A stretch of 64,000 nt of DNA from Halohasta litorea (GCF_024494645.1 NZ_JANHDJ010000003.1:1-64000), one strand, 5' to 3'. Shown: positions 1 to 64,000, counted from the stretch's first letter. The notes: generated by a model from the sequence alone, not told the origin. Numbers and translations are program-made.

Positions 1-330
1 ACCGACGTGTTCGAGGTCGGTGAGAAAGCGATCGACCGCGTCTCTCGACGGCGGTCGATCGAAGCCACAGCTCAGCCAGACGACCGTGTTTCGAAGCTCT
101 CGTTCAACGGGACGAATGCCGTAGATGTCCTTGTAGTAGCAGTGGAGAAAGCCACGCATCATCTCTGGTGGCTCGTGTTCTCGTGTTCGCCCCGTCTTCG
201 CCGGGGCGAACACATCGAACTCTTCGAGAAACTCGAAGGAAAGGTGCTCAAACAACGCTAGCGTCTCGGTCTCCACGACATTGAAGAACGACTCTACCGA
301 AGGATCATCTTGCAGGGTCGCTGAACTCAT
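1..330 (-). CDS. DDE transposase, N-terminal part (cut by window edge)
   Basis: The minus strand is open from an ATG at 330 to the left edge, giving 110 residues with no stop. The product begins MSSATLQDDPSVESFFNVVE and contains an MMRGFLHCYYKDIYG stretch followed by RPPSRDAVDRFL. This resembles the N-terminal DUF772-like region of haloarchaeal IS4/IS5/IS1182-type transposases. The catalytic DDE residues would lie outside the window. An 11-bp inverted repeat (183-193 and 203-213) lies inside the reading frame. The right terminal repeat of the element should fall between 330 and 375 but I cannot define it. The family assignment is from memory of sequence style, so the exact IS family is open. 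Confidence 0.7.
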   Translation of the reverse strand, partial: MSSATLQDDPSVESFFNVVETETLALFEHLSFEFLEEFDVFAPAKTGRTREHEPPEMMRGFLHCYYKDIYGIRPVERELRNTVVWLSCGFDRPPSRDAVDRFLTDLEHVG

Positions 331-374
331 TCCACCTCAGCGTTCACCCTGCTCTTTGGTGTGTTACTCGTTCT
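1..374 (-). mobile_element. Right end of an insertion sequence (partial)
   Basis: This is inferred from the truncated transposase at 1-330 and the short non-coding stretch before the next gene at 375. The left part lies outside the window. No terminal inverted repeat or target duplication can be confirmed, so the outer boundary is approximate. Confidence 0.45.
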
Positions 375-608
375 ATGACACCCTCGAACCTCTTCGGCTA
401 TCTCGTCTGTGCAGTCGCCGACCCGAGCGAGGAACTCATCGAGGCCGCGATCGAGGAGTACACCGTCGCCGACCGCCGGACGAGCGTCTTCCCGCTGATC
501 TACGATCTGGAGAGCGAAACGCTCCACCACCATCCCGTCCCGCGGCTGAAGGGACGCGGCTTCTACGAGAAACAGAAACTCGACGCCGAATCGCTGTTTT
601 CGCTCTGA
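375..608 (+). CDS. Small conserved haloarchaeal protein, unknown function
   Basis: This is a 77-residue soluble protein with an acidic N-terminal half (PSEELIEAAIEEYTVADR) and a basic C-terminal half containing GRGFYEKQKLD. There is no signal peptide, cysteine pair or recognisable motif. It sits 45 bp from the transposase start and 45 bp before the hydrolase gene. Codon use has the GC-rich third positions of neighbouring genes, which supports a real gene. I do not recognise the family. Confidence 0.6.
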   Translation: MTPSNLFGYLVCAVADPSEELIEAAIEEYTVADRRTSVFPLIYDLESETLHHHPVPRLKGRGFYEKQKLDAESLFSL

Positions 609-653
609 GCGACAGCCGTAGTGCTTAGGCCACCATCCCTCGTAGCGTGCAGT

Positions 654-1574
654 ATGGGTTCGACGCTCGATGCCACTGTGCTGCCGGAGTCCGTCGGTGC
701 GGAGTCGGTGTTCATCGACACGAATGGGGTCCGACTCCACACGGTCCAGGCGGGCCCCGAGGACGGCCCGCTCGTGGTCCTGCTGCATGGGTTTCCCGAG
801 TGTTGGTACGGCTGGCACAGACAGCTCGGCCCGCTGGCGAAGGCGGGCTATCGCGTGGTCATCCCCGACCAGCGCGGCTACAACCTGAGCGACAAACCCG
901 CAGGCGTTGCGAGCTACCGACTCGACGAGCTGGCCGCCGACATCGTCGGGCTGATCGACGCCTGCGGTCGGGAACAGGCCATCGTCGCGGGCCACGACTG
1001 GGGAGCCGCCGTCGCGTGGTGGCTCGGACTCGAATACCCCGACCGGCTTTCGCGGCTCTGTATCGTTAACGTCCCGCACCCGACCGTTTTCGAGGAGACG
1101 CTGCGGGAAGGGTGGAGCCAGCGACTGAAAAGCGCGTACTTCCTGTGGTTCCAACTCTCGATCCTCCCGGAGCTGACCACCCAACTCGGCGACTGGTGGA
1201 TCGCGAGACGTGCCCTTGAGTCGACCAGCCGTCCCGGCACGTTCTCCAGGACCGATTTGGAGCGCTACCAACTGGCGTGGTCCCGACCGGGGGCGGCAAC
1301 CGGGATGATCAACTGGTACCGGGCGGCGGTTCGCCACCGGCGACAGCCGGTCGACCCGCGGGTGTCGGTGCCGACGCTGGTGCTGTGGGGTGCCCGAGAT
1401 CAGTTTTTACAACCCTCGATGGCCCGCGACAGCCGCAACTACTGCGAGGAGGGCGAGCTTCGGCTGGTCGAGGAAGCCAGCCACTGGATCCTCCACGAGG
1501 AGTCTGCCGTCGTCGTCGAAGCACTGTTGGAGTTCCTGCCGGAGCCGCCGGTGGCTCCCTCGACCCACGGCTGA
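654..1574 (+). CDS. Alpha/beta hydrolase, epoxide hydrolase-like
   Basis: This 306-residue soluble enzyme of the alpha/beta-hydrolase fold has the oxyanion motif HGFP (45-48), a nucleophile elbow GHDWG with Asp115, an acid in GARDQ (Asp249) and a catalytic His in ASHW (His277). An aspartate nucleophile in HDWG is typical of epoxide hydrolases and haloalkane dehalogenases. The cap region (about 145-230) is Trp/Tyr-rich, as in epoxide hydrolases. The ATG at 654 is preferred over an upstream in-frame start at 621, whose extra residues do not look like a family N-terminus. The substrate is unknown. Confidence 0.85.
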   Translation: MGSTLDATVLPESVGAESVFIDTNGVRLHTVQAGPEDGPLVVLLHGFPECWYGWHRQLGPLAKAGYRVVIPDQRGYNLSDKPAGVASYRLDELAADIVGLIDACGREQAIVAGHDWGAAVAWWLGLEYPDRLSRLCIVNVPHPTVFEETLREGWSQRLKSAYFLWFQLSILPELTTQLGDWWIARRALESTSRPGTFSRTDLERYQLAWSRPGAATGMINWYRAAVRHRRQPVDPRVSVPTLVLWGARDQFLQPSMARDSRNYCEEGELRLVEEASHWILHEESAVVVEALLEFLPEPPVAPSTHG

Positions 1575-1634
1575 GGCCACGGCGAACCACACCTGACCGC
1601 ACTACCTTTTGTGTCTCGGCGACCTACGAGTGGT

Positions 1635-1970
1635 ATGTTACTCGTTCGGGGCCACGGCGGTGGCACGGCGCTCACGGGAACGGTCTTCGAGCGTGGCGAA
1701 GAGCCGCCCTCTTATAAGGGCGCACCGGACGATGACGCCCCCTACGTGTGGGTGTGTGACTCGTTTTACGAGGTCGAAAGCGGCGGCTCGGCGATGGAGC
1801 TCGACGGCGAGGAGATCCGCGTGGCCTTCGAGTCGCCGATGCCTCGTGGCTTCGAGAGTCGCCAGCAGGCGCTGGATGCGGCCGACGAACACATCAAAAC
1901 CCAGTTCGCCAGGATCGGCGTCGACCGCGAGACTGTCGAGATCGAAGTAGTGCCGACCGACCCGGCCTGA
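1635..1970 (+). CDS. Conserved haloarchaeal protein (MLLVRGHGGG type), unknown function
   Basis: This is a 111-residue acidic protein. The start at 1635 gives an N-terminus MLLVRGHGGGTALTGTVFER followed by an Asp-rich turn and DAPYVWVCDSFYEV. It resembles a small family that recurs in haloarchaea without known function (from memory, possibly DUF7113; not checked). There are no membrane segments and no metal-binding pairs. It converges on the chemotaxis transducer gene with 17 bp between the stops. Confidence 0.75.
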   Translation: MLLVRGHGGGTALTGTVFERGEEPPSYKGAPDDDAPYVWVCDSFYEVESGGSAMELDGEEIRVAFESPMPRGFESRQQALDAADEHIKTQFARIGVDRETVEIEVVPTDPA

Positions 1971-1987
1971 CCGAGGAGAGTCAGCAG

Positions 1988-3721
1988 TCAGGCCTGGTCG
2001 ATGCTGTCGACATCTGCCGACTCGTCTTCGGCCAGCCGGAACTGGCCGATCCGCTCGTAGAGCTCCTCGCTGGTCGAACTCAGATCGGTCGCGCGGTGGG
2101 CGACCTGGTCGGTCGCCATCGACTGCTGTTCGAGCCCTGCCGAAATCTGCTGGACCGACGTCGACAGCTCTTCGCTCATTGAGGCCGCCGAATCGATGGT
2201 CGCGCTGAACCCGTCCATGTTCTCGGCCTGGTTTTCGACGGCCTCGCTGACCTCCGCGGTGGCCGAGCTCACGCCCTCGACGGCCGCCTCGATCTCGTCG
2301 AGCTGGTCGACGACCGCCTCGACGGCGTCGGCCCCCTCGCTGACCTCCTCGTTGGTGTCGGCGATCTGATCGGCGACTTCGGCAGTCTGGTCTTGGGCGT
2401 CGGTGATGATCGTCTCGATGGCGGCCGCCGACTTCTTGGACTTCTCGGCGAGGCTCTTGACCTCGTCGGCGACCACGGCGAAGCCGTCGCCCTCCTCGCC
2501 CGCGCGGGCGGCCTCGATCGAGGCGTTGAGCGCCAGGAGATTGGTCTGCTCGGCGATATCGCTGATCACATCGAGGGCCTCACCGACTTCCTCCATCTGG
2601 GATTCGAGGGTTCGGATCTCCGCGGTGATCTCCGAGGTGGCGTCGGTCGCCGACCGAATCCGATCGACCGCGTCGGTTCCCTCCTCGACGCCGTCGACTG
2701 CGAGCTTGCTCGCCTCCGAAGTCTCGGCGTCGATCTCCTGGACCGAGGCGGTGATCTCCTCGATGGTCGCAGTGAGGTTTGAGACCGCCAGCTCGGCCTC
2801 GTCGGTCTGTGCGGCCAGCTCCTGGGAGCCGTCGGCCATCTCCTCGGTCGACTGGCTGATCTCCTCGATGGAGGCGGTGACTTCCTCGCTGTTGGCACTA
2901 AGCTCCTGGCTCGTGTCGTCGAGGTCGTCGGCCAGCAGCGTCAGCCGCGAGAGCACCGACTGGTAGTTGTCGATCGCGGTCGTCAGGTGGGCGTTGAGCT
3001 GGGTGAACTGCTCGTAGACGGTGATCATCGCCTCGAAGTCGGCATCCGGCTCCGGAACGGGGGAATCGAGGGTGAGATCGCCTTCGGCGAGTCGGACGAG
3101 CTTGTCCTGGAGGTCCGAAATCACCAGCTCCTGGTAGGCCTCCAGCTGGGCGGTCTTCCGTTCCTCGCGGGCTTTTTCCGTGATGTCGCTGGCCGTCTCC
3201 ATCGCCCCGACGATCTCGCCGCTGTCGTCTCGGAACGGCGTGACCGTCCGGCTGAGGGTGCGTTCGGTCCCCTCGCTCTCGATCGTCTCCCGACGCTCGG
3301 TGATCGCCTCGCCCGCATCGAGGACGCCTTCGGCGAGCGGCTCGCCGCCGTGGACTGCGGCGGGCGGGGCTCCGAGCGCCTCGGATTCGCTCACCTCGAA
3401 GACCGAACAGGCGTTGCTGTTGATGTGTGACACTACCCCCGAACTGTCGATTACGAGTGTTGGCTCTGGCAAGCCATTGAGAACGTTCTCCAGGAGTCGG
3501 TCCGCAGCCATCGTGTCGATCGTATCGCTGTCGGGAGCCGACTGCTCGTCGCCGATCGGCGACCGCGATGGGTCGAGGCCCGCCTCCGACCCGTGGGGGC
3601 CGCTCGGTTGTGTCGAGAGGTCCGTCCACTCAACCGAATCCGACGTGCCCGAATCGTCCGTGGCTTCCGCATCGTCCTGCTCGGTACCTGCGACCACAAG
3701 TCGGTTGAGTAAGCGCTTCAT
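1988..3721 (-). CDS. Soluble methyl-accepting chemotaxis transducer with PAS domain
   Basis: This is a 577-residue transducer (Htr class). Residues 1-70 are an acidic, low-complexity head. Residues 73-185 form a PAS domain ([20 protein letters not shown], then [19 protein letters not shown]). A coiled-coil signalling domain follows, with the hairpin tip [10 protein letters not shown] at 391-400 and [20 protein letters not shown] just after it; the tip contacts CheA/CheW. No transmembrane segment exists, so it should sense a cytoplasmic signal. The Glu/Gln/Ala-rich helices carry candidate methylation sites. No other che gene is nearby; a single CheY lies at 60774. Confidence 0.93.
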
Positions 3722-3816
3722 ATTTGGTAATCAATACCACCGAATAATAAATATTAGGTATAATCGACTCTTTGAATTCCGTTAATTTGTCAGACCGCCG
3801 TATTACTGCTGAGAAA

Positions 3817-3824
3817 TTTTTATC
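3817..3824 (+). promoter_or_regulatory. TATA box for the DICT-domain gene
   Basis: The motif TTTTTATC lies about 25 bases before the ATG at 3845, the spacing of a leaderless haloarchaeal transcript. It supports 3845 rather than 3851 as the start. Confidence 0.6.
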
Positions 3825-3844
3825 TACTCAGACAAAAAACACGT

Positions 3845-4585
3845 ATGTATATGGCCCTCTCGGAGATCATCGAGTTCGTCAAACGAAACGAGAAAACGCT
3901 TGTCGTGTTCAATCCCCCGGCCGACAGCACGCTCGTTTCCGATCTCCAGGAGTACTTCACGACCCAGAACGTCGTCGTGACAGGTCAGCGAACGGCCTCC
4001 GGGGAGCCAGAGGGCGTGGTCGTCCTCCAGCTCAACGACGAGGTGTTGGCGGCGGTCCCGGCCGAACAGCTCGACGAGCTGTTGGCGGGCGGCGCACTCC
4101 GGAACCGCGGGGTCGGCATCGACGACACCGACTACCACGAGATCCTCCAGCATCTCAAGGAGACGACGTTCACCTCCTACGACAAGGGCCAGATGATCTC
4201 GATCTCCCACGAGATCGAAGACAGAGCCCTGCGAGTCGACGGCGGCCAGCTGTATGCCGGGTTTCAGTACGCCTCGAAGCTCCTCGATCAGCGGCAACTC
4301 TACGAGCAGCTGGCGACGACGGCAGTCGACATTCACACCTTTGGAGTCCCGGACGAGCCGACAGTCGACATCGACGGCGTCACATATCACGCCGAGGACG
4401 CCGAGGAGATCGAACGCTCGTGGTTCGTCGTCTTCGACGGCGACGGCGACGATCGCTACAAGACCGCGCTGCTTGCGACCGAACGGGCCCCCAACCGGTT
4501 TTACGGCTTCTGGACGGACGACCCGGGTATCGTCGACCGGATCGGCGGCCATCTCGACGACGCCTACCTCAAGGCGCGACCGTAG
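3845..4585 (+). CDS. DICT sensory domain protein
   Basis: This is a 246-residue cytoplasmic protein. The N-terminal part (ALSEIIEFVKRNEKTLVVFN) and the central SHEIEDRALR...LYAGFQYASKL segment match the haloarchaeal pattern of DICT sensory domains, which in bacteria accompany diguanylate cyclases and two-component proteins. The C-terminal part (ERSWFVVFDG, FYGFWTDDP) also fits that family. No output domain is fused. It diverges from the transducer gene across 123 bp and converges with the nurA-like gene one base away. The family call comes from memory of related proteins; the ligand is unknown. Confidence 0.75.
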   Translation: MYMALSEIIEFVKRNEKTLVVFNPPADSTLVSDLQEYFTTQNVVVTGQRTASGEPEGVVVLQLNDEVLAAVPAEQLDELLAGGALRNRGVGIDDTDYHEILQHLKETTFTSYDKGQMISISHEIEDRALRVDGGQLYAGFQYASKLLDQRQLYEQLATTAVDIHTFGVPDEPTVDIDGVTYHAEDAEEIERSWFVVFDGDGDDRYKTALLATERAPNRFYGFWTDDPGIVDRIGGHLDDAYLKARP

Positions 4586-4586
4586 C

Positions 4587-5867
4587 TCAGATCTCCTCGC
4601 CCGCCCACCGGATCGAATCGTAGGTCCGGAGCTGGTCGGTGCCGAACTGGCTCTCGAACTTCCGGCGGAGCGACGTTTTTTCGGCCGCACTGATCCGGGC
4701 GAGTTCGTCGGCTTTGGCGACCGCACGGGGCGGGCCGCGCTCGGCGGCGACCTCCGAGAGGACCTGGGTGGTGAGCCGCTGTCGGACCTCGGCGTCCCGC
4801 GTCACCGCATAGGGCGCTTCGAGCTTGTAACAGATGTCGTGACGCGGATCGTAGACGATACAGAAGGTGACCTCATACAGTTCGGGATCGAGCCTGCGGT
4901 CGACGCCCAGCGCGTCGCCCGCGGCGGCCATCGTCCCGTCGGGGCCACCGCGTGAGACGAACCACGAGGTGAAGGTGAGTTCGTCGGTCCGACGATTCTC
5001 GGCCGTCCGGGCGGCCGCAGCGTCGGCGGGCTGGTGGTGGCGTTCGAGCAATCGCGTAAAAAAGGCGGTGTCGTCGGGCCACGGCGCTTCGAATCCCAGT
5101 TCCTTGTTGGCGATCGTGCTCGTGATCACGCGGGCGGAGGGGTTTTTGACGAACCCGACGATGGGCACGTCCCGGTCGACGAAGCGCTCAACCAGTCGGA
5201 CGTACTGTTCAAGGACGCGCTTGGGCCGGGCCTCGTAGGTCAGCTCTTCGAGTTCCGGCGTCCGGTCCCGCCACGTCAGGATTTCCTTCGGGTAGAGCGG
5301 GCCATCCAGGATCAGGAGATCGTCGACCTTGTCGGCGTGTTCCAGGGCGTGGTTGCCCTCGGCGAAATAGAGGGCGAGGGCGTGGACGACCGCCTCGGCG
5401 TATTTGTTGACCTGTGGGGCCCGGATGAGGCGGTAGCGACTGTGGCCCGCGTCGTAGTCGACCCACTGGCCGTCGGCGACCTGCGTCGAGTCGTTGGTGT
5501 GGGCGGTCGCCACGATGGTTCGCTTCCGGTGGGTCGAGACCTGCGAGGGCTCGACGCCCATCGCGGCGTGGGCGAGATCCAGCACCAGGCCGTTTTTAAA
5601 TGCAGTCGGATTGATCGTTCCTGAGTCGATGCCGTGGACCGTCGGGAACGGCCGTTCGGCGAGTGCGATATCCTCGATGTCGACACACTGGAGCTGCTGG
5701 TCGCCGAGCGGTTCGATCACCCGCTTTCCGCGGGTGTCGACCAGCGGATCGAGCCACCCCTCCCAGACGGTAGTGGCGAACTGCTCGTGGTCGCTGTCGT
5801 CGGCCGTCTCGGCGACCGACCCCGCGAGTCGGGCGATGGCCTCGACGTGGATCGGATCGAGCGTCAC
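4587..5867 (-). CDS. nurA: NurA-domain 5'-3' nuclease
   Basis: This 426-residue protein has NurA nuclease features: an acidic metal ligand in HGIDSGT (Asp81) and a hydrophobic strand ending LLILDGPLYP (Asp188), with a conserved C-terminal half. NurA works with the HerA helicase in DNA-end resection during double-strand break repair. No herA is present in this window. The ORF can be extended to an upstream TTG (5894) or GTG (5888). I prefer the GTG at 5867 because the product then begins MTLDPIHVEA and a weak T-rich element lies about 30 bases upstream. Confidence 0.8.
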   Translation of the reverse strand: MTLDPIHVEAIARLAGSVAETADDSDHEQFATTVWEGWLDPLVDTRGKRVIEPLGDQQLQCVDIEDIALAERPFPTVHGIDSGTINPTAFKNGLVLDLAHAAMGVEPSQVSTHRKRTIVATAHTNDSTQVADGQWVDYDAGHSRYRLIRAPQVNKYAEAVVHALALYFAEGNHALEHADKVDDLLILDGPLYPKEILTWRDRTPELEELTYEARPKRVLEQYVRLVERFVDRDVPIVGFVKNPSARVITSTIANKELGFEAPWPDDTAFFTRLLERHHQPADAAAARTAENRRTDELTFTSWFVSRGGPDGTMAAAGDALGVDRRLDPELYEVTFCIVYDPRHDICYKLEAPYAVTRDAEVRQRLTTQVLSEVAAERGPPRAVAKADELARISAAEKTSLRRKFESQFGTDQLRTYDSIRWAGEEI

Positions 5868-5954
5868 ACCTAAGGCGGCGTGGGCCACTGGCAAAAACTG
5901 ATTGGTCGGGTGGGGTGGAGGTCGGCGGCAGTCGACTATTTGACTCTCCGACAG

Positions 5955-5963
5955 CTATAAAAT
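5955..5963 (+). promoter_or_regulatory. TATA box for the lipoprotein gene
   Basis: CTATAAAAT lies about 26 bases before the ATG at 5985. It is a strong archaeal TATA element and implies a leaderless transcript. Confidence 0.65.
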
Positions 5964-5984
5964 GACAGTTGTTCATCAGGAACT

Positions 5985-6455
5985 ATGCCCTCTCGTCGAC
6001 GGGTACTCGCTGGACTCGCGGCCGGACCGGCGGCGCTGGCGGGCTGTCTCGGGGACGACGATCTCATCGCCCGCTGTTCGAGCCGTGGACGGGGAAGCGG
6101 CTCACAACACCTCAGAGGAGTGTCCCCCATACGGGGAGCCACGCAGGTCGCACTCGGTATCGTCGTCTCGTCGGAGGCGACCGAGAGCGATAGCTACCGG
6201 TTCATCGAAATACGCGACCGTGACGACGAACTCGTCGGCTCGATCCCGCTCGACGACAATCGGGACATGAGCAGACTCGACAGCGACCAGTTCTCGATAT
6301 CCGGCGCACAGAACGGCGAAGTCTATGCGTTTCCGCTCGATCGACCGCCTGTTCACGGCGCGTACACGGTCTCACTTATAAACAGCTCCGAGGCGTCGGT
6401 TGCGACCGCGAGGCTGCGGTTCAACTGCTACTCCCAAGACGGCTCGCTTCCGTAG
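5985..6455 (+). CDS. Tat-exported lipoprotein, unknown function
   Basis: This is a 156-residue protein. The N-terminus MPSRRRVLAGLAAGPAALAG carries a twin-arginine motif, a short hydrophobic stretch and a lipobox-like LAGC with Cys21, the usual arrangement of haloarchaeal Tat lipoproteins. The mature part is a predicted beta-rich secreted domain with a late Cys (FNCYSQ). No enzymatic motif is visible. It should be anchored on the outer face of the membrane. It diverges from the nurA-like gene. Confidence 0.8.
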   Translation: MPSRRRVLAGLAAGPAALAGCLGDDDLIARCSSRGRGSGSQHLRGVSPIRGATQVALGIVVSSEATESDSYRFIEIRDRDDELVGSIPLDDNRDMSRLDSDQFSISGAQNGEVYAFPLDRPPVHGAYTVSLINSSEASVATARLRFNCYSQDGSLP

Positions 6456-6518
6456 GTATGCTACCGGCCGAGGAGACGAGTCGCTACTCTCAAACCAGTG
6501 GAATCCAAACGGTCGGCT

Positions 6519-7181
6519 ATGTCGATACGGGGGGTCGCCTTCGACCTCGATTACACCCTTGCGGTGACGACGAAAGACCGGGATTCGATCCTCGCAGACG
6601 CGGTTGCGACGGTCGACGGTCCGGAGATCAGCCGTGAGGAGTATCTGACGGCCCACCGGAACCACCTGACCACCGAGAGCCGCGCCCCAATCTTCGCCGA
6701 GCTACTGGCGGACAACGGCAGCGACGTCGACCCGGAATCGATGGCGACCGCCTACCGCGATGAGATCGCCGACTCGATCGAACCCCTGGAGGGCGTCGAG
6801 GAGTTCATCGCCGAGCTCCGATCCCGATACCGAGTGGGCCTGCTGACCAACGGCTCGGTGCTCGCCCAGCGCTCGAAGATCGAACACCTCGGCTGGGAGG
6901 AGCTGTTCGACACCACGCTCGTCACCGGCGAACTCCCGGCCGGGAAACCCAACGCCGCCGCCTTCGAGGCACTGCTCGATGGGCTCGGGACCGACGCGAG
7001 CGAGACCGTCTACATCGGCGATACACCCCTGGACGATATCGAGGGCGCGACCGAATCGGGACTGTACGCGATCCAGGTGCTGTTCGACGGCGGCCCGGAC
7101 CGCGACCGGCGGGCCGACGCCTACATCGACCGGGACCGACTGATACGGGATCTGCCAGCCGTCCTGGACTCCCTCGGCTGA
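6519..7181 (+). CDS. HAD-superfamily phosphatase/hydrolase
   Basis: This 220-residue enzyme has all four HAD motifs: I DLDYT (nucleophile Asp9, general acid Asp11), II TNGS (Thr110), III GKP (Lys143) and IV GDTPLDD (167-173). The helical cap between residues 20 and 95 is of the C1 type, as in small phosphoglycolate phosphatase-like enzymes. An in-frame GTG at 6498 exists, but the ATG at 6519 places motif I at the family position. The substrate cannot be told from sequence. Confidence 0.88.
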   Translation: MSIRGVAFDLDYTLAVTTKDRDSILADAVATVDGPEISREEYLTAHRNHLTTESRAPIFAELLADNGSDVDPESMATAYRDEIADSIEPLEGVEEFIAELRSRYRVGLLTNGSVLAQRSKIEHLGWEELFDTTLVTGELPAGKPNAAAFEALLDGLGTDASETVYIGDTPLDDIEGATESGLYAIQVLFDGGPDRDRRADAYIDRDRLIRDLPAVLDSLG

Positions 7182-7185
7182 TTCG

Positions 7186-7671
7186 TTAAGACGACCCGGT
7201 CGAATCGCCGATCGCCGCGACGACCTTTTTAAATACAGGGATAACGCGTTTGGCGTCCGCACCGTCCTCGACGAAGGCGAGCGTCCGCGGCGGGTCGACC
7301 GCCTTCGGCCGGACCCTGAGGCCCATCTCATCGTCGGTAACGGTGGCCTCCGCGGCCGCATCGGCGGCCACGTCGGGGGCGACAACGAACTCCACGCGGG
7401 CGCGTTCGGGCTGGACGAACACCTCGGCGAGAGTCGTCCGCTCGGTGTCGACGCTCTCGTCGATGGTTGTCTGTCCGCGGTCACCGACAGCGATTGCATC
7501 GGAGTCGGCAACGTAGGCGACGCGGTAGGCGAGCGCGCCGTCGGCGGTCGGCTCGACATCGGGGTCGGCGTCGGCGACGACCACCTGGGCGAGGGCCTCG
7601 CGGTCGCCGGTGAGTTCGGAGGCGACCAGTTGGGCGATGCGCGTCCCGTCGCGGAGTCGGTCCTGGACCAT
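7186..7671 (-). CDS. Conserved haloarchaeal protein, unknown function
   Basis: This is a 161-residue, alanine- and aspartate-rich soluble protein starting MVQDRLRDGTRIAQLVASEL. A predicted beta-rich middle part is followed by a C-terminal helix (VIPVFKKVVAAIGDS). No catalytic or metal motif is visible. It lies 24 bp downstream of the DUF2240 gene on the same strand, so the two are probably cotranscribed. I do not recognise the family. Confidence 0.65.
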   Translation of the reverse strand: MVQDRLRDGTRIAQLVASELTGDREALAQVVVADADPDVEPTADGALAYRVAYVADSDAIAVGDRGQTTIDESVDTERTTLAEVFVQPERARVEFVVAPDVAADAAAEATVTDDEMGLRVRPKAVDPPRTLAFVEDGADAKRVIPVFKKVVAAIGDSTGSS

Positions 7672-7695
7672 GTCGGAACCAATCGGTCGGCCGAC

Positions 7696-8145
7696 TTAAG
7701 CCCCTTCGAGTTCCGCCCGGACGGTCTCGGCGATCTCCGCACAGTCGATGCCGTTGCGCCGGGCGACGAGCACTGCCGCCGCTTCGAGGGTGATGCCGAG
7801 CCGCCGCTGGGTGTCGTTGGTCTCGGCGACTGCCGTCTGTTTGCTCAGCCCACCGGCGACCATCCCATCGAGCAGCTGTTCGAACGTCGACTGCTCGCGG
7901 AGGATGTCGGTATCGGGAGTGAATCCCTCTGGAATTTCGACTGCGTCGACATCGAACGTCGGCTGGAGGTCGCCGTCGTCGTTGTTGAGCAGCCCCCGGC
8001 CGACCGCGACGTCGACCAGCCGTTTGGCCTGATCGGGCGAGAACCACTCCCGGTCTAAGGAGAGCGCGACGACGAACTCGCCTTCCCCCAGCGTGCGGGT
8101 TCCCTGCTGGCGGAAGGGCACGGCAACGGCGACCTGGAGACTCAT
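7696..8145 (-). CDS. DUF2240 family protein
   Basis: This is a 149-residue acidic soluble protein. The N-terminus MSLQVAVAVPFRQQGTRTLG and the following EFVVALSLDREWFSPDQAKRL match the archaeal DUF2240 pattern as I remember it. The DREWFSPDQAKRLV segment reads like a winged-helix recognition region. It lies upstream of an unknown gene on the same strand and 43 bp downstream of mobA, so it may be transcribed with mobA. The function is not established. Confidence 0.7.
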   Translation of the reverse strand: MSLQVAVAVPFRQQGTRTLGEGEFVVALSLDREWFSPDQAKRLVDVAVGRGLLNNDDGDLQPTFDVDAVEIPEGFTPDTDILREQSTFEQLLDGMVAGGLSKQTAVAETNDTQRRLGITLEAAAVLVARRNGIDCAEIAETVRAELEGA

Positions 8146-8188
8146 ACAGGGAGGCCGGTCGACAGGAAACTAAAACTTCCGACGTTGG

Positions 8189-8833
8189 CTAGCTATCGCG
8201 GGCTGCCGCCAGATCGTCGTGGGTGTTGATATTCCGAAACGCCGTGGGATCGATGTGGGCACGGACAATGCGCTCGGGGAGGGTGTGGGGGTCGACTGCC
8301 GAAATAAACGCGTCGAGTCGGTCGGCGCCGGTGGCTTCGGCCTCCCGACAGGCCGCCGCAGCCGCCCGGACGTGGACGACTGCGGGAAACGGCTGGAGCC
8401 GCCCCTCGAACCGGGCGACTGCGCCCGTCCGGTTTTTGGCTCGCGTAAAGAGGAAATCGAGAAAGGCCGCCGGGATCGACGGCATATCACAGGGGAGGAC
8501 CGCCGCGTAGGTCGCCGTCGACTCCGCCAGCGCGGTGCGAAGGCCGACCAGCGGCCCGCGGTCGGGGACCCGGTCGATCGCGAAGCGGATCGGAAACTCC
8601 GAGAGCACCTCGGCGAAGGCCTCCCGCTGATCCCGTCGGCAGTTGACGATCAGCTCGTCGGCGGTCGGCGCGACCGAGTCGACCGCGTGCCACAACAGCG
8701 GCTTGCCATCCAGTGGAGCCAACGCCTTGTCGACGGTCGGGAACCGATTCGACCGGCCGCCCGCGAGCACGATACCCGCCCGGCCGGTGTCGGCGTCCGT
8801 CTGGTGGCGTCCGGCGGCTGTGTCCTCACTCAT
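8189..8833 (-). CDS. mobA: Molybdenum cofactor guanylyltransferase MobA
   Basis: This 214-residue nucleotidyltransferase has the signature GIVLAGGRSNRF near its start, DKALAPLDGKPLL, and a metal-binding Asp in LPCDMP. MobA attaches GMP to molybdopterin to make the bis-MGD cofactor used by DMSO-reductase-family enzymes. It lies 79 bp downstream of nasA on the same strand, which makes a cofactor-supply role for nitrate reductase very likely. The start at 8833 is chosen because the open frame upstream of it runs inside nasA. Confidence 0.88.
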   Translation of the reverse strand: MSEDTAAGRHQTDADTGRAGIVLAGGRSNRFPTVDKALAPLDGKPLLWHAVDSVAPTADELIVNCRRDQREAFAEVLSEFPIRFAIDRVPDRGPLVGLRTALAESTATYAAVLPCDMPSIPAAFLDFLFTRAKNRTGAVARFEGRLQPFPAVVHVRAAAAACREAEATGADRLDAFISAVDPHTLPERIVRAHIDPTAFRNINTHDDLAAARDS

Positions 8834-8912
8834 TCGTGGGGGAGTCGGCGGCGGTTGTTGGCGATCGATACTGACTGGCAGCAGCATCCGGCTGTCGGGC
8901 GACACATCGTAA

Positions 8913-11057
8913 TCAGTCGGCCCCCGCTGTCGGCGGTTCGGTCGGCGGCGTCTCGCCGCTGCGGTCCTTGACGGTACGGCCGGAATCAGCGTCGGTCTCG
9001 ACCAGCCGCGCCGCACACTGCTTGAAGTTCGGCTCCTTGGACTGCGGGTCGACCGCCGGATGGGTGAGCCGGTTGGCCGCCGGATGGTGGATCGGGAGCC
9101 AGACCATCCCCTCAGGCACCGCTTCGTCGGGGTCGACGACCGCGAGCGCCGACCCCCGTGGCGTCTCGATCCGCAACGAGTCCCTGCCGCCGGTTTCGGC
9201 CGGGATCGTCTCGGGGTTGATCCGGGCGACGATGTGGTCGGCATCGTCGCCGACTGCCTTCCGGGACCGAATCCCCGTGTTGTAGCCGTCGGCCTCGCGG
9301 CCGGTGGTCAGCGTCAGCGGATACGACGCGCTCGGCGGTTCGGGCAGCTCTGGGTCCGGCGCGGTCGAAAACCGCGCCCGACCGGACTCGGTCTCGAAGG
9401 ACCACGTATCACCGACGATCTCGGCGTCGGGATCGTAGTAGCGGTAGTCGCCTGACTCGCCGAGCGCCGGGGCAGGCCAGCGCACGGCGTGTTCGGCCTC
9501 CAGGCGCTCGTAGCTGATGCCCGAACAGTCGGCTTTCGTTCCCTCAGTGAGGGCGGCGAACTCGTCGAAGACGTCGCTCGGCTCGGGCGTCGGCTCCGAA
9601 ATCGCATCGGGAGCCAGCCGATTGCCGATTGTACAGATGATATCGAGGTCCGTCCGCACGCCGGGCGGGAGCTCCGTGGCTCGCCGGACGCGGGAGACGG
9701 TGCGTTCCATGTTCATCGTCGTCCCCTCGGATTCGCCCCACGTCGCCGCCGGGAGGACGACATCGGCGTACGCCATCGTCTCCGTTTTAAACGAGTCCTG
9801 GACGATGACGAACGCCTCTTCCAGCCGCTCGCGGACGGGATTCGTATCGGGCATCCCGACGATCGGGTTCGTTGCGACGGTCCACAGGACGTCGGGACCG
9901 TCGTTGACCATCTCGACCGGGCCGGGGCCAGTGTCGTCGGGGAGCCGCGAGACGGGGACGGTCCACGCGTCGGCGACGAACTGGCGCTCGGCGGGGTCGG
10001 TGTACTCGCGGTGGCCGGGCCACGACCCCTTCGAAGAGCAGACCCGCGTTCCCATCGAGTTGGCCTGTCCAGTGAGCGAGAACGGTCCGCATCCGGGCCC
10101 CATGTTACCGGTCGCCAGACAGAGATCGATCAACGCCCCCGCGCTTGCCGTGCCGCGAACGCTCTGATTGATCCCCATTCCCCAGTAGATCAGGGTGTTC
10201 TGCTCGAAGGCAGCAGCCAGTTCGTCGACCTGATCCATCGACACCCCGGCCCGCTCGACCGACTTCTCGACCGGCGGGAGGGAGTCCCGAACGCTCTCGA
10301 ACCCCTCGGTGTGGGCCTCGATGAATTCCTCGTCGACGCGGTCGGTCTCGATCAGACGCGCGAGGACGGCATTGGCCAGCGCGAGGTCGCCGCCCGGCAC
10401 AGTGGCGACGTGACCGTCGGCGTTTTCGGCGGTCTCGCTCTCGACAGGGTCGACCACGAGGAGTTCCGACTCCTCGGCGTCGGCCGATTCCCTGATCCAC
10501 CGGAACATCACAGGGTGGGCGACCGCGGGGTTGGCTCCCCAGACGAGGTGGGTCTCGGCGGCGGGGATGTCGTCGTAGGTCGGTGGCGGGGCGTCGCTGC
10601 CGAAGGCGTCGTAGTAGGCGGTCACCGCCGAGGCCATACAGAGGGTCGTGTTGGCGTCGTAGTTCCGGGTGCCGAGGCCGCCGCGGGCCAGCTTCCCGAG
10701 AGCGTAGGCGGCCTCGATGGTCTGTTGGCCGCTGCCCATGATCGCCACGTTGTTCGGGTCGACTGCCCGGGCGTCTTCGATGGCCTCGGTCGCGCGGTCG
10801 AGGGCGTCCTCCCACGTCGCTCGAACGAGCTCGCCGTCCTTGCGGACGAGCGGGCGAGTCAGCCACTCACCCTCTGGGTTGGCCGTCTCGTTGATCCCGC
10901 GCCCGCAGGCGAGCCCGCGGTTGACCGGATGGGCCGCATCGCCCCGAACCGTATCGAGGCCGTAGCCCTGGTCGACGCCGTGGGTGACGTGCCCACAGCC
11001 GACCGCACACCGCATACAGGTAGTCGGGACCGGATCGCTCACCGAACCACCACCCAT
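8913..11057 (-). CDS. nasA: Assimilatory nitrate reductase, molybdopterin subunit
   Basis: This is a 714-residue cytoplasmic molybdopterin oxidoreductase. The N-terminal 4Fe-4S site is Cys14, Cys17, Cys21 and Cys51 (CMRCAVGC ... GLACGRG), and no Tat signal precedes it, as expected for an assimilatory enzyme. The molybdopterin domain contains WGMGINQSVRGT and CGPFSLTGQANSMG; the C-terminal dinucleotide-binding domain contains TTGREADGYNTG. The enzyme reduces nitrate to nitrite, probably with ferredoxin. A GTG at 11042 would give MSDPVPTTCMRC and is an equally good start. Nitrite reductase and the nitrate transporter are not in the window. Confidence 0.88.
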   Translation of the reverse strand: MGGGSVSDPVPTTCMRCAVGCGHVTHGVDQGYGLDTVRGDAAHPVNRGLACGRGINETANPEGEWLTRPLVRKDGELVRATWEDALDRATEAIEDARAVDPNNVAIMGSGQQTIEAAYALGKLARGGLGTRNYDANTTLCMASAVTAYYDAFGSDAPPPTYDDIPAAETHLVWGANPAVAHPVMFRWIRESADAEESELLVVDPVESETAENADGHVATVPGGDLALANAVLARLIETDRVDEEFIEAHTEGFESVRDSLPPVEKSVERAGVSMDQVDELAAAFEQNTLIYWGMGINQSVRGTASAGALIDLCLATGNMGPGCGPFSLTGQANSMGTRVCSSKGSWPGHREYTDPAERQFVADAWTVPVSRLPDDTGPGPVEMVNDGPDVLWTVATNPIVGMPDTNPVRERLEEAFVIVQDSFKTETMAYADVVLPAATWGESEGTTMNMERTVSRVRRATELPPGVRTDLDIICTIGNRLAPDAISEPTPEPSDVFDEFAALTEGTKADCSGISYERLEAEHAVRWPAPALGESGDYRYYDPDAEIVGDTWSFETESGRARFSTAPDPELPEPPSASYPLTLTTGREADGYNTGIRSRKAVGDDADHIVARINPETIPAETGGRDSLRIETPRGSALAVVDPDEAVPEGMVWLPIHHPAANRLTHPAVDPQSKEPNFKQCAARLVETDADSGRTVKDRSGETPPTEPPTAGAD

Positions 11058-11430
11058 GAAGGACCGTGACGTAGTTGTGACCGTGTGTGTGACATCCGAG
11101 CTAAAAACATACTGGATTTCACTCTTAATCGATTAGATCTGTGTGTTTGCACCGGTAAAACCTTGATCGTTGAACTAACGAAGATCTCGACTTCGTTAGT
11201 GGACAGGCGTCCTATATACTATGGGATATAATGGCCTTATATTTGTCAACCGGGATTTATCGCCCCGTAAAACGTGACGTCCGTCGATGTTTTTTGTCCG
11301 GCTACACAGTTTTGTATGTCAGTCGGGTGTGGGGCGGCGCGCGTGAGACCGGTCGACTGTGGCAGCGACGGGAGCGACCGATGCGAGCGGTTCGACGGTC
11401 TTAAGCGACCGTAGTTCCAATCTGTGTGGG
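11058..11430. other. Divergent intergenic region, nasA / AAA ATPase
   Basis: These 373 bases hold no gene. They are AT-rich compared with the surroundings. They contain a T-rich element at about 11099-11108 positioned for nasA on the minus strand, a TTAAG element at about 11400-11405 positioned for the AAA gene, a perfect 10-bp inverted repeat at 11174-11200, and an AT-rich block (11213-11265) with several TATA-like stretches. Confidence 0.6.
11174..11200. repeat. Perfect 10-bp inverted repeat, candidate operator
   Basis: ACTAACGAAG at 11174-11183 and CTTCGTTAGT at 11191-11200 are exact reverse complements around a 7-base centre. It lies 117 bases before the nasA start and 231 before the AAA gene start. 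The arm length and symmetry suit a dimeric regulator; a hairpin in a transcript is the alternative. Confidence 0.6.
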
Positions 11431-12915
11431 ATGAGTGACCCGGCTTTGGACGTGGTCGAGTTCGTCCTGACGACCCAGCTGTATAACGACGATCGGTCGT
11501 TGGACGAAAACGATCTTCCGCCCCGGTTCAGACAGGTGTTTTGGACCGAGCGCAGTTCGTCCGATGAGACCGACCAATCGACAGCACCGGAGCCACAGCC
11601 ACCGGGCGGTATCGAGCGCCCACTGCGGGCCACGGAGTCGGTAATCCGCACCGCAACCGGCGTCGAACGGCCATGGGAGGCCGTTTCCGATCTCTTGTTT
11701 ACCCAACGCGAGGAGTTCTCCAACGAAACCTCCTTGACACAGCCCGAGATGGCCATCGAGTGGTACCTAGAGCGGGCCGACGACGAGCGGCTCCGCACGA
11801 ACCCGACGATTGCCGCCGCGATCGAAAACAAGCCCTCGGTCGAGGTTAGCTACGAGCAGGCCCGACAGAACAACCGGCCGATCCAGGCCGACCGCGTCTG
11901 GATCGACGCGCTGCTCTCCCAATATTTCGACGAGGACGACGACGCCGAGATGCTGGATCTCGTGCAGGTCAGAGCACCAGAAGAGATCGAGATGCAGCTC
12001 GACGACCTGGTGTTGACCGCCGACCAGGAAGGCGAGATCCAGAAGATCGTCAAGGCGATCGAACACAGGGATTATCTGGCCTCGATCGGCCTCCGTGAGA
12101 TCGGTAAACTGCTGTTCGTCGGTCCGCCAGGAACCGGCAAGACAACCATCTCTCGGGCGCTGGCCCACGAGCTCGGCCTGCCCTTTGTCGAGGTCAAGCT
12201 CTCGATGATCACCAGCCAGTATCTCGGCGAGACGGCCAAAAACGTCGAGAAAACCTTCGAAGTCGCCAAACGACTCTCGCCGTGTATCCTGTTTATCGAC
12301 GAGTTCGACTCGGTCGCCAAAACCCGGCGGTCGGACGAACACGCCGCGCTCAAGCGGGCGGTCAACACCCTGCTGAAGTCGATCGACGATATCTCGCTGA
12401 TCCGCGACGAGGTGCTGTTGATCGGTGCGACCAACCACCCCGACCAGCTCGATGCGGCGGCCTGGCGGCGGTTCGACGAGATCGTCAACTTCCCCAAGCC
12501 CGACCGGGGGATGCGGGCCGATATCCTCGAAGTCGTCACCAAGCAGATGGAGATCGCCGACTTCGATCCCGACGAAGTCGCGAGCCAGACCGAGGGGCTG
12601 ACCGGCAGCGACCTCCGAATGGTGCTCCGCGAGGCCGTCCTGGAAGCCCTCACAGAAGAACGAATGGAGCTCACCCAGCAGGATCTGATGGACGCGGTCG
12701 CCGACTTCGAGGAGCGGGACAACCTCAAAAACATGGACATGATCGACGGCGACGGGGCGGCACTCACCGGGAGCGGCAGCGGCCACGATCACGACGAGCA
12801 TGATCACGACCACGATCACGACGGCCACGAAGACGGCGACGAATCGACGGCCGACACCGCCTCGAAGGGCGACCAACAGGCCGTCGACGCCAAGCCGCAG
12901 GATCAGGCCCACTGA
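11431..12915 (+). CDS. AAA+ ATPase with histidine-rich C-terminal tail
   Basis: This is a 494-residue protein. A haloarchaeal-specific N-terminal region (1-190) precedes one AAA module: Walker A GPPGTGKT (231-238), Walker B ILFIDE (286-291), sensor-1 GATN (332-335) and an arginine-finger-like RRF (346-348). The module resembles Vps4/SpoVK-type ATPases. The tail has seven His in 15 residues (452-466, HDHDEHDHDHDHDGH), a potential metal-binding or solubility segment. The start is set at 11431 by a TTAAG element 27 bases upstream; an upstream in-frame extension to 11359 is unlikely. The MBL hydrolase gene follows after 6 bp. The substrate is unknown. Confidence 0.88.
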   Translation: MSDPALDVVEFVLTTQLYNDDRSLDENDLPPRFRQVFWTERSSSDETDQSTAPEPQPPGGIERPLRATESVIRTATGVERPWEAVSDLLFTQREEFSNETSLTQPEMAIEWYLERADDERLRTNPTIAAAIENKPSVEVSYEQARQNNRPIQADRVWIDALLSQYFDEDDDAEMLDLVQVRAPEEIEMQLDDLVLTADQEGEIQKIVKAIEHRDYLASIGLREIGKLLFVGPPGTGKTTISRALAHELGLPFVEVKLSMITSQYLGETAKNVEKTFEVAKRLSPCILFIDEFDSVAKTRRSDEHAALKRAVNTLLKSIDDISLIRDEVLLIGATNHPDQLDAAAWRRFDEIVNFPKPDRGMRADILEVVTKQMEIADFDPDEVASQTEGLTGSDLRMVLREAVLEALTEERMELTQQDLMDAVADFEERDNLKNMDMIDGDGAALTGSGSGHDHDEHDHDHDHDGHEDGDESTADTASKGDQQAVDAKPQDQAH

Positions 12916-12921
12916 GCACAG

Positions 12922-13806
12922 ATGGCGATCCGGGTCACGCTGTTGGGAACGGGCGATACGACGGGGACGCCGACAGTCGGCTGTGACTGCGAGACCTGTG
13001 GGGCGGCCAGGGAGCGCGGCGTCGAGCGGAGCCGGTTTTCGGTCCACGTCGAAAACGAACGCACCGACGAATCGATCCTGATCGACTTCAGCCCGGATTT
13101 CCGCCACCAGTTTCTCACCCACGACGTCGACCTGCCCGACGCGGCGGTCATCACCCACATCCATTTCGACCATATCGACGGGTTAGGCAATGCCTACCGG
13201 GTGTTCGACTCGCTACCAGTCTACGCGGCCGACGAGGTCGACCCCCAGACTGGCGAGTCGGTCGCCGACACGGTTCGAGACAAGTACGACTATCTCGACA
13301 CTGTCACGGTCCACGATGTCACGCCCTTCGAGCCGATAGAGGTCTGTGGATTGGAGTTGACGTTCGTCCCGGTCGACCACCCGCCGCTGGTCTGTTACGG
13401 ACTGGTGATCGAAGATCCACAGACGGGGGCGAAACTCTCGCTGTCGGGCGACACCAGCTACGACGTGCCCGAGGAGTCCCGTCAGCAGCTCCGCGATCCG
13501 GACCTATTTCTCGTAGACGGGATCGTTCCCGCCTCGCTGTGTGAGTACCATCCGATCGGCGGCGCGGACCACGACGCCGACGGCGTGCCGCGAACGTTCG
13601 GCACCAAACACATGACCCGCGAGGGCGCGCTCTCGCTGGCGGCCGATCTCGATGCCGAGACCACACGGCTCGTTCACACGGCCCACTACTACCCGGCCGA
13701 CGAGGCCTTCGAAGAGCCGCTGGCGGTCGACGGCGAGCAGTACCGGCTTGATGAGTCGGGGGTCACGCGGCTCGATACGGACGCTGACCCCCGATTCGAC
13801 CAGTAG
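12922..13806 (+). CDS. Metallo-beta-lactamase fold hydrolase, PhnP/phosphodiesterase-like
   Basis: This 294-residue soluble enzyme carries the zinc motif HIHFDH (79-84). An N-terminal CDCETC (Cys21, 23, 26) resembles the extra zinc site of PhnP-type cyclic phosphodiesterases. Further conserved pieces are VDHPPLVCYGLVI, LSGDTSYDVPE (a likely metal-ligand Asp) and LVHTAHYYP. PhnP-like enzymes open cyclic phosphates; the natural substrate here is unknown. Only 6 bp separate it from the AAA ATPase gene, so they form an operon. Confidence 0.85.
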   Translation: MAIRVTLLGTGDTTGTPTVGCDCETCGAARERGVERSRFSVHVENERTDESILIDFSPDFRHQFLTHDVDLPDAAVITHIHFDHIDGLGNAYRVFDSLPVYAADEVDPQTGESVADTVRDKYDYLDTVTVHDVTPFEPIEVCGLELTFVPVDHPPLVCYGLVIEDPQTGAKLSLSGDTSYDVPEESRQQLRDPDLFLVDGIVPASLCEYHPIGGADHDADGVPRTFGTKHMTREGALSLAADLDAETTRLVHTAHYYPADEAFEEPLAVDGEQYRLDESGVTRLDTDADPRFDQ

Positions 13807-13813
13807 GAAGAGG

Positions 13814-14242
13814 CTACTCCGCTCCGAGTTCGAGGATTTCGATGAGGTTCTCCTCCGGGTCGCGGAGGAACAGGATTCGGGTGCCGGTTTCGGTGGTCTG
13901 CGGCGGGCTCAGTGTGTCGACGCTTGACGGCAACTCGTTATAAAAGGCGTCGAGATCCGCGACTTCGAGGCCGAGATGTGTCGCGCCTGCGTCATTGAGC
14001 TGTGGCGTCGGCAGTCCCTCGGCAGGCGGTTCGTACTCGACGAGTTCGATCCGGGCCGAGCCGCCGTCGAGATGGGCGAAGTGGGCGCTCGCGCCCTCGA
14101 TGCCGACGCCGGTTTCGAAGGCCTCTCCGGCAACCTCGAACCTGGCGACAACCGAGAGTCCGAGAATGTCGCGGTAAAAGTCGATTGCACGGTCGAGATC
14201 GCTGACAGTAACGCCGACGTGATGCGTCTGTAAATCGGGCAT
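13814..14242 (-). CDS. VOC-family (glyoxalase/dioxygenase fold) protein
   Basis: This 142-residue protein is made of two paired beta-alpha-beta-beta-beta modules: LQTHHVGVTVSDLDRAIDFY at the start and THLGLEVADLDAFYNEL in the second half, ending FLRDPEENLIEILEL. His7/His8, a Glu in IELVEYE and the final Glu in NLIEILE are candidate metal ligands. Such proteins include glyoxalase I and methylmalonyl-CoA epimerase; the specificity is not decidable here. A GCGTTTTGG element 28 bases upstream supports the start at 14242. It converges with the MBL gene. Confidence 0.85.
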   Translation of the reverse strand: MPDLQTHHVGVTVSDLDRAIDFYRDILGLSVVARFEVAGEAFETGVGIEGASAHFAHLDGGSARIELVEYEPPAEGLPTPQLNDAGATHLGLEVADLDAFYNELPSSVDTLSPPQTTETGTRILFLRDPEENLIEILELGAE

Positions 14243-14553
14243 ATATGATTTCTCCGGGCGAGCATCCAAAACGCTTCGACCGACGCGGGCCGGTAAGCAG
14301 TGACTACTGCCGTCGGGTGTCGGCGATCCAATAGCAGCGGGGGCCATGTACTGCGACCGAGCATCAACTCGTGTGGCTATCGGCTGGCTAACAAAGCAGT
14401 CGATCACCCGACGACGAGGTATGGCTTCGCAACGGGCGTTGCGGCAGTTCGAACCGATCTATCGATCTTCCATCCCCCAAGAGTCACCGACGAGAGTGCG
14501 GTGAGCCGCTCGCAACCAGAATCACTTTGGGCCCACTCCAAACACCTCATACT
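14243..14553. other. Intergenic region between VOC and GlmU-like genes
   Basis: About 310 bases between two divergent genes. It holds their promoters (a T-rich element near 14265-14275 for the minus strand, a weak ACTTTGG near 14524 for the plus strand). I see no RNA gene and no convincing repeat. Confidence 0.4.
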
Positions 14554-15753
14554 ATGCAAACAGTCGTCCTTGCGGCGGGCGAAGGGACGCGAATGCGTCC
14601 GTTGACCGCCGCCCAACCGAAACCGATGTTGCCGGTGGCGGGGAAACCGCTGCTCGAACACACCCTCGATCGCGCGGTCGAGGCCGGAGCCGACCGGCTG
14701 ATCGTCGTCGTCGGCTACGAGTCCGACCGCGTCCAGGACCATTTCGGCAGTCACCACGGCGGGGTCGATCTCGAATACGCCGTCCAGGAACAACAGCGCG
14801 GCACCGCCGACGCCGTCAGCGCGGCCGCCCCGCTGCTCGACGACGAGGCCTTCGTCGTGCTCAACGGTGATGCGCTGTACGATCCGGCCTCCCTTGAGAC
14901 GCTGTACAGCAACGGGCCAGCAGTCGGCTCCTACCGGGTCGACAACCCCAGCGCCTACGGTGTCCTCCAACTCGCCGACGATGACGACACCCGAATCACC
15001 GGCGTCGTCGAGAAACCGGCCACTCCCGAGTCGAACCTGATCAACACCGGTGCGTACGTCTTCCCGGCCGCCGCCCAGGAGCTGCTCGGCGTCGAGACCT
15101 CCGAACGCGGCGAACTGGAGCTGACCGACGTCCTGGAGGCGGTCTGCAACCAGTTTTCGGTCACTGCCGTCCCCTTCGACCGCTGGCTCGATGTCGGCCG
15201 CCCATGGGAGCTACTGGCGGCCAACGAGTGGCTCCTGGAGTCGTTGTCGACCCGACTCGACGGCGAGGTCCACGACGGGGCGGACCTCAGCGGCCCGGTT
15301 GTCGTCGAGGAGGGCGCGACAGTCAAATCCGGCGTCTGTATCGAGGGACCGGTCTACGTCGACAGCGGGGCGACCGTGGGGCCGAACGCCTACGTTCGGG
15401 GGTCGACGTATCTCGGTCCCGGTGCCAAAGTCGGCAACGCGGTCGAGGTGAAAAACAGCATCCTCATGGCCGAGGCGACGGTTGGCCATCTCTCTTATGT
15501 GGGCGACAGCGTGCTGGGCCAACGGGTCAACTTCGGTGCGGGAACCAAGGTGGCGAACCTCAGACACGACGGCGAGGCCGTCCGGCTCACGGTGAAAGGC
15601 GAGCGGGTGTCGACCGGTCGGCGTAAGCTCGGTGTAATCGTCGGCGACGACGCCAAAACGGGGATCAACACCAGTCTGAATGCGGGTGTCGTCCTCGGAA
15701 CCGGGATGACGACCCAGCCTGGCGAAGTCCTCACCCACGACCGCTGGGAGTAG
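14554..15753 (+). CDS. glmU: Bifunctional sugar-1-phosphate nucleotidylyltransferase / acetyltransferase (GlmU-like)
   Basis: This is a 399-residue protein. The nucleotidyltransferase domain (1-235) has LAAGEGTRMRPLT (6-18), KPMLPV, a metal Asp in VLNGDALY and VVEKP. From about 245 to the end, hexapeptide repeats (GPVVVEEGATVKSG, GATVGPNAYVRG, NFGAGTKVANLRHDG) form a left-handed beta-helix acetyltransferase. Archaeal enzymes of this layout (for example Sulfolobus ST0452) make UDP-GlcNAc and related nucleotide sugars. It converges with glmM, 25 bp away, which would supply glucosamine-1-phosphate. Confidence 0.88.
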   Translation: MQTVVLAAGEGTRMRPLTAAQPKPMLPVAGKPLLEHTLDRAVEAGADRLIVVVGYESDRVQDHFGSHHGGVDLEYAVQEQQRGTADAVSAAAPLLDDEAFVVLNGDALYDPASLETLYSNGPAVGSYRVDNPSAYGVLQLADDDDTRITGVVEKPATPESNLINTGAYVFPAAAQELLGVETSERGELELTDVLEAVCNQFSVTAVPFDRWLDVGRPWELLAANEWLLESLSTRLDGEVHDGADLSGPVVVEEGATVKSGVCIEGPVYVDSGATVGPNAYVRGSTYLGPGAKVGNAVEVKNSILMAEATVGHLSYVGDSVLGQRVNFGAGTKVANLRHDGEAVRLTVKGERVSTGRRKLGVIVGDDAKTGINTSLNAGVVLGTGMTTQPGEVLTHDRWE

Positions 15754-15778
15754 TCGCTGTCTCCCAGCCGAGCGAGCG

Positions 15779-17107
15779 CTACCCGGTCGCGGCCGTGATC
15801 CGGTCGACCGCCGCTTTGCGGAGCCGGTCGGCCGCGGCCTCGGTGGTGGCTTCCGCGGTCACCCGAACGAGCGGCTGGGTGCCGCTCGCACGAACGAGGA
15901 ACCAGCCGTCGTCGGTTTCGACCCGGAGGCCGTCGCTGGTGTCGACGTGCTCGAAATCCGCTTGGATTCTCTCGGCCACCCGCCCCATGACCGCGGCCTT
16001 GTCGTCGACCGCGATACTGTCGCGGGACAGCGGGTAGGTGTCGACGCTGTCGACCAACTCGGAGAGCGGCCCGCGGCTGCCGACGAGTGCGGCGAGCTTA
16101 CAGGCCGCCAGCGGGCCGTCCGGGCAGAGGGTTTCGTCGGGCCAGATCCACGCCCCCGATGGTTCGCCGCCGAAGACCGCCCCTGGCTCGGCGGCCGCCT
16201 CGGCGACGAACACGTCGCCGACCTTCGTGCGGACCAGCTCGCCTCCAGCAGCGGTAACCGCATCGTCGGCACACAGGCTGGTATCGACCGGTGCGGCGAC
16301 CTGTCCCCCTCCAGCTGCCCGGACTGCTCGTCTGGCGAACAGCGCCAACAGCACGTCCTTCGGGACGAACGCGCCGGTCTCGTCGACGGCCATCATCCGG
16401 TCGGCGTCGCCGTCGTGGGCGATACCGAGGTCGGCATCGCTGTTGCCGACCTGCGTGCAGAGCGCGGTCAGCGTCTCGGCGGTCGGCTCACTGGGACGAC
16501 CGGGGAACGAGCCGTCGGGCTGGGCGTTGAGCGTCGTTACATTCGCGCCGAGCTCACCGAATGCTGCGGCGGTCACTCCGCCCACACCGTTGCCCACATC
16601 GACGACGACCGAGAGGTCCGCGATGGCCTCGCGGTCGACCGCCTCGACGAGGGCGTCCCTGTGGGCGGCGGTCGCGGTCGGATCGCGTTGGCGGTCGCCC
16701 GAGTCGTCCCAGTCGGCCAAATCGTAGCTGCCGCGCTCGACGATCTCGACGATCCGCTCGCGTCGATCGGTGTCGAAGGCTTGCCCCGATGGAGTCCAGA
16801 GTTTGAGCCCGTTGTCGGGAGCCGGGTTGTGGGAGGCGGTGATGACGACGCCCGCGTCGGCGTCGTGGTGGGCGATCCGCCGGGCGAGCGTCGGCGTCGC
16901 CACCTGGCCGAGATCGACCACGTCCGCGCCGCACTCGGCGAGTCCTGCGGCGACTGCATCGGCGAGGAACCGCCCCGTTTCGCGTGCGTCACGGCCGACA
17001 AGTACCGTCGACGCGCCGTCGGTCGCGACCGCCCGCCCGATCGACAGCGCAAGCTCGGCTGTCACCGTCTCGCCAACAGGTCCACGGACGCCACTCGTTC
17101 CAAACAT
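15779..17107 (-). CDS. glmM: Phosphoglucosamine mutase / phosphohexomutase
   Basis: This is a 442-residue alpha-D-phosphohexomutase. It starts MFGTSGVRGPVGE and has the phosphoserine loop TASHNPAPDNG (active Ser92), the metal loop DGDADR (232-237), the sugar-binding loop GGEPSG and the phosphate-binding RASGTQPLVRV near the end. It interconverts hexose-6-P and hexose-1-P (GlcN-6-P, Glc-6-P or Man-6-P). The ATG at 17107 puts FGTSGVRG at the N-terminus as in the family; the longer open frame to 17200 adds unrelated residues. Neighbours on both sides are sugar nucleotidyltransferases. Confidence 0.9.
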   Translation of the reverse strand: MFGTSGVRGPVGETVTAELALSIGRAVATDGASTVLVGRDARETGRFLADAVAAGLAECGADVVDLGQVATPTLARRIAHHDADAGVVITASHNPAPDNGLKLWTPSGQAFDTDRRERIVEIVERGSYDLADWDDSGDRQRDPTATAAHRDALVEAVDREAIADLSVVVDVGNGVGGVTAAAFGELGANVTTLNAQPDGSFPGRPSEPTAETLTALCTQVGNSDADLGIAHDGDADRMMAVDETGAFVPKDVLLALFARRAVRAAGGGQVAAPVDTSLCADDAVTAAGGELVRTKVGDVFVAEAAAEPGAVFGGEPSGAWIWPDETLCPDGPLAACKLAALVGSRGPLSELVDSVDTYPLSRDSIAVDDKAAVMGRVAERIQADFEHVDTSDGLRVETDDGWFLVRASGTQPLVRVTAEATTEAAADRLRKAAVDRITAATG

Positions 17108-17307
17108 ACGCTTTCTGTCGGTGCCTCCCCCATTAGTTACCCGATACCTATGGCGACCGATCCACTGTGGGGCCGTATCAGCATTGTTCGAACCTGACAC
17201 GAACGGTACTCTTCAACAGAGTATAGTGATTTGTATTCAGTCATTGGTGAACAGTAACATGGAGGTATACCGCCTGTAGCGACCGTTTGTGATCTCCGCA
17301 AGGAAAG

Positions 17308-17316
17308 AGTATAAGG
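17308..17316 (+). promoter_or_regulatory. TATA box for the AglF-like gene
   Basis: AGTATAAGG is centred 28 bases before the ATG at 17340, the spacing of a leaderless or very short-leader transcript. Confidence 0.6.
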
Positions 17317-17339
17317 TAACAGAGACTGCTTAGCCTGAT

Positions 17340-18305
17340 ATGGACGCAATTGTTCTTGCCGGTGGCTATGCCACCCGAATGTGGCCGATTACACGGAACC
17401 GACCGAAGATGCTGCTGCCCGTCGGCGAGACGACGGTGATCGACAAAACACTCGAACAGCTCGAAGACGACGAGGAGATCCAGGACGTCTATATCAGTAC
17501 CAACGAGCGGTTCGCCGCCGACTTCGAGAACTACGTCGACGAGCAGGGCTACCAGAAGCCCGAACTGTCGGTCGAAGACACCAGCGACGAGGACGAGAAG
17601 TTCGGCGTCGTCGGCGCACTCGCCCAGCTGATCGACCGCGAAGGTCTCGACGACGACCTACTCATCATCGCCGGTGACAACATGGTCGGCTTCGATATCG
17701 CGGACTTCGTCGACTTCTTCGAGGACAAGGAGTCTCCCGTGCTTGCGGCCTACGACGTCGGCGACCGCGAACGCGCCAAATCCTACGGGCTGGTCGAACT
17801 CGACGACGACGAGGTCGTCAACTTCCAGGAGAAACCCGACGAGCCGAAGACGACGCTCGCGTCGATCGCCTGCTATGCGTTCCCGGCGGACGTGCTGCCG
17901 AAGTTCGACACCTATCTCGCCGACGACCAGAACCCCGACGAGCCCGGCTGGTTCCTCCAGTGGCTCCAGGACCGACAGTCAGTCTACGCCTTCACCTTCG
18001 AGGACGTCTGGTTCGACATCGGCGAGGCCGCGGCCTACCTCGACGCCGTCGACTGGAAGCTCGGCGGCGAGCCGCTGGTCGCCGACGATGCGACCGTCGA
18101 AAACAGCGAGCTGAACGGCTCGACCCACGTGATGTCCGGCGCAACCGTCAAAGACTCGACGGTCACCGACTCGCTGGTCTTCCCCGATGCCCATGTCGAG
18201 GACGCCGAACTGACCGACACGGTCTTCGACGAGAAGGCGAGTATCGAGGGGATCGACCTCACCGACAGCCTCGTCGGCTCCTACAGCCAGCTCGGCGACG
18301 AGTAG
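17340..18305 (+). CDS. Sugar nucleotidyltransferase (AglF/glucose-1-phosphate uridylyl/thymidylyltransferase type)
   Basis: This 321-residue enzyme has the pyrophosphorylase signature LAGGYATRMWPIT (6-18), KMLLPV, a metal-binding Asp in IIAGDNMVG and VNFQEKP. The C-terminal part has degenerate beta-helix repeats (VADDATVENSELNGSTHV, ATVKDSTVTDS) but no complete acetyltransferase domain. In Haloferax the related AglF makes UDP-glucose for S-layer N-glycosylation. The exact nucleotide and sugar cannot be fixed here. It diverges from glmM. Confidence 0.85.
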   Translation: MDAIVLAGGYATRMWPITRNRPKMLLPVGETTVIDKTLEQLEDDEEIQDVYISTNERFAADFENYVDEQGYQKPELSVEDTSDEDEKFGVVGALAQLIDREGLDDDLLIIAGDNMVGFDIADFVDFFEDKESPVLAAYDVGDRERAKSYGLVELDDDEVVNFQEKPDEPKTTLASIACYAFPADVLPKFDTYLADDQNPDEPGWFLQWLQDRQSVYAFTFEDVWFDIGEAAAYLDAVDWKLGGEPLVADDATVENSELNGSTHVMSGATVKDSTVTDSLVFPDAHVEDAELTDTVFDEKASIEGIDLTDSLVGSYSQLGDE

Positions 18306-18371
18306 CGCACTCCGCCTTCGGACCGCATTTTAGTACCGCTGCAATGCCCGATAGTCGACTCCTACCAGCCG

Positions 18372-19625
18372 TTAGGCGGTATCTACTCGTTCGGTAACCA
18401 CGGTGACCGGGACGTCGACGTCGGTCTCCTGTCGAATCCGCTCACGTATCGTCGCGGCAGTCGGTGGAGAATCGCCGTAGACGTGGACTGTTACTTCGGT
18501 CGGCTGCTGGGAGAGGAGGTCCGCGCGGTACTCGAAGTCGACGCCGAGCAGCTGGTCTGTGGTGTCGGCGGCGATTGCCTCGACTTGCTGTTCGAAAGCC
18601 GCGTTCTCGCGGGCGTCGAGCGAACTCACCGCCAGAAACGAGGTGAGAACGAGCACCGCCAGCCCGAAGACGACCAACCGACCGACCGTCGCCCGCCGGG
18701 CCTGCTGGGCGTCGTACCAGTGGGTCGGGTTGTAGCGTTTGATCCAGATGGTGACGATCCCCGCAATGTTGATCGACAGCAGATTGACCAGCACCAACAC
18801 ACCGGCCCCGAAGGCGAGTCGGGGGTCTGCGTAGGCGATGCCGAGGCCCACCGAGGCGGCGGGCGGCATCAAGGCAACCGCGATCATCACGCCGACCAGC
18901 GCCTCGTCGGCCCCCGAGGTCAGCGACAGCGCCCCGGCGGTTCCGGCCCCGAGAGCGATCGCCAGCGCCAGGAGTCCAGGATGGGCGCGTTCGGCGACCT
19001 GCTGGATCAACAGCAGTTCGAGCTCCGGTGCGAGCACCGCCCGGTAGCTGAGCGCGAACAGCGTCGCGCTCAGGACGGCGACCGCCAGCCCGATCACCTG
19101 CGAGCGGACGCCCTCCCAGAACAGCGCGTTGTCGTCGTCGTTGATGACGGTTCCGACACAGGAGGCCATCGCGGGGCCGATCAGCGGCGCGATGACCATC
19201 GAGCCGACGACGACCGCCGCGCTGTCCTGGAGCAGTCCGGCGGTGGCGACGATGGCGCTGATGATCGTCAACACGAGGTAGTTGGTCGTGGATCGGGAGA
19301 GGTTCCGGGCCTTGGTTCGGAGTTCGTCACGGGAGATCCGTTCGTCTTCGGCGTCGTCGTTTGCTTCTTGTTGCTCCTCGAACTGCTCGGAGATGATCGT
19401 CTCGACATCGGTGACGACCATATAGCCGTCGCGTTCGACACCGACATCCCGGAGTTGGTCGATGATGCCCTCGACAGCGTCCGATTCGGCGGGGATGTAG
19501 ACGATGTCGCTGAACCCCGAGGTCGATGTCTCGGAGGTCATCGCAAACTCGATTTCTTCGGCATCGAGGATCTCGATGACGGTCTCGCGTTTCCCCTCCG
19601 GAATGAGTGTCTGAATCAGTCGCAT
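18372..19625 (-). CDS. TIGR00341/DUF389 family membrane protein
   Basis: This is a 417-residue protein. The N-terminal soluble part (MRLIQTLIPEGKRETVIEIL, 1-105) has a ferredoxin-like look and an acidic linker. About six to seven membrane segments follow, with the family-type SAAVVVGSMVIAPLIGPAMA. A periplasmic or C-terminal soluble domain (about 325-417) ends the protein. The function of the family is unproven; it is often considered transport-related. It begins 5 bp after the antiporter gene on the same strand, so they share a transcript. Confidence 0.85.
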   Translation of the reverse strand: MRLIQTLIPEGKRETVIEILDAEEIEFAMTSETSTSGFSDIVYIPAESDAVEGIIDQLRDVGVERDGYMVVTDVETIISEQFEEQQEANDDAEDERISRDELRTKARNLSRSTTNYLVLTIISAIVATAGLLQDSAAVVVGSMVIAPLIGPAMASCVGTVINDDDNALFWEGVRSQVIGLAVAVLSATLFALSYRAVLAPELELLLIQQVAERAHPGLLALAIALGAGTAGALSLTSGADEALVGVMIAVALMPPAASVGLGIAYADPRLAFGAGVLVLVNLLSINIAGIVTIWIKRYNPTHWYDAQQARRATVGRLVVFGLAVLVLTSFLAVSSLDARENAAFEQQVEAIAADTTDQLLGVDFEYRADLLSQQPTEVTVHVYGDSPPTAATIRERIRQETDVDVPVTVVTERVDTA

Positions 19626-19630
19626 AGGTG

Positions 19631-20836
19631 TTAGCTGGCTGGCTCAGGCTGGCTGGTTCGGTCGGGAATGAGTCCTTCGAACGTATCAGAGTACTGCATA
19701 CAGACGGTCCCGAGAATACTCATCGAGAGGACATACCCCACGGCGAAGGCCGGAATCGTCTCGGTGAGCACCGGCCCGGTTCCGGCGGCCGCAACCGTCG
19801 CGATGATCAGCGAGAACTCCCCGCGGGTGACCATCCCAGCGCCGACCCGCACCGACCGGGTGTGGCTCAGCTCGTAGACCCGGCCGCTCCAGTACCCGCT
19901 GAGGAGTTTGGTCGGCGTCGAGGCGAGGATGGCGACCGCCAGATAGCCAGCGACGCCGACGATCAAAAGCGGGTCGGTGATGAGGCCGATCCAGAAGAAA
20001 AAGATCGCCGCAAACAGGTCGCGGATCGGCTCCAGGAGCCGCTCCAGTTCGTGGACGTGGGTCGTCGAACTGAACGCCATCCCGATAAAGAAGGCCGCGA
20101 CGGCCTCGCTGACACCGAGTGCGAGCGCCGCCCCCGCCACGAGGATCGTGACGCCGACCGCTCGGAGCAGGAAGTACTCGTGAGAGTCGGTGGCGAGCAA
20201 CCGCTCGAAGAGCCCGTTGCCGTACTGGACGAGCAACAGAAGGAGGAAAATAAAGCCGAGAGCGATCCCGACCGACTGGGCGGCCGCACCGATATCGCCG
20301 CCGCCGATGACGATCGCCGAGACGACCGCGAGATAGACGGCGATAAACAGGTCCTCGAAGACGAGCGTGCCGAGCATCGGGTTGGCCTCGTCGTTGGCGA
20401 TCCAGCCGAGATCGATCAGCGATTTGGTGATGATCGCACTCGACGAGATATAAATGATGCCAGCCAGCAGGGTTGCGGCGATGAGATCGCCGAAGAACAG
20501 ATAGCCGAGGGCGAAGCCGACCGGGAAGTTGATCCCCAGATCGATCAGTCCGGCTTTCCCGATCAACTGGCGGCTTTCGAGCAGCCGGTCGAGGTTGAAT
20601 TCGAGCCCGAGGAAAAAGAGGAGGAACACGATCCCGAGCTCCGCGCCGATCCCGATAAACTCGGTGTTTTGGATGTAGGGGAGATCGAGGCGACCGACGA
20701 CAAAGGGGCTGCAGATGATCCCGGCAATAATATAAAACGGGATCACCGACAGGCCGATCCGTTTGGCCAGCAGGCCACAGAGCGCGACGGCGGTGAACAA
20801 CGCGCCGACTTCCAACAGGAGGGTGTCACCAGCCAT
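19631..20836 (-). CDS. CPA2-type cation:proton antiporter (KhtU/KefB-like membrane subunit)
   Basis: This 401-residue integral membrane protein has about 12 segments. Characteristic CPA2 pieces are GIVFLLFFLGLEFNLDRL, ISSSAIITKSLIDLG and LGTLVFEDLFIAVYLAVVSA, the last with the acidic residue of the ion path. It lacks a fused RCK/TrkA domain. The regulatory function is supplied by the divergent KhtT-like gene at 20982. It should exchange K+ or Na+ for protons. TIGR00341 follows in the same operon. Confidence 0.88.
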   Translation of the reverse strand: MAGDTLLLEVGALFTAVALCGLLAKRIGLSVIPFYIIAGIICSPFVVGRLDLPYIQNTEFIGIGAELGIVFLLFFLGLEFNLDRLLESRQLIGKAGLIDLGINFPVGFALGYLFFGDLIAATLLAGIIYISSSAIITKSLIDLGWIANDEANPMLGTLVFEDLFIAVYLAVVSAIVIGGGDIGAAAQSVGIALGFIFLLLLLVQYGNGLFERLLATDSHEYFLLRAVGVTILVAGAALALGVSEAVAAFFIGMAFSSTTHVHELERLLEPIRDLFAAIFFFWIGLITDPLLIVGVAGYLAVAILASTPTKLLSGYWSGRVYELSHTRSVRVGAGMVTRGEFSLIIATVAAAGTGPVLTETIPAFAVGYVLSMSILGTVCMQYSDTFEGLIPDRTSQPEPAS

Positions 20837-20948
20837 TGTAGAGGTAGTCGATACTGTGAGTTCGGACCTGATAAGGGTGTGCGAATCGAGTCGGCGAGCC
20901 GATCACCTCTCGGCAGGATCGACGACTCGGTCGGCGGTCAACCGGGTG

Positions 20949-20957
20949 AATACTTAT
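20949..20957 (+). promoter_or_regulatory. TATA-like element for the KhtT-like gene
   Basis: AATACTTAT lies about 29 bases before the ATG at 20982. It argues against the in-frame ATG at 20961, which would be only a few bases away. Confidence 0.5.
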
Positions 20958-20981
20958 TCGATGGTCCGCACAGTATCGGAT

Positions 20982-21470
20982 ATGGAGATCTCCGAGACGG
21001 ACCTGCCGGGCGTCGGCAAGCGGTTCGAGCTGCCGGTCCACGACGGCTCGTCGCTCGTCGTCGTGATCCACAACACCGGCAAACACGAGGTATTTAAAAA
21101 AGAGCACGCGGATGCGGACGCCGACCGCGTGATCGAACTCAGCGAGGCCGAAGCCGAGGCCTTCGGATCGATCCTCGAAGACGTCCATTTCCAGCCCAGC
21201 GAGACAGATATGAGTTCGACGACGATCGGCGGCGACACCGTTATCGAGTGGTATACCCTCGACGAGGAGTCGCCACTGGCTGGGACGACACTCGAAGAAA
21301 GCGACATTCGGGACGAAACGGGCGTGACCGTGATCGCCGTCGAACGGGGACCGGATGCCTTCCCCAGCCCGAATCCGAGCTTCGAGTTCGAAGTCGGGGA
21401 CACCCTAGTGACGATCGGCCGGAGCGACGAGCAGGCCGCACTCGAATCGCGGCTCGGCAAGGCCGACTGA
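20982..21470 (+). CDS. KhtT-like regulatory subunit of a cation:proton antiporter (RCK_C domain)
   Basis: This is a 162-residue cytoplasmic protein. The N-terminal half (MEISETDLPGVGKRFEL, VVVIHNTGKHEVF) matches the KhtT-type domain; the C-terminal half (IEWYTLDEESPLAGTTLEES ... FEFEVGDTLVTIGRSDE) is an RCK_C/TrkA_C domain. In Bacillus, KhtT gates the KhtU K+/H+ antiporter and its RCK_C domain binds c-di-AMP. It diverges from the antiporter gene across 145 bp. Ligand binding here is inference. Confidence 0.85.
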   Translation: MEISETDLPGVGKRFELPVHDGSSLVVVIHNTGKHEVFKKEHADADADRVIELSEAEAEAFGSILEDVHFQPSETDMSSTTIGGDTVIEWYTLDEESPLAGTTLEESDIRDETGVTVIAVERGPDAFPSPNPSFEFEVGDTLVTIGRSDEQAALESRLGKAD

Positions 21471-21518
21471 GCCGGACCGAACCGAGCGATTGACACGGCT
21501 GGCACACCAACGGGCGGT

Positions 21519-21740
21519 ATGGCCGAGACGAACCTCCAGGAATTCCTCAGCTCCGATACCATCCTGTTGGCACTAATCCTGTTCGTCGGCATCGCAGGCT
21601 CCGGCGTCGCCCGCTGGGGGCTTGGACAGCTCGGACTCGACACCCTCGGGATGATCGTCTTCGTGATGGGGTACGGTGGGATGGTATTCGTCCTTTGGTA
21701 TGGCTGGATTCGACCGCTGGATATTACCGGTCCCCAGTAG
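21519..21740 (+). CDS. Small two-segment membrane protein, unknown function
   Basis: This 73-residue protein has two hydrophobic segments (about 15-33 and 43-63) joined by a short loop containing ARWGLGQLGLD, and ends RPLDITGPQ. It lies 48 bp after the KhtT-like gene on the same strand. I do not recognise the family. Length and hydropathy suggest a subunit or regulator of a membrane complex, which is speculation. Confidence 0.65.
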   Translation: MAETNLQEFLSSDTILLALILFVGIAGSGVARWGLGQLGLDTLGMIVFVMGYGGMVFVLWYGWIRPLDITGPQ

Positions 21741-21824
21741 TCGCCCACCCGGCTTGCAGGACCCCAGTTAGTCGCCCGAAGAACGGAAGTTTAATGCGGG
21801 TTTCACCGCGACCTACGAACAAGA

Positions 21825-22073
21825 ATGCTGCCGCTATTCGTCGACTCGATCCTCCTGGACTACAACATCGGGCAGATCATGCTAGTGGGGTTCGTCCTGA
21901 CGACCCTCGGGGCGCTCCCACTGAAATCCCAGCAGGTAATCGGGCTCAACACGATCCTCTTCGGCGTGATTTTCGTCCTGACGCCCTCGACGTTGATGCC
22001 CAGTTACTACCTGTTTTTGGGCCTCACGCTCATCGTGATCGGGCCGCTGGTGTATGTCACTGCCGACGGCTAA
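21825..22073 (+). CDS. Small membrane protein, unknown function
   Basis: This 82-residue protein has three hydrophobic stretches (about 14-33, 40-54 and 60-79) with few charges and a short polar ending TADG. It lies between another micro-membrane protein and homoserine kinase. The start is the ATG at 21825. No family is recognised. Confidence 0.65.
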   Translation: MLPLFVDSILLDYNIGQIMLVGFVLTTLGALPLKSQQVIGLNTILFGVIFVLTPSTLMPSYYLFLGLTLIVIGPLVYVTADG

Positions 22074-22176
22074 TCGCTGTGGGGATGCCGAAGGGGTGGC
22101 CGACCAGCCGCCAACACCGGGGAGATCGTCGGCCCGGTTCGCTATCTTTTTGGGGTAACTACGATAACCCAGCCGC

Positions 22177-23052
22177 ATGATCACGGTTCGAGCGCCGGCG
22201 ACGAGCGCCAACCTCGGCAGCGGCTTCGACGTCTTCGGGGTTGCCCTCGATCGCCCGGCCGACGTGATCCGTGTCGAACGCGCCGACCGGACCACGATCG
22301 AAATCACGGGCGTCGGGAGCCAGTACATCCCGACAGACCCCGACAAAAACACCGTTGGCGCGGTCGTCGACGCCCTCGAAGCCCCCGCCCGCATCGAGAT
22401 CGACAAGGGCGTCCGGCCCGCTTCGGGACTCGGCTCGTCGGCCGCCAGCGCCGCCGGTGCGGCGGTCGCACTCAACGAGCTGTACGATCGGGGGCTCTCG
22501 CGGGAGGAACTCGTCCCGATCGCTGCGGAGGGCGAGGCCGTCGTCTCCGGGACCGCCCACGCCGACAACGTCGCCCCCTCGATCCTCGGCGGCTTTACGA
22601 TCGCCACCGGCGACGGCGTCCACTCGGTGGAAGCCGACATCCCACTCGTTGCCTGTCTCCCCGAGATCGCCGTGTCGACGCGGGACGCCCGCGAGGTCGT
22701 CCCCGAGACCGCGAGCATGGAGCAGTTGGTCGAGACCGTCGGCAACGCCGCGACGCTCACGATGGGGATGTGTCAGTCCGACCCCGAGCTCGTCGGCCGT
22801 GGGATGGCTGACCCACTGGTGACGCCTGCGCGGGCGAAACTGATTACGGGGTACGAGGCAGTCTCGCAGGCCGCCCGCGAGGCGGGAGCAGTTGGCGTCA
22901 CTGTCAGCGGAGCAGGACCCTCGCTGCTCGCGGTCTGTCGGGACGACCAGCGGCGTGCGGTAGCGACCGCGATGCTCGATGCGTTCGCGGATGAAGGCGT
23001 CGAGGCTCGCGCCTACCAGACGCGCGTGAGCCGCGGCGCGACGCTGTTCTGA
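22177..23052 (+). CDS. thrB: Homoserine kinase
   Basis: This is a 291-residue GHMP kinase. The N-terminus VRAPATSANLGSGFDVFGVAL, the ATP-binding loop ASGLGSSAASAAGAAVA and the C-terminal VGVTVSGAGPSLLAVC are the three GHMP motifs with homoserine-kinase wording (HADNVAPSILGGF). It phosphorylates homoserine on the way to threonine. No other threonine gene is adjacent. The length is close to the family norm. Confidence 0.92.
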   Translation: MITVRAPATSANLGSGFDVFGVALDRPADVIRVERADRTTIEITGVGSQYIPTDPDKNTVGAVVDALEAPARIEIDKGVRPASGLGSSAASAAGAAVALNELYDRGLSREELVPIAAEGEAVVSGTAHADNVAPSILGGFTIATGDGVHSVEADIPLVACLPEIAVSTRDAREVVPETASMEQLVETVGNAATLTMGMCQSDPELVGRGMADPLVTPARAKLITGYEAVSQAAREAGAVGVTVSGAGPSLLAVCRDDQRRAVATAMLDAFADEGVEARAYQTRVSRGATLF

Positions 23053-23118
23053 GACAAACGGAACGCTACCTATCAGTAGTTTCAAAACTCCTATAGTCTG
23101 ATTCGGCCAAGAGCCGCT

Positions 23119-24783
23119 GTGATACCCGATCTCTCCGGCCGGTTCGAGACGGTGTCGACCGGCCCACATCTCGCAAAACGGATCGCCCTCCTGGTCGCCG
23201 CCTGTGGCCTCCTCTATGTCCTGCGGCCCCTTGTTCACGGGCTCGTCTACCCGATCGTCTACTCGCCGACCGGGCTGCTCGTCGGCGGGGTGACGATCCT
23301 CGTGGCGGTTGGCCTCTGGCTCGCGCCGCCGCTGCGAACCGAGGGCCGAGACGTCGACGGCGGCTCGCTGGGACTGTTTTTAAGCGATTCGGCGGTGTTG
23401 AAACTCTACCTGGTAGGAACGATCTTCGGCATCACCGTCCTGATCGGCTTCCTCTACTCGGTTCCGGCCGGGATGGTCGCCGAGGCGACGCTGGCCGACC
23501 GGACGATGAGTGACAGCGAGCCGATCGACGGCTTCCCCGAGATCAACGCCGACAACCCCCGGATCGTCCCCCGGGCGGTCGCCGACGTCCAGACACGGGG
23601 GTCGACCTCGTACCGGACCCACCGGCTGGGGCCGAGCGACATCGCCCGGGCCGAAGACGGCACGCTGGCGTGGTCCTACGCCATCGAACCCGACGGCCCG
23701 CGGAACAAGCTGCTGAGCAATCAGCGCGGCGTCCTGCTGTCGGATATGACCCGGATGGAAAACCGATCGATCACGGCCTACGACGACCAACAGTTCGCGG
23801 TCGGCGAGGGGATGTACCTCCAGCGCGGGGCCGACTGGAACCTGAAGTCGACCGACTTCCTGACGCGGTACTACGACGACGCCGTCGAGTTCACCCACAA
23901 CGGGACCGCCTACATGTACTACCCCAAAACGGGCCACGAGTGGCAGCTGACGCCGATCCCCCACACCGTTCCGGTCTGGGACGGCGGCGCACTCATCAGC
24001 CCGGACGGGACAATCACCCACCTGACGCCCCAGCAAGCACAGGAAAACGAGATCCTGGAGGGCCAGCGGCTCTACCCGCTTTATAATACGGAGCGAGAAA
24101 TGGGCTCACTTGGCTTCCGCAACGGGATCATCAACCAACTGCCGGTCGTCGGCGCACACGAAAACGAGGTCGAAGTCGCCGAGCTGCCCGCCGGGGCTGG
24201 CAACAACCAGCCGTTCGTGATCGACCTCGACGGCGAGCGGATGAGCTACGTCACCGCCATGGAGCCCTACGGCGAGGATTCTAGAGGTCTCGACGAGATA
24301 TTCTTTGTCGACGCCACGACCGGCGAGAGCCGGTATTTCGCCTCCGAGGGCGAGACGCTCACCGGCCCCGAGCGGGCGATGGGGATCGTCCGGTCGGCGG
24401 ACTCACAGACCGGCTGGGGTGACAACTTCGTCGTCGTCGAGCCGGTTCCGGTGTTCATCAACGACGAGCTGTGGTGGCACAGCAAAGTCGTCCCAACCGA
24501 CAACACGGATATCAGCCGCAACGTGTTCGTCAACGCCGACAGCGGCGAGGCGGTCTCACTCATGACCACCGAGGCAGTGCAGTCGTTCCTTGCCGGTGAG
24601 GACGTCGACGACGAGCAGGTCGAGACCGAGCCAGCACCCGACAGCGAGGGTGTCGACTACTACATCGTCATCACCGACAGCAACGGCCAGGAGATCGAGC
24701 GGATTCCGGTTGGTCCCGACGAGAACCCGACGATCGAATACGTTCCGGCCAGCCAAACAGCTGAAAACAGTAGCGCGCCGTAA
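23119..24783 (+). CDS. Large membrane-anchored protein with extracytoplasmic domain, unknown function
   Basis: This 554-residue protein starts at a GTG. Three membrane segments lie in the first 120 residues (about 20-40, 53-72 and 92-114); the rest is one long soluble domain, probably outside the cell, rich in Asp, Gly and Tyr (YYDDAVEFTHNGTAYMYYPK, LWWHSKVVPT). The C-terminus is acidic and has SNGQEIERIPV. No catalytic motif is recognised. It converges with pdxS, 6 bp away. Confidence 0.75.
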   Translation: MIPDLSGRFETVSTGPHLAKRIALLVAACGLLYVLRPLVHGLVYPIVYSPTGLLVGGVTILVAVGLWLAPPLRTEGRDVDGGSLGLFLSDSAVLKLYLVGTIFGITVLIGFLYSVPAGMVAEATLADRTMSDSEPIDGFPEINADNPRIVPRAVADVQTRGSTSYRTHRLGPSDIARAEDGTLAWSYAIEPDGPRNKLLSNQRGVLLSDMTRMENRSITAYDDQQFAVGEGMYLQRGADWNLKSTDFLTRYYDDAVEFTHNGTAYMYYPKTGHEWQLTPIPHTVPVWDGGALISPDGTITHLTPQQAQENEILEGQRLYPLYNTEREMGSLGFRNGIINQLPVVGAHENEVEVAELPAGAGNNQPFVIDLDGERMSYVTAMEPYGEDSRGLDEIFFVDATTGESRYFASEGETLTGPERAMGIVRSADSQTGWGDNFVVVEPVPVFINDELWWHSKVVPTDNTDISRNVFVNADSGEAVSLMTTEAVQSFLAGEDVDDEQVETEPAPDSEGVDYYIVITDSNGQEIERIPVGPDENPTIEYVPASQTAENSSAP

Positions 24784-24789
24784 CCGTCG

Positions 24790-25698
24790 TTAGACGCCGC
24801 GGCCCTGCAGTCGCTCGTCGTCCGGAATCGAATCGTTCGACTGGCCCTTCATCCCGCCGCCAGCCTGGGTGGCAATCTCGGCGAGTCGGTCGGGGTCGTC
24901 CCAGTTGTTGACCGCCTCGACGATGGCGTTGCCCATCTGTTCTGGCTCCTCGGCTCCGAAGATTCCGGAGCCAACGAAGATGCCGTCACAGTCGTGGTGC
25001 ATCATCAACGCGGCGTCGGCTGGTGTTGCGATCCCACCGGCGGCGAAGTTGACTACGGGGAGTCGACCCATCTCGGCGGTTTCGTGGACGAGTTCGCGGG
25101 GTGCGCCGTGTTCGCGGGCCCACTTCTCACGCTCCTCGTGGTCGAGGCCTTCGATGGTCCGGATCTGGTTCATCATCGTCCGCTGGTGTTGGACGGCCTG
25201 ATTCACGTCGCCCGTGCCAGCCTCACCCTTGGTGCGGATCATCGCCGCGCCCTCGTGGATGCGTCGCAACGCCTCGGGGAGGTTCCGGGCCCCACAGACG
25301 AACGGCGAGGTAAAGTCGCGTTTATCGATGTGGTACTCGTCGTCGGCGGGCGTGAGGACCTCCGACTCGTCGATCATATCGACGCCGAGGGCTTCGAGGA
25401 TCTGGGCCTCGGTGTGGTGGCCGATCCTGGATTTCCCCATAACGGGGATCGACACTTCGTCGATGATCTCGGTGACGTTCGAGGGGTCGGGCATCCGGGC
25501 GACACCGCCGCGTTTGCGGATGTCCGCCGGGACGGCTTCGAGTGCCATCACGGCGACAGCACCGGCATCCTCGGCGATCCGCGCCTGTTCGGCGTTGACG
25601 ACATCCATGATGACGCCGCCCTTCTGCATCTGTGCAAAGCCGCGTTTCACCAACTCGGTGCCGCGCCGCAGCGTCCCGAGATCGGTTGGTTCCGACAT
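24790..25698 (-). CDS. pdxS: Pyridoxal 5'-phosphate synthase, PdxS subunit
   Basis: This 302-residue TIM-barrel enzyme makes PLP from ribose-5-P, glyceraldehyde-3-P and ammonia. [20 protein letters not shown] holds Asp32. VMGKSRIGH holds Lys89 and [11 protein letters not shown] holds Lys157, equivalent to the two covalent-catalysis lysines of the Bacillus enzyme. The partner glutaminase PdxT is not adjacent. A GGGTTAAGTG element about 30 bases upstream of 25698 could be its own promoter, separate from the r-protein operon. Confidence 0.95.
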
Positions 25699-25774
25699 GG
25701 ACTCTTGTTGGGTACGAACACACTTAACCCGTGTTCTTTTGGCGTTTGGTTGCTGTTGTCGGAAGGATCACCGA

Positions 25775-25806
25775 ACGGATCGACAGCTTTGCTGTCGACG
25801 ATCCGT
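25775..25806 (-). terminator. Long hairpin between secY and pdxS
   Basis: The 13-base arm at 25775-25787 pairs with 25791-25806 around a TTT loop, with three extra bases bulged in the right arm. It lies 46 bases past the secY stop on the transcribed strand and 77 bases before the pdxS start. It may end the r-protein transcript or act on pdxS expression; the sequence does not decide. Confidence 0.5.
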
Positions 25807-25826
25807 GGCCGCTGCTGTGAGGCGAT

Positions 25827-25842
25827 GAAATAAATAAAAACC
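25827..25842 (-). terminator. T-rich terminator after secY
   Basis: Read on the transcribed strand, GGTTTTTATTTATTTC begins 11 bases after the secY stop. Oligo-T tracts are the usual intrinsic termination signal in archaea. Confidence 0.65.
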
Positions 25843-25852
25843 GCAGAAGCAG

Positions 25853-27328
25853 CTACTCGTCGCCGAACATCTGCCGCATCATCGGATGCATCTCCATCAT
25901 CTGCTCTTCGGCGATCTCCTCGTACAGCTTGTACGTAATGGAGACCGTCAGCAGCAGGCCGGTTCCGGAGACGTTGCCGATGGTGCCGAGCATGTTTGCC
26001 ATCACGGCGAGCAGGCCAACGAGCGCGCCACCAATCACAGTCACCTGTGGGATGTAGCGCTCCATGACCTTTTCAACTACTTGTGGGTTCCGCCGGAAGC
26101 CGGGGATCTGCATCCCCGAGTTCTGGATCTGCTTGGCGGTCGCCTCCGGCCCCATGCCGGTGGTTTCGACCCAGAAGATGGCGAAGATCGCGCCGCCGAC
26201 CAGCATGAAGATCAGGTCGATGGCGACACGCAGGCCGATCTGCCACGGGGCGATCTCCGGCGGCGTCAGCCCGAGGAACCACATCCAATCTGAGCGTGCC
26301 TGGATCGGTGCCAGATAGTAGAACAGCCCGTCGACGGGCTGGCTGTCGGCGTAGACGCCGAGCAGCGAGGGCATGTTATTGCCCATCTGGCTGTAGATGA
26401 TCTGGCCGAGGAACTGGATGTTCGCCTGCAGCGCACGGACGAGGATCATCGGCAGGACGCTCGCGTAGATGAGCTTCACCGGGAATCGCCCACGGGCACC
26501 CCGAACGCGGGAGTGACTGAGCGGGATCTCGACCCGGACCGACTCGGCGTAGACGACGACCACGAAGATCAGCACCGTGGTCACCAGCGCAAGCAGGTTC
26601 CCGGGGTCGAACAGCAGCCGCTGGAACCATTCGGCAGTGAACGTCGCGCCGAGTTCGGTACCGCCGAAGACGATCCCATACCAGCTCGCGAAGAAACCGG
26701 TGGTGCCCAGTGCCGACCAGCTGATCATCCCGCCGATGAGCTGTTGGCTCACACCGGCGATAATGAACAGCCCGACACCGGAGCCGACACCCCATTTGCT
26801 CACGATCTCGTCCATGAACAGGATCAGGATGCCGCCGACGAACACCTGGGCGAAGATCAGCAGCTGCACGCCACCGGTACCGATACCGAGGGCCTCACCG
26901 ACTGCACCGCTGGCGGGCAGGAAGTTGCCCGTAAACACCATTGGCGCGGCGGTTGCCGCGGTCACGATGACCACAAGCAGCTTCTGGAGCCCCTGATACA
27001 GCACCTGATCGCGGGGATCGTTGTCCGTATCCAGCCCCAGCAGGTTTGCACCGCCGAGCAGCTGCAGGACGATCGATGCGGTGACGATCGGTCCGATCCC
27101 GACCTGCAGGACCGATCCCTGTCCACCCGCGAGGATGGACCGGAACTGACCGAAGATGTCGCTGCCTTCGGCACCGAGGCCGAACAGCGCGATGTTCGTC
27201 AGGAAAAAGTAGATACCCAGCACACCGGCGGTCCACATCAGTTTCCGTTTGAACGGAACGTGGCCCTCCGGCCGCGCGACTACGGGCATCCGCGTCAGCA
27301 CCGGTTCGGCGGCCTCCTTCCAACTCAT
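25853..27328 (-). CDS. secY: Protein translocase subunit SecY
   Basis: This is the 491-residue central channel of the Sec translocon, with ten membrane segments. Typical pieces are the N-terminal PEGHVPFKRKLMWTAGVLGIY, the plug-region GSVLQVGIGPIVTASIVLQLL and IPLSHSRVRGARGRFPVKLIY before segment 7. It is the last gene of the spc part of the operon, 1 bp after the uL15 gene, the usual archaeal position. It exports unfolded proteins with SecE and Sec61beta, which are not in this window. Confidence 0.97.
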   Translation of the reverse strand: MSWKEAAEPVLTRMPVVARPEGHVPFKRKLMWTAGVLGIYFFLTNIALFGLGAEGSDIFGQFRSILAGGQGSVLQVGIGPIVTASIVLQLLGGANLLGLDTDNDPRDQVLYQGLQKLLVVIVTAATAAPMVFTGNFLPASGAVGEALGIGTGGVQLLIFAQVFVGGILILFMDEIVSKWGVGSGVGLFIIAGVSQQLIGGMISWSALGTTGFFASWYGIVFGGTELGATFTAEWFQRLLFDPGNLLALVTTVLIFVVVVYAESVRVEIPLSHSRVRGARGRFPVKLIYASVLPMILVRALQANIQFLGQIIYSQMGNNMPSLLGVYADSQPVDGLFYYLAPIQARSDWMWFLGLTPPEIAPWQIGLRVAIDLIFMLVGGAIFAIFWVETTGMGPEATAKQIQNSGMQIPGFRRNPQVVEKVMERYIPQVTVIGGALVGLLAVMANMLGTIGNVSGTGLLLTVSITYKLYEEIAEEQMMEMHPMMRQMFGDE

Positions 27329-27329
27329 A

Positions 27330-27830
27330 TTATGATTCGTCTGAACGCTCGTCGTTTACGTCTTCCGCTTCGTCGTCTTCGGCTTCCTCGGCTCGCTCCG
27401 AGAGGACGGCGTCGCCGCCTGCCTCCTCGATGCCAGCGACCGCACCCGCCGTAAAGGCGTCTGCGGTGACGACCAGTTCATTGCGAACCTGGCCGCCGCC
27501 GAGTACCTTCACGACGTCGACATCGTGTCCGGCGTCGACAACGTCGCGGGCGTCGATGACGTAGGCGTCACCGTCGCTTTCGGCGGTGCCGTCGTCAGCG
27601 TAGAGTGCGATGTCCTCGTCGATCTTCTGGATGCGGATCTCTTCGACCGAATCCGTGATCGAGTCGGGACGCGTAAAGCCGTGTTTGCCGAGCGGTTCGT
27701 AGTTGTGGAACTCGTGTTTGTCGCGGCCCGCAGCGCCACGGCCACCACGGTGTCCGGCTCCGCGCCGGTTCTTGTGGGTGCCGCCGCTGTGGGTTCGGGA
27801 GCCGCGCTGTCGGCGTTTCTTGGATCCCAT
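27330..27830 (-). CDS. rpl15: Ribosomal protein uL15
   Basis: This is a 166-residue large-subunit protein. The basic N-terminus MGSKKRRQRGSRTHSGGTHK with glycine-rich loops threads into 23S rRNA. The C-terminal globular part (VVKVLGGGQVRNELVVTADAF) precedes an acidic haloarchaeal tail. It overlaps the uL30 gene by 1 base. Confidence 0.96.
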   Translation of the reverse strand: MGSKKRRQRGSRTHSGGTHKNRRGAGHRGGRGAAGRDKHEFHNYEPLGKHGFTRPDSITDSVEEIRIQKIDEDIALYADDGTAESDGDAYVIDARDVVDAGHDVDVVKVLGGGQVRNELVVTADAFTAGAVAGIEEAGGDAVLSERAEEAEDDEAEDVNDERSDES

Positions 27831-28294
27831 TATCGCATCGCCTCCAGGAGGCTATCGATATCCTCGGTGTCGTGGCGGCCGAGCTGGCCACCCTCGATGA
27901 CCGGGTGTTTGATGCCGTCGTGGCCACCGCGCGGCGGGTGGAGCCGAACGACCGGAGCGAGACCCTGCTCGCGCAGCGTCGTCTCCTCTGCGACGAGGGC
28001 CTCGGCGAGCGAGGCGATGTCGTCGTAGTCGGTGTTGTCGGCAACCCACGCGTCGTCGACGTCGGCGTCGCCTTCCTCGGCTTCGCCGCGTCGCTCGATG
28101 AGCGTGGTCACGGTCTCGGCGCTCGGTTCGCCGAAGGCAACGTAGTCGTTGACCTTCGTTATCATGCCGCGGTAGGTGTCGGTCTCCGGGACGAACGTGA
28201 CGTGGTTGACGCTGTGCAGATTCAGCATCTGCAGCGTGTCACGGACGTCCTGGGACATGTTGACCTCGCCGCGGAGTTGAACGAGAGCCTGCAT
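27830..28294 (-). CDS. rpl30: Ribosomal protein uL30
   Basis: This 154-residue protein starts [20 protein letters not shown] and contains LNLHSVNHVTFVPET and the archaeal extension with RLHPPRGGHDGIKHP. The length matches archaeal uL30, which is much longer than the bacterial form. An open frame continues upstream to 28426, but the ATG at 28294 fits the family and overlaps the uS5 stop by one base. Confidence 0.95.
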   Translation of the reverse strand: MQALVQLRGEVNMSQDVRDTLQMLNLHSVNHVTFVPETDTYRGMITKVNDYVAFGEPSAETVTTLIERRGEAEEGDADVDDAWVADNTDYDDIASLAEALVAEETTLREQGLAPVVRLHPPRGGHDGIKHPVIEGGQLGRHDTEDIDSLLEAMR

Positions 28295-28941
28295 TATTCG
28301 TTGGCCTCCTTCCGGACGGCCTTGGCGCGCTGGGGAGTCCGCGACTGGGCGGCGTTCTCCAGGGCGTTGTAGGTCGCCTTCGCGAGGTTGACCGTCGTCC
28401 GGGTGTTGCCGTCGGACTTCGTCCAAGCGTCCTGGATGCCTGCGAGCTCCAGGATGTTCCGGACGGTCTCGGCTGCCGCGAGCCCGAGCCCCTGTGGGGC
28501 GGGCATGATGCGGACGGTGACCGAGCCAGCCTTCCCTTCGGCGGTTCGGAGCAGGGAGTTGACTCCACCGGCGGAGTCCTCCCAGGATCCCGAGCCGCGG
28601 TCGACCTTGATGATGTTGAGTTTTGCAACGTCGATGGCCTTCTGGATAGCGCCGCCGACCTGCTCGTCGCGGGCCTGGGCGTAGCCGAGGTAGCCGTCGC
28701 GGTTGCCGACCACACAGACACAGCGGAACTTGACTCGGCGACCCGAGTCTGTCATCCGCTGGACCATGTTGATGTCGAGCACCTCGTCTTCCAGCCCCGG
28801 AAGGAGTTGGTCGACGATCTCCGGCTCCTTCAGCGGGAGTCCGGAGGCGAGTGCCTGCTCCATCGACGCGATGTCGCCGCTCTGTACCTGTCGGCCGAGC
28901 CGCGTACGCGGCTCCCAGCCGTTGTTATCTCGTTGGCTCAT
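28294..28941 (-). CDS. rps5: Ribosomal protein uS5
   Basis: This is a 215-residue small-subunit protein acting in decoding accuracy. The S5 double-stranded-RNA fold is visible in [20 protein letters not shown] and the C-terminal [19 protein letters not shown]. It overlaps the uL18 gene by 4 bases, a sign of translational coupling. Confidence 0.97.
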
Positions 28942-29492
28942 TCGTCCTCCTGAATCGCTGCGAGCACGTCGTCGAAGTGCTCAGGTAGTTCGGAGGCGTC
29001 GAAATCTCCACTGTACAGCGGCTCGTCGAGCTGGTCGGCGTAGTCGGCGATGTGTTCGCCGCGATTGCGCGACCAGTCGGCCAGCACGCTGTCGTTGTGG
29101 GGGATTTCGAGCCCCGCGTCGATCGCTCCTTCCTGCACCGAAAACACCTTGTTACCGGGTGTTGCCGTGTTCAGCCCGATGTCGAGGACGGCCTCGGAGA
29201 GACCGGCTTCGACCGCGCGGCTGCCAAGGAGGTAGCCCGTCAGGTACGCGCTGGGGATGTTGCCCGTGGGGGCGTCCCAGCCGTACTCCGAGAGATCCTC
29301 GCTGGAGGCGGCAACGTGGGTAATATCGCCGTCGGGTCCGGGGGTGATCAGCTGCGCCCTGACGTGTTTGTTGCTCGTCCGGGCGACCAGACGGGGCTTG
29401 CCGGATTTCAGCAGGCGCAACCTCTGGTGGTAATCAGTACGGACCTCACGGCGGCGGCGCATCGGCACGTTGTATCGTGGTCCAGTTGCCAT
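28938..29492 (-). CDS. rpl18: Ribosomal protein uL18
   Basis: This 184-residue 5S-rRNA-binding protein starts [20 protein letters not shown], followed by [19 protein letters not shown]. The archaeal/eukaryotic C-terminal extension is present ([20 protein letters not shown]). It overlaps the eL19 gene by 1 base. Confidence 0.97.
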
Positions 29493-29950
29493 TATGCGTT
29501 CACCTCAATGCCGTAGTTGGTTCGGACGAAGGCTTCGAGCCGGTCGACGCTGTCGAACTCGCCACCGCTGGCTTTGTTGTACAGCTCGCGGTACTGCGTC
29601 CGGTCGATCGTTCCCTTCTCGCGGAGTTCCTTGAGTCGCTTCCGCTGGGCTCGAATCCGCGAGACCCAGCTGTCTTTGCGCGACTCGCGGGCCCCGGATT
29701 TCCCTTTGCGGGTACCTTGGCCCTTCTTGTGGCCGTAGGAGCGCTTCTCGTTGCGCTCGCGGGCACGGCCACGGGAGTTGTTCTGCGTGCCTTTCGCACG
29801 GATGATCCCCTGGTCGACCAGTTCGCGAATGTCTTCGCGGGTGATCGCCTCGGCGATCTCTTCCTGTTCCTCGGGGTCGAGCCAGACGCGGCCCTCGCCG
29901 ACATCGAGGATGTCGGCGGCGAGTCGTTTCTGTGAACCGAGATCACTCAT
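29492..29950 (-). CDS. rpl19e: Ribosomal protein eL19
   Basis: This is a 152-residue protein of the archaea/eukaryote-specific eL19 family: [20 protein letters not shown] at the N-terminus, then the very basic [20 protein letters not shown] and the long C-terminal helix [19 protein letters not shown]. It overlaps the end of the eL32 gene by 8 bases. Confidence 0.97.
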
Positions 29951-30659
29951 CGTCCTCGACCTCCACTTCGATGTAGGTTGGGTTCAGCACGCGAATCTCC
30001 TCGTCCTCGCAGATCTCCTCGATCCGCTCGCGTTTACGGCCGCCGACCTTGCTGGCGATCCGCACCGCTTGGGTGTCGCCATCGATGTCGTCGAGGTCGT
30101 CGGCGTTGTGGACGCGAACTTCCTCGAAGCCGCTGGGGTGAAGCCCACGGGCGGCTTTCGGCGATCGGAAGCCGGGGGCGACCTTCGGCCCACGGCTCTT
30201 GAAGCCGCGGCGCTGTTTCGACAGTCCACCACGCGGGGCACGCCACGACTCGGGCGTCCGTTTCTTCATGTGGTAGTCCTGACGCTTGAAGGCGGGTTTG
30301 CCCTCGCGCTGCTTCTGGGTGAGCGCCGCGTCGGTCTCCTCGTCGAGCTCCGGGGTCTTGTCCGCGTGCCCACGGGCGACGAGTTTCGTCTCGACGTCTT
30401 CTTCGGCTTCCTCGTCGAGTTCCTCTTCGGGCGTCTCGTCTTCGACTTCGGCCTCGGTTTCGTCGGCGACTTCGAGGTCACCGACACCGGCCTTGACACG
30501 CGCTGCGAGCGCGTTTCCGATGCCGTCGACCTCGCTCAGTTCGCCCTGACTGGCGGCTTTGACGTCTTCGATCGACTCGTAGCCTGCCTCACGGAGCGCG
30601 TCGGCCTTCGAGGGGCCGACACCGCTGATGTCCTCTAGTTCTTGGGGTTCGTCTGCCAT
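29943..30659 (-). CDS. rpl32e: Ribosomal protein eL32 with helix-hairpin-helix extension
   Basis: This 238-residue protein is far longer than archaeal eL32 outside halophiles. The canonical eL32 domain is in the C-terminal half ([39 protein letters not shown]). The N-terminal extension holds two helix-hairpin-helix motifs, ISGVGPSKA (11-19) and VDGIGNALA (44-52), followed by a Glu/Asp-rich linker. The HhH part may add nucleic-acid contacts. The start is at 30659; the upstream in-frame ATG at 30692 lies inside the uL6 gene. Confidence 0.94.
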
Positions 30660-30660
30660 T

Positions 30661-31197
30661 TCAGGCACCTCCTGCCTGTGGCTTCTCGACAATGTAGACG
30701 CCGTCCTGGAAGACGCGCGTGTCCTTGTCGTTGACCTTGGTGAGCTGTTCGATGTCGGCGGCGGTCTGGCCGACGGCCTCCTTGTCGGTGCCCGTCAGCG
30801 TGACCTCTTCGCCGTCGACCTGTACCTCTGTGTCGCCACGGATCGGGGTCCGACGGTCGGCCTTCTCCCCGAGGAAGTTCTCGATGACGACTTCGTCGCC
30901 CTCGACTGCCACTTGCATCGGGAAGTGAGCGTAGTGGACCTCCATCTTGTACTCCCAGCCCTCGGTGACGCCGTGGATCATGTTGCGAACGTGGCTTTCG
31001 AAGGTGCCAACGGTCGCGGTGGTCTTGGCGTCCTCGACGTCAGTTTCGATGACGACTTCGTCGTCTTCGACGCTGACATCGACATCGGGGAACCAGAGGC
31101 GGCGCGAGACGCTGCCGTCGGGTCCCTCGACGGTGAGATCGAGGTGGTCTACCGTAGCGGACACGTCGTCCGGAAGTTGGATTGCTGTTCGTGTCAT
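30661..31197 (-). CDS. rpl6: Ribosomal protein uL6
   Basis: This is a 178-residue protein with the two tandem uL6 alpha/beta domains. Visible pieces are [20 protein letters not shown], the central [20 protein letters not shown] and the C-terminal [18 protein letters not shown]. It lies 1 base upstream of the eL32 gene. Confidence 0.97.
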
Positions 31198-31199
31198 TG

Positions 31200-31592
31200 T
31201 TAGTAGACGTATGCGATCACTTGGCCACCGATGCCCGCCTCGCGGGCCTCGTAGTGGCTCATCACGCCGTGGCTCGTTGTGACGATGAGCGACCCGTAGT
31301 CACGGGCCGGGAGGAACCGTTTCTCCCATTTCTCGTAGCCGTCTGCCCCAACCGAGTAGCGGGGTTTGACGATGCCACATTCGTTGATCGCGCCTTTGAG
31401 TTCGACCTCGAACTGACCGGCCTTGCCGTCGTCGACGAATTCGAAGCCGTCGATGTATCCTCGGTCGTAGAAGACCTCGAGGATCGAGCCGATGATGTTC
31501 GAGGCGGGCTGTACCGTAATATCGAGATGGCCAACGCTTTCGGCGTTGTCGATGCCGGAGAGTGCGCTGGACAGTGGGTCGTTGCCTGCCAT
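31200..31592 (-). CDS. rps8: Ribosomal protein uS8
   Basis: This 130-residue 16S-rRNA-binding protein starts [20 protein letters not shown] and ends with the conserved [20 protein letters not shown]. The open frame extends upstream to 31643, but the ATG at 31592 gives the family start and follows the uS14 stop by 2 bases. Confidence 0.97.
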
Positions 31593-31594
31593 GG

Positions 31595-31768
31595 TTAGCT
31601 GTACTTCTTGAATCCCATGTCTCGGGCGACCTCGCGGAAGCACTGCCGACAGAGGTTGATGTCGTACTTGCCGACAAGCCCCTGTTCGCGCTCACAGCGC
31701 CGACAGACCAGCTGCTGGCCCGTCCGCTCCGCGTTGTCTCCGGACGTCTGTTCTTCTGATTCGCTCAT
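31595..31768 (-). CDS. rps14: Ribosomal protein uS14, zinc-binding form
   Basis: This is a 57-residue protein read directly on the minus strand from the ATG at 31768 to TAA at 31595. It starts [20 protein letters not shown] and ends [10 protein letters not shown]. The zinc site is Cys22, Cys25, Cys40 and Cys43 (CRRC and CRQC), as in archaeal uS14. It lies exactly between uL5 (4-base overlap) and uS8, its conserved place in the spc operon. Confidence 0.96.
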
Positions 31769-32289
31769 TCAGTGACCTCCACGTCGAACGTCGACGCGAC
31801 GTAGTTGGCTGCATCGTCGGGCGTCATCTGGTGGCCGCTCGGAATCGATCGGGTCTCCTTGTCGCGTTTGGCGACGCGGTAGCCCGGTCGGACGAGCGTC
31901 ACGGTGACATCGAGCCCGTAGATACCGATCTGCGGGTCGTACTCCTGGCTCGGGAACTCGGTGTGTTCGGCGACACCGAAGCTGAAGTTGCCGGTGTCGT
32001 CGAACTGCGACGTCGAGAGTTCGGTCAACGGCAGGGCCGTCTCCAGGAACTCGTGGGCGTCGTCGCCACGAAGCGTCGTTTTCGCACCGATCGGATCGCC
32101 CTCACGGATGTCGAACTCCGCGACCGTCCGTTTGGCGAGCGTCTGGACGCTCTCCTGACCCGCGATCTCTTCGAGGATCTCCTGGGCGTTCTGGAGCTCG
32201 CGACCGCCTTCGCCGACGGCCATGTGGACGACGACTTTCTCGATGCTTGGTGTGCGCATCTCGTGGAACTCGGCGTCAGCCTCGCTCAT
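31765..32289 (-). CDS. rpl5: Ribosomal protein uL5
   Basis: This 174-residue 5S-rRNA-binding protein has [20 protein letters not shown], then [20 protein letters not shown] with the conserved [12 protein letters not shown] loop, and a C-terminal [20 protein letters not shown]. It overlaps uS14 by 4 bases and eS4 by 4 bases. Confidence 0.97.
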
Positions 32290-32987
32290 TCGTCATCACC
32301 CGTGAAGTTCTCGTCGATCACAACGACGTAGCTCTCGACCGTCTCGAAGCCATCGTCGTCGCCTTCGACGGCGACCGTGTTCGAGCCACTACCGAGCGTG
32401 ACGTCGATCTCGTCGACCGTCCCGATCTGGCCAGCGTGCTGGCCGTCGACGGCGGTGACGAGTGCGCCCTCTTCGTAGACGAAGTGGGCGACGATCTCTT
32501 TCGACTCGTTGTCGATGACAAGCGAGTCGCTGGTCGAGTACTCGCTTGCGTCCGCGACGCGAACGTTCGTTCCGTCGTGGAGCGTCAGCTGGAAGTCGCC
32601 GCCGGAGACCTGCTCCTTGTTGACGATCTTGCCGAGCCGACTGCCCGCCGACTCCGCGTCGATGGGCGTCAGTGCGAGTCGTCCACCCTCGTCGGGGAAG
32701 ACGCGGTAGTACTCCTCGCGTTCGGTGAACGCGATGATGTCGAACATCCCGATGGGTCGGCTCTCGTCGGTGATCGCGTCACCGTTGACGAGAATCGAGC
32801 CCTGGTTCAGTGCGTAGCGTGCTTCCTTCTTCGAGTCGACGTAGCCCAGCACGTCCCGCAGTAGGACGAGCAGGGGCACACCGGCCTCACCGTGGGGGCC
32901 CGCGCCCGCTTTCACGGTGTAGGTTTCGGTCTTCCGTTCGACCGGCCACGAGTTCGGTACCGAGAGTCGTTTCTGGTGGTTGCTCAT
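32286..32987 (-). CDS. rps4e: Ribosomal protein eS4
   Basis: This is a 233-residue small-subunit protein of the archaea/eukaryote eS4 family. An N-terminal S4-like RNA-binding part ([40 protein letters not shown]) is followed by a central domain and a KOW-type segment ([20 protein letters not shown]). It overlaps uL24 and uL5 by 4 bases each. Confidence 0.97.
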
Positions 32988-33346
32988 TCGTTGTCCTCCT
33001 CGCTGCTGAGTCGGGCCTCACGCCGTGGGTCGTCGAGATCCAGCTCGGTCACCTGGACGTTGCTGGCTTGAAGCGGTCGAGGCACTTCCTCACCGTCGGA
33101 CTTCTCGACGGTGACTTCCTCGACGTGGATCTCGGCCTTCTTGAGGTCGACCTTCATGACTTCGCCCTCGCTTCCGGCGTGATCGCCACGCTGGACGACG
33201 ACGGTGTCGCCCGCGTTGACGCGGACGCTCCGCTGGTCGTACTCCTCGCGGAGTTCGGGCGACAGCGGCGCTTTGACCTGCTCGTGTCGCTCGTGGAGCG
33301 ACGCGTTCGCAGCGGAATTTCGCTGTTTGTGTGGTTGTCGTGTCAT
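32984..33346 (-). CDS. rpl24: Ribosomal protein uL24
   Basis: This 120-residue assembly-initiator protein has a KOW motif ([20 protein letters not shown]) after a basic N-terminus ([20 protein letters not shown]). The acidic C-terminus is typical of halophiles. It begins 1 base after the uL14 stop. Confidence 0.97.
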
Positions 33347-33347
33347 T

Positions 33348-33746
33348 CTATACGATCATCGTCGCTGTGGACGCGATACTCCCGAAGCGTTCGGCGACTT
33401 CGCGTGCGATCGGGCCCTTGATGTCGGTCCCGCGAGGCTCCTCGTTCTCGTCGATGAGAACGGCGGCGTTATCCTCGAATTTCACGCGAATCCCGTCCGG
33501 TCGGCGGATCGGCTTGCGCTGGCGGACAATAACTGCCTCCAGGACCTGCCGTCGCATTTCCGGCGTCCCTTTGGTGACCGAGACGGTCACCTTGTCGCCG
33601 ATACCGGCTTTGGGGTGTCGGTTCTTCGTACCGGAGTAGCCCGCCACGCTGATGACTCGGAGTTCACGCGCGCCGGTGTTGTCGGCACACGTGATCAGCG
33701 AGCCCTTCTCGAGTCCCTGTGTCACGTCGGCTTTGAGGGCCTCCAT
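33348..33746 (-). CDS. rpl14: Ribosomal protein uL14
   Basis: This 132-residue barrel protein at the subunit interface shows [40 protein letters not shown] and [20 protein letters not shown], which are nearly invariant in uL14. It shares one base with the end of the uS17 gene. Confidence 0.98.
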
Positions 33747-34090
33747 CAGGCATCGCCTCCAAGCTTCTCGACGACAACGTGGGATTTCGTCTTCGAGAGC
33801 GGTCGGGTCTCCGCGATCTTCACTTCGTCACCTTCATCGAGCTCATCGAGGACGCCGGGTACGTGCGCTGGAATACGGGACCGGCGTTTCATATACCGGT
33901 CGTATTTGGGCACGAACACGTCGTACTCCTGCTCGACGATGACGGTCTTTGCCATATCCGTCGAGACGACAGTCCCACTGCGGGTCTGTCCTCGAACGGG
34001 TAGCTGTCCGTAAAACGGACACTTCTCGTAGTCGTAGGCCTCCGGGTTCTGTGGTTCCGGAGGCATAGGTACGTCAAGTCCTATCGCCAT
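33746..34090 (-). CDS. rps17: Ribosomal protein uS17
   Basis: This 114-residue OB-fold 16S-rRNA-binding protein has [20 protein letters not shown] and [19 protein letters not shown]. The archaeal N-terminal extension [15 protein letters not shown] is present. It overlaps the end of the RNase P component 1 gene by 10 bases. Confidence 0.97.
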
Positions 34091-34575
34091 TTCGAATCTC
34101 CTGTGCGTTCAGTTCGTTCTGCAGGCCGCGAGAGTAGACGGCTGCCATCCACCGTAACGTAGACTCCGCCCTGGCATCCACCCAGAGGGTTTACGGAACA
34201 TTCCGACGGCGAAGACTTACAGGGGCGTACCCCCGCAGTTTCCTCCCCGAGTTTGGACGAAGACCCCGAGTCCTTCCGGCCTCCCGCTTGGGAGTCCCCG
34301 GCAGGATGATCTCCTGCCGGGACCTCGGCGGCTTCATTTGTGTGCACGCCTGCACCTTGGTTGTCAATCGATTCCTCGCTAACTGCGATCTCGAAGGTCG
34401 ACTCCGCTTTCGGCACGCGCTTTTCGCCCGAGTCTGTTGACACGACAAGTGTGTTCATCGTCTCGCCGACGATGCGACCGGCAATACCGACGAAGTCGGC
34501 ACTGGCGGCTTCGACCACCCGTACGGGTAAGCCGATGAGTTCGTGTCGTGTGAGTGTCTCGGGCGTGCGTGGCAT
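34081..34575 (-). CDS. rnp1: RNase P protein component 1 (Rpp29 family) with large insert
   Basis: This is a 164-residue subunit of archaeal RNase P, which matures tRNA 5' ends. The N-terminal LTRHELIGLPVRVVEAASAD, VGIAGRIVGETMNTLVV and KRVPKAESTFEIAV and the C-terminal VTVDGSRLLSRPAERTERTG are family segments. Between them, residues about 70-138 are a low-complexity insert rich in Gly, Ser, Glu and Cys that shorter family members lack. The DNA of the insert contains a strong inverted repeat (34296-34325). The gene sits between uL29 and uS17, a common archaeal place for rnp1. Confidence 0.9.
   Translation of the reverse strand: MPRTPETLTRHELIGLPVRVVEAASADFVGIAGRIVGETMNTLVVSTDSGEKRVPKAESTFEIAVSEESIDNQGAGVHTNEAAEVPAGDHPAGDSQAGGRKDSGSSSKLGEETAGVRPCKSSPSECSVNPLGGCQGGVYVTVDGSRLLSRPAERTERTGDSKWR
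34296..34325. repeat. Inverted repeat inside rnp1
   Basis: An arm ending GGCAGGA is followed by a TGATC loop and TCCTGCCGGGAC. The two arms match over 12 bases, with a single extra C in the left one. It falls in the variable insert of the coding sequence, so a stem in the mRNA is possible. Confidence 0.5.
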
Positions 34576-34577
34576 AC

Positions 34578-34796
34578 TTACTCTTCGTCGGCTTCGAGGT
34601 CGCCCTCTTCGGTCTGAACCGTTTTCAGACGAGCGATGGTCCGGCGCAGCTCTTTGAGCTCGCTGGGGTTCTCCGGGACGCCACCGGCGGCCTGGAGTGC
34701 TTTGAGGTTGAGCAGCTCGGTTTCGAGCTCTTCGAGCTCGACCTCGCGCTCTGCGGGCGTCATATCGCGCATCTCTTCGACGTGAAGGATCGCCAT
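34578..34796 (-). CDS. rpl29: Ribosomal protein uL29
   Basis: This is a 72-residue two-helix protein near the exit tunnel. MRDMTPAEREVELEELETEL, LLNLKALQAAGG and LRRTIARLKTVQTE are the expected helices. It lies between uS3 (no gap) and rnp1 (2 bases). Confidence 0.96.
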   Translation of the reverse strand: MAILHVEEMRDMTPAEREVELEELETELLNLKALQAAGGVPENPSELKELRRTIARLKTVQTEEGDLEADEE

Positions 34797-35729
34797 CTAT
34801 TCGCCCTCCTCTTTGTCCGCATCGTCTTCGTCGTCTTCCATCTCGGCGACGAGATCGGCGGCCTCTTCGGCGACATCCTCGTCGAGGTCCTCTTCGTCGT
34901 CGGTTGGCTCCTCGACAGCGTCGCCGGTCGCGACCGGCTCCTCGCCGGACTCGTCGATGACTTCCTCGACGATCTCCTCGTCGATGACCTCCGCTGGGTC
35001 CTCGTCGGGGACTTCGACGTCCTCGTCGACCGCCTCGCTGTCCTCGGAGACGTCCGGCACTTCCTCGGGCTCGCCTTCGAGCAGCGATTCGACGCTCTCG
35101 CCGTCGTCGGCCTGCTCGACGTCCTCGACATCCACATCGTCGTGGATTTCGAAGTCGTCGGGGAGGGTGGCTCCCGGCGGGATGATCTTGACGGTGACGC
35201 CGATGGTTCCGAGCTTCATCACGGCGACACCCTGACCCTCGTCGACAACGCTCTGGGCGGGTTCACCGTTGTGCTTGATGTAGCCGCGGTTGAATTTTTC
35301 AACTCGCGAGCGGGCACCCGTCACCTTGCCGCTGAGGACGATTTCGGCGCCGAGTGCGCCTGCGTCCATGATGCGGTCGATGGTGGTGTGTCCCGCTTTG
35401 CGGAAGTACCAGCCACGTTCGAGTGCGTTGGCCAGTCGGTCGGCGACGATCCGGGCGTTGAGGTCCGGCTCCTCGACCTCCTGGACGTCGATCTGTGGAT
35501 CTTCCATCCCGAACCGTTCGGTGAGTTCGGTGGTGATCTTCCGAATGTTCTTTCCGCCTTTCCCGATGACCATCCCGGGCTTTTCGGCCTTGAGGACGAT
35601 CTGGGTTCCCATCGGGGTCTTGGCGATATCCATGCCGCCGTAGCCTGCGCGACCGAGCTCGTCGCCGAAGAACTCGTCGATCTGGGCGCGCTGCAGGCCG
35701 TTTTCGATGAACTGGTGTTCGTCTGCCAT
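34797..35729 (-). CDS. rps3: Ribosomal protein uS3 with long acidic tail
   Basis: This is a 310-residue protein. A KH domain with VIGKGGKNIRK (54-64) and the C-terminal S3 domain (RIMDAGALGAEIVLSGKVTG, KLGTIGVTVKIIPPG) end near residue 200. About 100 further residues are almost entirely Asp, Glu, Val and Ser (for example EVPDEDPAEVIDEEIVEEVI). Acidic tails on r-proteins are a halophile trait, but this one is long. It overlaps uL22 by one base. Confidence 0.96.
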   Translation of the reverse strand: MADEHQFIENGLQRAQIDEFFGDELGRAGYGGMDIAKTPMGTQIVLKAEKPGMVIGKGGKNIRKITTELTERFGMEDPQIDVQEVEEPDLNARIVADRLANALERGWYFRKAGHTTIDRIMDAGALGAEIVLSGKVTGARSRVEKFNRGYIKHNGEPAQSVVDEGQGVAVMKLGTIGVTVKIIPPGATLPDDFEIHDDVDVEDVEQADDGESVESLLEGEPEEVPDVSEDSEAVDEDVEVPDEDPAEVIDEEIVEEVIDESGEEPVATGDAVEEPTDDEEDLDEDVAEEAADLVAEMEDDEDDADKEEGE

Positions 35730-36196
35730 TATTGGGTCGCCTCCGGATCTTCGAGGATGATCTCGACGTCACAGAGCGTGGTGTTCCACGAGCTGGCACG
35801 ACCGAACGCACGGGGCTTTCGGCCGGGCCGTTCGCCCACCTTGTGGGGGGCGACGTGTTTGATCACCATCGCTTCGCCGTCGAAGCCCTGGTTGTCCCCG
35901 TTGTTCCGGGCGTTTTCGAGGAGCTTCTTGAAGTCCTTCGAGGCCTTGTTCGGGTAGCGTCCGGCATCCCAGCCGTCGATATCCGAGCGGTGGCCGACGC
36001 CGGTGTTGTGCTGTTTGAAGGGCACCGACTGCTCGCCGTCGATGACGTCGTCGAGGTAGGCTTCGGCCTCCGCGACGGTCTTGCCCTTGATGGCCTTCGA
36101 GATGGCCTTGCTGTGCTTCAGGCTGATGGGCCGCTCCCGAAGCATCGCTTTCGCGGTGGTGTCGGGATCGGCCTCGACGCTGTAGTTGATTCCCAT
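35729..36196 (-). CDS. rpl22: Ribosomal protein uL22
   Basis: This 155-residue tunnel protein starts MGINYSVEADPDTTAKAML, with ISLKHSKAISKAIKGKTVAE, the extended loop around GERPGRKPRAFGRASSWNTT and a final CDVEIILEDPE. The open frame continues to 36241, but 36196 fits the family and follows the uS19 stop by 4 bases. Confidence 0.97.
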   Translation of the reverse strand: MGINYSVEADPDTTAKAMLRERPISLKHSKAISKAIKGKTVAEAEAYLDDVIDGEQSVPFKQHNTGVGHRSDIDGWDAGRYPNKASKDFKKLLENARNNGDNQGFDGEAMVIKHVAPHKVGERPGRKPRAFGRASSWNTTLCDVEIILEDPEATQ

Positions 36197-36200
36197 GATT

Positions 36201-36626
36201 TCACTTGAGGGGCACGAACTTCGATGAACGGGTCGCGCCAATCCCGGCCTGTCCGTGTTCGACCGAGTTACGGGTGAGCTGGAACTCGCCGAGGTAGTGC
36301 CCGATCATCTCGGGTTCGATCTCGACGCGCTCGAAGCTCTGGCCCGTGTAGACGGCGAACGTCAGTCCGACGAACTCCGGCAGGATCGGCATATCCCGCA
36401 GGTGGGTTCGGATCGGATTGTTGGCCGTCTCCTCTTCGCCTTTACCGTCGGCTTTGTCGAGGAGTTTCTGGTGTTCCTCGGAGAGACCACGGAGAATGGT
36501 TCGCCGCTGTCGAGCGGGGAGCAGTTCTGCCACCTCGTCGAGCTCCATGTCCTGGAGCTCGTCGAGATCGTAACCGCGGTATGTGAACTCGCCCTCACGG
36601 CCAGTTCGGTACTCTGTACTACTCAT
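36201..36626 (-). CDS. rps19: Ribosomal protein uS19
   Basis: This is a 141-residue protein with the archaeal N-terminal extension ([20 protein letters not shown]). The core has [39 protein letters not shown] and a final SSKFVPLK. It overlaps uL2 by one base. Confidence 0.97.
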
Positions 36627-37357
36627 TAGTCACGTCCTCCTTTGCCGCCGCGTCCGGTTCGCTTCGAGGCGATGTCGCCGACCTTGCGGCCCGGCGGTGC
36701 GTCCCGCGAGACGGACTTCGGCTTGCCGGGGTGCTGTCGGCCACCGCCACCGAACGGGTGGTCGATCGCGTTCATAGCAACCCCACGGACACGCGGGTAC
36801 TTGGTTCCGCGTGCTTTCATCTTGTGGTACTTGTTGCCTGCTTTGACGAACGGCTTTTCGGTCCGGCCACCGCCAGCGACGACGCCGATCGTGGCGCGAC
36901 ACTCGGGGTTGAGCCGTTTGACCTCGCCGCTCGGCAGCTGGACGACCGCGATGTTGCGGTCGTGAGTCATCAGCTGCGCCGAAACGCCCGTCGAGCGGGC
37001 GAACTTCCCGCCGTCGCCCGGCGAGCTTTCGACGTTACAGACCGGCACACCCTCGGGGATCTCGCCCAGCGGTAGCGTGTTGCCAGGTTTGATCTCCGCG
37101 GAGACACCGACCTGAATCGTCTCGCCGACCGTGATACCCTCGGGGGCGAGGATGAGTCGACGGTCGTCGTCTTCGAACTCCACGTCCGCGAGTGGCGCAC
37201 TCCGTGCAGGGTCGTGCTCGATGCCGACGACCTCGCCGGTGATGGTGTCGTGGTCTTCGCTTTTCTTGTGCGAGAGCTCTGCTTTGTAGCGGTGGGAGGG
37301 GGCCCGGAACGTCGGGCCACCACGACCGCGTCGTTGTCCCTGAATTCGTCGTCCCAT
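36626..37357 (-). CDS. rpl2: Ribosomal protein uL2
   Basis: This 243-residue protein is needed for peptidyl transfer. [20 protein letters not shown] opens it; the C-terminal [20 protein letters not shown] contains the conserved His of the [11 protein letters not shown] loop. The length is typical for archaea. It ends in the basic [17 protein letters not shown]. Confidence 0.98.
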
Positions 37358-37358
37358 C

Positions 37359-37613
37359 TTAGAACACCCCGATCCGTGAGGCGACCTCAGTCGCGTCGTC
37401 GTCGTCGCTGAGGCTGAGTGTCGCCTTCTTTTTTGCTTTCGGCGTGATCTGCGTCGTGATGTTCGTCACGGTCACGTCGTAGCGCTCTTCGACTTCGTCG
37501 GCGATCTCCGGCTTGGTGGCGTCGATGTCGGTGATGAAGAGCAACTTGTTGTCGAAGTCCATCTCGTTCATCGCCTTCTCGGTCACAAGCGGGTGGTGAA
37601 GAATCGAGCTCAT
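37359..37613 (-). CDS. rpl23: Ribosomal protein uL23
   Basis: This 84-residue protein at the tunnel exit docks SRP and chaperones. [20 protein letters not shown] and [20 protein letters not shown] are characteristic. It overlaps uL4 by 4 bases. Confidence 0.97.
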
Positions 37614-38356
37614 CGGTCGGCCACCTCCTCGATTGCGCTCTCGGTGAAGAGCGTGAGTCGACCGGCGTGGGTGCCGGGTGCGAGATCCTCGACGTTGACT
37701 TCGCTGGCGGTTGCCACGTCGGCTCCCGCGAGGTTGCGGGCGGCCTTCGATGGCTCGCCGCTCGTCACGAAGAGGATCGATTTGGGCTCCTGGTACTTCC
37801 GGCCACGGGTCGTCCCGCGTCCGGCGCGTACTTTCTTGCCCTCGTCGGCGCGCTCGATGTCCTCGGCGACGCCGAGTTCCTCGAGCAGCGAGACGACTTC
37901 CTGGGTTTTGACGAGGTCTTCGAACTCGTCGCTCACGACGAGCGGGAGTTCGAGGTCCTCATCGAACTGGTGGCCGCGGTCGGCGACGCGCTCGGTGTCG
38001 ACGGTTGCGGCGAGCGCCGAGCGGGTCGCGAGCTGGCGCTCTTTGCGGTTGATCGTCTTGCCCTGGTCCTTGTCGGCCTTCGGTGGGTGTGCCTTCCGAC
38101 CACTGACTGCGTGAGGAACGCGTCGAACGACGCCGTCCTGTCGTGGGTCGTGGGACATCCCGCGGCCGCTCCCGAGCGACTCGGCGGGGGTTCGCAGTCC
38201 GGCGAACTCGTCTGCACCGTAGGCCTGTTTCCGGTTTGCCTGGGCGGCGACGACGGCCCGCTGGATCAGATCCGGGCGGAAATGGGTCTCGAAGACCTCG
38301 GGGAGGTCGATCGAGCCCGCGTCGTCACCGTTCAGGTCGCGTACTGTTGCCTGCAT
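37610..38356 (-). CDS. rpl4: Ribosomal protein uL4
   Basis: This is a 248-residue protein of the archaea/eukaryote L4e type. DLPEVFETHFRPDLIQRAVV, the extended basic loop GSGRGMSHDPRQ...RRVPHAVSGRKAHPPK and VRAGRGTTRGRKYQEPKSIL are diagnostic. The loop lines the peptide tunnel. It follows uL3 after 2 bases. Confidence 0.97.
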   Translation of the reverse strand: MQATVRDLNGDDAGSIDLPEVFETHFRPDLIQRAVVAAQANRKQAYGADEFAGLRTPAESLGSGRGMSHDPRQDGVVRRVPHAVSGRKAHPPKADKDQGKTINRKERQLATRSALAATVDTERVADRGHQFDEDLELPLVVSDEFEDLVKTQEVVSLLEELGVAEDIERADEGKKVRAGRGTTRGRKYQEPKSILFVTSGEPSKAARNLAGADVATASEVNVEDLAPGTHAGRLTLFTESAIEEVADR

Positions 38357-38358
38357 AG

Positions 38359-39375
38359 TTAGCCCTGATTGGATGCGGTTGAGACGTGCCGAACCTCGGG
38401 ATCGAGGCGCGGCTGGTCGTTCGGCCGGATGGCCGGGCGGAACCGCAGCAGCCGTTTGTTCGGCCCCGGCAGCGAACCCTTGATAAGGACGTAGTCACCG
38501 TCGACCTCGCCGTAATCGACGAAGCCGCCGTCGACGGAAGCGTCGTCGCCCTCGCCGATCGAGATGATACGTTTGTTGAGTTCGGTTCGCTGGTGGTAGC
38601 CGGTCTGTCCTTGCTGGGGAACGGTCGAACGGACCCGGGATGGGTTCCACGGACCGAGGTTGCCGATCCGTCGGCGCCATCCCTGCCGGGCGTGTTTGCC
38701 CTTCCGTTTCTGGACGCCCCATCGCTTGACGGGACCCTGTGTTCCTTTCCCCTTCGTGATGCCCGATGCGTCGGCGTACTCGCCAGCGCGGAAGACGTCG
38801 CCGAAACTGTGTTCGCCGCCGTCTTCGAGGAGTTCGAGCGCGAAATCGGCGCGGTCGTCAAGCGAGCCGCCGCCGACGCGTGTCTCCATGATGTCGGGCT
38901 TCTTCTTCGGGATGTTCGAGTTCTCGCCGGGGACGGTGTGGGTGATCAGACGCAGGTCGTCTACCTCACCGTCGTCGATGAGCGCTCGAAGGGCCTCCGA
39001 GTCCTCCTCGAAGGTGTCTTCGGCCGGGAGGTCGAGGGCGCGGTCGAGATCCTCGTGGAACTCGGTGGCCCAAACCTCGGTGACCGGCTTCTGTCCGTAC
39101 GGCGTGTCTTGGTAGGCTCGGAGGGAAACCGCCCGCATTGGCGGAACCTCGACGACCGTGACAGGAACGGACTCTTCCATTCCTTCACGCGGCGAGTCTG
39201 CCTCGTCGTTGACCATGACAACGTGGGTCATGCCTGCTTTGTAGCCGGCAAAGCCCTGTGGAGCCGCTGCTCCGTCGTCGTCTGGCCACGAGCGAATGCG
39301 TGGAACCTCGTCGGTTGCACGCTTCCGCGGGCCGTAGCCCAGCGAGCCTTTGCGTGGTCTGCTTGGTTGTGGCAT
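38359..39375 (-). CDS. rpl3: Ribosomal protein uL3
   Basis: This 338-residue protein starts MPQPSRPRKGSLGYGPRKR, with QGFAGYKAGMTHVVMVND and the central FRAGEYADASGITKGKGTQG, whose tip reaches the peptidyl-transferase centre. The C-terminus has YVLIKGSLPGPNKRLLRFRP. Extra in-frame codons reach 39543, but these overlap the preceding gene and lack family resemblance. Confidence 0.97.
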   Translation of the reverse strand: MPQPSRPRKGSLGYGPRKRATDEVPRIRSWPDDDGAAAPQGFAGYKAGMTHVVMVNDEADSPREGMEESVPVTVVEVPPMRAVSLRAYQDTPYGQKPVTEVWATEFHEDLDRALDLPAEDTFEEDSEALRALIDDGEVDDLRLITHTVPGENSNIPKKKPDIMETRVGGGSLDDRADFALELLEDGGEHSFGDVFRAGEYADASGITKGKGTQGPVKRWGVQKRKGKHARQGWRRRIGNLGPWNPSRVRSTVPQQGQTGYHQRTELNKRIISIGEGDDASVDGGFVDYGEVDGDYVLIKGSLPGPNKRLLRFRPAIRPNDQPRLDPEVRHVSTASNQG

Positions 39376-39379
39376 TGTG

Positions 39380-40231
39380 TTACTCCGTGAGCGTGAGACA
39401 GCCGAGCGACGCGAACATCGCTTCTTCCGTTCGCACCGTCTCGCTGCCCTGTCGCGGAATCGTATTGAGCCAGCGGTCGAATCCCGGATCGGATTCAACG
39501 TGTTCGTCTGCCGCGACTGCGGCCGAGACTGCCTCGGGTTCAACCCCGAGTATTTCCGGCAGCCCTCTACCGGGCGAACCGAAGGCGACGGTCATCCCCG
39601 CCCGGAGATCCGGGAGGAGTTCGCCGAGCCGAGCGTGGGAGAGTTGCTCCCCGTACTCGGAGGCGGCGATCCGTAGCCTCGATTCGTCGCTGAGGGCGGC
39701 CGAGAGGTCCGTGCATTCGACGTCGAACCCCGCTGTGGGTTCGTCGACGAGGCGTGCACGGACCGGTTCTCTCGAAGAGATCCTGACGGTGACGCGCTCC
39801 CCCTCAGTGGGTGTCGCCATCTCCGGCGGCACCATGAGCGAGATCGGGTGTTGCAGTCCGCAAGTGACCCGAACGCGGCCTTCAGATCCGACCTTGGTCA
39901 CGATTCCTTGGTGTGTAACCGATCCGTCTGGATCGGCTACCGTCTGTGACGAAACCCGGAGCGGAGGGAGTATGCCCGCGAACTGCAGTTCGTCGCGTCT
40001 GCCCCACACCTCGTCTTTGAGGTAGGGGGGCGTCGCGGCGTACTGCAGCACAACGCGGACGAACTCTTCGCCCCACCGACGTTCGCCCTCCCGGTCGGGG
40101 AAGACGATGAGTCGGTCGGCCCGGAACACCGCCGCCGCACGGGCGACGTAACCGAGTTTGCGAGTTGCCTCGCGTTTGTCCTCGGCTTCGCGGACGACCG
40201 ACGACGGAACCAGTAGTGTTAGTCCGTCCAT
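39380..40231 (-). CDS. SPOUT-family RNA methyltransferase (putative uridine N3-methyltransferase, C9orf114 type)
   Basis: This is a 283-residue protein with the alpha/beta knot layout of the archaeal SPOUT proteins found just upstream of rpl3: LTLLVPSSVVREAEDKREAT, then RADRLIVFPDREGERRWGEE, and a C-terminal SAM-binding knot with MTVAFGSPGRGLPEILG. An internal OB-like insert (residues about 95-165) includes VTVRISSREPVRARLVDE. Family members methylate RNA or act with tRNA/rRNA; the substrate here is unknown. As first gene of the r-protein operon it may act in ribosome assembly. Confidence 0.8.
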   Translation of the reverse strand: MDGLTLLVPSSVVREAEDKREATRKLGYVARAAAVFRADRLIVFPDREGERRWGEEFVRVVLQYAATPPYLKDEVWGRRDELQFAGILPPLRVSSQTVADPDGSVTHQGIVTKVGSEGRVRVTCGLQHPISLMVPPEMATPTEGERVTVRISSREPVRARLVDEPTAGFDVECTDLSAALSDESRLRIAASEYGEQLSHARLGELLPDLRAGMTVAFGSPGRGLPEILGVEPEAVSAAVAADEHVESDPGFDRWLNTIPRQGSETVRTEEAMFASLGCLTLTE

Positions 40232-40278
40232 CGGGTGTGCCTCGTCACTAGACTGTATCCTCGATTCCCAATCAGGGC

Positions 40279-40288
40279 CTAAAAGGGT
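40279..40288 (-). promoter_or_regulatory. Candidate TATA element for the r-protein operon
   Basis: On the minus strand CCCTTTTAGG lies about 50 bases before the SPOUT start at 40231. It would give a leader of about 25 bases and is the only TATA-like stretch just upstream of the operon. Confidence 0.4.
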
Positions 40289-40478
40289 AGCGGAACGATC
40301 TCCCCCTGTGTCGCCTTCACACGGCTAGTAGCGGCTGTGTATCCGGCAATTACGTTGTTGGTTGGTGTAGCATACCATACGAGAAAACGGGGATGAAATA
40401 TGGAAAACTGGGCTGTCGACAGCGTCGGCTCCAATCTGTCGTCCAACGCGCGTACACGTGAAGAAAAAAATTTGTACA

Positions 40479-41414
40479 CTACCAACTCTGCATCCCGGCC
40501 TCGAAGAAGTAGATGATACCGGTGTTAGCCAGTTCCAGCGTCGTGTAAGCGACTGCCGGTGGGAGAACCGAGCCGGTTCGGTCGGAGCTGTAGGCGGCGA
40601 CGCCGAGCACTGCGAGATGGGTGGCGGTGAACAGGCTACCGGAGAGAGAATCGACTGCGGCGAGTCCCGAGACGACGACAAATGCAACAAACAGGAGCGC
40701 AGGACCGTAGGCGACTGCTGGTCGACGGTCCGAGCCGAAGTGATCGACGAAATACGGACCAACGCCGAGGAGGAGCGTAAACACCAGCAAGCCGAGGATT
40801 TTCCCACGATCAGGAACAGTGGTCAGTCCGCCAGTGTTGCTCAGCAGGACAAAGCCCGCCGCGAGTGTCGTCAGCACGATGGCCCTGTCGGCGTCGACGA
40901 TCCGCCCGAGACCACCCTGAATAAGGATCTGACAAACGGCCACGTACAGCGGAACCCCGAGGACGAGAGAAATACCAGTCAGCTGTAGCACCGGGAGCAA
41001 TGACGCGTCGGCAGCGACTGAATACTGTAGCAACGCGTTGTACTGAACGCCAGTGAGGGTTCCAACGAGTTTGGTGAGGGCGACGCCAGCGAGTGGGATC
41101 AGCCCTGCGACTCCCACCAGCCATCGGTCACGTCGCGATGGGAGTCCCAGACCGAGGCTGATGTTCCGGGAGTCGGCATAGGCAACGGTAAACAGCAGAA
41201 CGCCTCCAACGGTCACACCACCGAGAAGGAAACTGAACAGCAGGGACCCGCCGAACGGTGTCGACGAACCGAGAGGGGCCACCGTCGACGTCACTGCTCT
41301 ACCGAGACGATGCCAGAGGTACAGCCCGCCCAGAATGGCTGTCAAACGGACGAACTCGCCTGCAACCGCGTGGGTCGAGCGGTGAAAGAGGGCACTCGCG
41401 TTCCGAAGCGACAT
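40479..41414 (-). CDS. Polytopic membrane protein, unknown function
   Basis: This 311-residue protein has about eight hydrophobic segments (for example FGGSLLFSFLLGGVTVGGVL, LLPVLQLTGISLVLGVPLYV, GKILGLLVFTLLLGVGPYFV). It has few charged residues and no catalytic motif. CPBP-type glutamate/histidine protease motifs are absent. A good TATA element (41437-41445) supports the start at 41414. It follows phoU on the same strand after 56 bases. I do not recognise the family. Confidence 0.75.
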   Translation of the reverse strand: MSLRNASALFHRSTHAVAGEFVRLTAILGGLYLWHRLGRAVTSTVAPLGSSTPFGGSLLFSFLLGGVTVGGVLLFTVAYADSRNISLGLGLPSRRDRWLVGVAGLIPLAGVALTKLVGTLTGVQYNALLQYSVAADASLLPVLQLTGISLVLGVPLYVAVCQILIQGGLGRIVDADRAIVLTTLAAGFVLLSNTGGLTTVPDRGKILGLLVFTLLLGVGPYFVDHFGSDRRPAVAYGPALLFVAFVVVSGLAAVDSLSGSLFTATHLAVLGVAAYSSDRTGSVLPPAVAYTTLELANTGIIYFFEAGMQSW

Positions 41415-41436
41415 ACATAATTGTTAGAATACGAGT

Positions 41437-41445
41437 ACTTATAAA
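41437..41445 (-). promoter_or_regulatory. TATA box for the membrane protein gene
   Basis: TTTATAAGT on the minus strand is centred 27 bases before the start at 41414. It indicates a separate promoter even though phoU lies only 56 bases upstream. Confidence 0.6.
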
Positions 41446-41470
41446 CTCCTTCCACAGCAGAACGTCCGAA

Positions 41471-42145
41471 CTAGTACAAGAGGTCGGCGTCGTTCTGAAT
41501 CATATACAGGCTCCTGGAGGCGACGTTGACCGCGTGGTCGCCGATGCGTTCGAGATCCCGAACCGTAAGCAGGAGCCGCGAAATATCGGCCAGCAAGCCT
41601 TCGGCGTCGACCGCGCCGGTCGACTGCTCGCGGCCCAACAGATCGCGGACGACCGTCTCGGAGGCGGCCGCACACTGCTGGTCGACCAGCTCGTCGCGCT
41701 CGGCGAGGGAATAACACAGCTCGGGATCTTCGTCGGCATAGGCGACCATGGCGTCTTCGACCATCTCGGTGACCGTTGTGCCGATCTCCTGGATGTCGAC
41801 CTCCGGCAGGCGCGTCCGGTCGGTCGAAATCGAGTACTCCGCGAGGTTGACCGCGAGATCGGCGATCCGTTCGAGATCGGTGATGATCTTGAACGACGCG
41901 GCGATAAAGCGGAGATCCGAGGCAACCGGCTGCTGGAGGGCGATCAGGTCGACACAGTCGGCTTCGAGATCGAGATACTGCTCGTTGATCTCGCTGTCCC
42001 CGTCGATCACCTGCCGGGCCAACGACTTGTCGGTTCCTTCGAGTGCGGTGAGTGCGAGCCGAAGCCGGTCGAGGACGAGTTCGGACATATACAGCACGTC
42101 CTCCCGCAGGGTGTCGAGACGATTTTGGTATGCTGCCCGTGACAT
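41471..42145 (-). CDS. phoU: PhoU-type phosphate signalling/uptake regulator
   Basis: This is a 224-residue all-helical protein made of two PhoU three-helix repeats. Each has an acidic metal-binding helix: ASFKIITDLERIADLAVNLA and LTVRDLERIGDHAVNVASRS. PhoU proteins bind metal clusters and modulate phosphate transport and signalling. No pst genes are adjacent. Haloarchaea usually carry several PhoU-like proteins, so the role here may be separate from Pst. The length is typical. Confidence 0.92.
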   Translation of the reverse strand: MSRAAYQNRLDTLREDVLYMSELVLDRLRLALTALEGTDKSLARQVIDGDSEINEQYLDLEADCVDLIALQQPVASDLRFIAASFKIITDLERIADLAVNLAEYSISTDRTRLPEVDIQEIGTTVTEMVEDAMVAYADEDPELCYSLAERDELVDQQCAAASETVVRDLLGREQSTGAVDAEGLLADISRLLLTVRDLERIGDHAVNVASRSLYMIQNDADLLY

Positions 42146-42252
42146 AGTGACTCATACAAAACAATCCCGCATGAGGCTTCCGTATAAGTCAATATTAGGT
42201 ATATTACTGTACTTTTGTACATATTCATCGCGCTCGTACCTAAATTTGTAAA

Positions 42253-42276
42253 CCGCCCAGCGATCTGGCTGGGCGG
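42253..42276 (-). terminator. Hairpin terminator after the PGF-CTERM gene
   Basis: CCGCCCAGC (42253-42261) and GCTGGGCGG (42268-42276) are exact complements around GATCTG. It lies 28 bases past the stop of the 42304-43536 gene and is followed on that strand by TTTACAAATTT, a rho-independent-like arrangement. Confidence 0.65.
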
Positions 42277-42303
42277 CTCGCTCACTAGTGTGAAACGAAC
42301 CGT

Positions 42304-43536
42304 TCAGCCGGATCGCCGTCGCACGCCGAGCAACGTTGCACCAATCAGCGCAATCACTGCGGCAACGATTCCGAACCCGGGAGTTTGGACACCGCTCGCC
42401 GACCCCTCACCGTCGACGACCTCAACCGGTTGTGATTCGGTATCGGTCTGGTTGCTGGCGGTCGTAACTGTCACCTCGACCTCGGCTGTGCCTGGTTCTT
42501 CGAACGTATGATTCAGTGTCGACCCGTCGGCCGATTCGACCGGGTCGCCGTCGACGGTCCACTCGTAGCGCTCGATCTCGCCGGTCGTCCCACTGGTATT
42601 GAACGCGACCTCCTCGCCGACAGTCGCCTGCTCTGGGCCGGAGAGCGCAGCGACGGGGGCCGCCGACTCGATCTCGGATTCGGGGACGCGTTCGATTTCG
42701 ACCTCCTCTTCGAGGCTGTCGAACCAGACCCGTTTGAAATCCTCACCGCCGTCGGTGGCGGAGATCACCTGCCAGTCGTCGATCGTCCCGTTGTATTCCT
42801 CGCCCTCTTCGGGGTCGTCGGGGTCCTCGTCAGGGCGGCGGTCGTCGCCGTATCGGTGATAGGAGTTCTCGTTGAACGCCGGGTCGATCGTGATCGATAC
42901 GTCCTCGCCGCCGAGGCCACGGTAGGCCATCCCGTCGGTTCGAGCGGTCGTCCAGACCCAACTCAATCGCGCGTCGACGTCCTCCGGCGGCTCGCCGTCG
43001 TTTCCGGCGGCTCCGGCTCGGTGGTCGGCATCGAGCTGGTGGATATCGTCCTTTTCGACCGTCTCGTTCCGCCAGTCGTAATCATCGTCGATCACGGCCC
43101 ACTCTCCGTCCTCCGGCAGGCCAGTAAGCTCCCAGCTCACCGAGCTTCCGACAGTTCCGTTTTCACGCTCTTCGTGGTACTTGTCGTGGACCGCAACGAG
43201 ACTCACGCCGTTGGGGCCCTCGTACAGCATGAGGATACTCGTGCTGTCTTGTTGATACGGAATCGTTCCCTCCGAACTGAACGACCGTCCCCACGAGGGG
43301 TTCTCTCGGTCCTGATACGGATACCGATAGTCGTAGAACTCCTCGACCGGGACATCGCCCTGGATTGGCTGGACCTCGAACTCCTGGTCACCCTGTTCGA
43401 TGCGGTAGGTGTACTCGTCGTCCGCCGGTTGGGCAGGCTGGTCACTCTGTGCGGACACCACTGGCGCAAACAGGGATGTTATCAAGAGGAGTGCAACGAG
43501 GCCACCGAGTACTGCTGTCTGTCGTGTTGAATTCAT
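42304..43536 (-). CDS. Secreted PKD-domain surface protein with PGF-CTERM anchor
   Basis: This is a 410-residue protein with a Sec signal peptide (1-29, hydrophobic GGLVALLLITSLFAPVVSA). A long acidic extracellular region with many Tyr and Trp is followed by a PKD-type beta domain (about 290-376, ATVGEEVAFNTSGTTGEIER, YEWTVDGDP). The tail has TPGFG (385-389), a hydrophobic span and RRR, the PGF-CTERM signal. Archaeosortase ArtA would cleave it and lipid-anchor the protein. Several N-glycosylation sequons (NGT, NET, NHT) are present. The ligand is unknown. Confidence 0.85.
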   Translation of the reverse strand: MNSTRQTAVLGGLVALLLITSLFAPVVSAQSDQPAQPADDEYTYRIEQGDQEFEVQPIQGDVPVEEFYDYRYPYQDRENPSWGRSFSSEGTIPYQQDSTSILMLYEGPNGVSLVAVHDKYHEERENGTVGSSVSWELTGLPEDGEWAVIDDDYDWRNETVEKDDIHQLDADHRAGAAGNDGEPPEDVDARLSWVWTTARTDGMAYRGLGGEDVSITIDPAFNENSYHRYGDDRRPDEDPDDPEEGEEYNGTIDDWQVISATDGGEDFKRVWFDSLEEEVEIERVPESEIESAAPVAALSGPEQATVGEEVAFNTSGTTGEIERYEWTVDGDPVESADGSTLNHTFEEPGTAEVEVTVTTASNQTDTESQPVEVVDGEGSASGVQTPGFGIVAAVIALIGATLLGVRRRSG

Positions 43537-43568
43537 TGTGTGTTCGGTTGCGTTGGCACCGAGCCGTC

Positions 43569-43613
43569 TCGATCCGATTGTCAGTTGTCGTTTTCGACCC
43601 GATTGTCAGTTGT
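43569..43613. repeat. Tandem direct repeat upstream of the PGF-CTERM gene
   Basis: TCGATCCGATTGTCAGTTGT at 43569-43588 recurs at 43594-43613 with one change (T to C). The copies are 25 bases apart, start 32 bases before the gene at 43536, and could be paired regulator sites or a slipped duplication. Confidence 0.6.
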
Positions 43614-44095
43614 GTACGTCGGCTTCGTACCGCCAGTCCGACTGCTATCGGTTTGTTATGGGCGGGTAAATCGATCTAACACGAAACTACCCGTTTCAAC
43701 CGGATGACAAGCTGGCCGTCTCCATGTCAATAGCCGCAGTAATGTCAAAACGCGGTGGTCGGCTCGAATACCACGAGATCCGCTGGCTCCGTGGCTGTCG
43801 ACGGTCCAGTATACCACGCAACGAGAGCATACCACCGTCTGCAATCGACCCCTCCAGGATCGGAACCGCGGGCCAACAGTTCGAGATATCTCGCTTCCAG
43901 ACCGTTCGAAAAGCCAATAGCTGACCGCTAGCAGATCGTTTGAGACGAACCGTGTGGGAGCTATCGATGATGCCGCGAGTCGGACGTCGACCGTTTATCC
44001 GAGGCCAAACCGAAGACCGTGTGGTCACAACATCGTGCTGAGAATTCCACTTCCGTCGTGTGGTTTTCTCACTCACAGAAGACGGCTTTCGCAAC

Positions 44096-44103
44096 CCTTA
44101 TAC
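44096..44103 (+). promoter_or_regulatory. TATA box for tRNA-Gly
   Basis: CCTTATAC lies about 40 bases before the mature tRNA 5' end, so transcription would start about 12-15 bases upstream of the tRNA, leaving a short leader for RNase P. Confidence 0.55.
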
Positions 44104-44138
44104 ATCCACCTCCGGTTAGAAGTAAATGCGAAGAACGC

Positions 44139-44209
44139 GCGTCGGTAGTGTAGTGGTATCACGTAACCTTGCCATGGTTACAACCGGGGTTCAAATCCCC
44201 GCCGACGCA
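44139..44209 (+). tRNA. tRNA-Gly (GCC)
   Basis: A 71-base cloverleaf: acceptor strand GCGTCGG pairs with CCGACGC at 44202-44208, and the discriminator base is A. The D-arm contains TAGTGGTA, the anticodon loop is CTTGCCA (anticodon GCC) and the T-arm contains GGTTCAAATCC. No intron and no encoded CCA. Its T-arm/3' end is partly repeated 149 bases downstream. Confidence 0.95.
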
Positions 44210-44217
44210 TGATTTTC

Positions 44218-44274
44218 TCCGGCGACCAACTCACAAGCGGCGCGTCTCGTCGCGCCGCGACTTCTGTCGCCGGA
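44218..44274 (+). repeat. Nested inverted repeats just downstream of tRNA-Gly
   Basis: The outer arms TCCGGCGAC (44218-44226) and GTCGCCGGA (44266-44274) enclose the inner arms GCGGCGCG (44237-44244) and CGCGCCGC (44251-44258) around TCTCGT. All pairings are exact. The structure starts 9 bases after the tRNA and could end or process its transcript. Confidence 0.65.
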
Positions 44275-44289
44275 TGTCTGCGTTTCGCG

Positions 44290-44353
44290 GAATTTGAACT
44301 AGGGAGCGACGCGAACGTAGTGAGCAGAGTGACTGGAGTTCAAATCCCCGCCG
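44290..44353 (+). repeat. Partial tRNA-Gly copy: inverted T-arm, spacer, direct T-arm
   Basis: GTTCAAATCCCCGCCG at 44338-44353 is identical to 44189-44204 of the tRNA. A near-inverted copy, GGAATTTGAACT, lies at 44290-44301. The spacer is a purine-rich run (GAGCGACGCGAACGTAGTGA and on). No D-arm or anticodon arm is present, so this is not a tRNA. It may be an attachment-site relic or a dispersed tRNA-associated element. Confidence 0.7.
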
Positions 44354-44373
44354 CCTCAGTTCGCGTCACCGAC

Positions 44374-44778
44374 TTATCCGCCGCGTCGATCCAGCACTGC
44401 GAGGCCGACGAGCCCCGCCGTAAGAAGCACGAACGCCACCAGCGCGAGGCGTGGAATGGTGAAGATCCCGAGGCCCTGCCACTGGATCGAGCCGCAACCG
44501 AGACCGACCGAACACTGGACACCCGGCGAAAGCTGGAGGGCCGTATGATACGCCGAGACGACGATCCCGAGACTCGACAACGGCAGCGCCGTCTTCCAGA
44601 CCGCACTCCTGCGCTCGACGGTAGCGACACCGAGAATCACCACGAGCGGATACATCAGGATTCGCTGGTACCAACAGAGACCACACGGCGATAAGCCAGC
44701 GATCTCGCTGAAATAGAGGCTGCCGGTGGTCGCCACGATCGCCACCAGTGTACAGCCAGCGAGCAGTCGACGGCGCAT
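44374..44778 (-). CDS. dsbB: DsbB/BdbC-type disulfide bond formation protein
   Basis: This 134-residue membrane protein has four segments. It has the quinone-side pair CGLC (Cys32, Cys35, in SPCGLCWYQRIL) and the second pair Cys89/Cys95 (CSVGLGC) in the outer loop. DsbB re-oxidises a DsbA-like thiol oxidase with quinone. The start at 44778 is chosen because residues upstream in the longer open frame are unlike the family. It is divergent from the thiamine-binding gene. Confidence 0.9.
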   Translation of the reverse strand: MRRRLLAGCTLVAIVATTGSLYFSEIAGLSPCGLCWYQRILMYPLVVILGVATVERRSAVWKTALPLSSLGIVVSAYHTALQLSPGVQCSVGLGCGSIQWQGLGIFTIPRLALVAFVLLTAGLVGLAVLDRRGG

Positions 44779-44856
44779 ACAGGGTTCAATACAGCAGGTT
44801 CGTTTCAATCTTCCGTACCCAGTGGAGTTAGGAGCCGAGAGGTCGACAGTCGACCC

Positions 44857-45168
44857 ATGACTGTCATTGCACTCCTCAGTGTCGCGCCCGTCATCGAAGA
44901 CAGCATGGCCGAAGAGGTCGCTGCGGCGGTTGACGCGCTCGACGACCACGAGATCAGCTACGAGACCAATCCCATGGGCACCGTCATCGAGGCCGAGGAT
45001 ATCGACACCCTGCTGGCAGCCGTTGGGGATGCTCACAAAGCCGTCGACGCCGACCGGGTGAGCACCGTCCTCAAGATCGACGACAAGCGGACCAGCGACC
45101 AGTCGCCAGCCGAAAAGGTCGAGGCCGTCGAGTCGGTGCTCGGTCGGGAAGCACGAAAGAGCGACTGA
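44857..45168 (+). CDS. MTH1187-type thiamine-binding protein
   Basis: This is a 103-residue ferredoxin-like protein: TVIALLSVAPVIEDSMAEEV, then YETNPMGTVIEAEDIDTLLA and a final helix. The PMGTVIE stretch is the family signature (DUF77/Thiamine_BP). Members bind thiamine or related pyrimidines and act in thiamine salvage or sensing. It lies 57 bases before mch on the same strand. Confidence 0.88.
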   Translation: MTVIALLSVAPVIEDSMAEEVAAAVDALDDHEISYETNPMGTVIEAEDIDTLLAAVGDAHKAVDADRVSTVLKIDDKRTSDQSPAEKVEAVESVLGREARKSD

Positions 45169-45225
45169 TCGACTGGCGCGGGCCAACTACGAATCCCTTT
45201 ATGAGACGACGGCCAACCGGAGGGT

Positions 45226-46161
45226 ATGGAGAGTATCAACCGCTCGGCGGTCGAGCTCGTCGACGAGACGCTCGACTTCGCCGAGGAACTCGGCGTCGTC
45301 CCCGCCGAACTCGACTGCGGCGCAACGGTGATCGACTTCGGTGTGGCCGCCGACGGCGGCATCGAGGCCGGGCTCATGTTGGCGGACATCCAGACGGCCG
45401 GGCTCGCAACGACCTACACGCAGATGGATCAGATCGGCGGCGCGCCGATCCCCTACGTCGAACTAACGACTGACCACCCCGCAGTCGCGCTGCTCTGCTC
45501 GCAGAAGGCGGGCTGGGAACTCGACGTCGAGGGGTTCAACGGACTGGGCTCCGGCCCGGCCCGCGCACTCGTCGGCGAGGAGACCGATTTCGAGCGCGTC
45601 GGCTACTACGACGAGTTCGATTTCGCCGTCCTCACCGTCGAATCCATCGATCCCCCGGACGACCGGATCGCCAAACACGTCGCCGAGCGCAGCAACGTCG
45701 AACCGACGAGCCTGTTTTTGCCGACCTACGCCGCCGGATCGACCGCGGGCAGCGTCTCGATGGCCGCCCGCGCCGCCGAACTCGCCGTCTTCCGGCTCTC
45801 GGAACTCGGCTACCCACCGACCGAGATCCTCTCGGCGACCGGTCGGGCCCCGGTCGCGCCGGTCAGCTACAACGAATCGGTCGCCATGGGTCGGACGAAC
45901 GATGCCCTCGCGTATGGCGGGGAGGTCTACTTGCAGGTCCGCGAGGAGTCGAACGTCTTCGATCAGGTTCCCTCCAATGCACGAGAAGAGTACGGCGTCC
46001 CCTTCGAGCGCATCTTCGAGGAGGCCGACTGGGACTTCTACGACGTCGACGAAAGCATCTTCGCGCCCGCAAAGGTCACCATCGACGTGGTCGACGGCGC
46101 GACCTACGTGTTTGGCGAAACCGACGAACAGCTCGTCGCCGAATCGTTCGGCATCCAGTAG
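45226..46161 (+). CDS. mch: Methenyltetrahydromethanopterin cyclohydrolase
   Basis: This is a 311-residue Mch of the methanogen C1 pathway. MESINRSAVELVDETLDFAE, LTTDHPAVALLCSQKAGWEL, the glycine-rich FNGLGSGPARAL and ILSATGRAPVAPVSYNESVA are the family landmarks. Haloarchaea do not make methane, so the enzyme probably serves folate-like C1 interconversion. A CTTTATGAG element about 30 bases upstream suits a leaderless start. The next gene follows after 3 bases. Confidence 0.93.
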   Translation: MESINRSAVELVDETLDFAEELGVVPAELDCGATVIDFGVAADGGIEAGLMLADIQTAGLATTYTQMDQIGGAPIPYVELTTDHPAVALLCSQKAGWELDVEGFNGLGSGPARALVGEETDFERVGYYDEFDFAVLTVESIDPPDDRIAKHVAERSNVEPTSLFLPTYAAGSTAGSVSMAARAAELAVFRLSELGYPPTEILSATGRAPVAPVSYNESVAMGRTNDALAYGGEVYLQVREESNVFDQVPSNAREEYGVPFERIFEEADWDFYDVDESIFAPAKVTIDVVDGATYVFGETDEQLVAESFGIQ

Positions 46162-46164
46162 GCG

Positions 46165-46650
46165 ATGCGGTTCAAGTGGATCGTCGAACCGCCAGCCACG
46201 CTCGATGCGGTGGACGATACACGGCAGGCGATCCCGCTCGTCCCGACTAGCGAGGCCGACTGCCTCCGGCGACTCCTCGACCGCACCACAGAAACCGGCA
46301 TCGCCGACCGAGAGGATGCGAGCGAGTGGCTGACGTTTCTGCGGGCTCTCGGGCTCGTCGACCGAACGACGAGCGGCTACCGTCGAGAGCGGGTCGAACT
46401 CACGGCCGACGAACTGGCCGACAGACTCCGCGACGGGATCTATGGAGCGCGTGAATTATATGATCGTCTGGCGGCTGCCGACGAACCGCTGGCAGTCGAC
46501 GACCTCGACGGGACGGTCGACCTCCCGACGTGGGAACGACACCACCACGCCGACCCCGAGGTGGTTCGGCGGCAGCGGTTGCGGCGGCTCGCCGACTGGT
46601 TCGTGCTGTGTGGCATCGCCGACCGAACCGCTGCTGACTATTATAAGTAG
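46165..46650 (+). CDS. Conserved haloarchaeal protein downstream of mch, unknown function
   Basis: This 161-residue protein starts 3 bases after mch, so it is cotranscribed. Mostly helical, with many Arg and Leu; ADCLRRLLDRTTETGIADRE and EVVRRQRLRRLADWFVLCGI look like paired winged-helix-like modules. WERHHHADPEVV carries three His in a row. No known family is recognised. The link with mch suggests a role in regulating or using C1 metabolism, which is inference. Confidence 0.7.
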   Translation: MRFKWIVEPPATLDAVDDTRQAIPLVPTSEADCLRRLLDRTTETGIADREDASEWLTFLRALGLVDRTTSGYRRERVELTADELADRLRDGIYGARELYDRLAAADEPLAVDDLDGTVDLPTWERHHHADPEVVRRQRLRRLADWFVLCGIADRTAADYYK

Positions 46651-46699
46651 ATAAAGCCTACCGTCGCAAGATTCGGTTGTAGTCGGATGCTACGACGCG

Positions 46700-48304
46700 T
46701 TAGTCGTCGACTGACGTGACGGTCCCCACACCCTTACTCGATCCCTCGCGGAAGACGAACCGCTGGCCCTCCTGGATAAAGTAGGGCCGAAACTTGAACT
46801 CGATCGTCGTGGTCCCGGTATCGCCCGGCAGGAGCTTGCCGCCCTCCGGCGAGAAGACCGCCGTTTCGCTGAGCGTCTCCAGATGAATGACGGGCTCGTA
46901 GCCGTCGGTGATCCGCGTCGGATGGTTCAGGACCATCACCTCCGCCTCGAAGGAACGCACCGGCTCGGGGTCGGCCGCTCGCGGGAGCAGCACCATCCCG
47001 CGTTCGACCTCGCTCTCGGCGACGCCCTTCAGCGCGATGCCGACGATCCGCCCGGCTTTGGCCTCGTCGACCCGGTGGTAGTGCATCTCGATCGACCGGA
47101 CCTCGACCTCGCGGAACCGCCCGTCGGCCATTGGCCCCAGCAGGAGCTCGTCGCCCGCCGAGACGCTCCCGGCATTGATCGTGCCGGAGGCGACCGCCCC
47201 GACGCCGGTGACGTTGTAGGTGCGGTCGATGTACATCTGGAAGGCGCTGTGTTCGTCGGTCGCCCGCTTGGGCAACGTCTCGAACAGTCGGTCGAGGTCT
47301 TCCATCCCGTCGCCGCGGACCGCACTCGTCCGGATGATGGGAACGACCGTCTCGCTCAGCTCGCTGGCGGCGGTTTCGACGCCGTAACGCTCGACGCGCA
47401 GCGGCGTCTTGTCGACGTCCCGCAGCAGCGTCTCGATCTCCTTTTCGACCTCGACGACGCGCTCCGGCGAGACGGCGTCGACTTTCGTCACGGCGACGAT
47501 CGTCGGCAGGTCAGTCGCCAGCAGAATGCCGAGGTGCTCGCGGGTCGTTTTCGTGGGGCCGTCGTCGGCCGCAACAGCGAGGAGTCCGTAATCGATCTTC
47601 TGGCCGACAAGCCCGCGGATCGTCGTCCGCAGCCACGGTTCGTGGCCGACGGTGTCGACGAACGAAACGAGTCGGTTGGCCTCCTGGACCACCCGCGCGC
47701 GATCGGTTTTTCGGTGGGGGTTGTCCATCCGGACGGGATCGCCAGTCTCGTCGAAGCCGTAGACCGCATACGAGAGGTCAGCCGACAGCCCGCGTTCGAC
47801 CTCGTGGGGTTGGACGTCGAGAAAACTCCGCGTGAAGCCATCGCCGTCGTCCGGTTCGCCGGTGACGAGCGAGCCGACGAGCGTGGATTTGCCGTGGTCG
47901 ACGTGGCCCGCCGTCCCGATGACGATATGGCCATTGTCGGCGGTCAGCATCGACCCCTCGCGGATCGTCGCCATCCCGACGAGTCCGTCGTCGCCTGCGC
48001 TCCAGGTGTCGACGTTCTCGATGTGGGCGCCTGCCTCCTCGGCGAGCAGGGAGAGCACGTCCATCGTCTCGGAGAAATCGTCGGGGGCGATCCCGGCGAT
48101 GCCGCCGTCGTCGGTCACCCCGACGACATAGGTGGCCTCGCCATCGCCCGACAGCACCCGGTGGCGGAGTTGGGCCGCCAGACTCTCCATCCGGCCATCG
48201 GCCAGATGGAGTTCCCGGGTAAGCCGTTCTTTGAACTCGATGTGGCCGCCGTCCTGTTCACCGCGCTTGAGGGCCTGCTGCAACGTGGCCCGATCCGCGC
48301 TCAT
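46700..48304 (-). CDS. GTPBP1-family translational GTPase
   Basis: This is a 534-residue EF-Tu-like GTPase. A family N-terminal domain (1-120) precedes the G domain: G1 GHVDHGKS (133-140), G3 DTVGH (217-221, replacing the usual DxPG) and G4 TKVD (273-276). Two beta-barrel domains follow (GVGAVASGTINAGSVSAGDE, RFVFREGSSKGVGTVTSVDD). GTPBP1/2 proteins act in ribosome rescue and mRNA decay in eukaryotes. The archaeal role is unclear. It is divergent from nothing close; mch-operon genes converge with it. Confidence 0.9.
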   Translation of the reverse strand: MSADRATLQQALKRGEQDGGHIEFKERLTRELHLADGRMESLAAQLRHRVLSGDGEATYVVGVTDDGGIAGIAPDDFSETMDVLSLLAEEAGAHIENVDTWSAGDDGLVGMATIREGSMLTADNGHIVIGTAGHVDHGKSTLVGSLVTGEPDDGDGFTRSFLDVQPHEVERGLSADLSYAVYGFDETGDPVRMDNPHRKTDRARVVQEANRLVSFVDTVGHEPWLRTTIRGLVGQKIDYGLLAVAADDGPTKTTREHLGILLATDLPTIVAVTKVDAVSPERVVEVEKEIETLLRDVDKTPLRVERYGVETAASELSETVVPIIRTSAVRGDGMEDLDRLFETLPKRATDEHSAFQMYIDRTYNVTGVGAVASGTINAGSVSAGDELLLGPMADGRFREVEVRSIEMHYHRVDEAKAGRIVGIALKGVAESEVERGMVLLPRAADPEPVRSFEAEVMVLNHPTRITDGYEPVIHLETLSETAVFSPEGGKLLPGDTGTTTIEFKFRPYFIQEGQRFVFREGSSKGVGTVTSVDD

Positions 48305-48402
48305 ACCCGCCGTTTGTCAGGCGACAGTAAAACGCTTTTCATGCCGTGTGTCTCCATACCACAACGGAGTCGACGGTAGCTGACAACGAAATCGTCCCGA
48401 AG

Positions 48403-48936
48403 TCACTCGCTTAGTCGCTCGTAGGCACGACTTACCTTTTTAAATGTCTCCTCGTCGCCGGAGTCGGTATCCGGGTGGTGTTCCTTCGCCTTCCGGCGGT
48501 AGGCGGCTTTTATATCGTCGTCGGTGGCGGCGGCATCGACATCGAGAATCCGGCGGGCCTCCGACGGCGAGGGCGTCGAGCGGTTGGGTTCGCGTGAGGC
48601 TCCGGACGTCCCTGCTCGGCGGCGACCCCGTCGGCGGTTCTGTCGGGCCCGGCGGGCACGCTCGCGGGCGGTGTCACCGTCGGCGGTCCGTCCGCCGAAC
48701 GGTCCAGGATCGAATCCGACGCCACGATCATCGCCGAGGTTCCCAGCGGCGGCCTCGCGGCTGACTCGGTCGCCGAGTTTGCCGCTGGCCTGATACCACA
48801 GCAGGTACGCCGACGCGCCGAACGGGACCGCGACGGCGAGGAAAAAGGGACTGACGACGACCCCGACGATCAGCATGAGGGCTGTGATACCGAACAACAC
48901 CGCCGACACGCCGAGGATGAGCCCGTTTCGGTCCAC
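48403..48936 (-). CDS. Membrane-anchored J-domain protein
   Basis: This 177-residue protein starts at a GTG. Two membrane segments at the N-terminus (about 5-28 and 30-48) are followed by an Arg-rich linker and a C-terminal J domain (122-177), with ARRILDVDAAATDDDIKAAY and the HPD tripeptide at 154-156. It should recruit DnaK to the membrane. An AATTACAATGG element about 25 bases upstream sets the GTG at 48936; the open frame upstream is not protein-like. No grpE/dnaK is nearby. Confidence 0.85.
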   Translation of the reverse strand: MDRNGLILGVSAVLFGITALMLIVGVVVSPFFLAVAVPFGASAYLLWYQASGKLGDRVSREAAAGNLGDDRGVGFDPGPFGGRTADGDTARERARRARQNRRRGRRRAGTSGASREPNRSTPSPSEARRILDVDAAATDDDIKAAYRRKAKEHHPDTDSGDEETFKKVSRAYERLSE

Positions 48937-49083
48937 TGGTTGGGTCGACGTGTTGCACCATTGTAATTCTCTCGGCGGTGCTGGGAGGATGTCCCGAGCA
49001 TCGACCGGCTGGGCATCGATCGTCTCCGACCGGGAGCCGCGGAGAGGGCCAATTTCTTGTCGTGTCGGCCTGTTGAGAGCGAT

Positions 49084-49662
49084 ATGACAGAGATGCCAGC
49101 ACGGACCCCAACGATCGATCCCGAACGGCGGAACGCCGACGCCCACGGCCACGACACCGTCTCGCCGCTGCAGGCGGCGATCATCACCGTCTCGACCTCG
49201 CGGGCCGCCGCCGACGATCCCGAGGACCCTGGCGGCGATCGGATCGAGTCGCTGTTCGAGGCGGCCGACCACAGTGTCGTCGAGCGCCGACTCGTCGCCG
49301 ACGGGATCGGCCCCATACAGCGCACCCTCGACGAGCTCCTGGATGATCCGACCGTCGACCTCGTGATCTGTACCGGGGGAACGGGGCCGACGATCGACGA
49401 CGTGACGCCGGATGCGGTATCGGCTCGGTTCGACCGTGAGCTACCGGGGTTCGGCGAACTGTTCCGTCGGCTCTCCTACGAGGAGATCGGCTCGCGGACG
49501 ATCGCCTCGCGGGCGACCGCCGGGATCGCCCGCGATACGCCCGTGTTCGTGCTGCCGGGAAGCCGGAACGCCGTCGAGCTGGCGACCGAGGCGATCATCT
49601 TAGAGGAGGCCCCCCATCTCATCGGGCTGTCGACCCGTCACCTTATCGTCGAAGACGAGTAA
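49084..49662 (+). CDS. moaB: MoaB/MogA-type molybdopterin biosynthesis protein
   Basis: This 192-residue protein of the MoaB/Mog fold has AAIITVSTSRAAADDPEDPG, the nucleotide/molybdopterin loop ICTGGTGPTIDDVTPDA and a final PGSRNAVELATEAIILEEAP. It adenylylates molybdopterin before metal insertion. With nasA and mobA it would supply cofactor to molybdoenzymes, although it lies 38 kb away. The ATG at 49084 is preferred; the longer frame starts in the J-protein promoter region. Confidence 0.9.
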   Translation: MTEMPARTPTIDPERRNADAHGHDTVSPLQAAIITVSTSRAAADDPEDPGGDRIESLFEAADHSVVERRLVADGIGPIQRTLDELLDDPTVDLVICTGGTGPTIDDVTPDAVSARFDRELPGFGELFRRLSYEEIGSRTIASRATAGIARDTPVFVLPGSRNAVELATEAIILEEAPHLIGLSTRHLIVEDE

Positions 49663-49756
49663 CCGCCAGTCGGTGTCCAACCGCCAACACCACGCGTTTC
49701 TGATTCGTCACAGCCTTTATTGGCTCCGTCGCTGAGTGTCAGTACGGACGACGAAG

Positions 49757-49806
49757 CCACGCGGGAGCCACGGGTCGGCCAGCCGACCCCGACAGCCCCA
49801 GCGTGG
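49757..49806. repeat. Nested inverted repeat upstream of the Gfo/Idh gene
   Basis: The outer arms CCACGC (49757-49762) and GCGTGG (49801-49806) enclose GGGTCGGC (49772-49779) and GCCGACCC (49782-49789) around CA. The right outer arm touches the TATA element for the next gene. A cruciform, an operator or a small RNA are possible readings. Confidence 0.5.
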
Positions 49807-49838
49807 TGTTTATCAACAGGAGTCGTAGAACTACAGTA

Positions 49839-50906
49839 ATGCAGTCTGATTCACCAGCACAGATCGGAATCGTCGGCCTTGGCGGCATCGGCCACTATCA
49901 CGCTGACCTCCTCGCCGACCAGCCCGCCGCCGACCTCGTCGGGGGCGTCGACATCTCGGGCGACGCCAGACGCGCCTTTAGCGAGAAGTACAACGTCTCG
50001 ACCTACGAGCAGGTCGGCGACCTCCTCGATGTGGCTGACGCGCTGTTCGTCACGACACCCAACCGGTTCCACGAGGAGTACACGATCGACGCCCTCGAAG
50101 CGGGCCTCGATGTCCTGCTTGAAAAGCCGCTGGCCCACACTCTCGAAAGTGCCGAGCGGATCGTCGAGGCGGCCCACGCTGCCGAGGGGTTCTGTATGGT
50201 CGGCTTCAACAACCGGTTTTCCGCGCCGGTCGAGGTAGTCAAACAGTATCAGGCCGACGGCCGGTTCGGGGAGTTCTCGCATATCGAGGCCAACTACGTC
50301 CGGCGGCGCGGCATCCCAGGCCGGGGGTCGTGGTTCACCTCCAAGGAGGTCGCCGGTGGCGGCTCGCTGATCGATATCGGCGTCCACGCCATCGACCTGG
50401 CACTCTACTTTCTTGACTTCCCGACGATCACCGAGGTCTCGGGGACCGCCCGCTCGCAGTTCGGCACCCGCGAGGACTACGCCTTCGTCGAGATGTGGGG
50501 CGACGATATCGGCCCCCAAGGGTTCGACGTCGACGATTCGGTCAGCGCCTTCATTCGAACTGCCAAGGGTCAGACCATCTCGCTGGATGTCGCCTGGGCG
50601 GCCAACCGGCCGACAAACGACGAGTTCGTCCTCCGGGGTACCGAGGCCGGAGCGAAATTCGACCGGTCGAGCCACGAGCTAACGGTCTACGAGGACAGCA
50701 AGGCCGGTCGGGACCACCTCACCGACGCCGAAATCGAAACCCGCGCCAGCGACACTCACAAGGCCGAACAGCGGTACTTCATCGACCACATCGGCTCGGG
50801 GACGACCCCCGAGCGAAACACTGTCGAGGAGGGGCTGGCCGTCCAACGGGTGATCGACGCGATCTATCGGTCCTCCGAGGCGGGGCGGGCGATCTCGCTG
50901 GACTGA
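49839..50906 (+). CDS. Gfo/Idh/MocA-family oxidoreductase
   Basis: This is a 355-residue NAD(P)-dependent dehydrogenase: Rossmann motif GIVGLGGIGHYHADLL, the VLLEKPLAHTLESAER lysine region and the C-terminal domain with AGGGSLIDIGVHAIDLALYF. Such enzymes oxidise sugars, inositol or sugar-nucleotide derivatives. A TGTTTATC element about 30 bases before 49839 supports that ATG over an upstream in-frame one at 49803. It converges with the helicase gene. Confidence 0.9.
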   Translation: MQSDSPAQIGIVGLGGIGHYHADLLADQPAADLVGGVDISGDARRAFSEKYNVSTYEQVGDLLDVADALFVTTPNRFHEEYTIDALEAGLDVLLEKPLAHTLESAERIVEAAHAAEGFCMVGFNNRFSAPVEVVKQYQADGRFGEFSHIEANYVRRRGIPGRGSWFTSKEVAGGGSLIDIGVHAIDLALYFLDFPTITEVSGTARSQFGTREDYAFVEMWGDDIGPQGFDVDDSVSAFIRTAKGQTISLDVAWAANRPTNDEFVLRGTEAGAKFDRSSHELTVYEDSKAGRDHLTDAEIETRASDTHKAEQRYFIDHIGSGTTPERNTVEEGLAVQRVIDAIYRSSEAGRAISLD

Positions 50907-50918
50907 GGTTCCAGTCGA

Positions 50919-52979
50919 TTACAGCTCTTCGTCGGCGAGTTCCTGCTCGGCGACGATCTCGTAGGGTGCCAGTCCGTTTCTGATGCCATCCAGGAGCCGG
51001 AAGGCGTCGTCCGGCGAGAGGAAATGCCGGGTGACGACGCGGCCGAGCGGAGTCGGTTCCAGTCCGTCGATGAACTCCCATTCGAGCAGTCGACCGACCG
51101 ACTGCGTGGTGTCGATTTCGCCCAACATCCGGTCGTTGAGTCGCTTTGCCTGTTTGCCCGCGACGGTGACGTTCGCCAGCGTCTCCTCAACGGCGGCGGC
51201 CTCGTCGTAGACGTTTCGGACGTCCTCCATCTCGCCTTTTAAGAGTTTGAACGCGACCTCGTCTTCGGTCATCTCCATCGAGTTGTGGTAGGTGACATCC
51301 GGCTCGATCAACATATACACCGTGCCGCGGTCGTGGTAGTCAGGTCGGCCCGCTCGCCCGAGCATCTGGCTGAACTCCTGGACCGAGAGCCACTCGATGC
51401 CCATCGCGAGGGTATCGAAGATCACCTGCGAGGCCGGGAAGTCGACCCCTGCGGCGAGGGCAGCGGTGGTGACGACCGCCGACAGATCCTGATCCAGGAA
51501 CTGTTTTTCGACCTTCTTCCGCTTTTTGTAGTCGAGACCCGCGTGGTAGGGAGCAGAATCGTACTGGAGCTTTCGGCTGATCGTATGGCAGCGCCGCCGG
51601 GAGTTGGTGAAGATGATCGTCTGGCCCCGGTAGCCCTTCGAGGATTTCTGGTCGAAGGCCCGCTTGACGAGTTTGTTTTCCAGCCGGAGCTTTTCCTGTT
51701 CGTCGGCGAAGGTGACGTGTCGCTCGATGGGGATGGGGCGCTCCTCGAACTCGATGAGCCGCGCGCCGAGTCGACCGGCCAGCCACTCTGGGTTACCGAC
51801 GGTCGCCGAGAGGTAGATCCACTGGGCACCGTCGTATCCACTTTCGGTGCGGTCGGCTCGCTGCTCACAGTAATATTTAAGTCGCGAAATCAGGCCATCG
51901 AGGCGGTGGCCCCGTTCCTCCTCTTTGAGGGTGTGAACCTCGTCAATGACGACCGTTCCGACGTCGCCGAGGTTCTTGCCCGTCCGGAGGGCGTGGTCGA
52001 TCCCCTCGTAGGTGCCGACGATCACGTCGGCGTTGGGGTCGAACTGGCTGCCCGAGTCGGCGATCCGGCTCGCACCGACACGGATCGTTACGTCGAGGCC
52101 GAGTTCGCCGTACTGCTCCTTGAAATCCTCGTGTTTCTGGTTCGCAAGGGCGACAAGCGGCACCAAAAACAGCATCTTGCCCTTGCCCTTCAGCGCGCGG
52201 TCGATCCCGGCCATCTCGCCGACGAGCGTCTTCCCGGTCGCGGTCGCGCTCACGACGAGTTGGTCCTCGCCCTCCAGGAGACCGTTGCGGACCGAGAGGC
52301 TCTGGACCGGGAGCAAGGAGTCAAACCGGGATTCGGTCATCGACTTGAGCCGGGGGTGGAGGTCGAGGTCGGCCGTTTTGACGGGGTCGACGTCGTCGAC
52401 GGTCGCGCTGATTACGTCGAACTGCGTGAGGTCGGGGTCCAGTTCCCCGGACAGCAGGTCGACGATGCGGTCGAGGTCCTGGACCTCCAGGAGGAGATCC
52501 TCAAGGCGGTCTTGCGCCGAGCCGGTGAACTGCCCCTTATATGAGAGCTCACGTTCGAGCTCTTCGACCGCACAGTCGGGGCAGATATGCTCGCGGTCGG
52601 TCTTGATCGCCGTCTCGTCGGTGATCGGCGCATACCGGCCGTCGTTGGCGCAGTACCGACAGGTCCGGACGACCGCGGCATCGAGTTGGTAGCCGTCCAG
52701 GAGCTCCTGGAGCTCCCGGCGGCCCCGTTTCGAGGTCTGCTGGGAAATGCGAATACGGGAAGCGTTGCGCGCGAGATCGACGAACTCGGTCGGGTCCCGA
52801 AGCTCCTCGCTGGAGCCGGTGTTCCGGCGGAACCGCCCCGGCCGTGGGCCAGCGCTCGTCTCCTTGACATCGAGGGAGCCGTGAAAGACGCGAGAGCCGT
52901 TCTTCCGGGCGACGACGCGGTAGCTGTCGCCGCGTTCATGGAGGAACAACGTCTCGACCTGCGCGACCTGCTGAGACAC
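50919..52979 (-). CDS. Ski2-like DEAD/DEAH helicase with zinc finger
   Basis: This is a 686-residue protein. An N-terminal accessory domain (1-100) precedes a zinc finger (Cys107, Cys110, Cys133, Cys136: CRYC and CPDC). The SF2 core has Walker A SATATGKT (244-251), DEVH (346-349), LSATVGNP and QMLGRAGRP (motif VI). A C-terminal winged-helix part follows. The start is set at the GTG 52979 because a GATATACC TATA element lies about 27 bases upstream; open codons to 53066 do not resemble it. It probably remodels nucleic acids in repair or RNA decay. Confidence 0.88.
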   Translation of the reverse strand: MSQQVAQVETLFLHERGDSYRVVARKNGSRVFHGSLDVKETSAGPRPGRFRRNTGSSEELRDPTEFVDLARNASRIRISQQTSKRGRRELQELLDGYQLDAAVVRTCRYCANDGRYAPITDETAIKTDREHICPDCAVEELERELSYKGQFTGSAQDRLEDLLLEVQDLDRIVDLLSGELDPDLTQFDVISATVDDVDPVKTADLDLHPRLKSMTESRFDSLLPVQSLSVRNGLLEGEDQLVVSATATGKTLVGEMAGIDRALKGKGKMLFLVPLVALANQKHEDFKEQYGELGLDVTIRVGASRIADSGSQFDPNADVIVGTYEGIDHALRTGKNLGDVGTVVIDEVHTLKEEERGHRLDGLISRLKYYCEQRADRTESGYDGAQWIYLSATVGNPEWLAGRLGARLIEFEERPIPIERHVTFADEQEKLRLENKLVKRAFDQKSSKGYRGQTIIFTNSRRRCHTISRKLQYDSAPYHAGLDYKKRKKVEKQFLDQDLSAVVTTAALAAGVDFPASQVIFDTLAMGIEWLSVQEFSQMLGRAGRPDYHDRGTVYMLIEPDVTYHNSMEMTEDEVAFKLLKGEMEDVRNVYDEAAAVEETLANVTVAGKQAKRLNDRMLGEIDTTQSVGRLLEWEFIDGLEPTPLGRVVTRHFLSPDDAFRLLDGIRNGLAPYEIVAEQELADEEL

Positions 52980-53095
52980 GCCCGAGGGTAGGCAATCGGG
53001 GTATATCAGCCGTTCGGCTCGGCGTCGCTGGGGGAGAACGAACACAAACGCAATCGACGACCACATTAATACCGACTCGGCGACTAGTTTCGCGT

Positions 53096-54283
53096 ATGCG
53101 TGGCATTCGTCTCGGGAGCGCCTTCGGCATCCCCATCCAGCTCAACTGGACGTTCTTGCTCGTCCTCCCGGTTTTCGCGTGGATCATCGGTTCGGATATC
53201 ATCACACTGGTCGAACTCGTCAACGGAGTTCTCGGGAGTTCCATCGCAACCGAGCCACTCACCGTCGGCTCGCTGCCGTGGCTGCTCGGCTTTGCGGCCG
53301 CAGGCGGGCTGTTTTTCGGCGTCCTCCTCCACGAGTTCGGCCACTCGCTTGTGGCGATGCGCTACGGACTCGAAATCGAGTCGATTACCCTGTGGCTGCT
53401 GGGTGGGGTGGCGAGCTTCCGGGAGATGCCCGAAGACTGGCACAAGGAGTTCACGATTGCCATCGCTGGCCCCGTCGTCAGCGTGCTCGTGGGTATCGTC
53501 TCCTACATCGCTTTTATACTGACGCCCGCGAGCCTCGGTCCGCTACAGTTCGTCCTCGGCTATCTCGCGGTCATGAACGTCACGCTGGCGGTGTTCAATA
53601 TGCTGCCGGGGTTCCCGATGGACGGCGGCCGAGTGTTGCGGGCGCTGCTGGCGCGCAAACGCCCCCACGCGCAGGCGACCCAGCTTGCCGCCGAGGTGGG
53701 CAAGATCTTCGCCTTCCTGCTCGGCATGGTCGGGCTGTTCGCCTTTAGCCCGCTGTTTATCCTGCTTGCGTTCTTCATCTACATCGCCGCATCGGGCGAG
53801 GCCCAGCAGTCGACGGTCAAAGCCGCCTTTCAGGGCGTCACGGTCCGGGACATCATGACGCCGGGCGAGGAGCTCCACGTCGTCGAGGAGGGGACGACGG
53901 TGGCGGAACTCCTCGGTCGAATGTTCACCGAGCGACACACGGGGTATCCGGTGGTCGACACCCGCGGCGAGCTCGTCGGGATGGTCACCCTCGACGACGC
54001 CCGGACGATCCAGGAGATCGAGCGTGACGCCTACCGGGTCGAAGAGGTGATGGAACGCGACGTGAGAAGCATCACCCCCGATGCGGATGCGATCACCGCC
54101 CTGCGGACGATGCAGGAACACGGCGTCGGTCGGCTGCCCGTGGTCGACGAGCGGGGCGACCTGGCGGGAATCATCTCCAGGACGGATCTGATGACTGCGT
54201 TCAACGTGATCCAGAGCCGCGGCGACAACAGCTCGCTCATCCAGTCCGGCGGGTCGACAGCCGATCTGCCGTCGATCCGCTAA
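53096..54283 (+). CDS. Site-2 protease (S2P-type metalloprotease) with two CBS domains
   Basis: This is a 395-residue membrane protein with about six segments. The zinc-protease motif HEFGH is at 79-83 and the second ligand motif MLPGFPMDGG at 169-178 (Asp177). From about 240, two CBS domains follow (VRDIMTPGEELHVVEEGTTV; VMERDVRSITPDADAITALR), which usually bind adenine nucleotides. S2P enzymes cut membrane-tethered regulators inside the bilayer. The gene converges with a membrane-anchored winged-helix regulator, 27 bp away, a candidate substrate. Confidence 0.92.
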   Translation: MRGIRLGSAFGIPIQLNWTFLLVLPVFAWIIGSDIITLVELVNGVLGSSIATEPLTVGSLPWLLGFAAAGGLFFGVLLHEFGHSLVAMRYGLEIESITLWLLGGVASFREMPEDWHKEFTIAIAGPVVSVLVGIVSYIAFILTPASLGPLQFVLGYLAVMNVTLAVFNMLPGFPMDGGRVLRALLARKRPHAQATQLAAEVGKIFAFLLGMVGLFAFSPLFILLAFFIYIAASGEAQQSTVKAAFQGVTVRDIMTPGEELHVVEEGTTVAELLGRMFTERHTGYPVVDTRGELVGMVTLDDARTIQEIERDAYRVEEVMERDVRSITPDADAITALRTMQEHGVGRLPVVDERGDLAGIISRTDLMTAFNVIQSRGDNSSLIQSGGSTADLPSIR

Positions 54284-54310
54284 CTGGCGGCACTCAGCCT
54301 CGAATGGCGG

Positions 54311-54982
54311 CTACTGATCGGAGTCTGCGACCGGAAACGCGACCCGAGAGTCCCGCCGACGCAGGAGGATACCTATGACGACGAGCGCGACCACACAGCC
54401 GAAAAAGAAGACGACGCCCGGTTCGGTCAGGAACTCGACGAGGCCGCCGCCGGTCGCCCCACTGGCTTCGGTTGCGGCGTCGGTCGTCTCAACGCTCATT
54501 GCGCTGGGTCCGGAGGCGGACTCGGCTGCCGACTCCGTGTCGACATACGTCGTCACGAGATACTGGACGAGGAGGCTCGCGAGTCCGAAAATCCCGAGCG
54601 CACCGAGCAGCCGCGTGATGGCGTCTTTGAGTCGGTCGGTCGTCGACTCCCGGCCAGCACAGACGACCAACGCCGACTCGGTCGGTGCGTACACCTTCAT
54701 CTCGGTGCCTTTCTCGGAGTACCAGGTGTCGGCGACAGCGATCAGGTCGGCCTCCGAGAGGTTGTCGAGGTGATACCGGACGTTCTGGACCGTCGTATCG
54801 GTCGCCTCGGCGAGTTCGGCCGCCGGACGCGGCTCCTCGTAGAGCAACGAGAGGATGCGGCGGGCGGTCGACGACGAGAGCGTTTTAAAAACCTCGTCGG
54901 CGGCCGCCTCCGAGATGGAGATTACGTTCGCACCGTCTTGGGTCGGCTCCACGCGGGATGTCAGCGGCAGGAGGCTCTTCAT
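54311..54982 (-). CDS. Membrane-anchored winged-helix (ArsR-like) regulator
   Basis: This is a 223-residue protein. The N-terminal ArsR-like winged helix (about 28-98) has LSSSTARRILSLLYEE, AELAEATDTTVQNVRYHLDN and a wing WYSEKGTEMKVYAP. Two membrane segments follow (about 125-146 and 189-207) joined by a Ser/Thr/Ala-rich outer loop, with RRRD on the inner side. A DNA-binding domain tethered to the membrane is a natural substrate for intramembrane proteolysis. A TATA box at 54989-54997 lies only about 10 bases upstream of the ATG, so a later GTG (54952) is an alternative start. Confidence 0.88.
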   Translation of the reverse strand: MKSLLPLTSRVEPTQDGANVISISEAAADEVFKTLSSSTARRILSLLYEEPRPAAELAEATDTTVQNVRYHLDNLSEADLIAVADTWYSEKGTEMKVYAPTESALVVCAGRESTTDRLKDAITRLLGALGIFGLASLLVQYLVTTYVDTESAAESASGPSAMSVETTDAATEASGATGGGLVEFLTEPGVVFFFGCVVALVVIGILLRRRDSRVAFPVADSDQ

Positions 54983-55140
54983 AGTCGACTTATAAAGAGA
55001 TTCCAACGATATGGGGAATAGTTTGTGGTGGGTGAAGTCGGCATTTGGGTCGGCTCGCCGAACGCTGTCAGCCGGATATACCGAACAGAGAGCATAGACG
55101 AAGACATGAAGAGAAAACCATAACGGTCGCCGGTGTGTCG

Positions 55141-55217
55141 GTGGATGCTACGTCAGCGGGGGACTGAGTAGCGCAGCGGGGCGGGGACATCCACGCGAAA
55201 CCCACCAGCGACGTGGG
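55141..55217 (+). ncRNA. Candidate structured RNA (hairpin cluster)
   Basis: Outer arms GTGGATG (55141-55147) and CATCCAC (55188-55194) enclose GCTAC/GTAGC (55147-55151, 55168-55172) and TCAG/CTGA around CGGGGGA. A second hairpin, CCCAC (55201-55205) with GTGGG (55213-55217), follows at once. The strand and limits are guesses and the GC-rich DNA favours chance pairing, so confidence is low. Confidence 0.3.
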
Positions 55218-55451
55218 GAGGGCAGACAGACCGAGGGACAACAGCACCGATGGAGGGGAGGGCCGATGGCGCTGGTCCCGGTATCTGCATCTTAAGGCAA
55301 GTCTTTGGGATACTAAACGATTCAGCCTAAGTGAGTAGGCAGAGTTATTGTTAGATACCAATCATCATAGCCCAGTTGCGCCGCTCGCGGTCTGGGTTGG
55401 TCCACTGTGCTGCAGATGGTCGTTGGTCTCCTGGATGAGTACTCCGAAAGA

Positions 55452-55522
55452 GTCCAGGAGCGAGAATCGAACCTCGGTCGGTCCGCTCGTATTCACTCGC
55501 TTCACTCTCCGCTTCGATTCCC
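55452..55522 (-). repeat. Partial tRNA-His copy: direct T-arm plus inverted copy
   Basis: The 22 bases 55452-55473 match 55569-55590, the 3' end and T-arm of tRNA-His, with one change. A near-inverted copy lies at about 55512-55522 (CTTCGATTCCC). Between them is a purine-rich spacer when read on the minus strand. The arrangement mirrors the copy after tRNA-Gly. Confidence 0.7.
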
Positions 55523-55568
55523 TTCAGACGGAGTTTCAGCTCCTCGCGTGAGTGCTCGTCGCAGAAAG

Positions 55569-55642
55569 GTCCAGGGGCGAGAATCGAACCCGCGTCTCAG
55601 CCTCCACAAGGCTGAAGGATAGTCCACTACCCTACCCCGGAC
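55569..55642 (-). tRNA. tRNA-His (GTG)
   Basis: A 74-base gene on the minus strand. The extra 5' G (base -1) pairs with the discriminator C, as in tRNA-His. The acceptor strand TCCGGGG pairs with CCCTGGA (one G-U pair), the anticodon loop is TTGTGGA (anticodon GTG) and the T-arm contains GGTTCGATTC. No intron and no encoded CCA. A T-rich element about 30-38 bases upstream could be its promoter. Confidence 0.94.
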
Positions 55643-55797
55643 ACGCACTCATCGCTACACTACTCGCAAAGAAATACGTTACGACTCGGGGTTCCCCGCG
55701 GGGTGGGCTCTCACACCACGCCGGTCGGCGGCCACCAGGCCGACCACACCACCGAACGCGACGTTTTTGAGGCCCCCACCGTTAGGACCGGGTAGCT

Positions 55798-56256
55798 GTG
55801 GCCATCACGGACAAGATCTATGTCAAAAACCACCGACAGCTCGCCTCCCAACTGGAGACGAGCTTTCCCAAGAGTGCCTTCGCGGGAGCAACCCTCGATA
55901 TGCTGTTTACCGGCGATAGCCTCGCCACCCTCGATTCGACCACCCAGGATCGAGTCCTGGATTTCGCCGAGGACTTCCTGGACTGCGACTGCAAGTCCCA
56001 CCCCTACTGTGGCTGTGCCGAACGCAAGTTCATCCAGTATCTCCTGGAGCTCCGCGCTCAGGGGTTCGGCCCCGACGCGATCGTCGACGTGATGGGCGAC
56101 GACTACATGCTGTATGCCTACTCCGGCGACATTCTCTCCTTCCTGGATCAGTCGGTCCGCACCCTCGAAGCCGCCGAGGCACTCGCCAAAACCGAAGCCG
56201 GTGTCGACCGAAGCCAGGAGTTCTACGACGCAAAGCGGGAGTTAACCAACGGCTAA
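55798..56256 (+). CDS. Conserved haloarchaeal cysteine-motif protein, unknown function
   Basis: This is a 152-residue soluble helical protein starting at a GTG (product MAITDKIYVKNHRQLASQLE). It has a compact CxCx5CxC motif (Cys63, 65, 71, 73: DCDCKSHPYCGCAERKF), suited to zinc or an iron-sulfur cluster. A GTTTTTGAG element about 30 bases upstream supports the start. The family recurs in haloarchaea in my memory, without known function. It converges with the CopG-like gene. Confidence 0.8.
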   Translation: MAITDKIYVKNHRQLASQLETSFPKSAFAGATLDMLFTGDSLATLDSTTQDRVLDFAEDFLDCDCKSHPYCGCAERKFIQYLLELRAQGFGPDAIVDVMGDDYMLYAYSGDILSFLDQSVRTLEAAEALAKTEAGVDRSQEFYDAKRELTNG

Positions 56257-56273
56257 TCCCGGATAAAATTCGA

Positions 56274-56678
56274 TTACCCGATCTGGAAGGACGGTTCGTC
56301 GCGGTCGCCGTCGAGGTCTTCGAGGTAGACCACGTCTTCTTCGTCTTCCTCGTCGACCTGCTCGCGGAGATGATTCACGTACTGTTTGTGTTCTTCCAAC
56401 TGTTCGCGGAGATGTTCGGCTTCGAGTTCGAGCCGTTCGTGCTCCCGAATGAAGCTCTTGGGCACCTCGACACTCGGTGGGAACTCCTCGGCGTCCTGCC
56501 GCTCGCCGAGTTCCGTTTCGGGGACGACTTCGACGCGGCCGTCGTGGTCGACCAGCATATCGACGTAGTCCCGAAACACTGCCGACAGCGAGATGTCCCG
56601 ATCCTCCGCGATATCACGGAGCGTCTCGAAAGCGTCCTCGTTGACTCGGAACGAGATCGTCTTGTTTTTGTTTCCCAT
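56274..56678 (-). CDS. Ribbon-helix-helix (CopG-like) regulator with coiled coil
   Basis: This is a 134-residue protein. The N-terminal ribbon-helix-helix domain (NKTISFRVNEDAFETLRDIA, then SLSAVFRDYVD) is followed by a central coiled coil (FIREHERLELEAEHLREQLE) and an acidic tail. It should bind DNA as a dimer. The ATG at 56678 is preferred because an AATTAAATAC element lies about 43 bases upstream; an in-frame GTG at 56708 lies too close to it. Confidence 0.87.
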   Translation of the reverse strand: MGNKNKTISFRVNEDAFETLRDIAEDRDISLSAVFRDYVDMLVDHDGRVEVVPETELGERQDAEEFPPSVEVPKSFIREHERLELEAEHLREQLEEHKQYVNHLREQVDEEDEEDVVYLEDLDGDRDEPSFQIG

Positions 56679-56795
56679 CCCTACAGACCTCTCTACGAGC
56701 ACCTGCACACGCTGGGTATTTAATTATTTGTCAGACAGCCGGACGTGCGTGCTGAATAAAACGTATATAATTGGTCGACGGGGCGAGACCGACCG

Positions 56796-57431
56796 TTAGG
56801 CCTGCGGATTGCCGTCGGCAGGTGCGTCTGCAGTGTCGTCGGTGGGAACCGAATCCTCACCGTCGAGGCTTTCAAGTGCCGAAGCGACCGTCTCGGCATA
56901 CGCCGAGGGGTCGTCGCCGTACTGCTCGCGGGCCATACGGGCGTACTCGTTGGCTTCGTCGTCGAAGGCCTCGATCCGGTCGAGCGTTCGCTCGGCGGTC
57001 TCGGCGACCCACCGGTCACGGGTGGCGGCGTCGACGGTCGTGATCGATTCCGGTCGTACGGAGACCGTGATCGAGCCGTCGTCGGTCTCGTAGGTTCGGG
57101 GTTTGCCGACGACCGAGACGTATGCGGGCGGTTCGAGCTCCCGCAGCGCGCTGGCGGCCTCGGGCTGGTACTGGCCCGCGTAGACGAAGAACGTCCCCGT
57201 TGGGTCGACGATTCGACCCTGCCAGTACTCGTTGTCCTCGCCGACGTCGTCGGTCTCGGTCAGCGTGCCGACGAAGAACACGCGGTTGGCTTTTTCGCCG
57301 GTCGGCAGCAGGGCGTACACCGGCGCGCGGTCGTCGTCGGACTCCTTGAAGGTGTAGCTGGCGTCGTTGAACTCCGCGGCGAAGGCCCGCTGGGAGACTT
57401 CACGCGTCGGCACTGAATCATCTTGGCTCAT
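56796..57431 (-). CDS. rpap: RPA-associated protein
   Basis: This is a 211-residue OB-fold protein (VFFVGTLTETDDV, WQGRIVDPTGTFFVYAGQYQ, PAYVSVVGKPRTY) with an acidic, Ala-rich C-terminal tail. It overlaps the RPA gene by 4 bases, the arrangement of the haloarchaeal rpa/rpap operons in which the two proteins act together in replication and repair. The start at 57431 fits that overlap. Confidence 0.88.
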   Translation of the reverse strand: MSQDDSVPTREVSQRAFAAEFNDASYTFKESDDDRAPVYALLPTGEKANRVFFVGTLTETDDVGEDNEYWQGRIVDPTGTFFVYAGQYQPEAASALRELEPPAYVSVVGKPRTYETDDGSITVSVRPESITTVDAATRDRWVAETAERTLDRIEAFDDEANEYARMAREQYGDDPSAYAETVASALESLDGEDSVPTDDTADAPADGNPQA

Positions 57432-58360
57432 TGGAGGGACCTCGCTTTCGTCAGCACGGCATCGGTATCTGTCGGACTGTCCAACTGCTCGAACTCGTTG
57501 GCCAACACGTACCGCCCCAGCGTCGGTCCGGTCACGCGGTAGTAGCGACCCAGGATATCGGTCCGGATGCCGTCGGCGACGACCGAGGTGTCGAGGGCGT
57601 CTTGAGCCTGCTGTTTGGCGTCTTCGAGTCCGATCCCGGTGAGTTCCTCGGTGGCCTCCCGGTTGAAGATCACGTCCTGGACCTCGTGGCCGTCGTCGAG
57701 GACGGCCTTGATCCGGAGGTCGAACTCGCCGTCGACCTCGCCGTGTTCCGAACACCGGCCGTTCTGGAGGACGCGCGTACAGCCCTCCTCGGGACACCGC
57801 TTGATGAGGCCACTGCCGGACTGGACGTCGACCAGCGCGCCGTCGACAGTGGTCGTGCTGTCGCCGACCTCGACGTCCTCGTCGAGTTCGGTGATCGTCG
57901 TCGTCCGGTTGAGCTTGATCGAGTAGTCGCCCTGGTACTCGTCGGTGACGACGTTGCCCAGTTTGTAGCTCGCGCCTTCCTCCAGCTCGTCGAGTTCGGA
58001 GGTCTCGAAGGCGACGAATTTAATTCTCCCTGACTCGTCGCCGACGAGCCCGACCTGCGAGATCGAGTCGCTACGCGGCTCCCAGAGGTCGACGACCTTC
58101 ACGGTCACGTCGACCCACTGTTCGTCCTGATCGATCTCGTCGACGAGAACCGTCTCCGCGCCGCCGCGGCCCAGCTCGTCGCGGTCGATATCTGCCTCGT
58201 CGAGCAGGCTGTTGGTGACGGTTCGCCGCGCCTCATCAATGGGGATCTTGTACTCCGAGACCACCTGATCGAGGCGCTGTTCGATCTCATCGGTCTCGAC
58301 GTCGATATGGTCCGAAAACTGTGCTGCAATCTCGGCTGCGTGGGTCTGCAACTCTGTCAT
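57428..58360 (-). CDS. rpa: Replication protein A, single-stranded DNA-binding
   Basis: This 310-residue RPA has an OB-fold domain (residues about 75-165, TVKVVDLWEPRSDSISQVGL, GRIKFVAFE) and a zinc-binding segment with Cys189, Cys194, Cys203 and His206 (CPEEGC ... CSEH). The N-terminal helical domain (1-65) resembles that of the haloarchaeal Rpa3 type. It coats single-stranded DNA in replication, recombination and repair. It is followed by rpap with a 4-base overlap. Confidence 0.92.
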   Translation of the reverse strand: MTELQTHAAEIAAQFSDHIDVETDEIEQRLDQVVSEYKIPIDEARRTVTNSLLDEADIDRDELGRGGAETVLVDEIDQDEQWVDVTVKVVDLWEPRSDSISQVGLVGDESGRIKFVAFETSELDELEEGASYKLGNVVTDEYQGDYSIKLNRTTTITELDEDVEVGDSTTTVDGALVDVQSGSGLIKRCPEEGCTRVLQNGRCSEHGEVDGEFDLRIKAVLDDGHEVQDVIFNREATEELTGIGLEDAKQQAQDALDTSVVADGIRTDILGRYYRVTGPTLGRYVLANEFEQLDSPTDTDAVLTKARSLQ

Positions 58361-58558
58361 GGGTTCACTGCCTCCGCTCTGTTTTCAATGGGAGACATAC
58401 GAAGGTTCGTGCCTCATATTATAAAAGCTATCGGGCGGAGAGTGGAAGTAAAACCGCACGACTCCGCGGGGGACTGGGCTGTCGGCACGCCGGGAATGGA
58501 TCTCGGCAGGGGCGGACCTCCCAACGAACCTATACGGTCGGCGACCGACAGCGACGGT

Positions 58559-58873
58559 ATGGACGAGGGTTTCGAGCAGTTCGTGCGCGACCGCCTCCGG
58601 AAGCTCGGGAAGGGGTACGAACGCACACGTCGCGCCTACACCGAGGGGAAAGGTGAGGCCGATGGCTCGCCGGGTGAGGGGTCGCTCCCGGTCGACGAGG
58701 CGGGACGGGCCAAACTCGTCTGTCGGCGCTACGCCGAAAAGCGCGCGGTTGAACTCGACTCGGAGGGGAAACCGGCCTGTTTCGATCCGGATCACACTGA
58801 CTGTGTCGGCTGTGTAGAAGATATCCAGGACGGAGTAATCGAAACGTGGGACGACCCCCGAGGTAGGCAGTGA
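58559..58873 (+). CDS. Small cysteine-motif haloarchaeal protein, unknown function
   Basis: This is a 104-residue protein starting MDEGFEQFVRDRLRKLGKGY. The C-terminal half has LVCRRYAEKRAV, then ACFDPDHTDCVGCVEDI with four Cys and a His arranged like a zinc site. The start at 58559 is supported by a CTATACGG element about 28 bases upstream. It resembles a small haloarchaeal family with the same Cys pattern (possibly DUF7091; not checked). It converges with the Tfx-type gene, stops touching. Confidence 0.75.
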   Translation: MDEGFEQFVRDRLRKLGKGYERTRRAYTEGKGEADGSPGEGSLPVDEAGRAKLVCRRYAEKRAVELDSEGKPACFDPDHTDCVGCVEDIQDGVIETWDDPRGRQ

Positions 58874-59392
58874 CTACTCGCCGGAGCGGCGGACGCGAAC
58901 CTCGCCGTCGTCGGTAACACCGACCAACAACTGTTCGTGAACGGCACGACCTTCGACCGCACTGTCGGCCGCCTCACTTATGTGTGTCATCAGCTCCGGA
59001 GCAGTGTGGTTGACTTTGACGTCGGCGTCGTCACAGGCGTCGTACACCATCGTTGGCACGTCGAAGAGATCGGTTCCGGCCGGAACATTCACCCTGACGG
59101 GCGAGCCGACGGCCTCGGCGAAGGCGATCGTTTCGGTGGCTCTGGTGACGTTCTCCCGGGCGCTGGCCTCGACGTTCGAGACGTTGGCCCGTGAGGTGCC
59201 GAGCCGGTCGGCGATATCCCGCTGTCGCATTCCCCGCTCGCGGAGCGCGAGGACCTCTGCCTGCCGACGTGTCAGCACGTTCGTCTCCGCATCGAAGCCA
59301 GCGCGTTCGAGCACCGCGTCGACGTCGATTCGGTCGGGGTCAGCCGCATCGGCGGCTGCCCGATCGGTCTCGGTGTCGGTCCCGTCTGTCAT
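58874..59392 (-). CDS. Tfx-family DNA-binding protein
   Basis: This is a 172-residue protein. The helix-turn-helix (about 40-75, LTRRQAEVLALRERGMRQRD, IADRLGTSRANVSNVEAS) is the Tfx signature; Tfx regulates formylmethanofuran dehydrogenase genes in Methanothermobacter. The C-terminal half (VGSPVRVNVPAGTDLFDVPT) is a Tfx-associated ligand-binding domain. The start is 59392, because the extra residues upstream (from 59443) are unlike the family. Confidence 0.87.
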   Translation of the reverse strand: MTDGTDTETDRAAADAADPDRIDVDAVLERAGFDAETNVLTRRQAEVLALRERGMRQRDIADRLGTSRANVSNVEASARENVTRATETIAFAEAVGSPVRVNVPAGTDLFDVPTMVYDACDDADVKVNHTAPELMTHISEAADSAVEGRAVHEQLLVGVTDDGEVRVRRSGE

Positions 59393-59470
59393 AGGCGGCG
59401 GTTTGTGGGCGGCGGGGAAAAAGCTACAGTTCCGACTGTCCACCGGGTTCGACTGCCGCCCCTTACGGCG

Positions 59471-59947
59471 TTAGCCGCCCCAGAAGTTCTCGCGGCTGCC
59501 GAGGTGTTCCCGATCGCCGTCGCGCCGGCTCGGGGAGGAATCCTCGTCGTCGACCTCGCCATCGCCGTCGGCGGTGTCGTCGGTTTCTTCGTCCTCGTCG
59601 TCTTCCTCGTCCATCGGAAGCCGTTCGACGATCTCGTTGGCTTTGGCGTGGTTCGACAGCACGCGATCGATCCGCACCTTGGCGCGGGCCTCCGGCAGCA
59701 GGCCGTCGACGAAGACGATGAAGCCATCGTCGGTCCGGCCGACACCGGCACCGCTTTCGTGCATATCGGTCACGTCGACGACGACTTCCTCGCCGGGTTT
59801 GATCGGCTGCTGTTTCAGGTCGCTGATCGGCATGTTGTAGTGTTGGCACCATTCGGCCCCACCACGATCGCCGTAATGCTGACAGCCCATCCCTTGAATC
59901 CGCTCGGAGAAGCTGGGGCAGTCATCCGCCAGTGGACAGTTCGGCAT
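59471..59947 (-). CDS. TRAM-domain protein
   Basis: This is a 158-residue protein. An N-terminal Cys/His segment (CPLADDCPSF ... GCQHYGDRGGAEWCQHY) looks like a metal site; the TRAM beta-barrel (about 45-105) has GEEVVVDVTDMHESGAGVGR and GLLPEARAKVRIDRVLSNHA, and an acidic tail follows. Small archaeal TRAM proteins bind RNA and act as cold-shock-like chaperones. It is divergent from the membrane protein at 60036. Confidence 0.85.
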   Translation of the reverse strand: MPNCPLADDCPSFSERIQGMGCQHYGDRGGAEWCQHYNMPISDLKQQPIKPGEEVVVDVTDMHESGAGVGRTDDGFIVFVDGLLPEARAKVRIDRVLSNHAKANEIVERLPMDEEDDEDEETDDTADGDGEVDDEDSSPSRRDGDREHLGSRENFWGG

Positions 59948-60035
59948 ATCTCCCCGTAATCAGGGGGTCGTCTAAACGCTTCCGCTGGGTGAGCCGAATC
60001 GGGACGCTCTTTGTGATATCTCGCCAAACGTGAGT

Positions 60036-60713
60036 ATGAACCGCTATGCCCCCGAGTTGGCGCTCATCACGGGGGGACTGCTCGGCATCGTCTTCGGCGG
60101 CTTCGTCTTGGTTTCGGTCGGCGAGTTCTACTCGGCGGCCCTGATCTGTGTGCTGTTGGGCTACCCGTTTGCCGCCTACGCGATCCACACCGACGACGAA
60201 CCAACGACGGTACTCCCACCGCGGGCGGTCATTGCAGTCGCTGGCCTTGCGGCAGTCGGCGTCATCGCCGACGTTCTCCGGCTGTTCGCGCCGAGCCTCG
60301 AGTCGCTGCTGGTCGGTATCCTCGTCGCACTGGTTGTGTTCCTCCCTGTCGCCGCCTACGCGGCAGGGTACGGCACGCCGCCAGCGTGGCTGGGTTCCCG
60401 GCTGGTCGAAGCCGGTGGCACACTGCTGGCGGCGGGGCTGCTGGCGGCAGGACTCGTCAGCGGGGCAGCCGTCCCGGCGTCGACCAGTGCGGTGGCGGTG
60501 TTCGTCGCCACGATGTTGTTTGCTGCGCGGTCGACCGGCGTGAGCCCGCGCCGTCGGCGGCTGGTCCCGGTCGGGGGGCTAGTGGTGGCGGCCGGGATCC
60601 TTGCTGTCGGCGTCCTCGGCGACGGGCCGCTCGATCCGTGGGTGACGACCGCGCTGGGTGCCGTGTTCGCCCCACTGCTGTATATCGCACTGGCAACCAG
60701 TGGTCGCGCCTAA
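60036..60713 (+). CDS. Polytopic membrane protein, unknown function
   Basis: This is a 225-residue protein with about eight hydrophobic segments (for example LALITGGLLGIVFGGFVLVS, AVIAVAGLAAVGVIADVL, LVGILVALVVFLPVAAYAA). An in-frame GTG six bases upstream is an alternative start. There are no functional motifs. It precedes cheY by 60 bases. Confidence 0.75.
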   Translation: MNRYAPELALITGGLLGIVFGGFVLVSVGEFYSAALICVLLGYPFAAYAIHTDDEPTTVLPPRAVIAVAGLAAVGVIADVLRLFAPSLESLLVGILVALVVFLPVAAYAAGYGTPPAWLGSRLVEAGGTLLAAGLLAAGLVSGAAVPASTSAVAVFVATMLFAARSTGVSPRRRRLVPVGGLVVAAGILAVGVLGDGPLDPWVTTALGAVFAPLLYIALATSGRA

Positions 60714-60745
60714 CGAGTCGCTACCAGACACAGTATGGATAAGCT

Positions 60746-60753
60746 CTATATAG
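60746..60753 (+). promoter_or_regulatory. TATA box for the response regulator gene
   Basis: CTATATAG lies about 25 bases before the ATG at 60774, giving a leaderless transcript and ruling out the in-frame ATG at 60735 as the main start. Confidence 0.65.
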
Positions 60754-60773
60754 ATATCCATCCGATTGCCCGT

Positions 60774-61133
60774 ATGGCATTTCGGACGCTTGTCGTCGAC
60801 GACTCGTCTTTTCAACGGACCGTCGTCTCTGATATTCTCGACGATCGGTTCGATATCATTGACACCGCCGAAAACGGCAAGGAGGCCGTCTCGAAGTTCG
60901 AAGAACACGACCCCGACGTGATCACCCTGGATATCGTGATGCCGGAGATGACCGGCATCGAGGCGCTCGAAGAGATCAAGAACCGCTCCCCGGAGACGAC
61001 CGTCGTCATGTGTACGAGCGTCGAACAGGAAGAAAAAATGCGCGCCGCGGCCAAAGCCGGCGCCGACGGCTACGTGACCAAACCGATCTCCGAGACGAAA
61101 CTCCTCGACGAGTTCGACTCACTACTCGAGTAG
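60774..61133 (+). CDS. cheY: CheY-type single-domain response regulator
   Basis: This is a 119-residue receiver domain with Asp9/Asp10, the phospho-acceptor Asp53 (ITLDIVMPEMTG), Thr81 (VMCTSVEQ) and Lys103 (YVTKPI). No output domain is fused. It resembles CheY, which in haloarchaea links CheA to the archaellum motor through CheF. It is isolated from other che genes here, so a non-chemotaxis partner is possible. An in-frame ATG at 60735 is excluded by the TATA box just after it. Confidence 0.93.
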   Translation: MAFRTLVVDDSSFQRTVVSDILDDRFDIIDTAENGKEAVSKFEEHDPDVITLDIVMPEMTGIEALEEIKNRSPETTVVMCTSVEQEEKMRAAAKAGADGYVTKPISETKLLDEFDSLLE

Positions 61134-61189
61134 TCGGTGCCGACGATCCGCCCGCGTCCGCCAGCTCGGTCACCGCTGTCTCCCCCTCC

Positions 61190-61537
61190 TCACATGAACT
61201 CGCGAACGTCGGAGTACCACATATCGTGTTCGTCGACCGCCCCGAGACGGTCGGCGATGTCGACCGCCAGCGCGTGCCAACACTGCTGGCCCGGGTCCGC
61301 TGGGTCGAGGTTGTACTGGCTGTCCTTGCAGTCACAGCCGCCGTCCTCGACGACGTACTCCTCCTCGTAGCCGACGACCACGGTGAAATCACGGTACCGT
61401 TTGACCCGGCGCTCAGAGACGGCCTCGATGGCCCGCTGGCCGCGGTCGCCGTGTGCCGAGAGGATGGCGGTGACGATCTCGGGCTGTAGCTCGCCGGTCT
61501 CGGCAAGCGCGTTGCGCCAGTCGTCGATCTCGGCCAC
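61190..61537 (-). CDS. SWIM zinc-finger protein
   Basis: This is a 115-residue protein ending with a SWIM motif, CxC followed by CxH ([21 protein letters not shown]). The first half ([20 protein letters not shown]) is helical. SWIM domains bind nucleic acids or proteins; archaeal stand-alone forms have no proven role. A GTTTTACTG element just upstream fits a leaderless start at the GTG 61537; the GTG at 61552 is an alternative. It is divergent from trm1. Confidence 0.8.
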
Positions 61538-61624
61538 AGCGGCCCTACTCACAGGGTCAGTAAAACAGGTTCGATGCGGCTGTGGCTTCGCATCCTTTTT
61601 CGGCTCGCTGGTCCCACCCTCGGT

Positions 61625-62755
61625 ATGCAACTTTCCGAAGGCGGCCTCGAAATCGAGGTCGACCAGCCACGCGATGGCACCCGCGAGGGCAGCGGCGACG
61701 GCGTCTTTTTCAACCCGACGATGGAGCTCAACCGGGATATCACGGTCGCGGCCCTGCGGGCCTACCAGGAGCGCGAGCCGCGGGTCGACACCTATCTGGA
61801 TGCGATGGCGGCCTCGGGAATTCGGGGCGTGCGAGCCGCCAACGAGGGCTACTCGGTCACCTGCTGTGATCTCGACAGCGAGGCCGCCGAGCTCGCAGGG
61901 GAGAACCTCGCCCGCAACGATCTCAATGGGGAAGTAGAAAACCGGAACGTCAATGCCCTGCTCCACGAGTCGATGTTCGACGTGGTCGACCTCGACCCCT
62001 TCGGGACGCCGATCCCCTTTGCCGACGCCGCGTTTGCGACCACCCGCAATATGGTCTGTGTCACCGCGACCGACACCGCCCCGCTCTGTGGAGCCCACCG
62101 CAACAGCGGTATCCGAAAGTACAGTACCGTCCCCCAAAATACCGACTACCACCCCGAGATGGGGTTGCGAACGCTGCTATCGGCACTCGTTCGGACGGCC
62201 GCCCGCTACGACGTGGCCGCCACGCCGATCTGTTCGCACGTCTCGCGGCACTACGCCCGAACCTACCTCGAACTCGATCACCGGGCAACGTCGGCCGACA
62301 GCCTCCTGGAGAACCTCGGCTTCATCCACCACTGCGAGGACTGTCTCGCCCGTCGACACGAGTTCGGTCACTTCCCCGAGTCGGTCCCAGAGGAGTGTCC
62401 GGTCTGCGGCAGTAGTCGGACCCTAACGGCGGGGCCGGTGTGGCTCGGCCCGGTCGCCGACAGCGAGTTCACCGAATCGGTTATCGACCACCTAACACCC
62501 GAACTCGACGCCGCCGCCCGCGCCGAGCGGCTGTTGTCGACGGTCGCCGAAGAGATCGATACCCCGACTCACTACGACCAACACCGGCTCTGTAAGCAGT
62601 GGGGCGTCCCCGCCAATGCGATGGACGAGTTCGTCGACGATCTGCAGGCGGCGGGCTACTCGGCTTCGAAGGCCCACTACAGCGGGACGGCGTTTAAAAC
62701 GACAGCAACGGTCGGAGAGATCCGCGAGGCGGCCGCACCCGACGCCGATAGCTGA
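61625..62755 (+). CDS. trm1: tRNA (guanine-26,N2-N2) dimethyltransferase
   Basis: This 376-residue Trm1 methylates G26 of tRNA. Its SAM-binding pieces are [20 protein letters not shown] and the catalytic [13 protein letters not shown] (DPFGTP), with [20 protein letters not shown] following. The C-terminal zinc region is [20 protein letters not shown] and CPVCGSS. The upstream in-frame ATG at 61574 adds residues unlike the family, so 61625 is the start. Confidence 0.94.
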
Positions 62756-62867
62756 TCGCCCCCACTGTTTCGTTGCTGATGGATGCACCCGGTAACAACC
62801 ACCTACAGACGTTCTATGTGAGTGAAATACCCTCGATACTTTTGGGTAGCTCGCAGTAACGCGTATA

Positions 62868-64000
62868 ATGACCTCCACGCGTTCCCGACTGGCTACAGCG
62901 AAGGCCGTCGTCGAGACGGCCCGCGAACAACAGATCACGTTTCTGGCCGCCAGCGTCGCCTACTACGCGTTCGTCTCGCTGTTGCCCGCCCTCCTGTTGT
63001 TGTTGGTGCTGGCATCGACGATCGGCGGCGAGGCGTTCGCCGACCGGATCGTCGGCGCGACACAGGAGTTCCTGACGCCAGCGGGCGAAGACGCCATTAC
63101 CGGCGCACTCGCGGATGCACCGGGTCGTGGCGGGGCCACCGTCGTGGGGGTCGGCGTCCTCGGCTGGAGTACCCTCAAAGTGTTTCGCGCGCTGGATACG
63201 GCGTTTCTCACCGTCTACGGGCAGATCGAGTCGGCGAGCTTCGTCGGCCAACTCAAGGATGCGACGGTCGCACTCGTCGGGATCGGCACCGGCGTCGGCG
63301 TCATGATCGCGGCGGGAGCCGTGCTGGCGGCGCTCCCGCTGGGGCCTGCCGGGCAGCTCGTGAGCATTCTGGCGCTTCCCGCGGTGCTGACGGTCGCCTT
63401 TCTGCCGATCTATCACCGGTTTCCGAACCCGCCGATCCCGTTCCGGGAGGCGCTTCCAGGAGCGGTGTTCGCGGGCGTCGGTTGGACGCTGCTGCAGGCG
63501 GGGTTTCAGATCTACGCCGCCGGGGCCGGACAGTACGAGGCCTACGGCGTCGTCGGCGGGATCTTGCTGCTCGTGACGTGGCTGTATCTCGCTGCCGTGA
63601 TCGTGATTCTCGGAGCCGTCGTGAACGCCGTGCGGGCGGAAAAAACCGTGAGCCGTCCGCCGTTTCCCCCCGAAGCCGACGGCGGCAACGGACCGACGGC
63701 GGCGGCAGCCGACCGGCAGTTACAACAGGGCGGCGGCCATGAATCGAGACATATGGCGCGTGAGGGAAGCGAGGCGTCGACCGATGTCGACGCCGAGGAG
63801 ACGAGTGTTGGCGAGGAGCCGAGCCGAACCGAGCCACAGGGTGCCCCCGATATCAGCGAGATCGACGAGCGGATCGACCAGCTCCGAGCTGAGTTCGACG
63901 CCTTCGAGGGCGACGTTCGGGAACGAACGGTCGACAAACCGAGCGTCGAGTCCGAACTCAAACGATACGTCCGGTCGCGGATGCGTCGCGGCCACGCCCG
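62868..64000 (+). CDS. YihY/BrkB-family membrane protein (cut by window edge)
   Basis: The frame is open from an ATG at 62868 to the right edge (377 codons visible). Six hydrophobic segments include ITFLAASVAYYAFVSLLPAL, LLVLASTIGG, VALVGIGTGVGVMIAAGAVL and VGGILLLVTWLYLAAVIVIL, with the family AYYAFVSLLPA pattern near the start. After residue about 265 an acidic cytoplasmic tail follows. The family is sometimes annotated RNase BN, which is outdated; a transport role is more likely. An ATACTTTTGG element about 28 bases upstream fits the start. Confidence 0.87.
   Translation, partial: MTSTRSRLATAKAVVETAREQQITFLAASVAYYAFVSLLPALLLLLVLASTIGGEAFADRIVGATQEFLTPAGEDAITGALADAPGRGGATVVGVGVLGWSTLKVFRALDTAFLTVYGQIESASFVGQLKDATVALVGIGTGVGVMIAAGAVLAALPLGPAGQLVSILALPAVLTVAFLPIYHRFPNPPIPFREALPGAVFAGVGWTLLQAGFQIYAAGAGQYEAYGVVGGILLLVTWLYLAAVIVILGAVVNAVRAEKTVSRPPFPPEADGGNGPTAAAADRQLQQGGGHESRHMAREGSEASTDVDAEETSVGEEPSRTEPQGAPDISEIDERIDQLRAEFDAFEGDVRERTVDKPSVESELKRYVRSRMRRGHA

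Follow-up and report, generated by a model that had tools for sequence, protein, structure and literature searches.

Within the window analysed here, a stretch of 64,000 nucleotides from the haloarchaeon Halohasta litorea (genome size 3.81 Mb), the genes for tRNA-Gly(gcc) and tRNA-His(gtg) are each followed by a second copy of their own 3' end. A sequence-only reading of this DNA had placed such an echo behind both genes, and the coordinates were confirmed (Table 1). Read in the direction of the tRNA, the unit consists of the tRNA tail (positions 54-73), a first hairpin (A), an inverted arm (T'), a second hairpin (B) and the tail again, the second tail stopping at N73 without CCA. Since the echoes lack CCA, retro-copying from mature tRNA was rejected as unlikely. 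The inverted arm had been described as an inverted copy of the T-arm. It is indeed present, but it is best read as the 5' strand of the T-stem joined to the 7-nt T-loop in reverse complement, rather than as a whole T-arm.

Table 1 Features of the two tRNA-associated units in the window.
Feature	Position	Strand	Sequence or remark
tRNA-Gly(gcc)	44139-44209	+	Anchor, putative attI-like site; ARAGORN and Rfam RF00005
First Gly tail copy (tRNA positions 54-73)	44190-44209	+	Coordinates checked
Hairpin A, Gly cassette	44210-44287	+	Outer stem CTCCGGCGAC...GTCGCCGGA, inner stem GCGGCGCG/CGCGCCGC; sequence and fold
T' of Gly unit	44288-44298	+	CGGAATTTGAA; T-stem 5' strand plus reverse complement of T-loop; inverted repeat, 11/12 complementary
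B spacer, Gly unit	44299-44338	+	Hairpin with tandem G.A mismatches
Gly echo	44339-44358	+	TTCAAATCCCCGCCGCCTCA; second copy of tRNA-Gly 54-73, 18/20
tRNA-His(gtg)	55569-55641	-	Anchor; ARAGORN and Rfam RF00005
First His tail copy	55569-55588	-	Coordinates checked
Hairpin A, His cassette	55524-55568	-	TTTCTGCGACGAGCACTCACGCGAGGAGCTGAAA; sequence and fold
T' of His unit	55513-55523	-	AGGGAATCGAA; inverted arm
B spacer, His cassette	55472-55512	-	Sequence
His echo	55452-55471	-	TTCGATTCTCGCTCCTGGAC; second copy of tRNA-His 54-73, 19/20

Hairpin A occurs in a short form, GCGAAC...GTGAGC or the same strand pair in reversed order, and in a long form, GCGGCGCG...CGCGCCGC; the long type of the Gly cassette is also found 3' of tRNA-Ser(cga) and tRNA-Ser(gga) in the same genome. 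The GAG, GTGA and GCGA words of the spacer make up both strands of hairpin B, including its repeated tandem G.A mismatches, which in the Gly unit run in the order GG-GA-GC-GAC-GC-GA-AC-GTA-GT-GA-GC-AGA-GT-GA-CT. A cassette measures about 100 bp, and by inspection units comprise about 80-200 nt of hairpins, single or in tandem, with some of them decayed. Tandem arrays hold 2-5 units bounded at 53|54, for example in genome G042 behind tRNA-Ser(tga). Inspection of the units revealed no payload gene, and they are too short for ordinary genes. Single-sequence folding gave MFE values with z about 0 for the two window units, which is not significant, and the predicted fold of the Gly unit places 2x2 loops exactly at the tandem G.A mismatches. 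The predicted structure of the window units draws its support from comparison, not from MFE.

The pattern extends well beyond these two tRNAs. We took the 3' flanks of the tRNAs of the window genome and found that 17 of 46 have their own 20-nt end (54-73) matched at 16 or more of 20 positions within 300 nt downstream, compared with 0.36 expected from the tails of other tRNAs and none in shuffled DNA. Across all loci retrieved there are 292 distinct tRNAs, and 163 of these are followed by a copy of their own positions 61-73, against 15 of 1421 mismatched controls; the manner of retrieval enriched this set for units. The spacers, too, share more than base composition, as they fall into families of covarying hairpins with tandem G.A mismatches. 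Scans of tRNA flanks, of the class and of the B core fully support the earlier proposal of a dispersed element associated with tRNAs, whose plan is constant while the tRNA ends follow the host.

A generic motif pattern was detected in 142 of 145 Halobacteria genomes, with no matches for the reversed-pattern controls. In a search of other genomes of the phylum it was found in 0 of 101, while the same search recovered it in 17 of 19 Halobacteria. Two candidate occurrences elsewhere were set aside: Actinarchaeum halophilum is a synonym of Halocatena halophila, a member of the class Halobacteria, and a 'Bacteroidetes' MAG contig, probably mis-binned, has a tRNA-Val unit of haloarchaeal type. A strict pattern with C ending the inverted arm gave 0 matches in the window genome and was discarded as too strict. 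Viral scans with core-like patterns returned six contigs, one of them a provirus contig with a tRNA-Glu unit and the others without tRNA; phage records gave no match to the patterns, and plasmid records gave a single match, within a tRNA array. A search of Rfam 15 with eight unit loci at E<=1 returned only tRNA matches, plus one sub-threshold mascRNA match on a tRNA.

Scanning the named genomes with one chosen 26-nt B core (the beta core) yielded 115 stretches, essentially all haloarchaeal. Of 83 sites examined, 70 lie in sense orientation 39-291 nt 3' of a tRNA, one is antisense and 12 have no tRNA within 1 kb. At least five of these 12 have a partial tRNA end just upstream, several after an integrase reading frame, so that here a larger element has come to lie between the tRNA and the unit. 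In three genomes, nearly all examined matches lie 75-335 nt behind the tRNA whose end they copy. Among the sites listed, all 15 in genome G034 and 22 of 24 in G042 stand behind a listed tRNA, and one of the other two in G042 is cut off by a 53-kb insertion. The remaining site (889319) was rejected as an orphan, as it adjoins a tRNA-like T-arm that the tRNA search did not list, probably that of an intron-containing tRNA.

In 62 beta units of the same spacing, the T'/T stem and the base of B contain 158 double-changed pair cells, compared with 65+-9 in column shuffles and a maximum of 91 among 1000 shuffles. The fraction of paired cells is 80%, against 68% in the shuffles and 27-44% when the strands are slid. 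T' tracks the T-loop of its host, with position 57 being C-G in 32 units and T-A in 28. In the T-loop and spacer, G.U outnumbers A.C by 52 to 7, which favours folding of the tRNA-sense strand. Pairing drops to background past the T-stem, which leaves the acceptor outside the inverted arm. Covariation and a G.U bias are also expected of an RNA.

The junctions of the units fall at two defined places. The leftmost tRNA position in the copies is bimodal, lying at 52-54 in 164 of 232 and at 59-61 in 24 of 232. Since B ends in G or GG, the true border of the former class is 53|54. In the 59-61 class the pyrimidine-rich strand is on top (mean purine fraction 0.424 versus 0.579, Mann-Whitney p 6.5e-11). 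Positions 53|54 and 60|61 are the two borders of the 7-nt T-loop, with purine-strand hairpins joined at the first and pyrimidine-strand (TC-type) hairpins at the second; full-size elements begin their attR at 58-62, like the TC-type units. We take these junctions to reflect exchange at one or other border of a 7-bp overlap, whereas a trailer RNA predicts neither the two junction positions nor the strand difference between the classes. Alternatively, the TC-type units may form a distinct second family of elements joined at 60|61, and not be the first element seen on its other strand. The insertion point can be read directly from two natural cases: a tRNA-Cys on a plasmid is broken exactly at 53|54 by A-T'-B, and at the Tyr loci a partial tRNA copy, from the anticodon arm to position 53, lies ahead of the insert.

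Compared pairwise, congeners have or lack whole cassettes with exact borders, and sister species also differ in cassette order; the direction of these changes is inferred. The Gly(gcc) locus of the congeneric genome G003 (L293) has no unit while that of the window genome has one, and the window Gly B spacer is alike at 36 of 40 positions to a tRNA-Asp B module of G003. At Gly(ccc) (L289 versus L013), G003 has one extra beta cassette, located between the tRNA and the unit that it shares with the window genome; at Arg(cct) (L021 versus L302), the window genome has an extra TC-type unit. Genomes G042 and G034 differ by exact cassettes beside the tRNA at Val(gac) (L337 versus L338), Gly(tcc) (L340 versus L339) and Gly(gcc) (L263 versus L264), and at Arg(ccg) (L272 versus L271) an empty locus, that of G034, stands against a filled one. 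At Asp(gtc) the difference between G042 and G034 is distal. In total, five exact differences adjoin the tRNA versus one distal, counted in congener pairs without outgroup polarisation.

The B modules also occur at unrelated tRNAs. At Ala(ggc), two sisters have hairpin A in common and a different B core. For 48 B modules the orthologous tRNA also has a B to compare with; 22 of them resemble the B of another tRNA in their own genome more closely. Identical B modules of 28-40 nt sit at tRNAs with different acceptor ends, namely Pro/Ser (40/40), Arg(ccg)/Lys (28/28) and Arg(cct)/Leu (28/28). Movement of B between tRNAs with different acceptor ends is accounted for only if the exchange falls inside the shared T-loop. 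Array shuffling and B sharing could also be given by homologous recombination or gene conversion via 9-20 bp repeats.

The best explanation is that the two window echoes are members of a class-wide family of gene-less cassettes lying directly behind tRNA genes of Halobacteria. As to how they move, we think it an even call that a site-specific recombinase swaps the cassettes at the T-loop, T'-B-T serving as a folded attC-like site and the tRNA as an attI-like entry. Each cassette runs from one G53|T54 step of a T-arm to the next (54-73, hairpin A, T', hairpin B, next T54). Insertion, deletion and exchange would proceed by site-specific recombination with its crossover points at the borders of the 7-nt T-loop. 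The putative catalyst is probably a tyrosine recombinase, and it would recognise T'-B-T when folded from a single strand, which for the common type would be the tRNA-sense strand. The tRNA gene would act like the attI site of an integron; insertion would restore the tRNA since the cassette brings its own 54-73, and the previous 54-73 end would stay downstream as the echo. The sequence-only reading had suggested a mechanism that copies the tRNA end, such as repeated integration and excision or template switching. The former is favoured by the precise presence or absence of units between sister species, while template-switch copying is not needed, because a direct copy follows if each cassette brings a 54-73 end and displaces the old one.

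Most simply, the cassettes are selfish or by-product DNA rather than host machinery, given that no payload gene was seen. The fuller proposition is a cassette system free of integron integrase that uses essential tRNA genes as insertion sites, in which capture at the T-loop of many tRNAs would proceed via folded single-strand sites, with the tRNA restored, the outer stem adapted to the host T-loop and persistence throughout Halobacteria; this we put forward tentatively, with somewhat more doubt than belief. The integron integrase model (IntI, TIGR02249) gave 0 of 145 Halobacteria genomes above its curated cut-off, and the 16 PF00589 matches of the window genome are a mixed set, none of which is tied to the units. 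Neither circular nor excised cassettes were seen. A link between off-tRNA GCGAAC...GTGAGC motifs and an integrase on contig C6 was considered and dropped, as the motifs have no tRNA-tail structure. No earlier description of such units was found in the open-access literature searched.

The main rival is conventional tRNA-integrase debris, in which the units would be scars or non-autonomous derivatives of ordinary tRNA-integrating elements: integrases of haloarchaeal viruses or plasmids would have acted on double-stranded att sites, gene-less mini-elements would be left behind or mobilised in trans, and the hairpins would be attP arms. Full-size elements with tyrosine recombinases do use the same tRNA ends (L135, L137 with Pfam PF00589/PF02899, L149, L210 and L215), a 53-kb insertion lies between tRNA-Arg(tcg) and its unit in G042, and the attR of full-size elements starts at the positions seen in TC-type units. 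However, the full-size elements lie between the tRNA and a pre-existing unit and have no T'-B beside their own attR, so T'-B-T is not their att site. None of those examined has a GA-type junction at 54, and scars would not retain a covarying stem-loop across a class. We consider debris an unlikely origin of the units.

A functional RNA would fit the 70:1 sense orientation of the beta core, the fact that the tRNA-sense strand shows compensatory changes and tolerates G.U, and the complementarity of T' to the T-loop of its own tRNA. The units would then be pre-tRNA 3' trailers whose hairpins serve processing, termination or stability; tandem duplication and gene conversion would have spread them. 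Such a role is made less likely by antisense TC-type units with their different junction, by patchy presence at the same tRNA between congeners and by units that have become separated from their tRNA by as much as 53 kb; the decayed units and the lack of an Rfam match also speak against it, and altogether it appears improbable. A further reading, which we consider very improbable, needs no dedicated enzyme: quasi-palindromes would have arisen and been shuffled through template switching at the T-arm during replication, together with homologous recombination between short repeats. This would account for whole units in tandem duplicate (L205; the Gly and Ser arrays of G042) and for B exchange at 9-12 nt homologies, but would not set junctions at 53|54 and 60|61 across tRNAs and genera, confine the phenomenon to Halobacteria and tRNAs, or preserve the same core families class-wide.

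If cassette exchange at the T-loop is right, an undescribed DNA element that lands on tRNA genes harmlessly is present in almost every haloarchaeal genome, in numbers from several copies to dozens. What makes tRNA genes hot spots of integration could then be tested directly in culturable models such as Haloferax, folded-strand recombination would extend beyond integrons, and the partial tRNA copies in haloarchaeal genomes would be explained. Even as plain integration debris, the units would be a dense record of recombination at tRNA genes in one class.

Among known systems, integrons offer several parallels. In both, tandem cassettes lie in one orientation and the bounding sites are structured (here covarying) with a fixed strand bias. 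Exchange in the haloarchaeal units would fall at a G|TT step, as in integrons, and the differences between congeners, most of them beside the tRNA, may likewise reflect insertion at the entry site. The sites are kept in folded structure more than in sequence, and the haloarchaeal ATTYGAAC...GTTCRAAT resembles the integron inverted site consensus RYYYAAC...GTTRRRY. Integrons recombine the bottom strand, whereas the folded strand of the haloarchaeal units would be the top one. The haloarchaeal cassettes also differ in having no gene, in the lack of IntI above the cut-off in the 145 genomes, and in the proposed entry site, a tRNA gene whose 3' end each cassette would restore. A survey of 6718 archaeal genomes reported attC arrays in nine phyla, its main text being silent on Halobacteria (PMC9668308).

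Elements that integrate into tRNA genes with tyrosine recombinases of the SNJ2, pNOB8 or XerC type have been reviewed (PMC8371274). Their targets are tRNA 3' ends, the T stem-loop included, and their integration makes the tRNA whole again while leaving a direct repeat of its 3' end; in the haloarchaeal units, likewise, a direct repeat of the tRNA 3' end flanks the insert and the tRNA is intact. Those elements, however, carry an integrase and other genes, whereas the haloarchaeal units are too short to encode an integrase. In the genomes studied here they lie between the tRNA and the unit, with an attR usually of 13-16 nt from about 58-62 and ends without T'-B. The MITEs, PATEs and SMRs of Haloquadratum resemble the present units in being short, gene-less, dispersed and palindromic; their description gives them terminal repeats or palindromes like those of IS605, and no anchoring at tRNAs (PMC3119063). 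By that description the present units are set apart from them: they sit at tRNAs, carry the host tRNA end, and have ends that follow the host tRNA.

In one haloarchaeal genome (G034), tRNA-Arg(tcg) directly adjoins its cassette, whereas in its congener G042 about 53 kb lie between the two. The attR of this insertion is 13 nt long, CCTGCAACGCCCA. In Halohasta litorea itself, two tyrosine recombinase genes in opposite orientations lie within 1-2 kb after tRNA-Glu(ttc). On the 13-kb contig C13 (L051) of this genome, several tRNA genes (Gln, Ser x3) are clustered, and this cluster looks like the tRNA array of a mobile element.

In the plasmid array of Haloarcula halophila, the tRNA genes surround a gene for a TROVE-domain (Ro60-like) protein, and a cassette breaks one additional tRNA-Cys of the array at the 53|54 border. 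Another type of hairpin element, CCACTTTTTCCG...CGCAAAAACTTGGGGAAAAAG, which lacks T' (the T-stem 5' strand plus the reverse complement of the T-loop), repeatedly occurs 3' of tRNAs and at times within cassette arrays. Scaffold 90 of the MAG 'Bacteroidetes bacterium QS_9_68_14' (L169) was probably mis-binned: its tRNA-Val(tac) is of haloarchaeal type and has a cassette of the beta kind, defined by one chosen 26-nt hairpin B core.

Coordinates of the features at tRNA loci and in the window
Feature	Location	Strand	Remark
~53 kb insertion	in region G042 1166485-1221500 (L321/L322)		separates tRNA-Arg(tcg) from its own unit
PF00589 recombinase	C13:5506-6018		same contig as Gln, Ser x3 cluster
tRNA-Glu(ttc) locus	L356, own genome C23:602485-604323		
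L4-Archaeoglobi ribosomal protein leader (RF03135)	window 39783-39885	(-)	Rfam, 65.9 bits
CCACTTTTTCCG...CGCAAAAACTTGGGGAAAAAG hairpin	L024 (own tRNA-Phe), L264, L267, L277, L339		downstream of tRNAs
tRNA array	L260, H. halophila plasmid NZ_CP119561.1, 1858-6673		23 predicted tRNA genes
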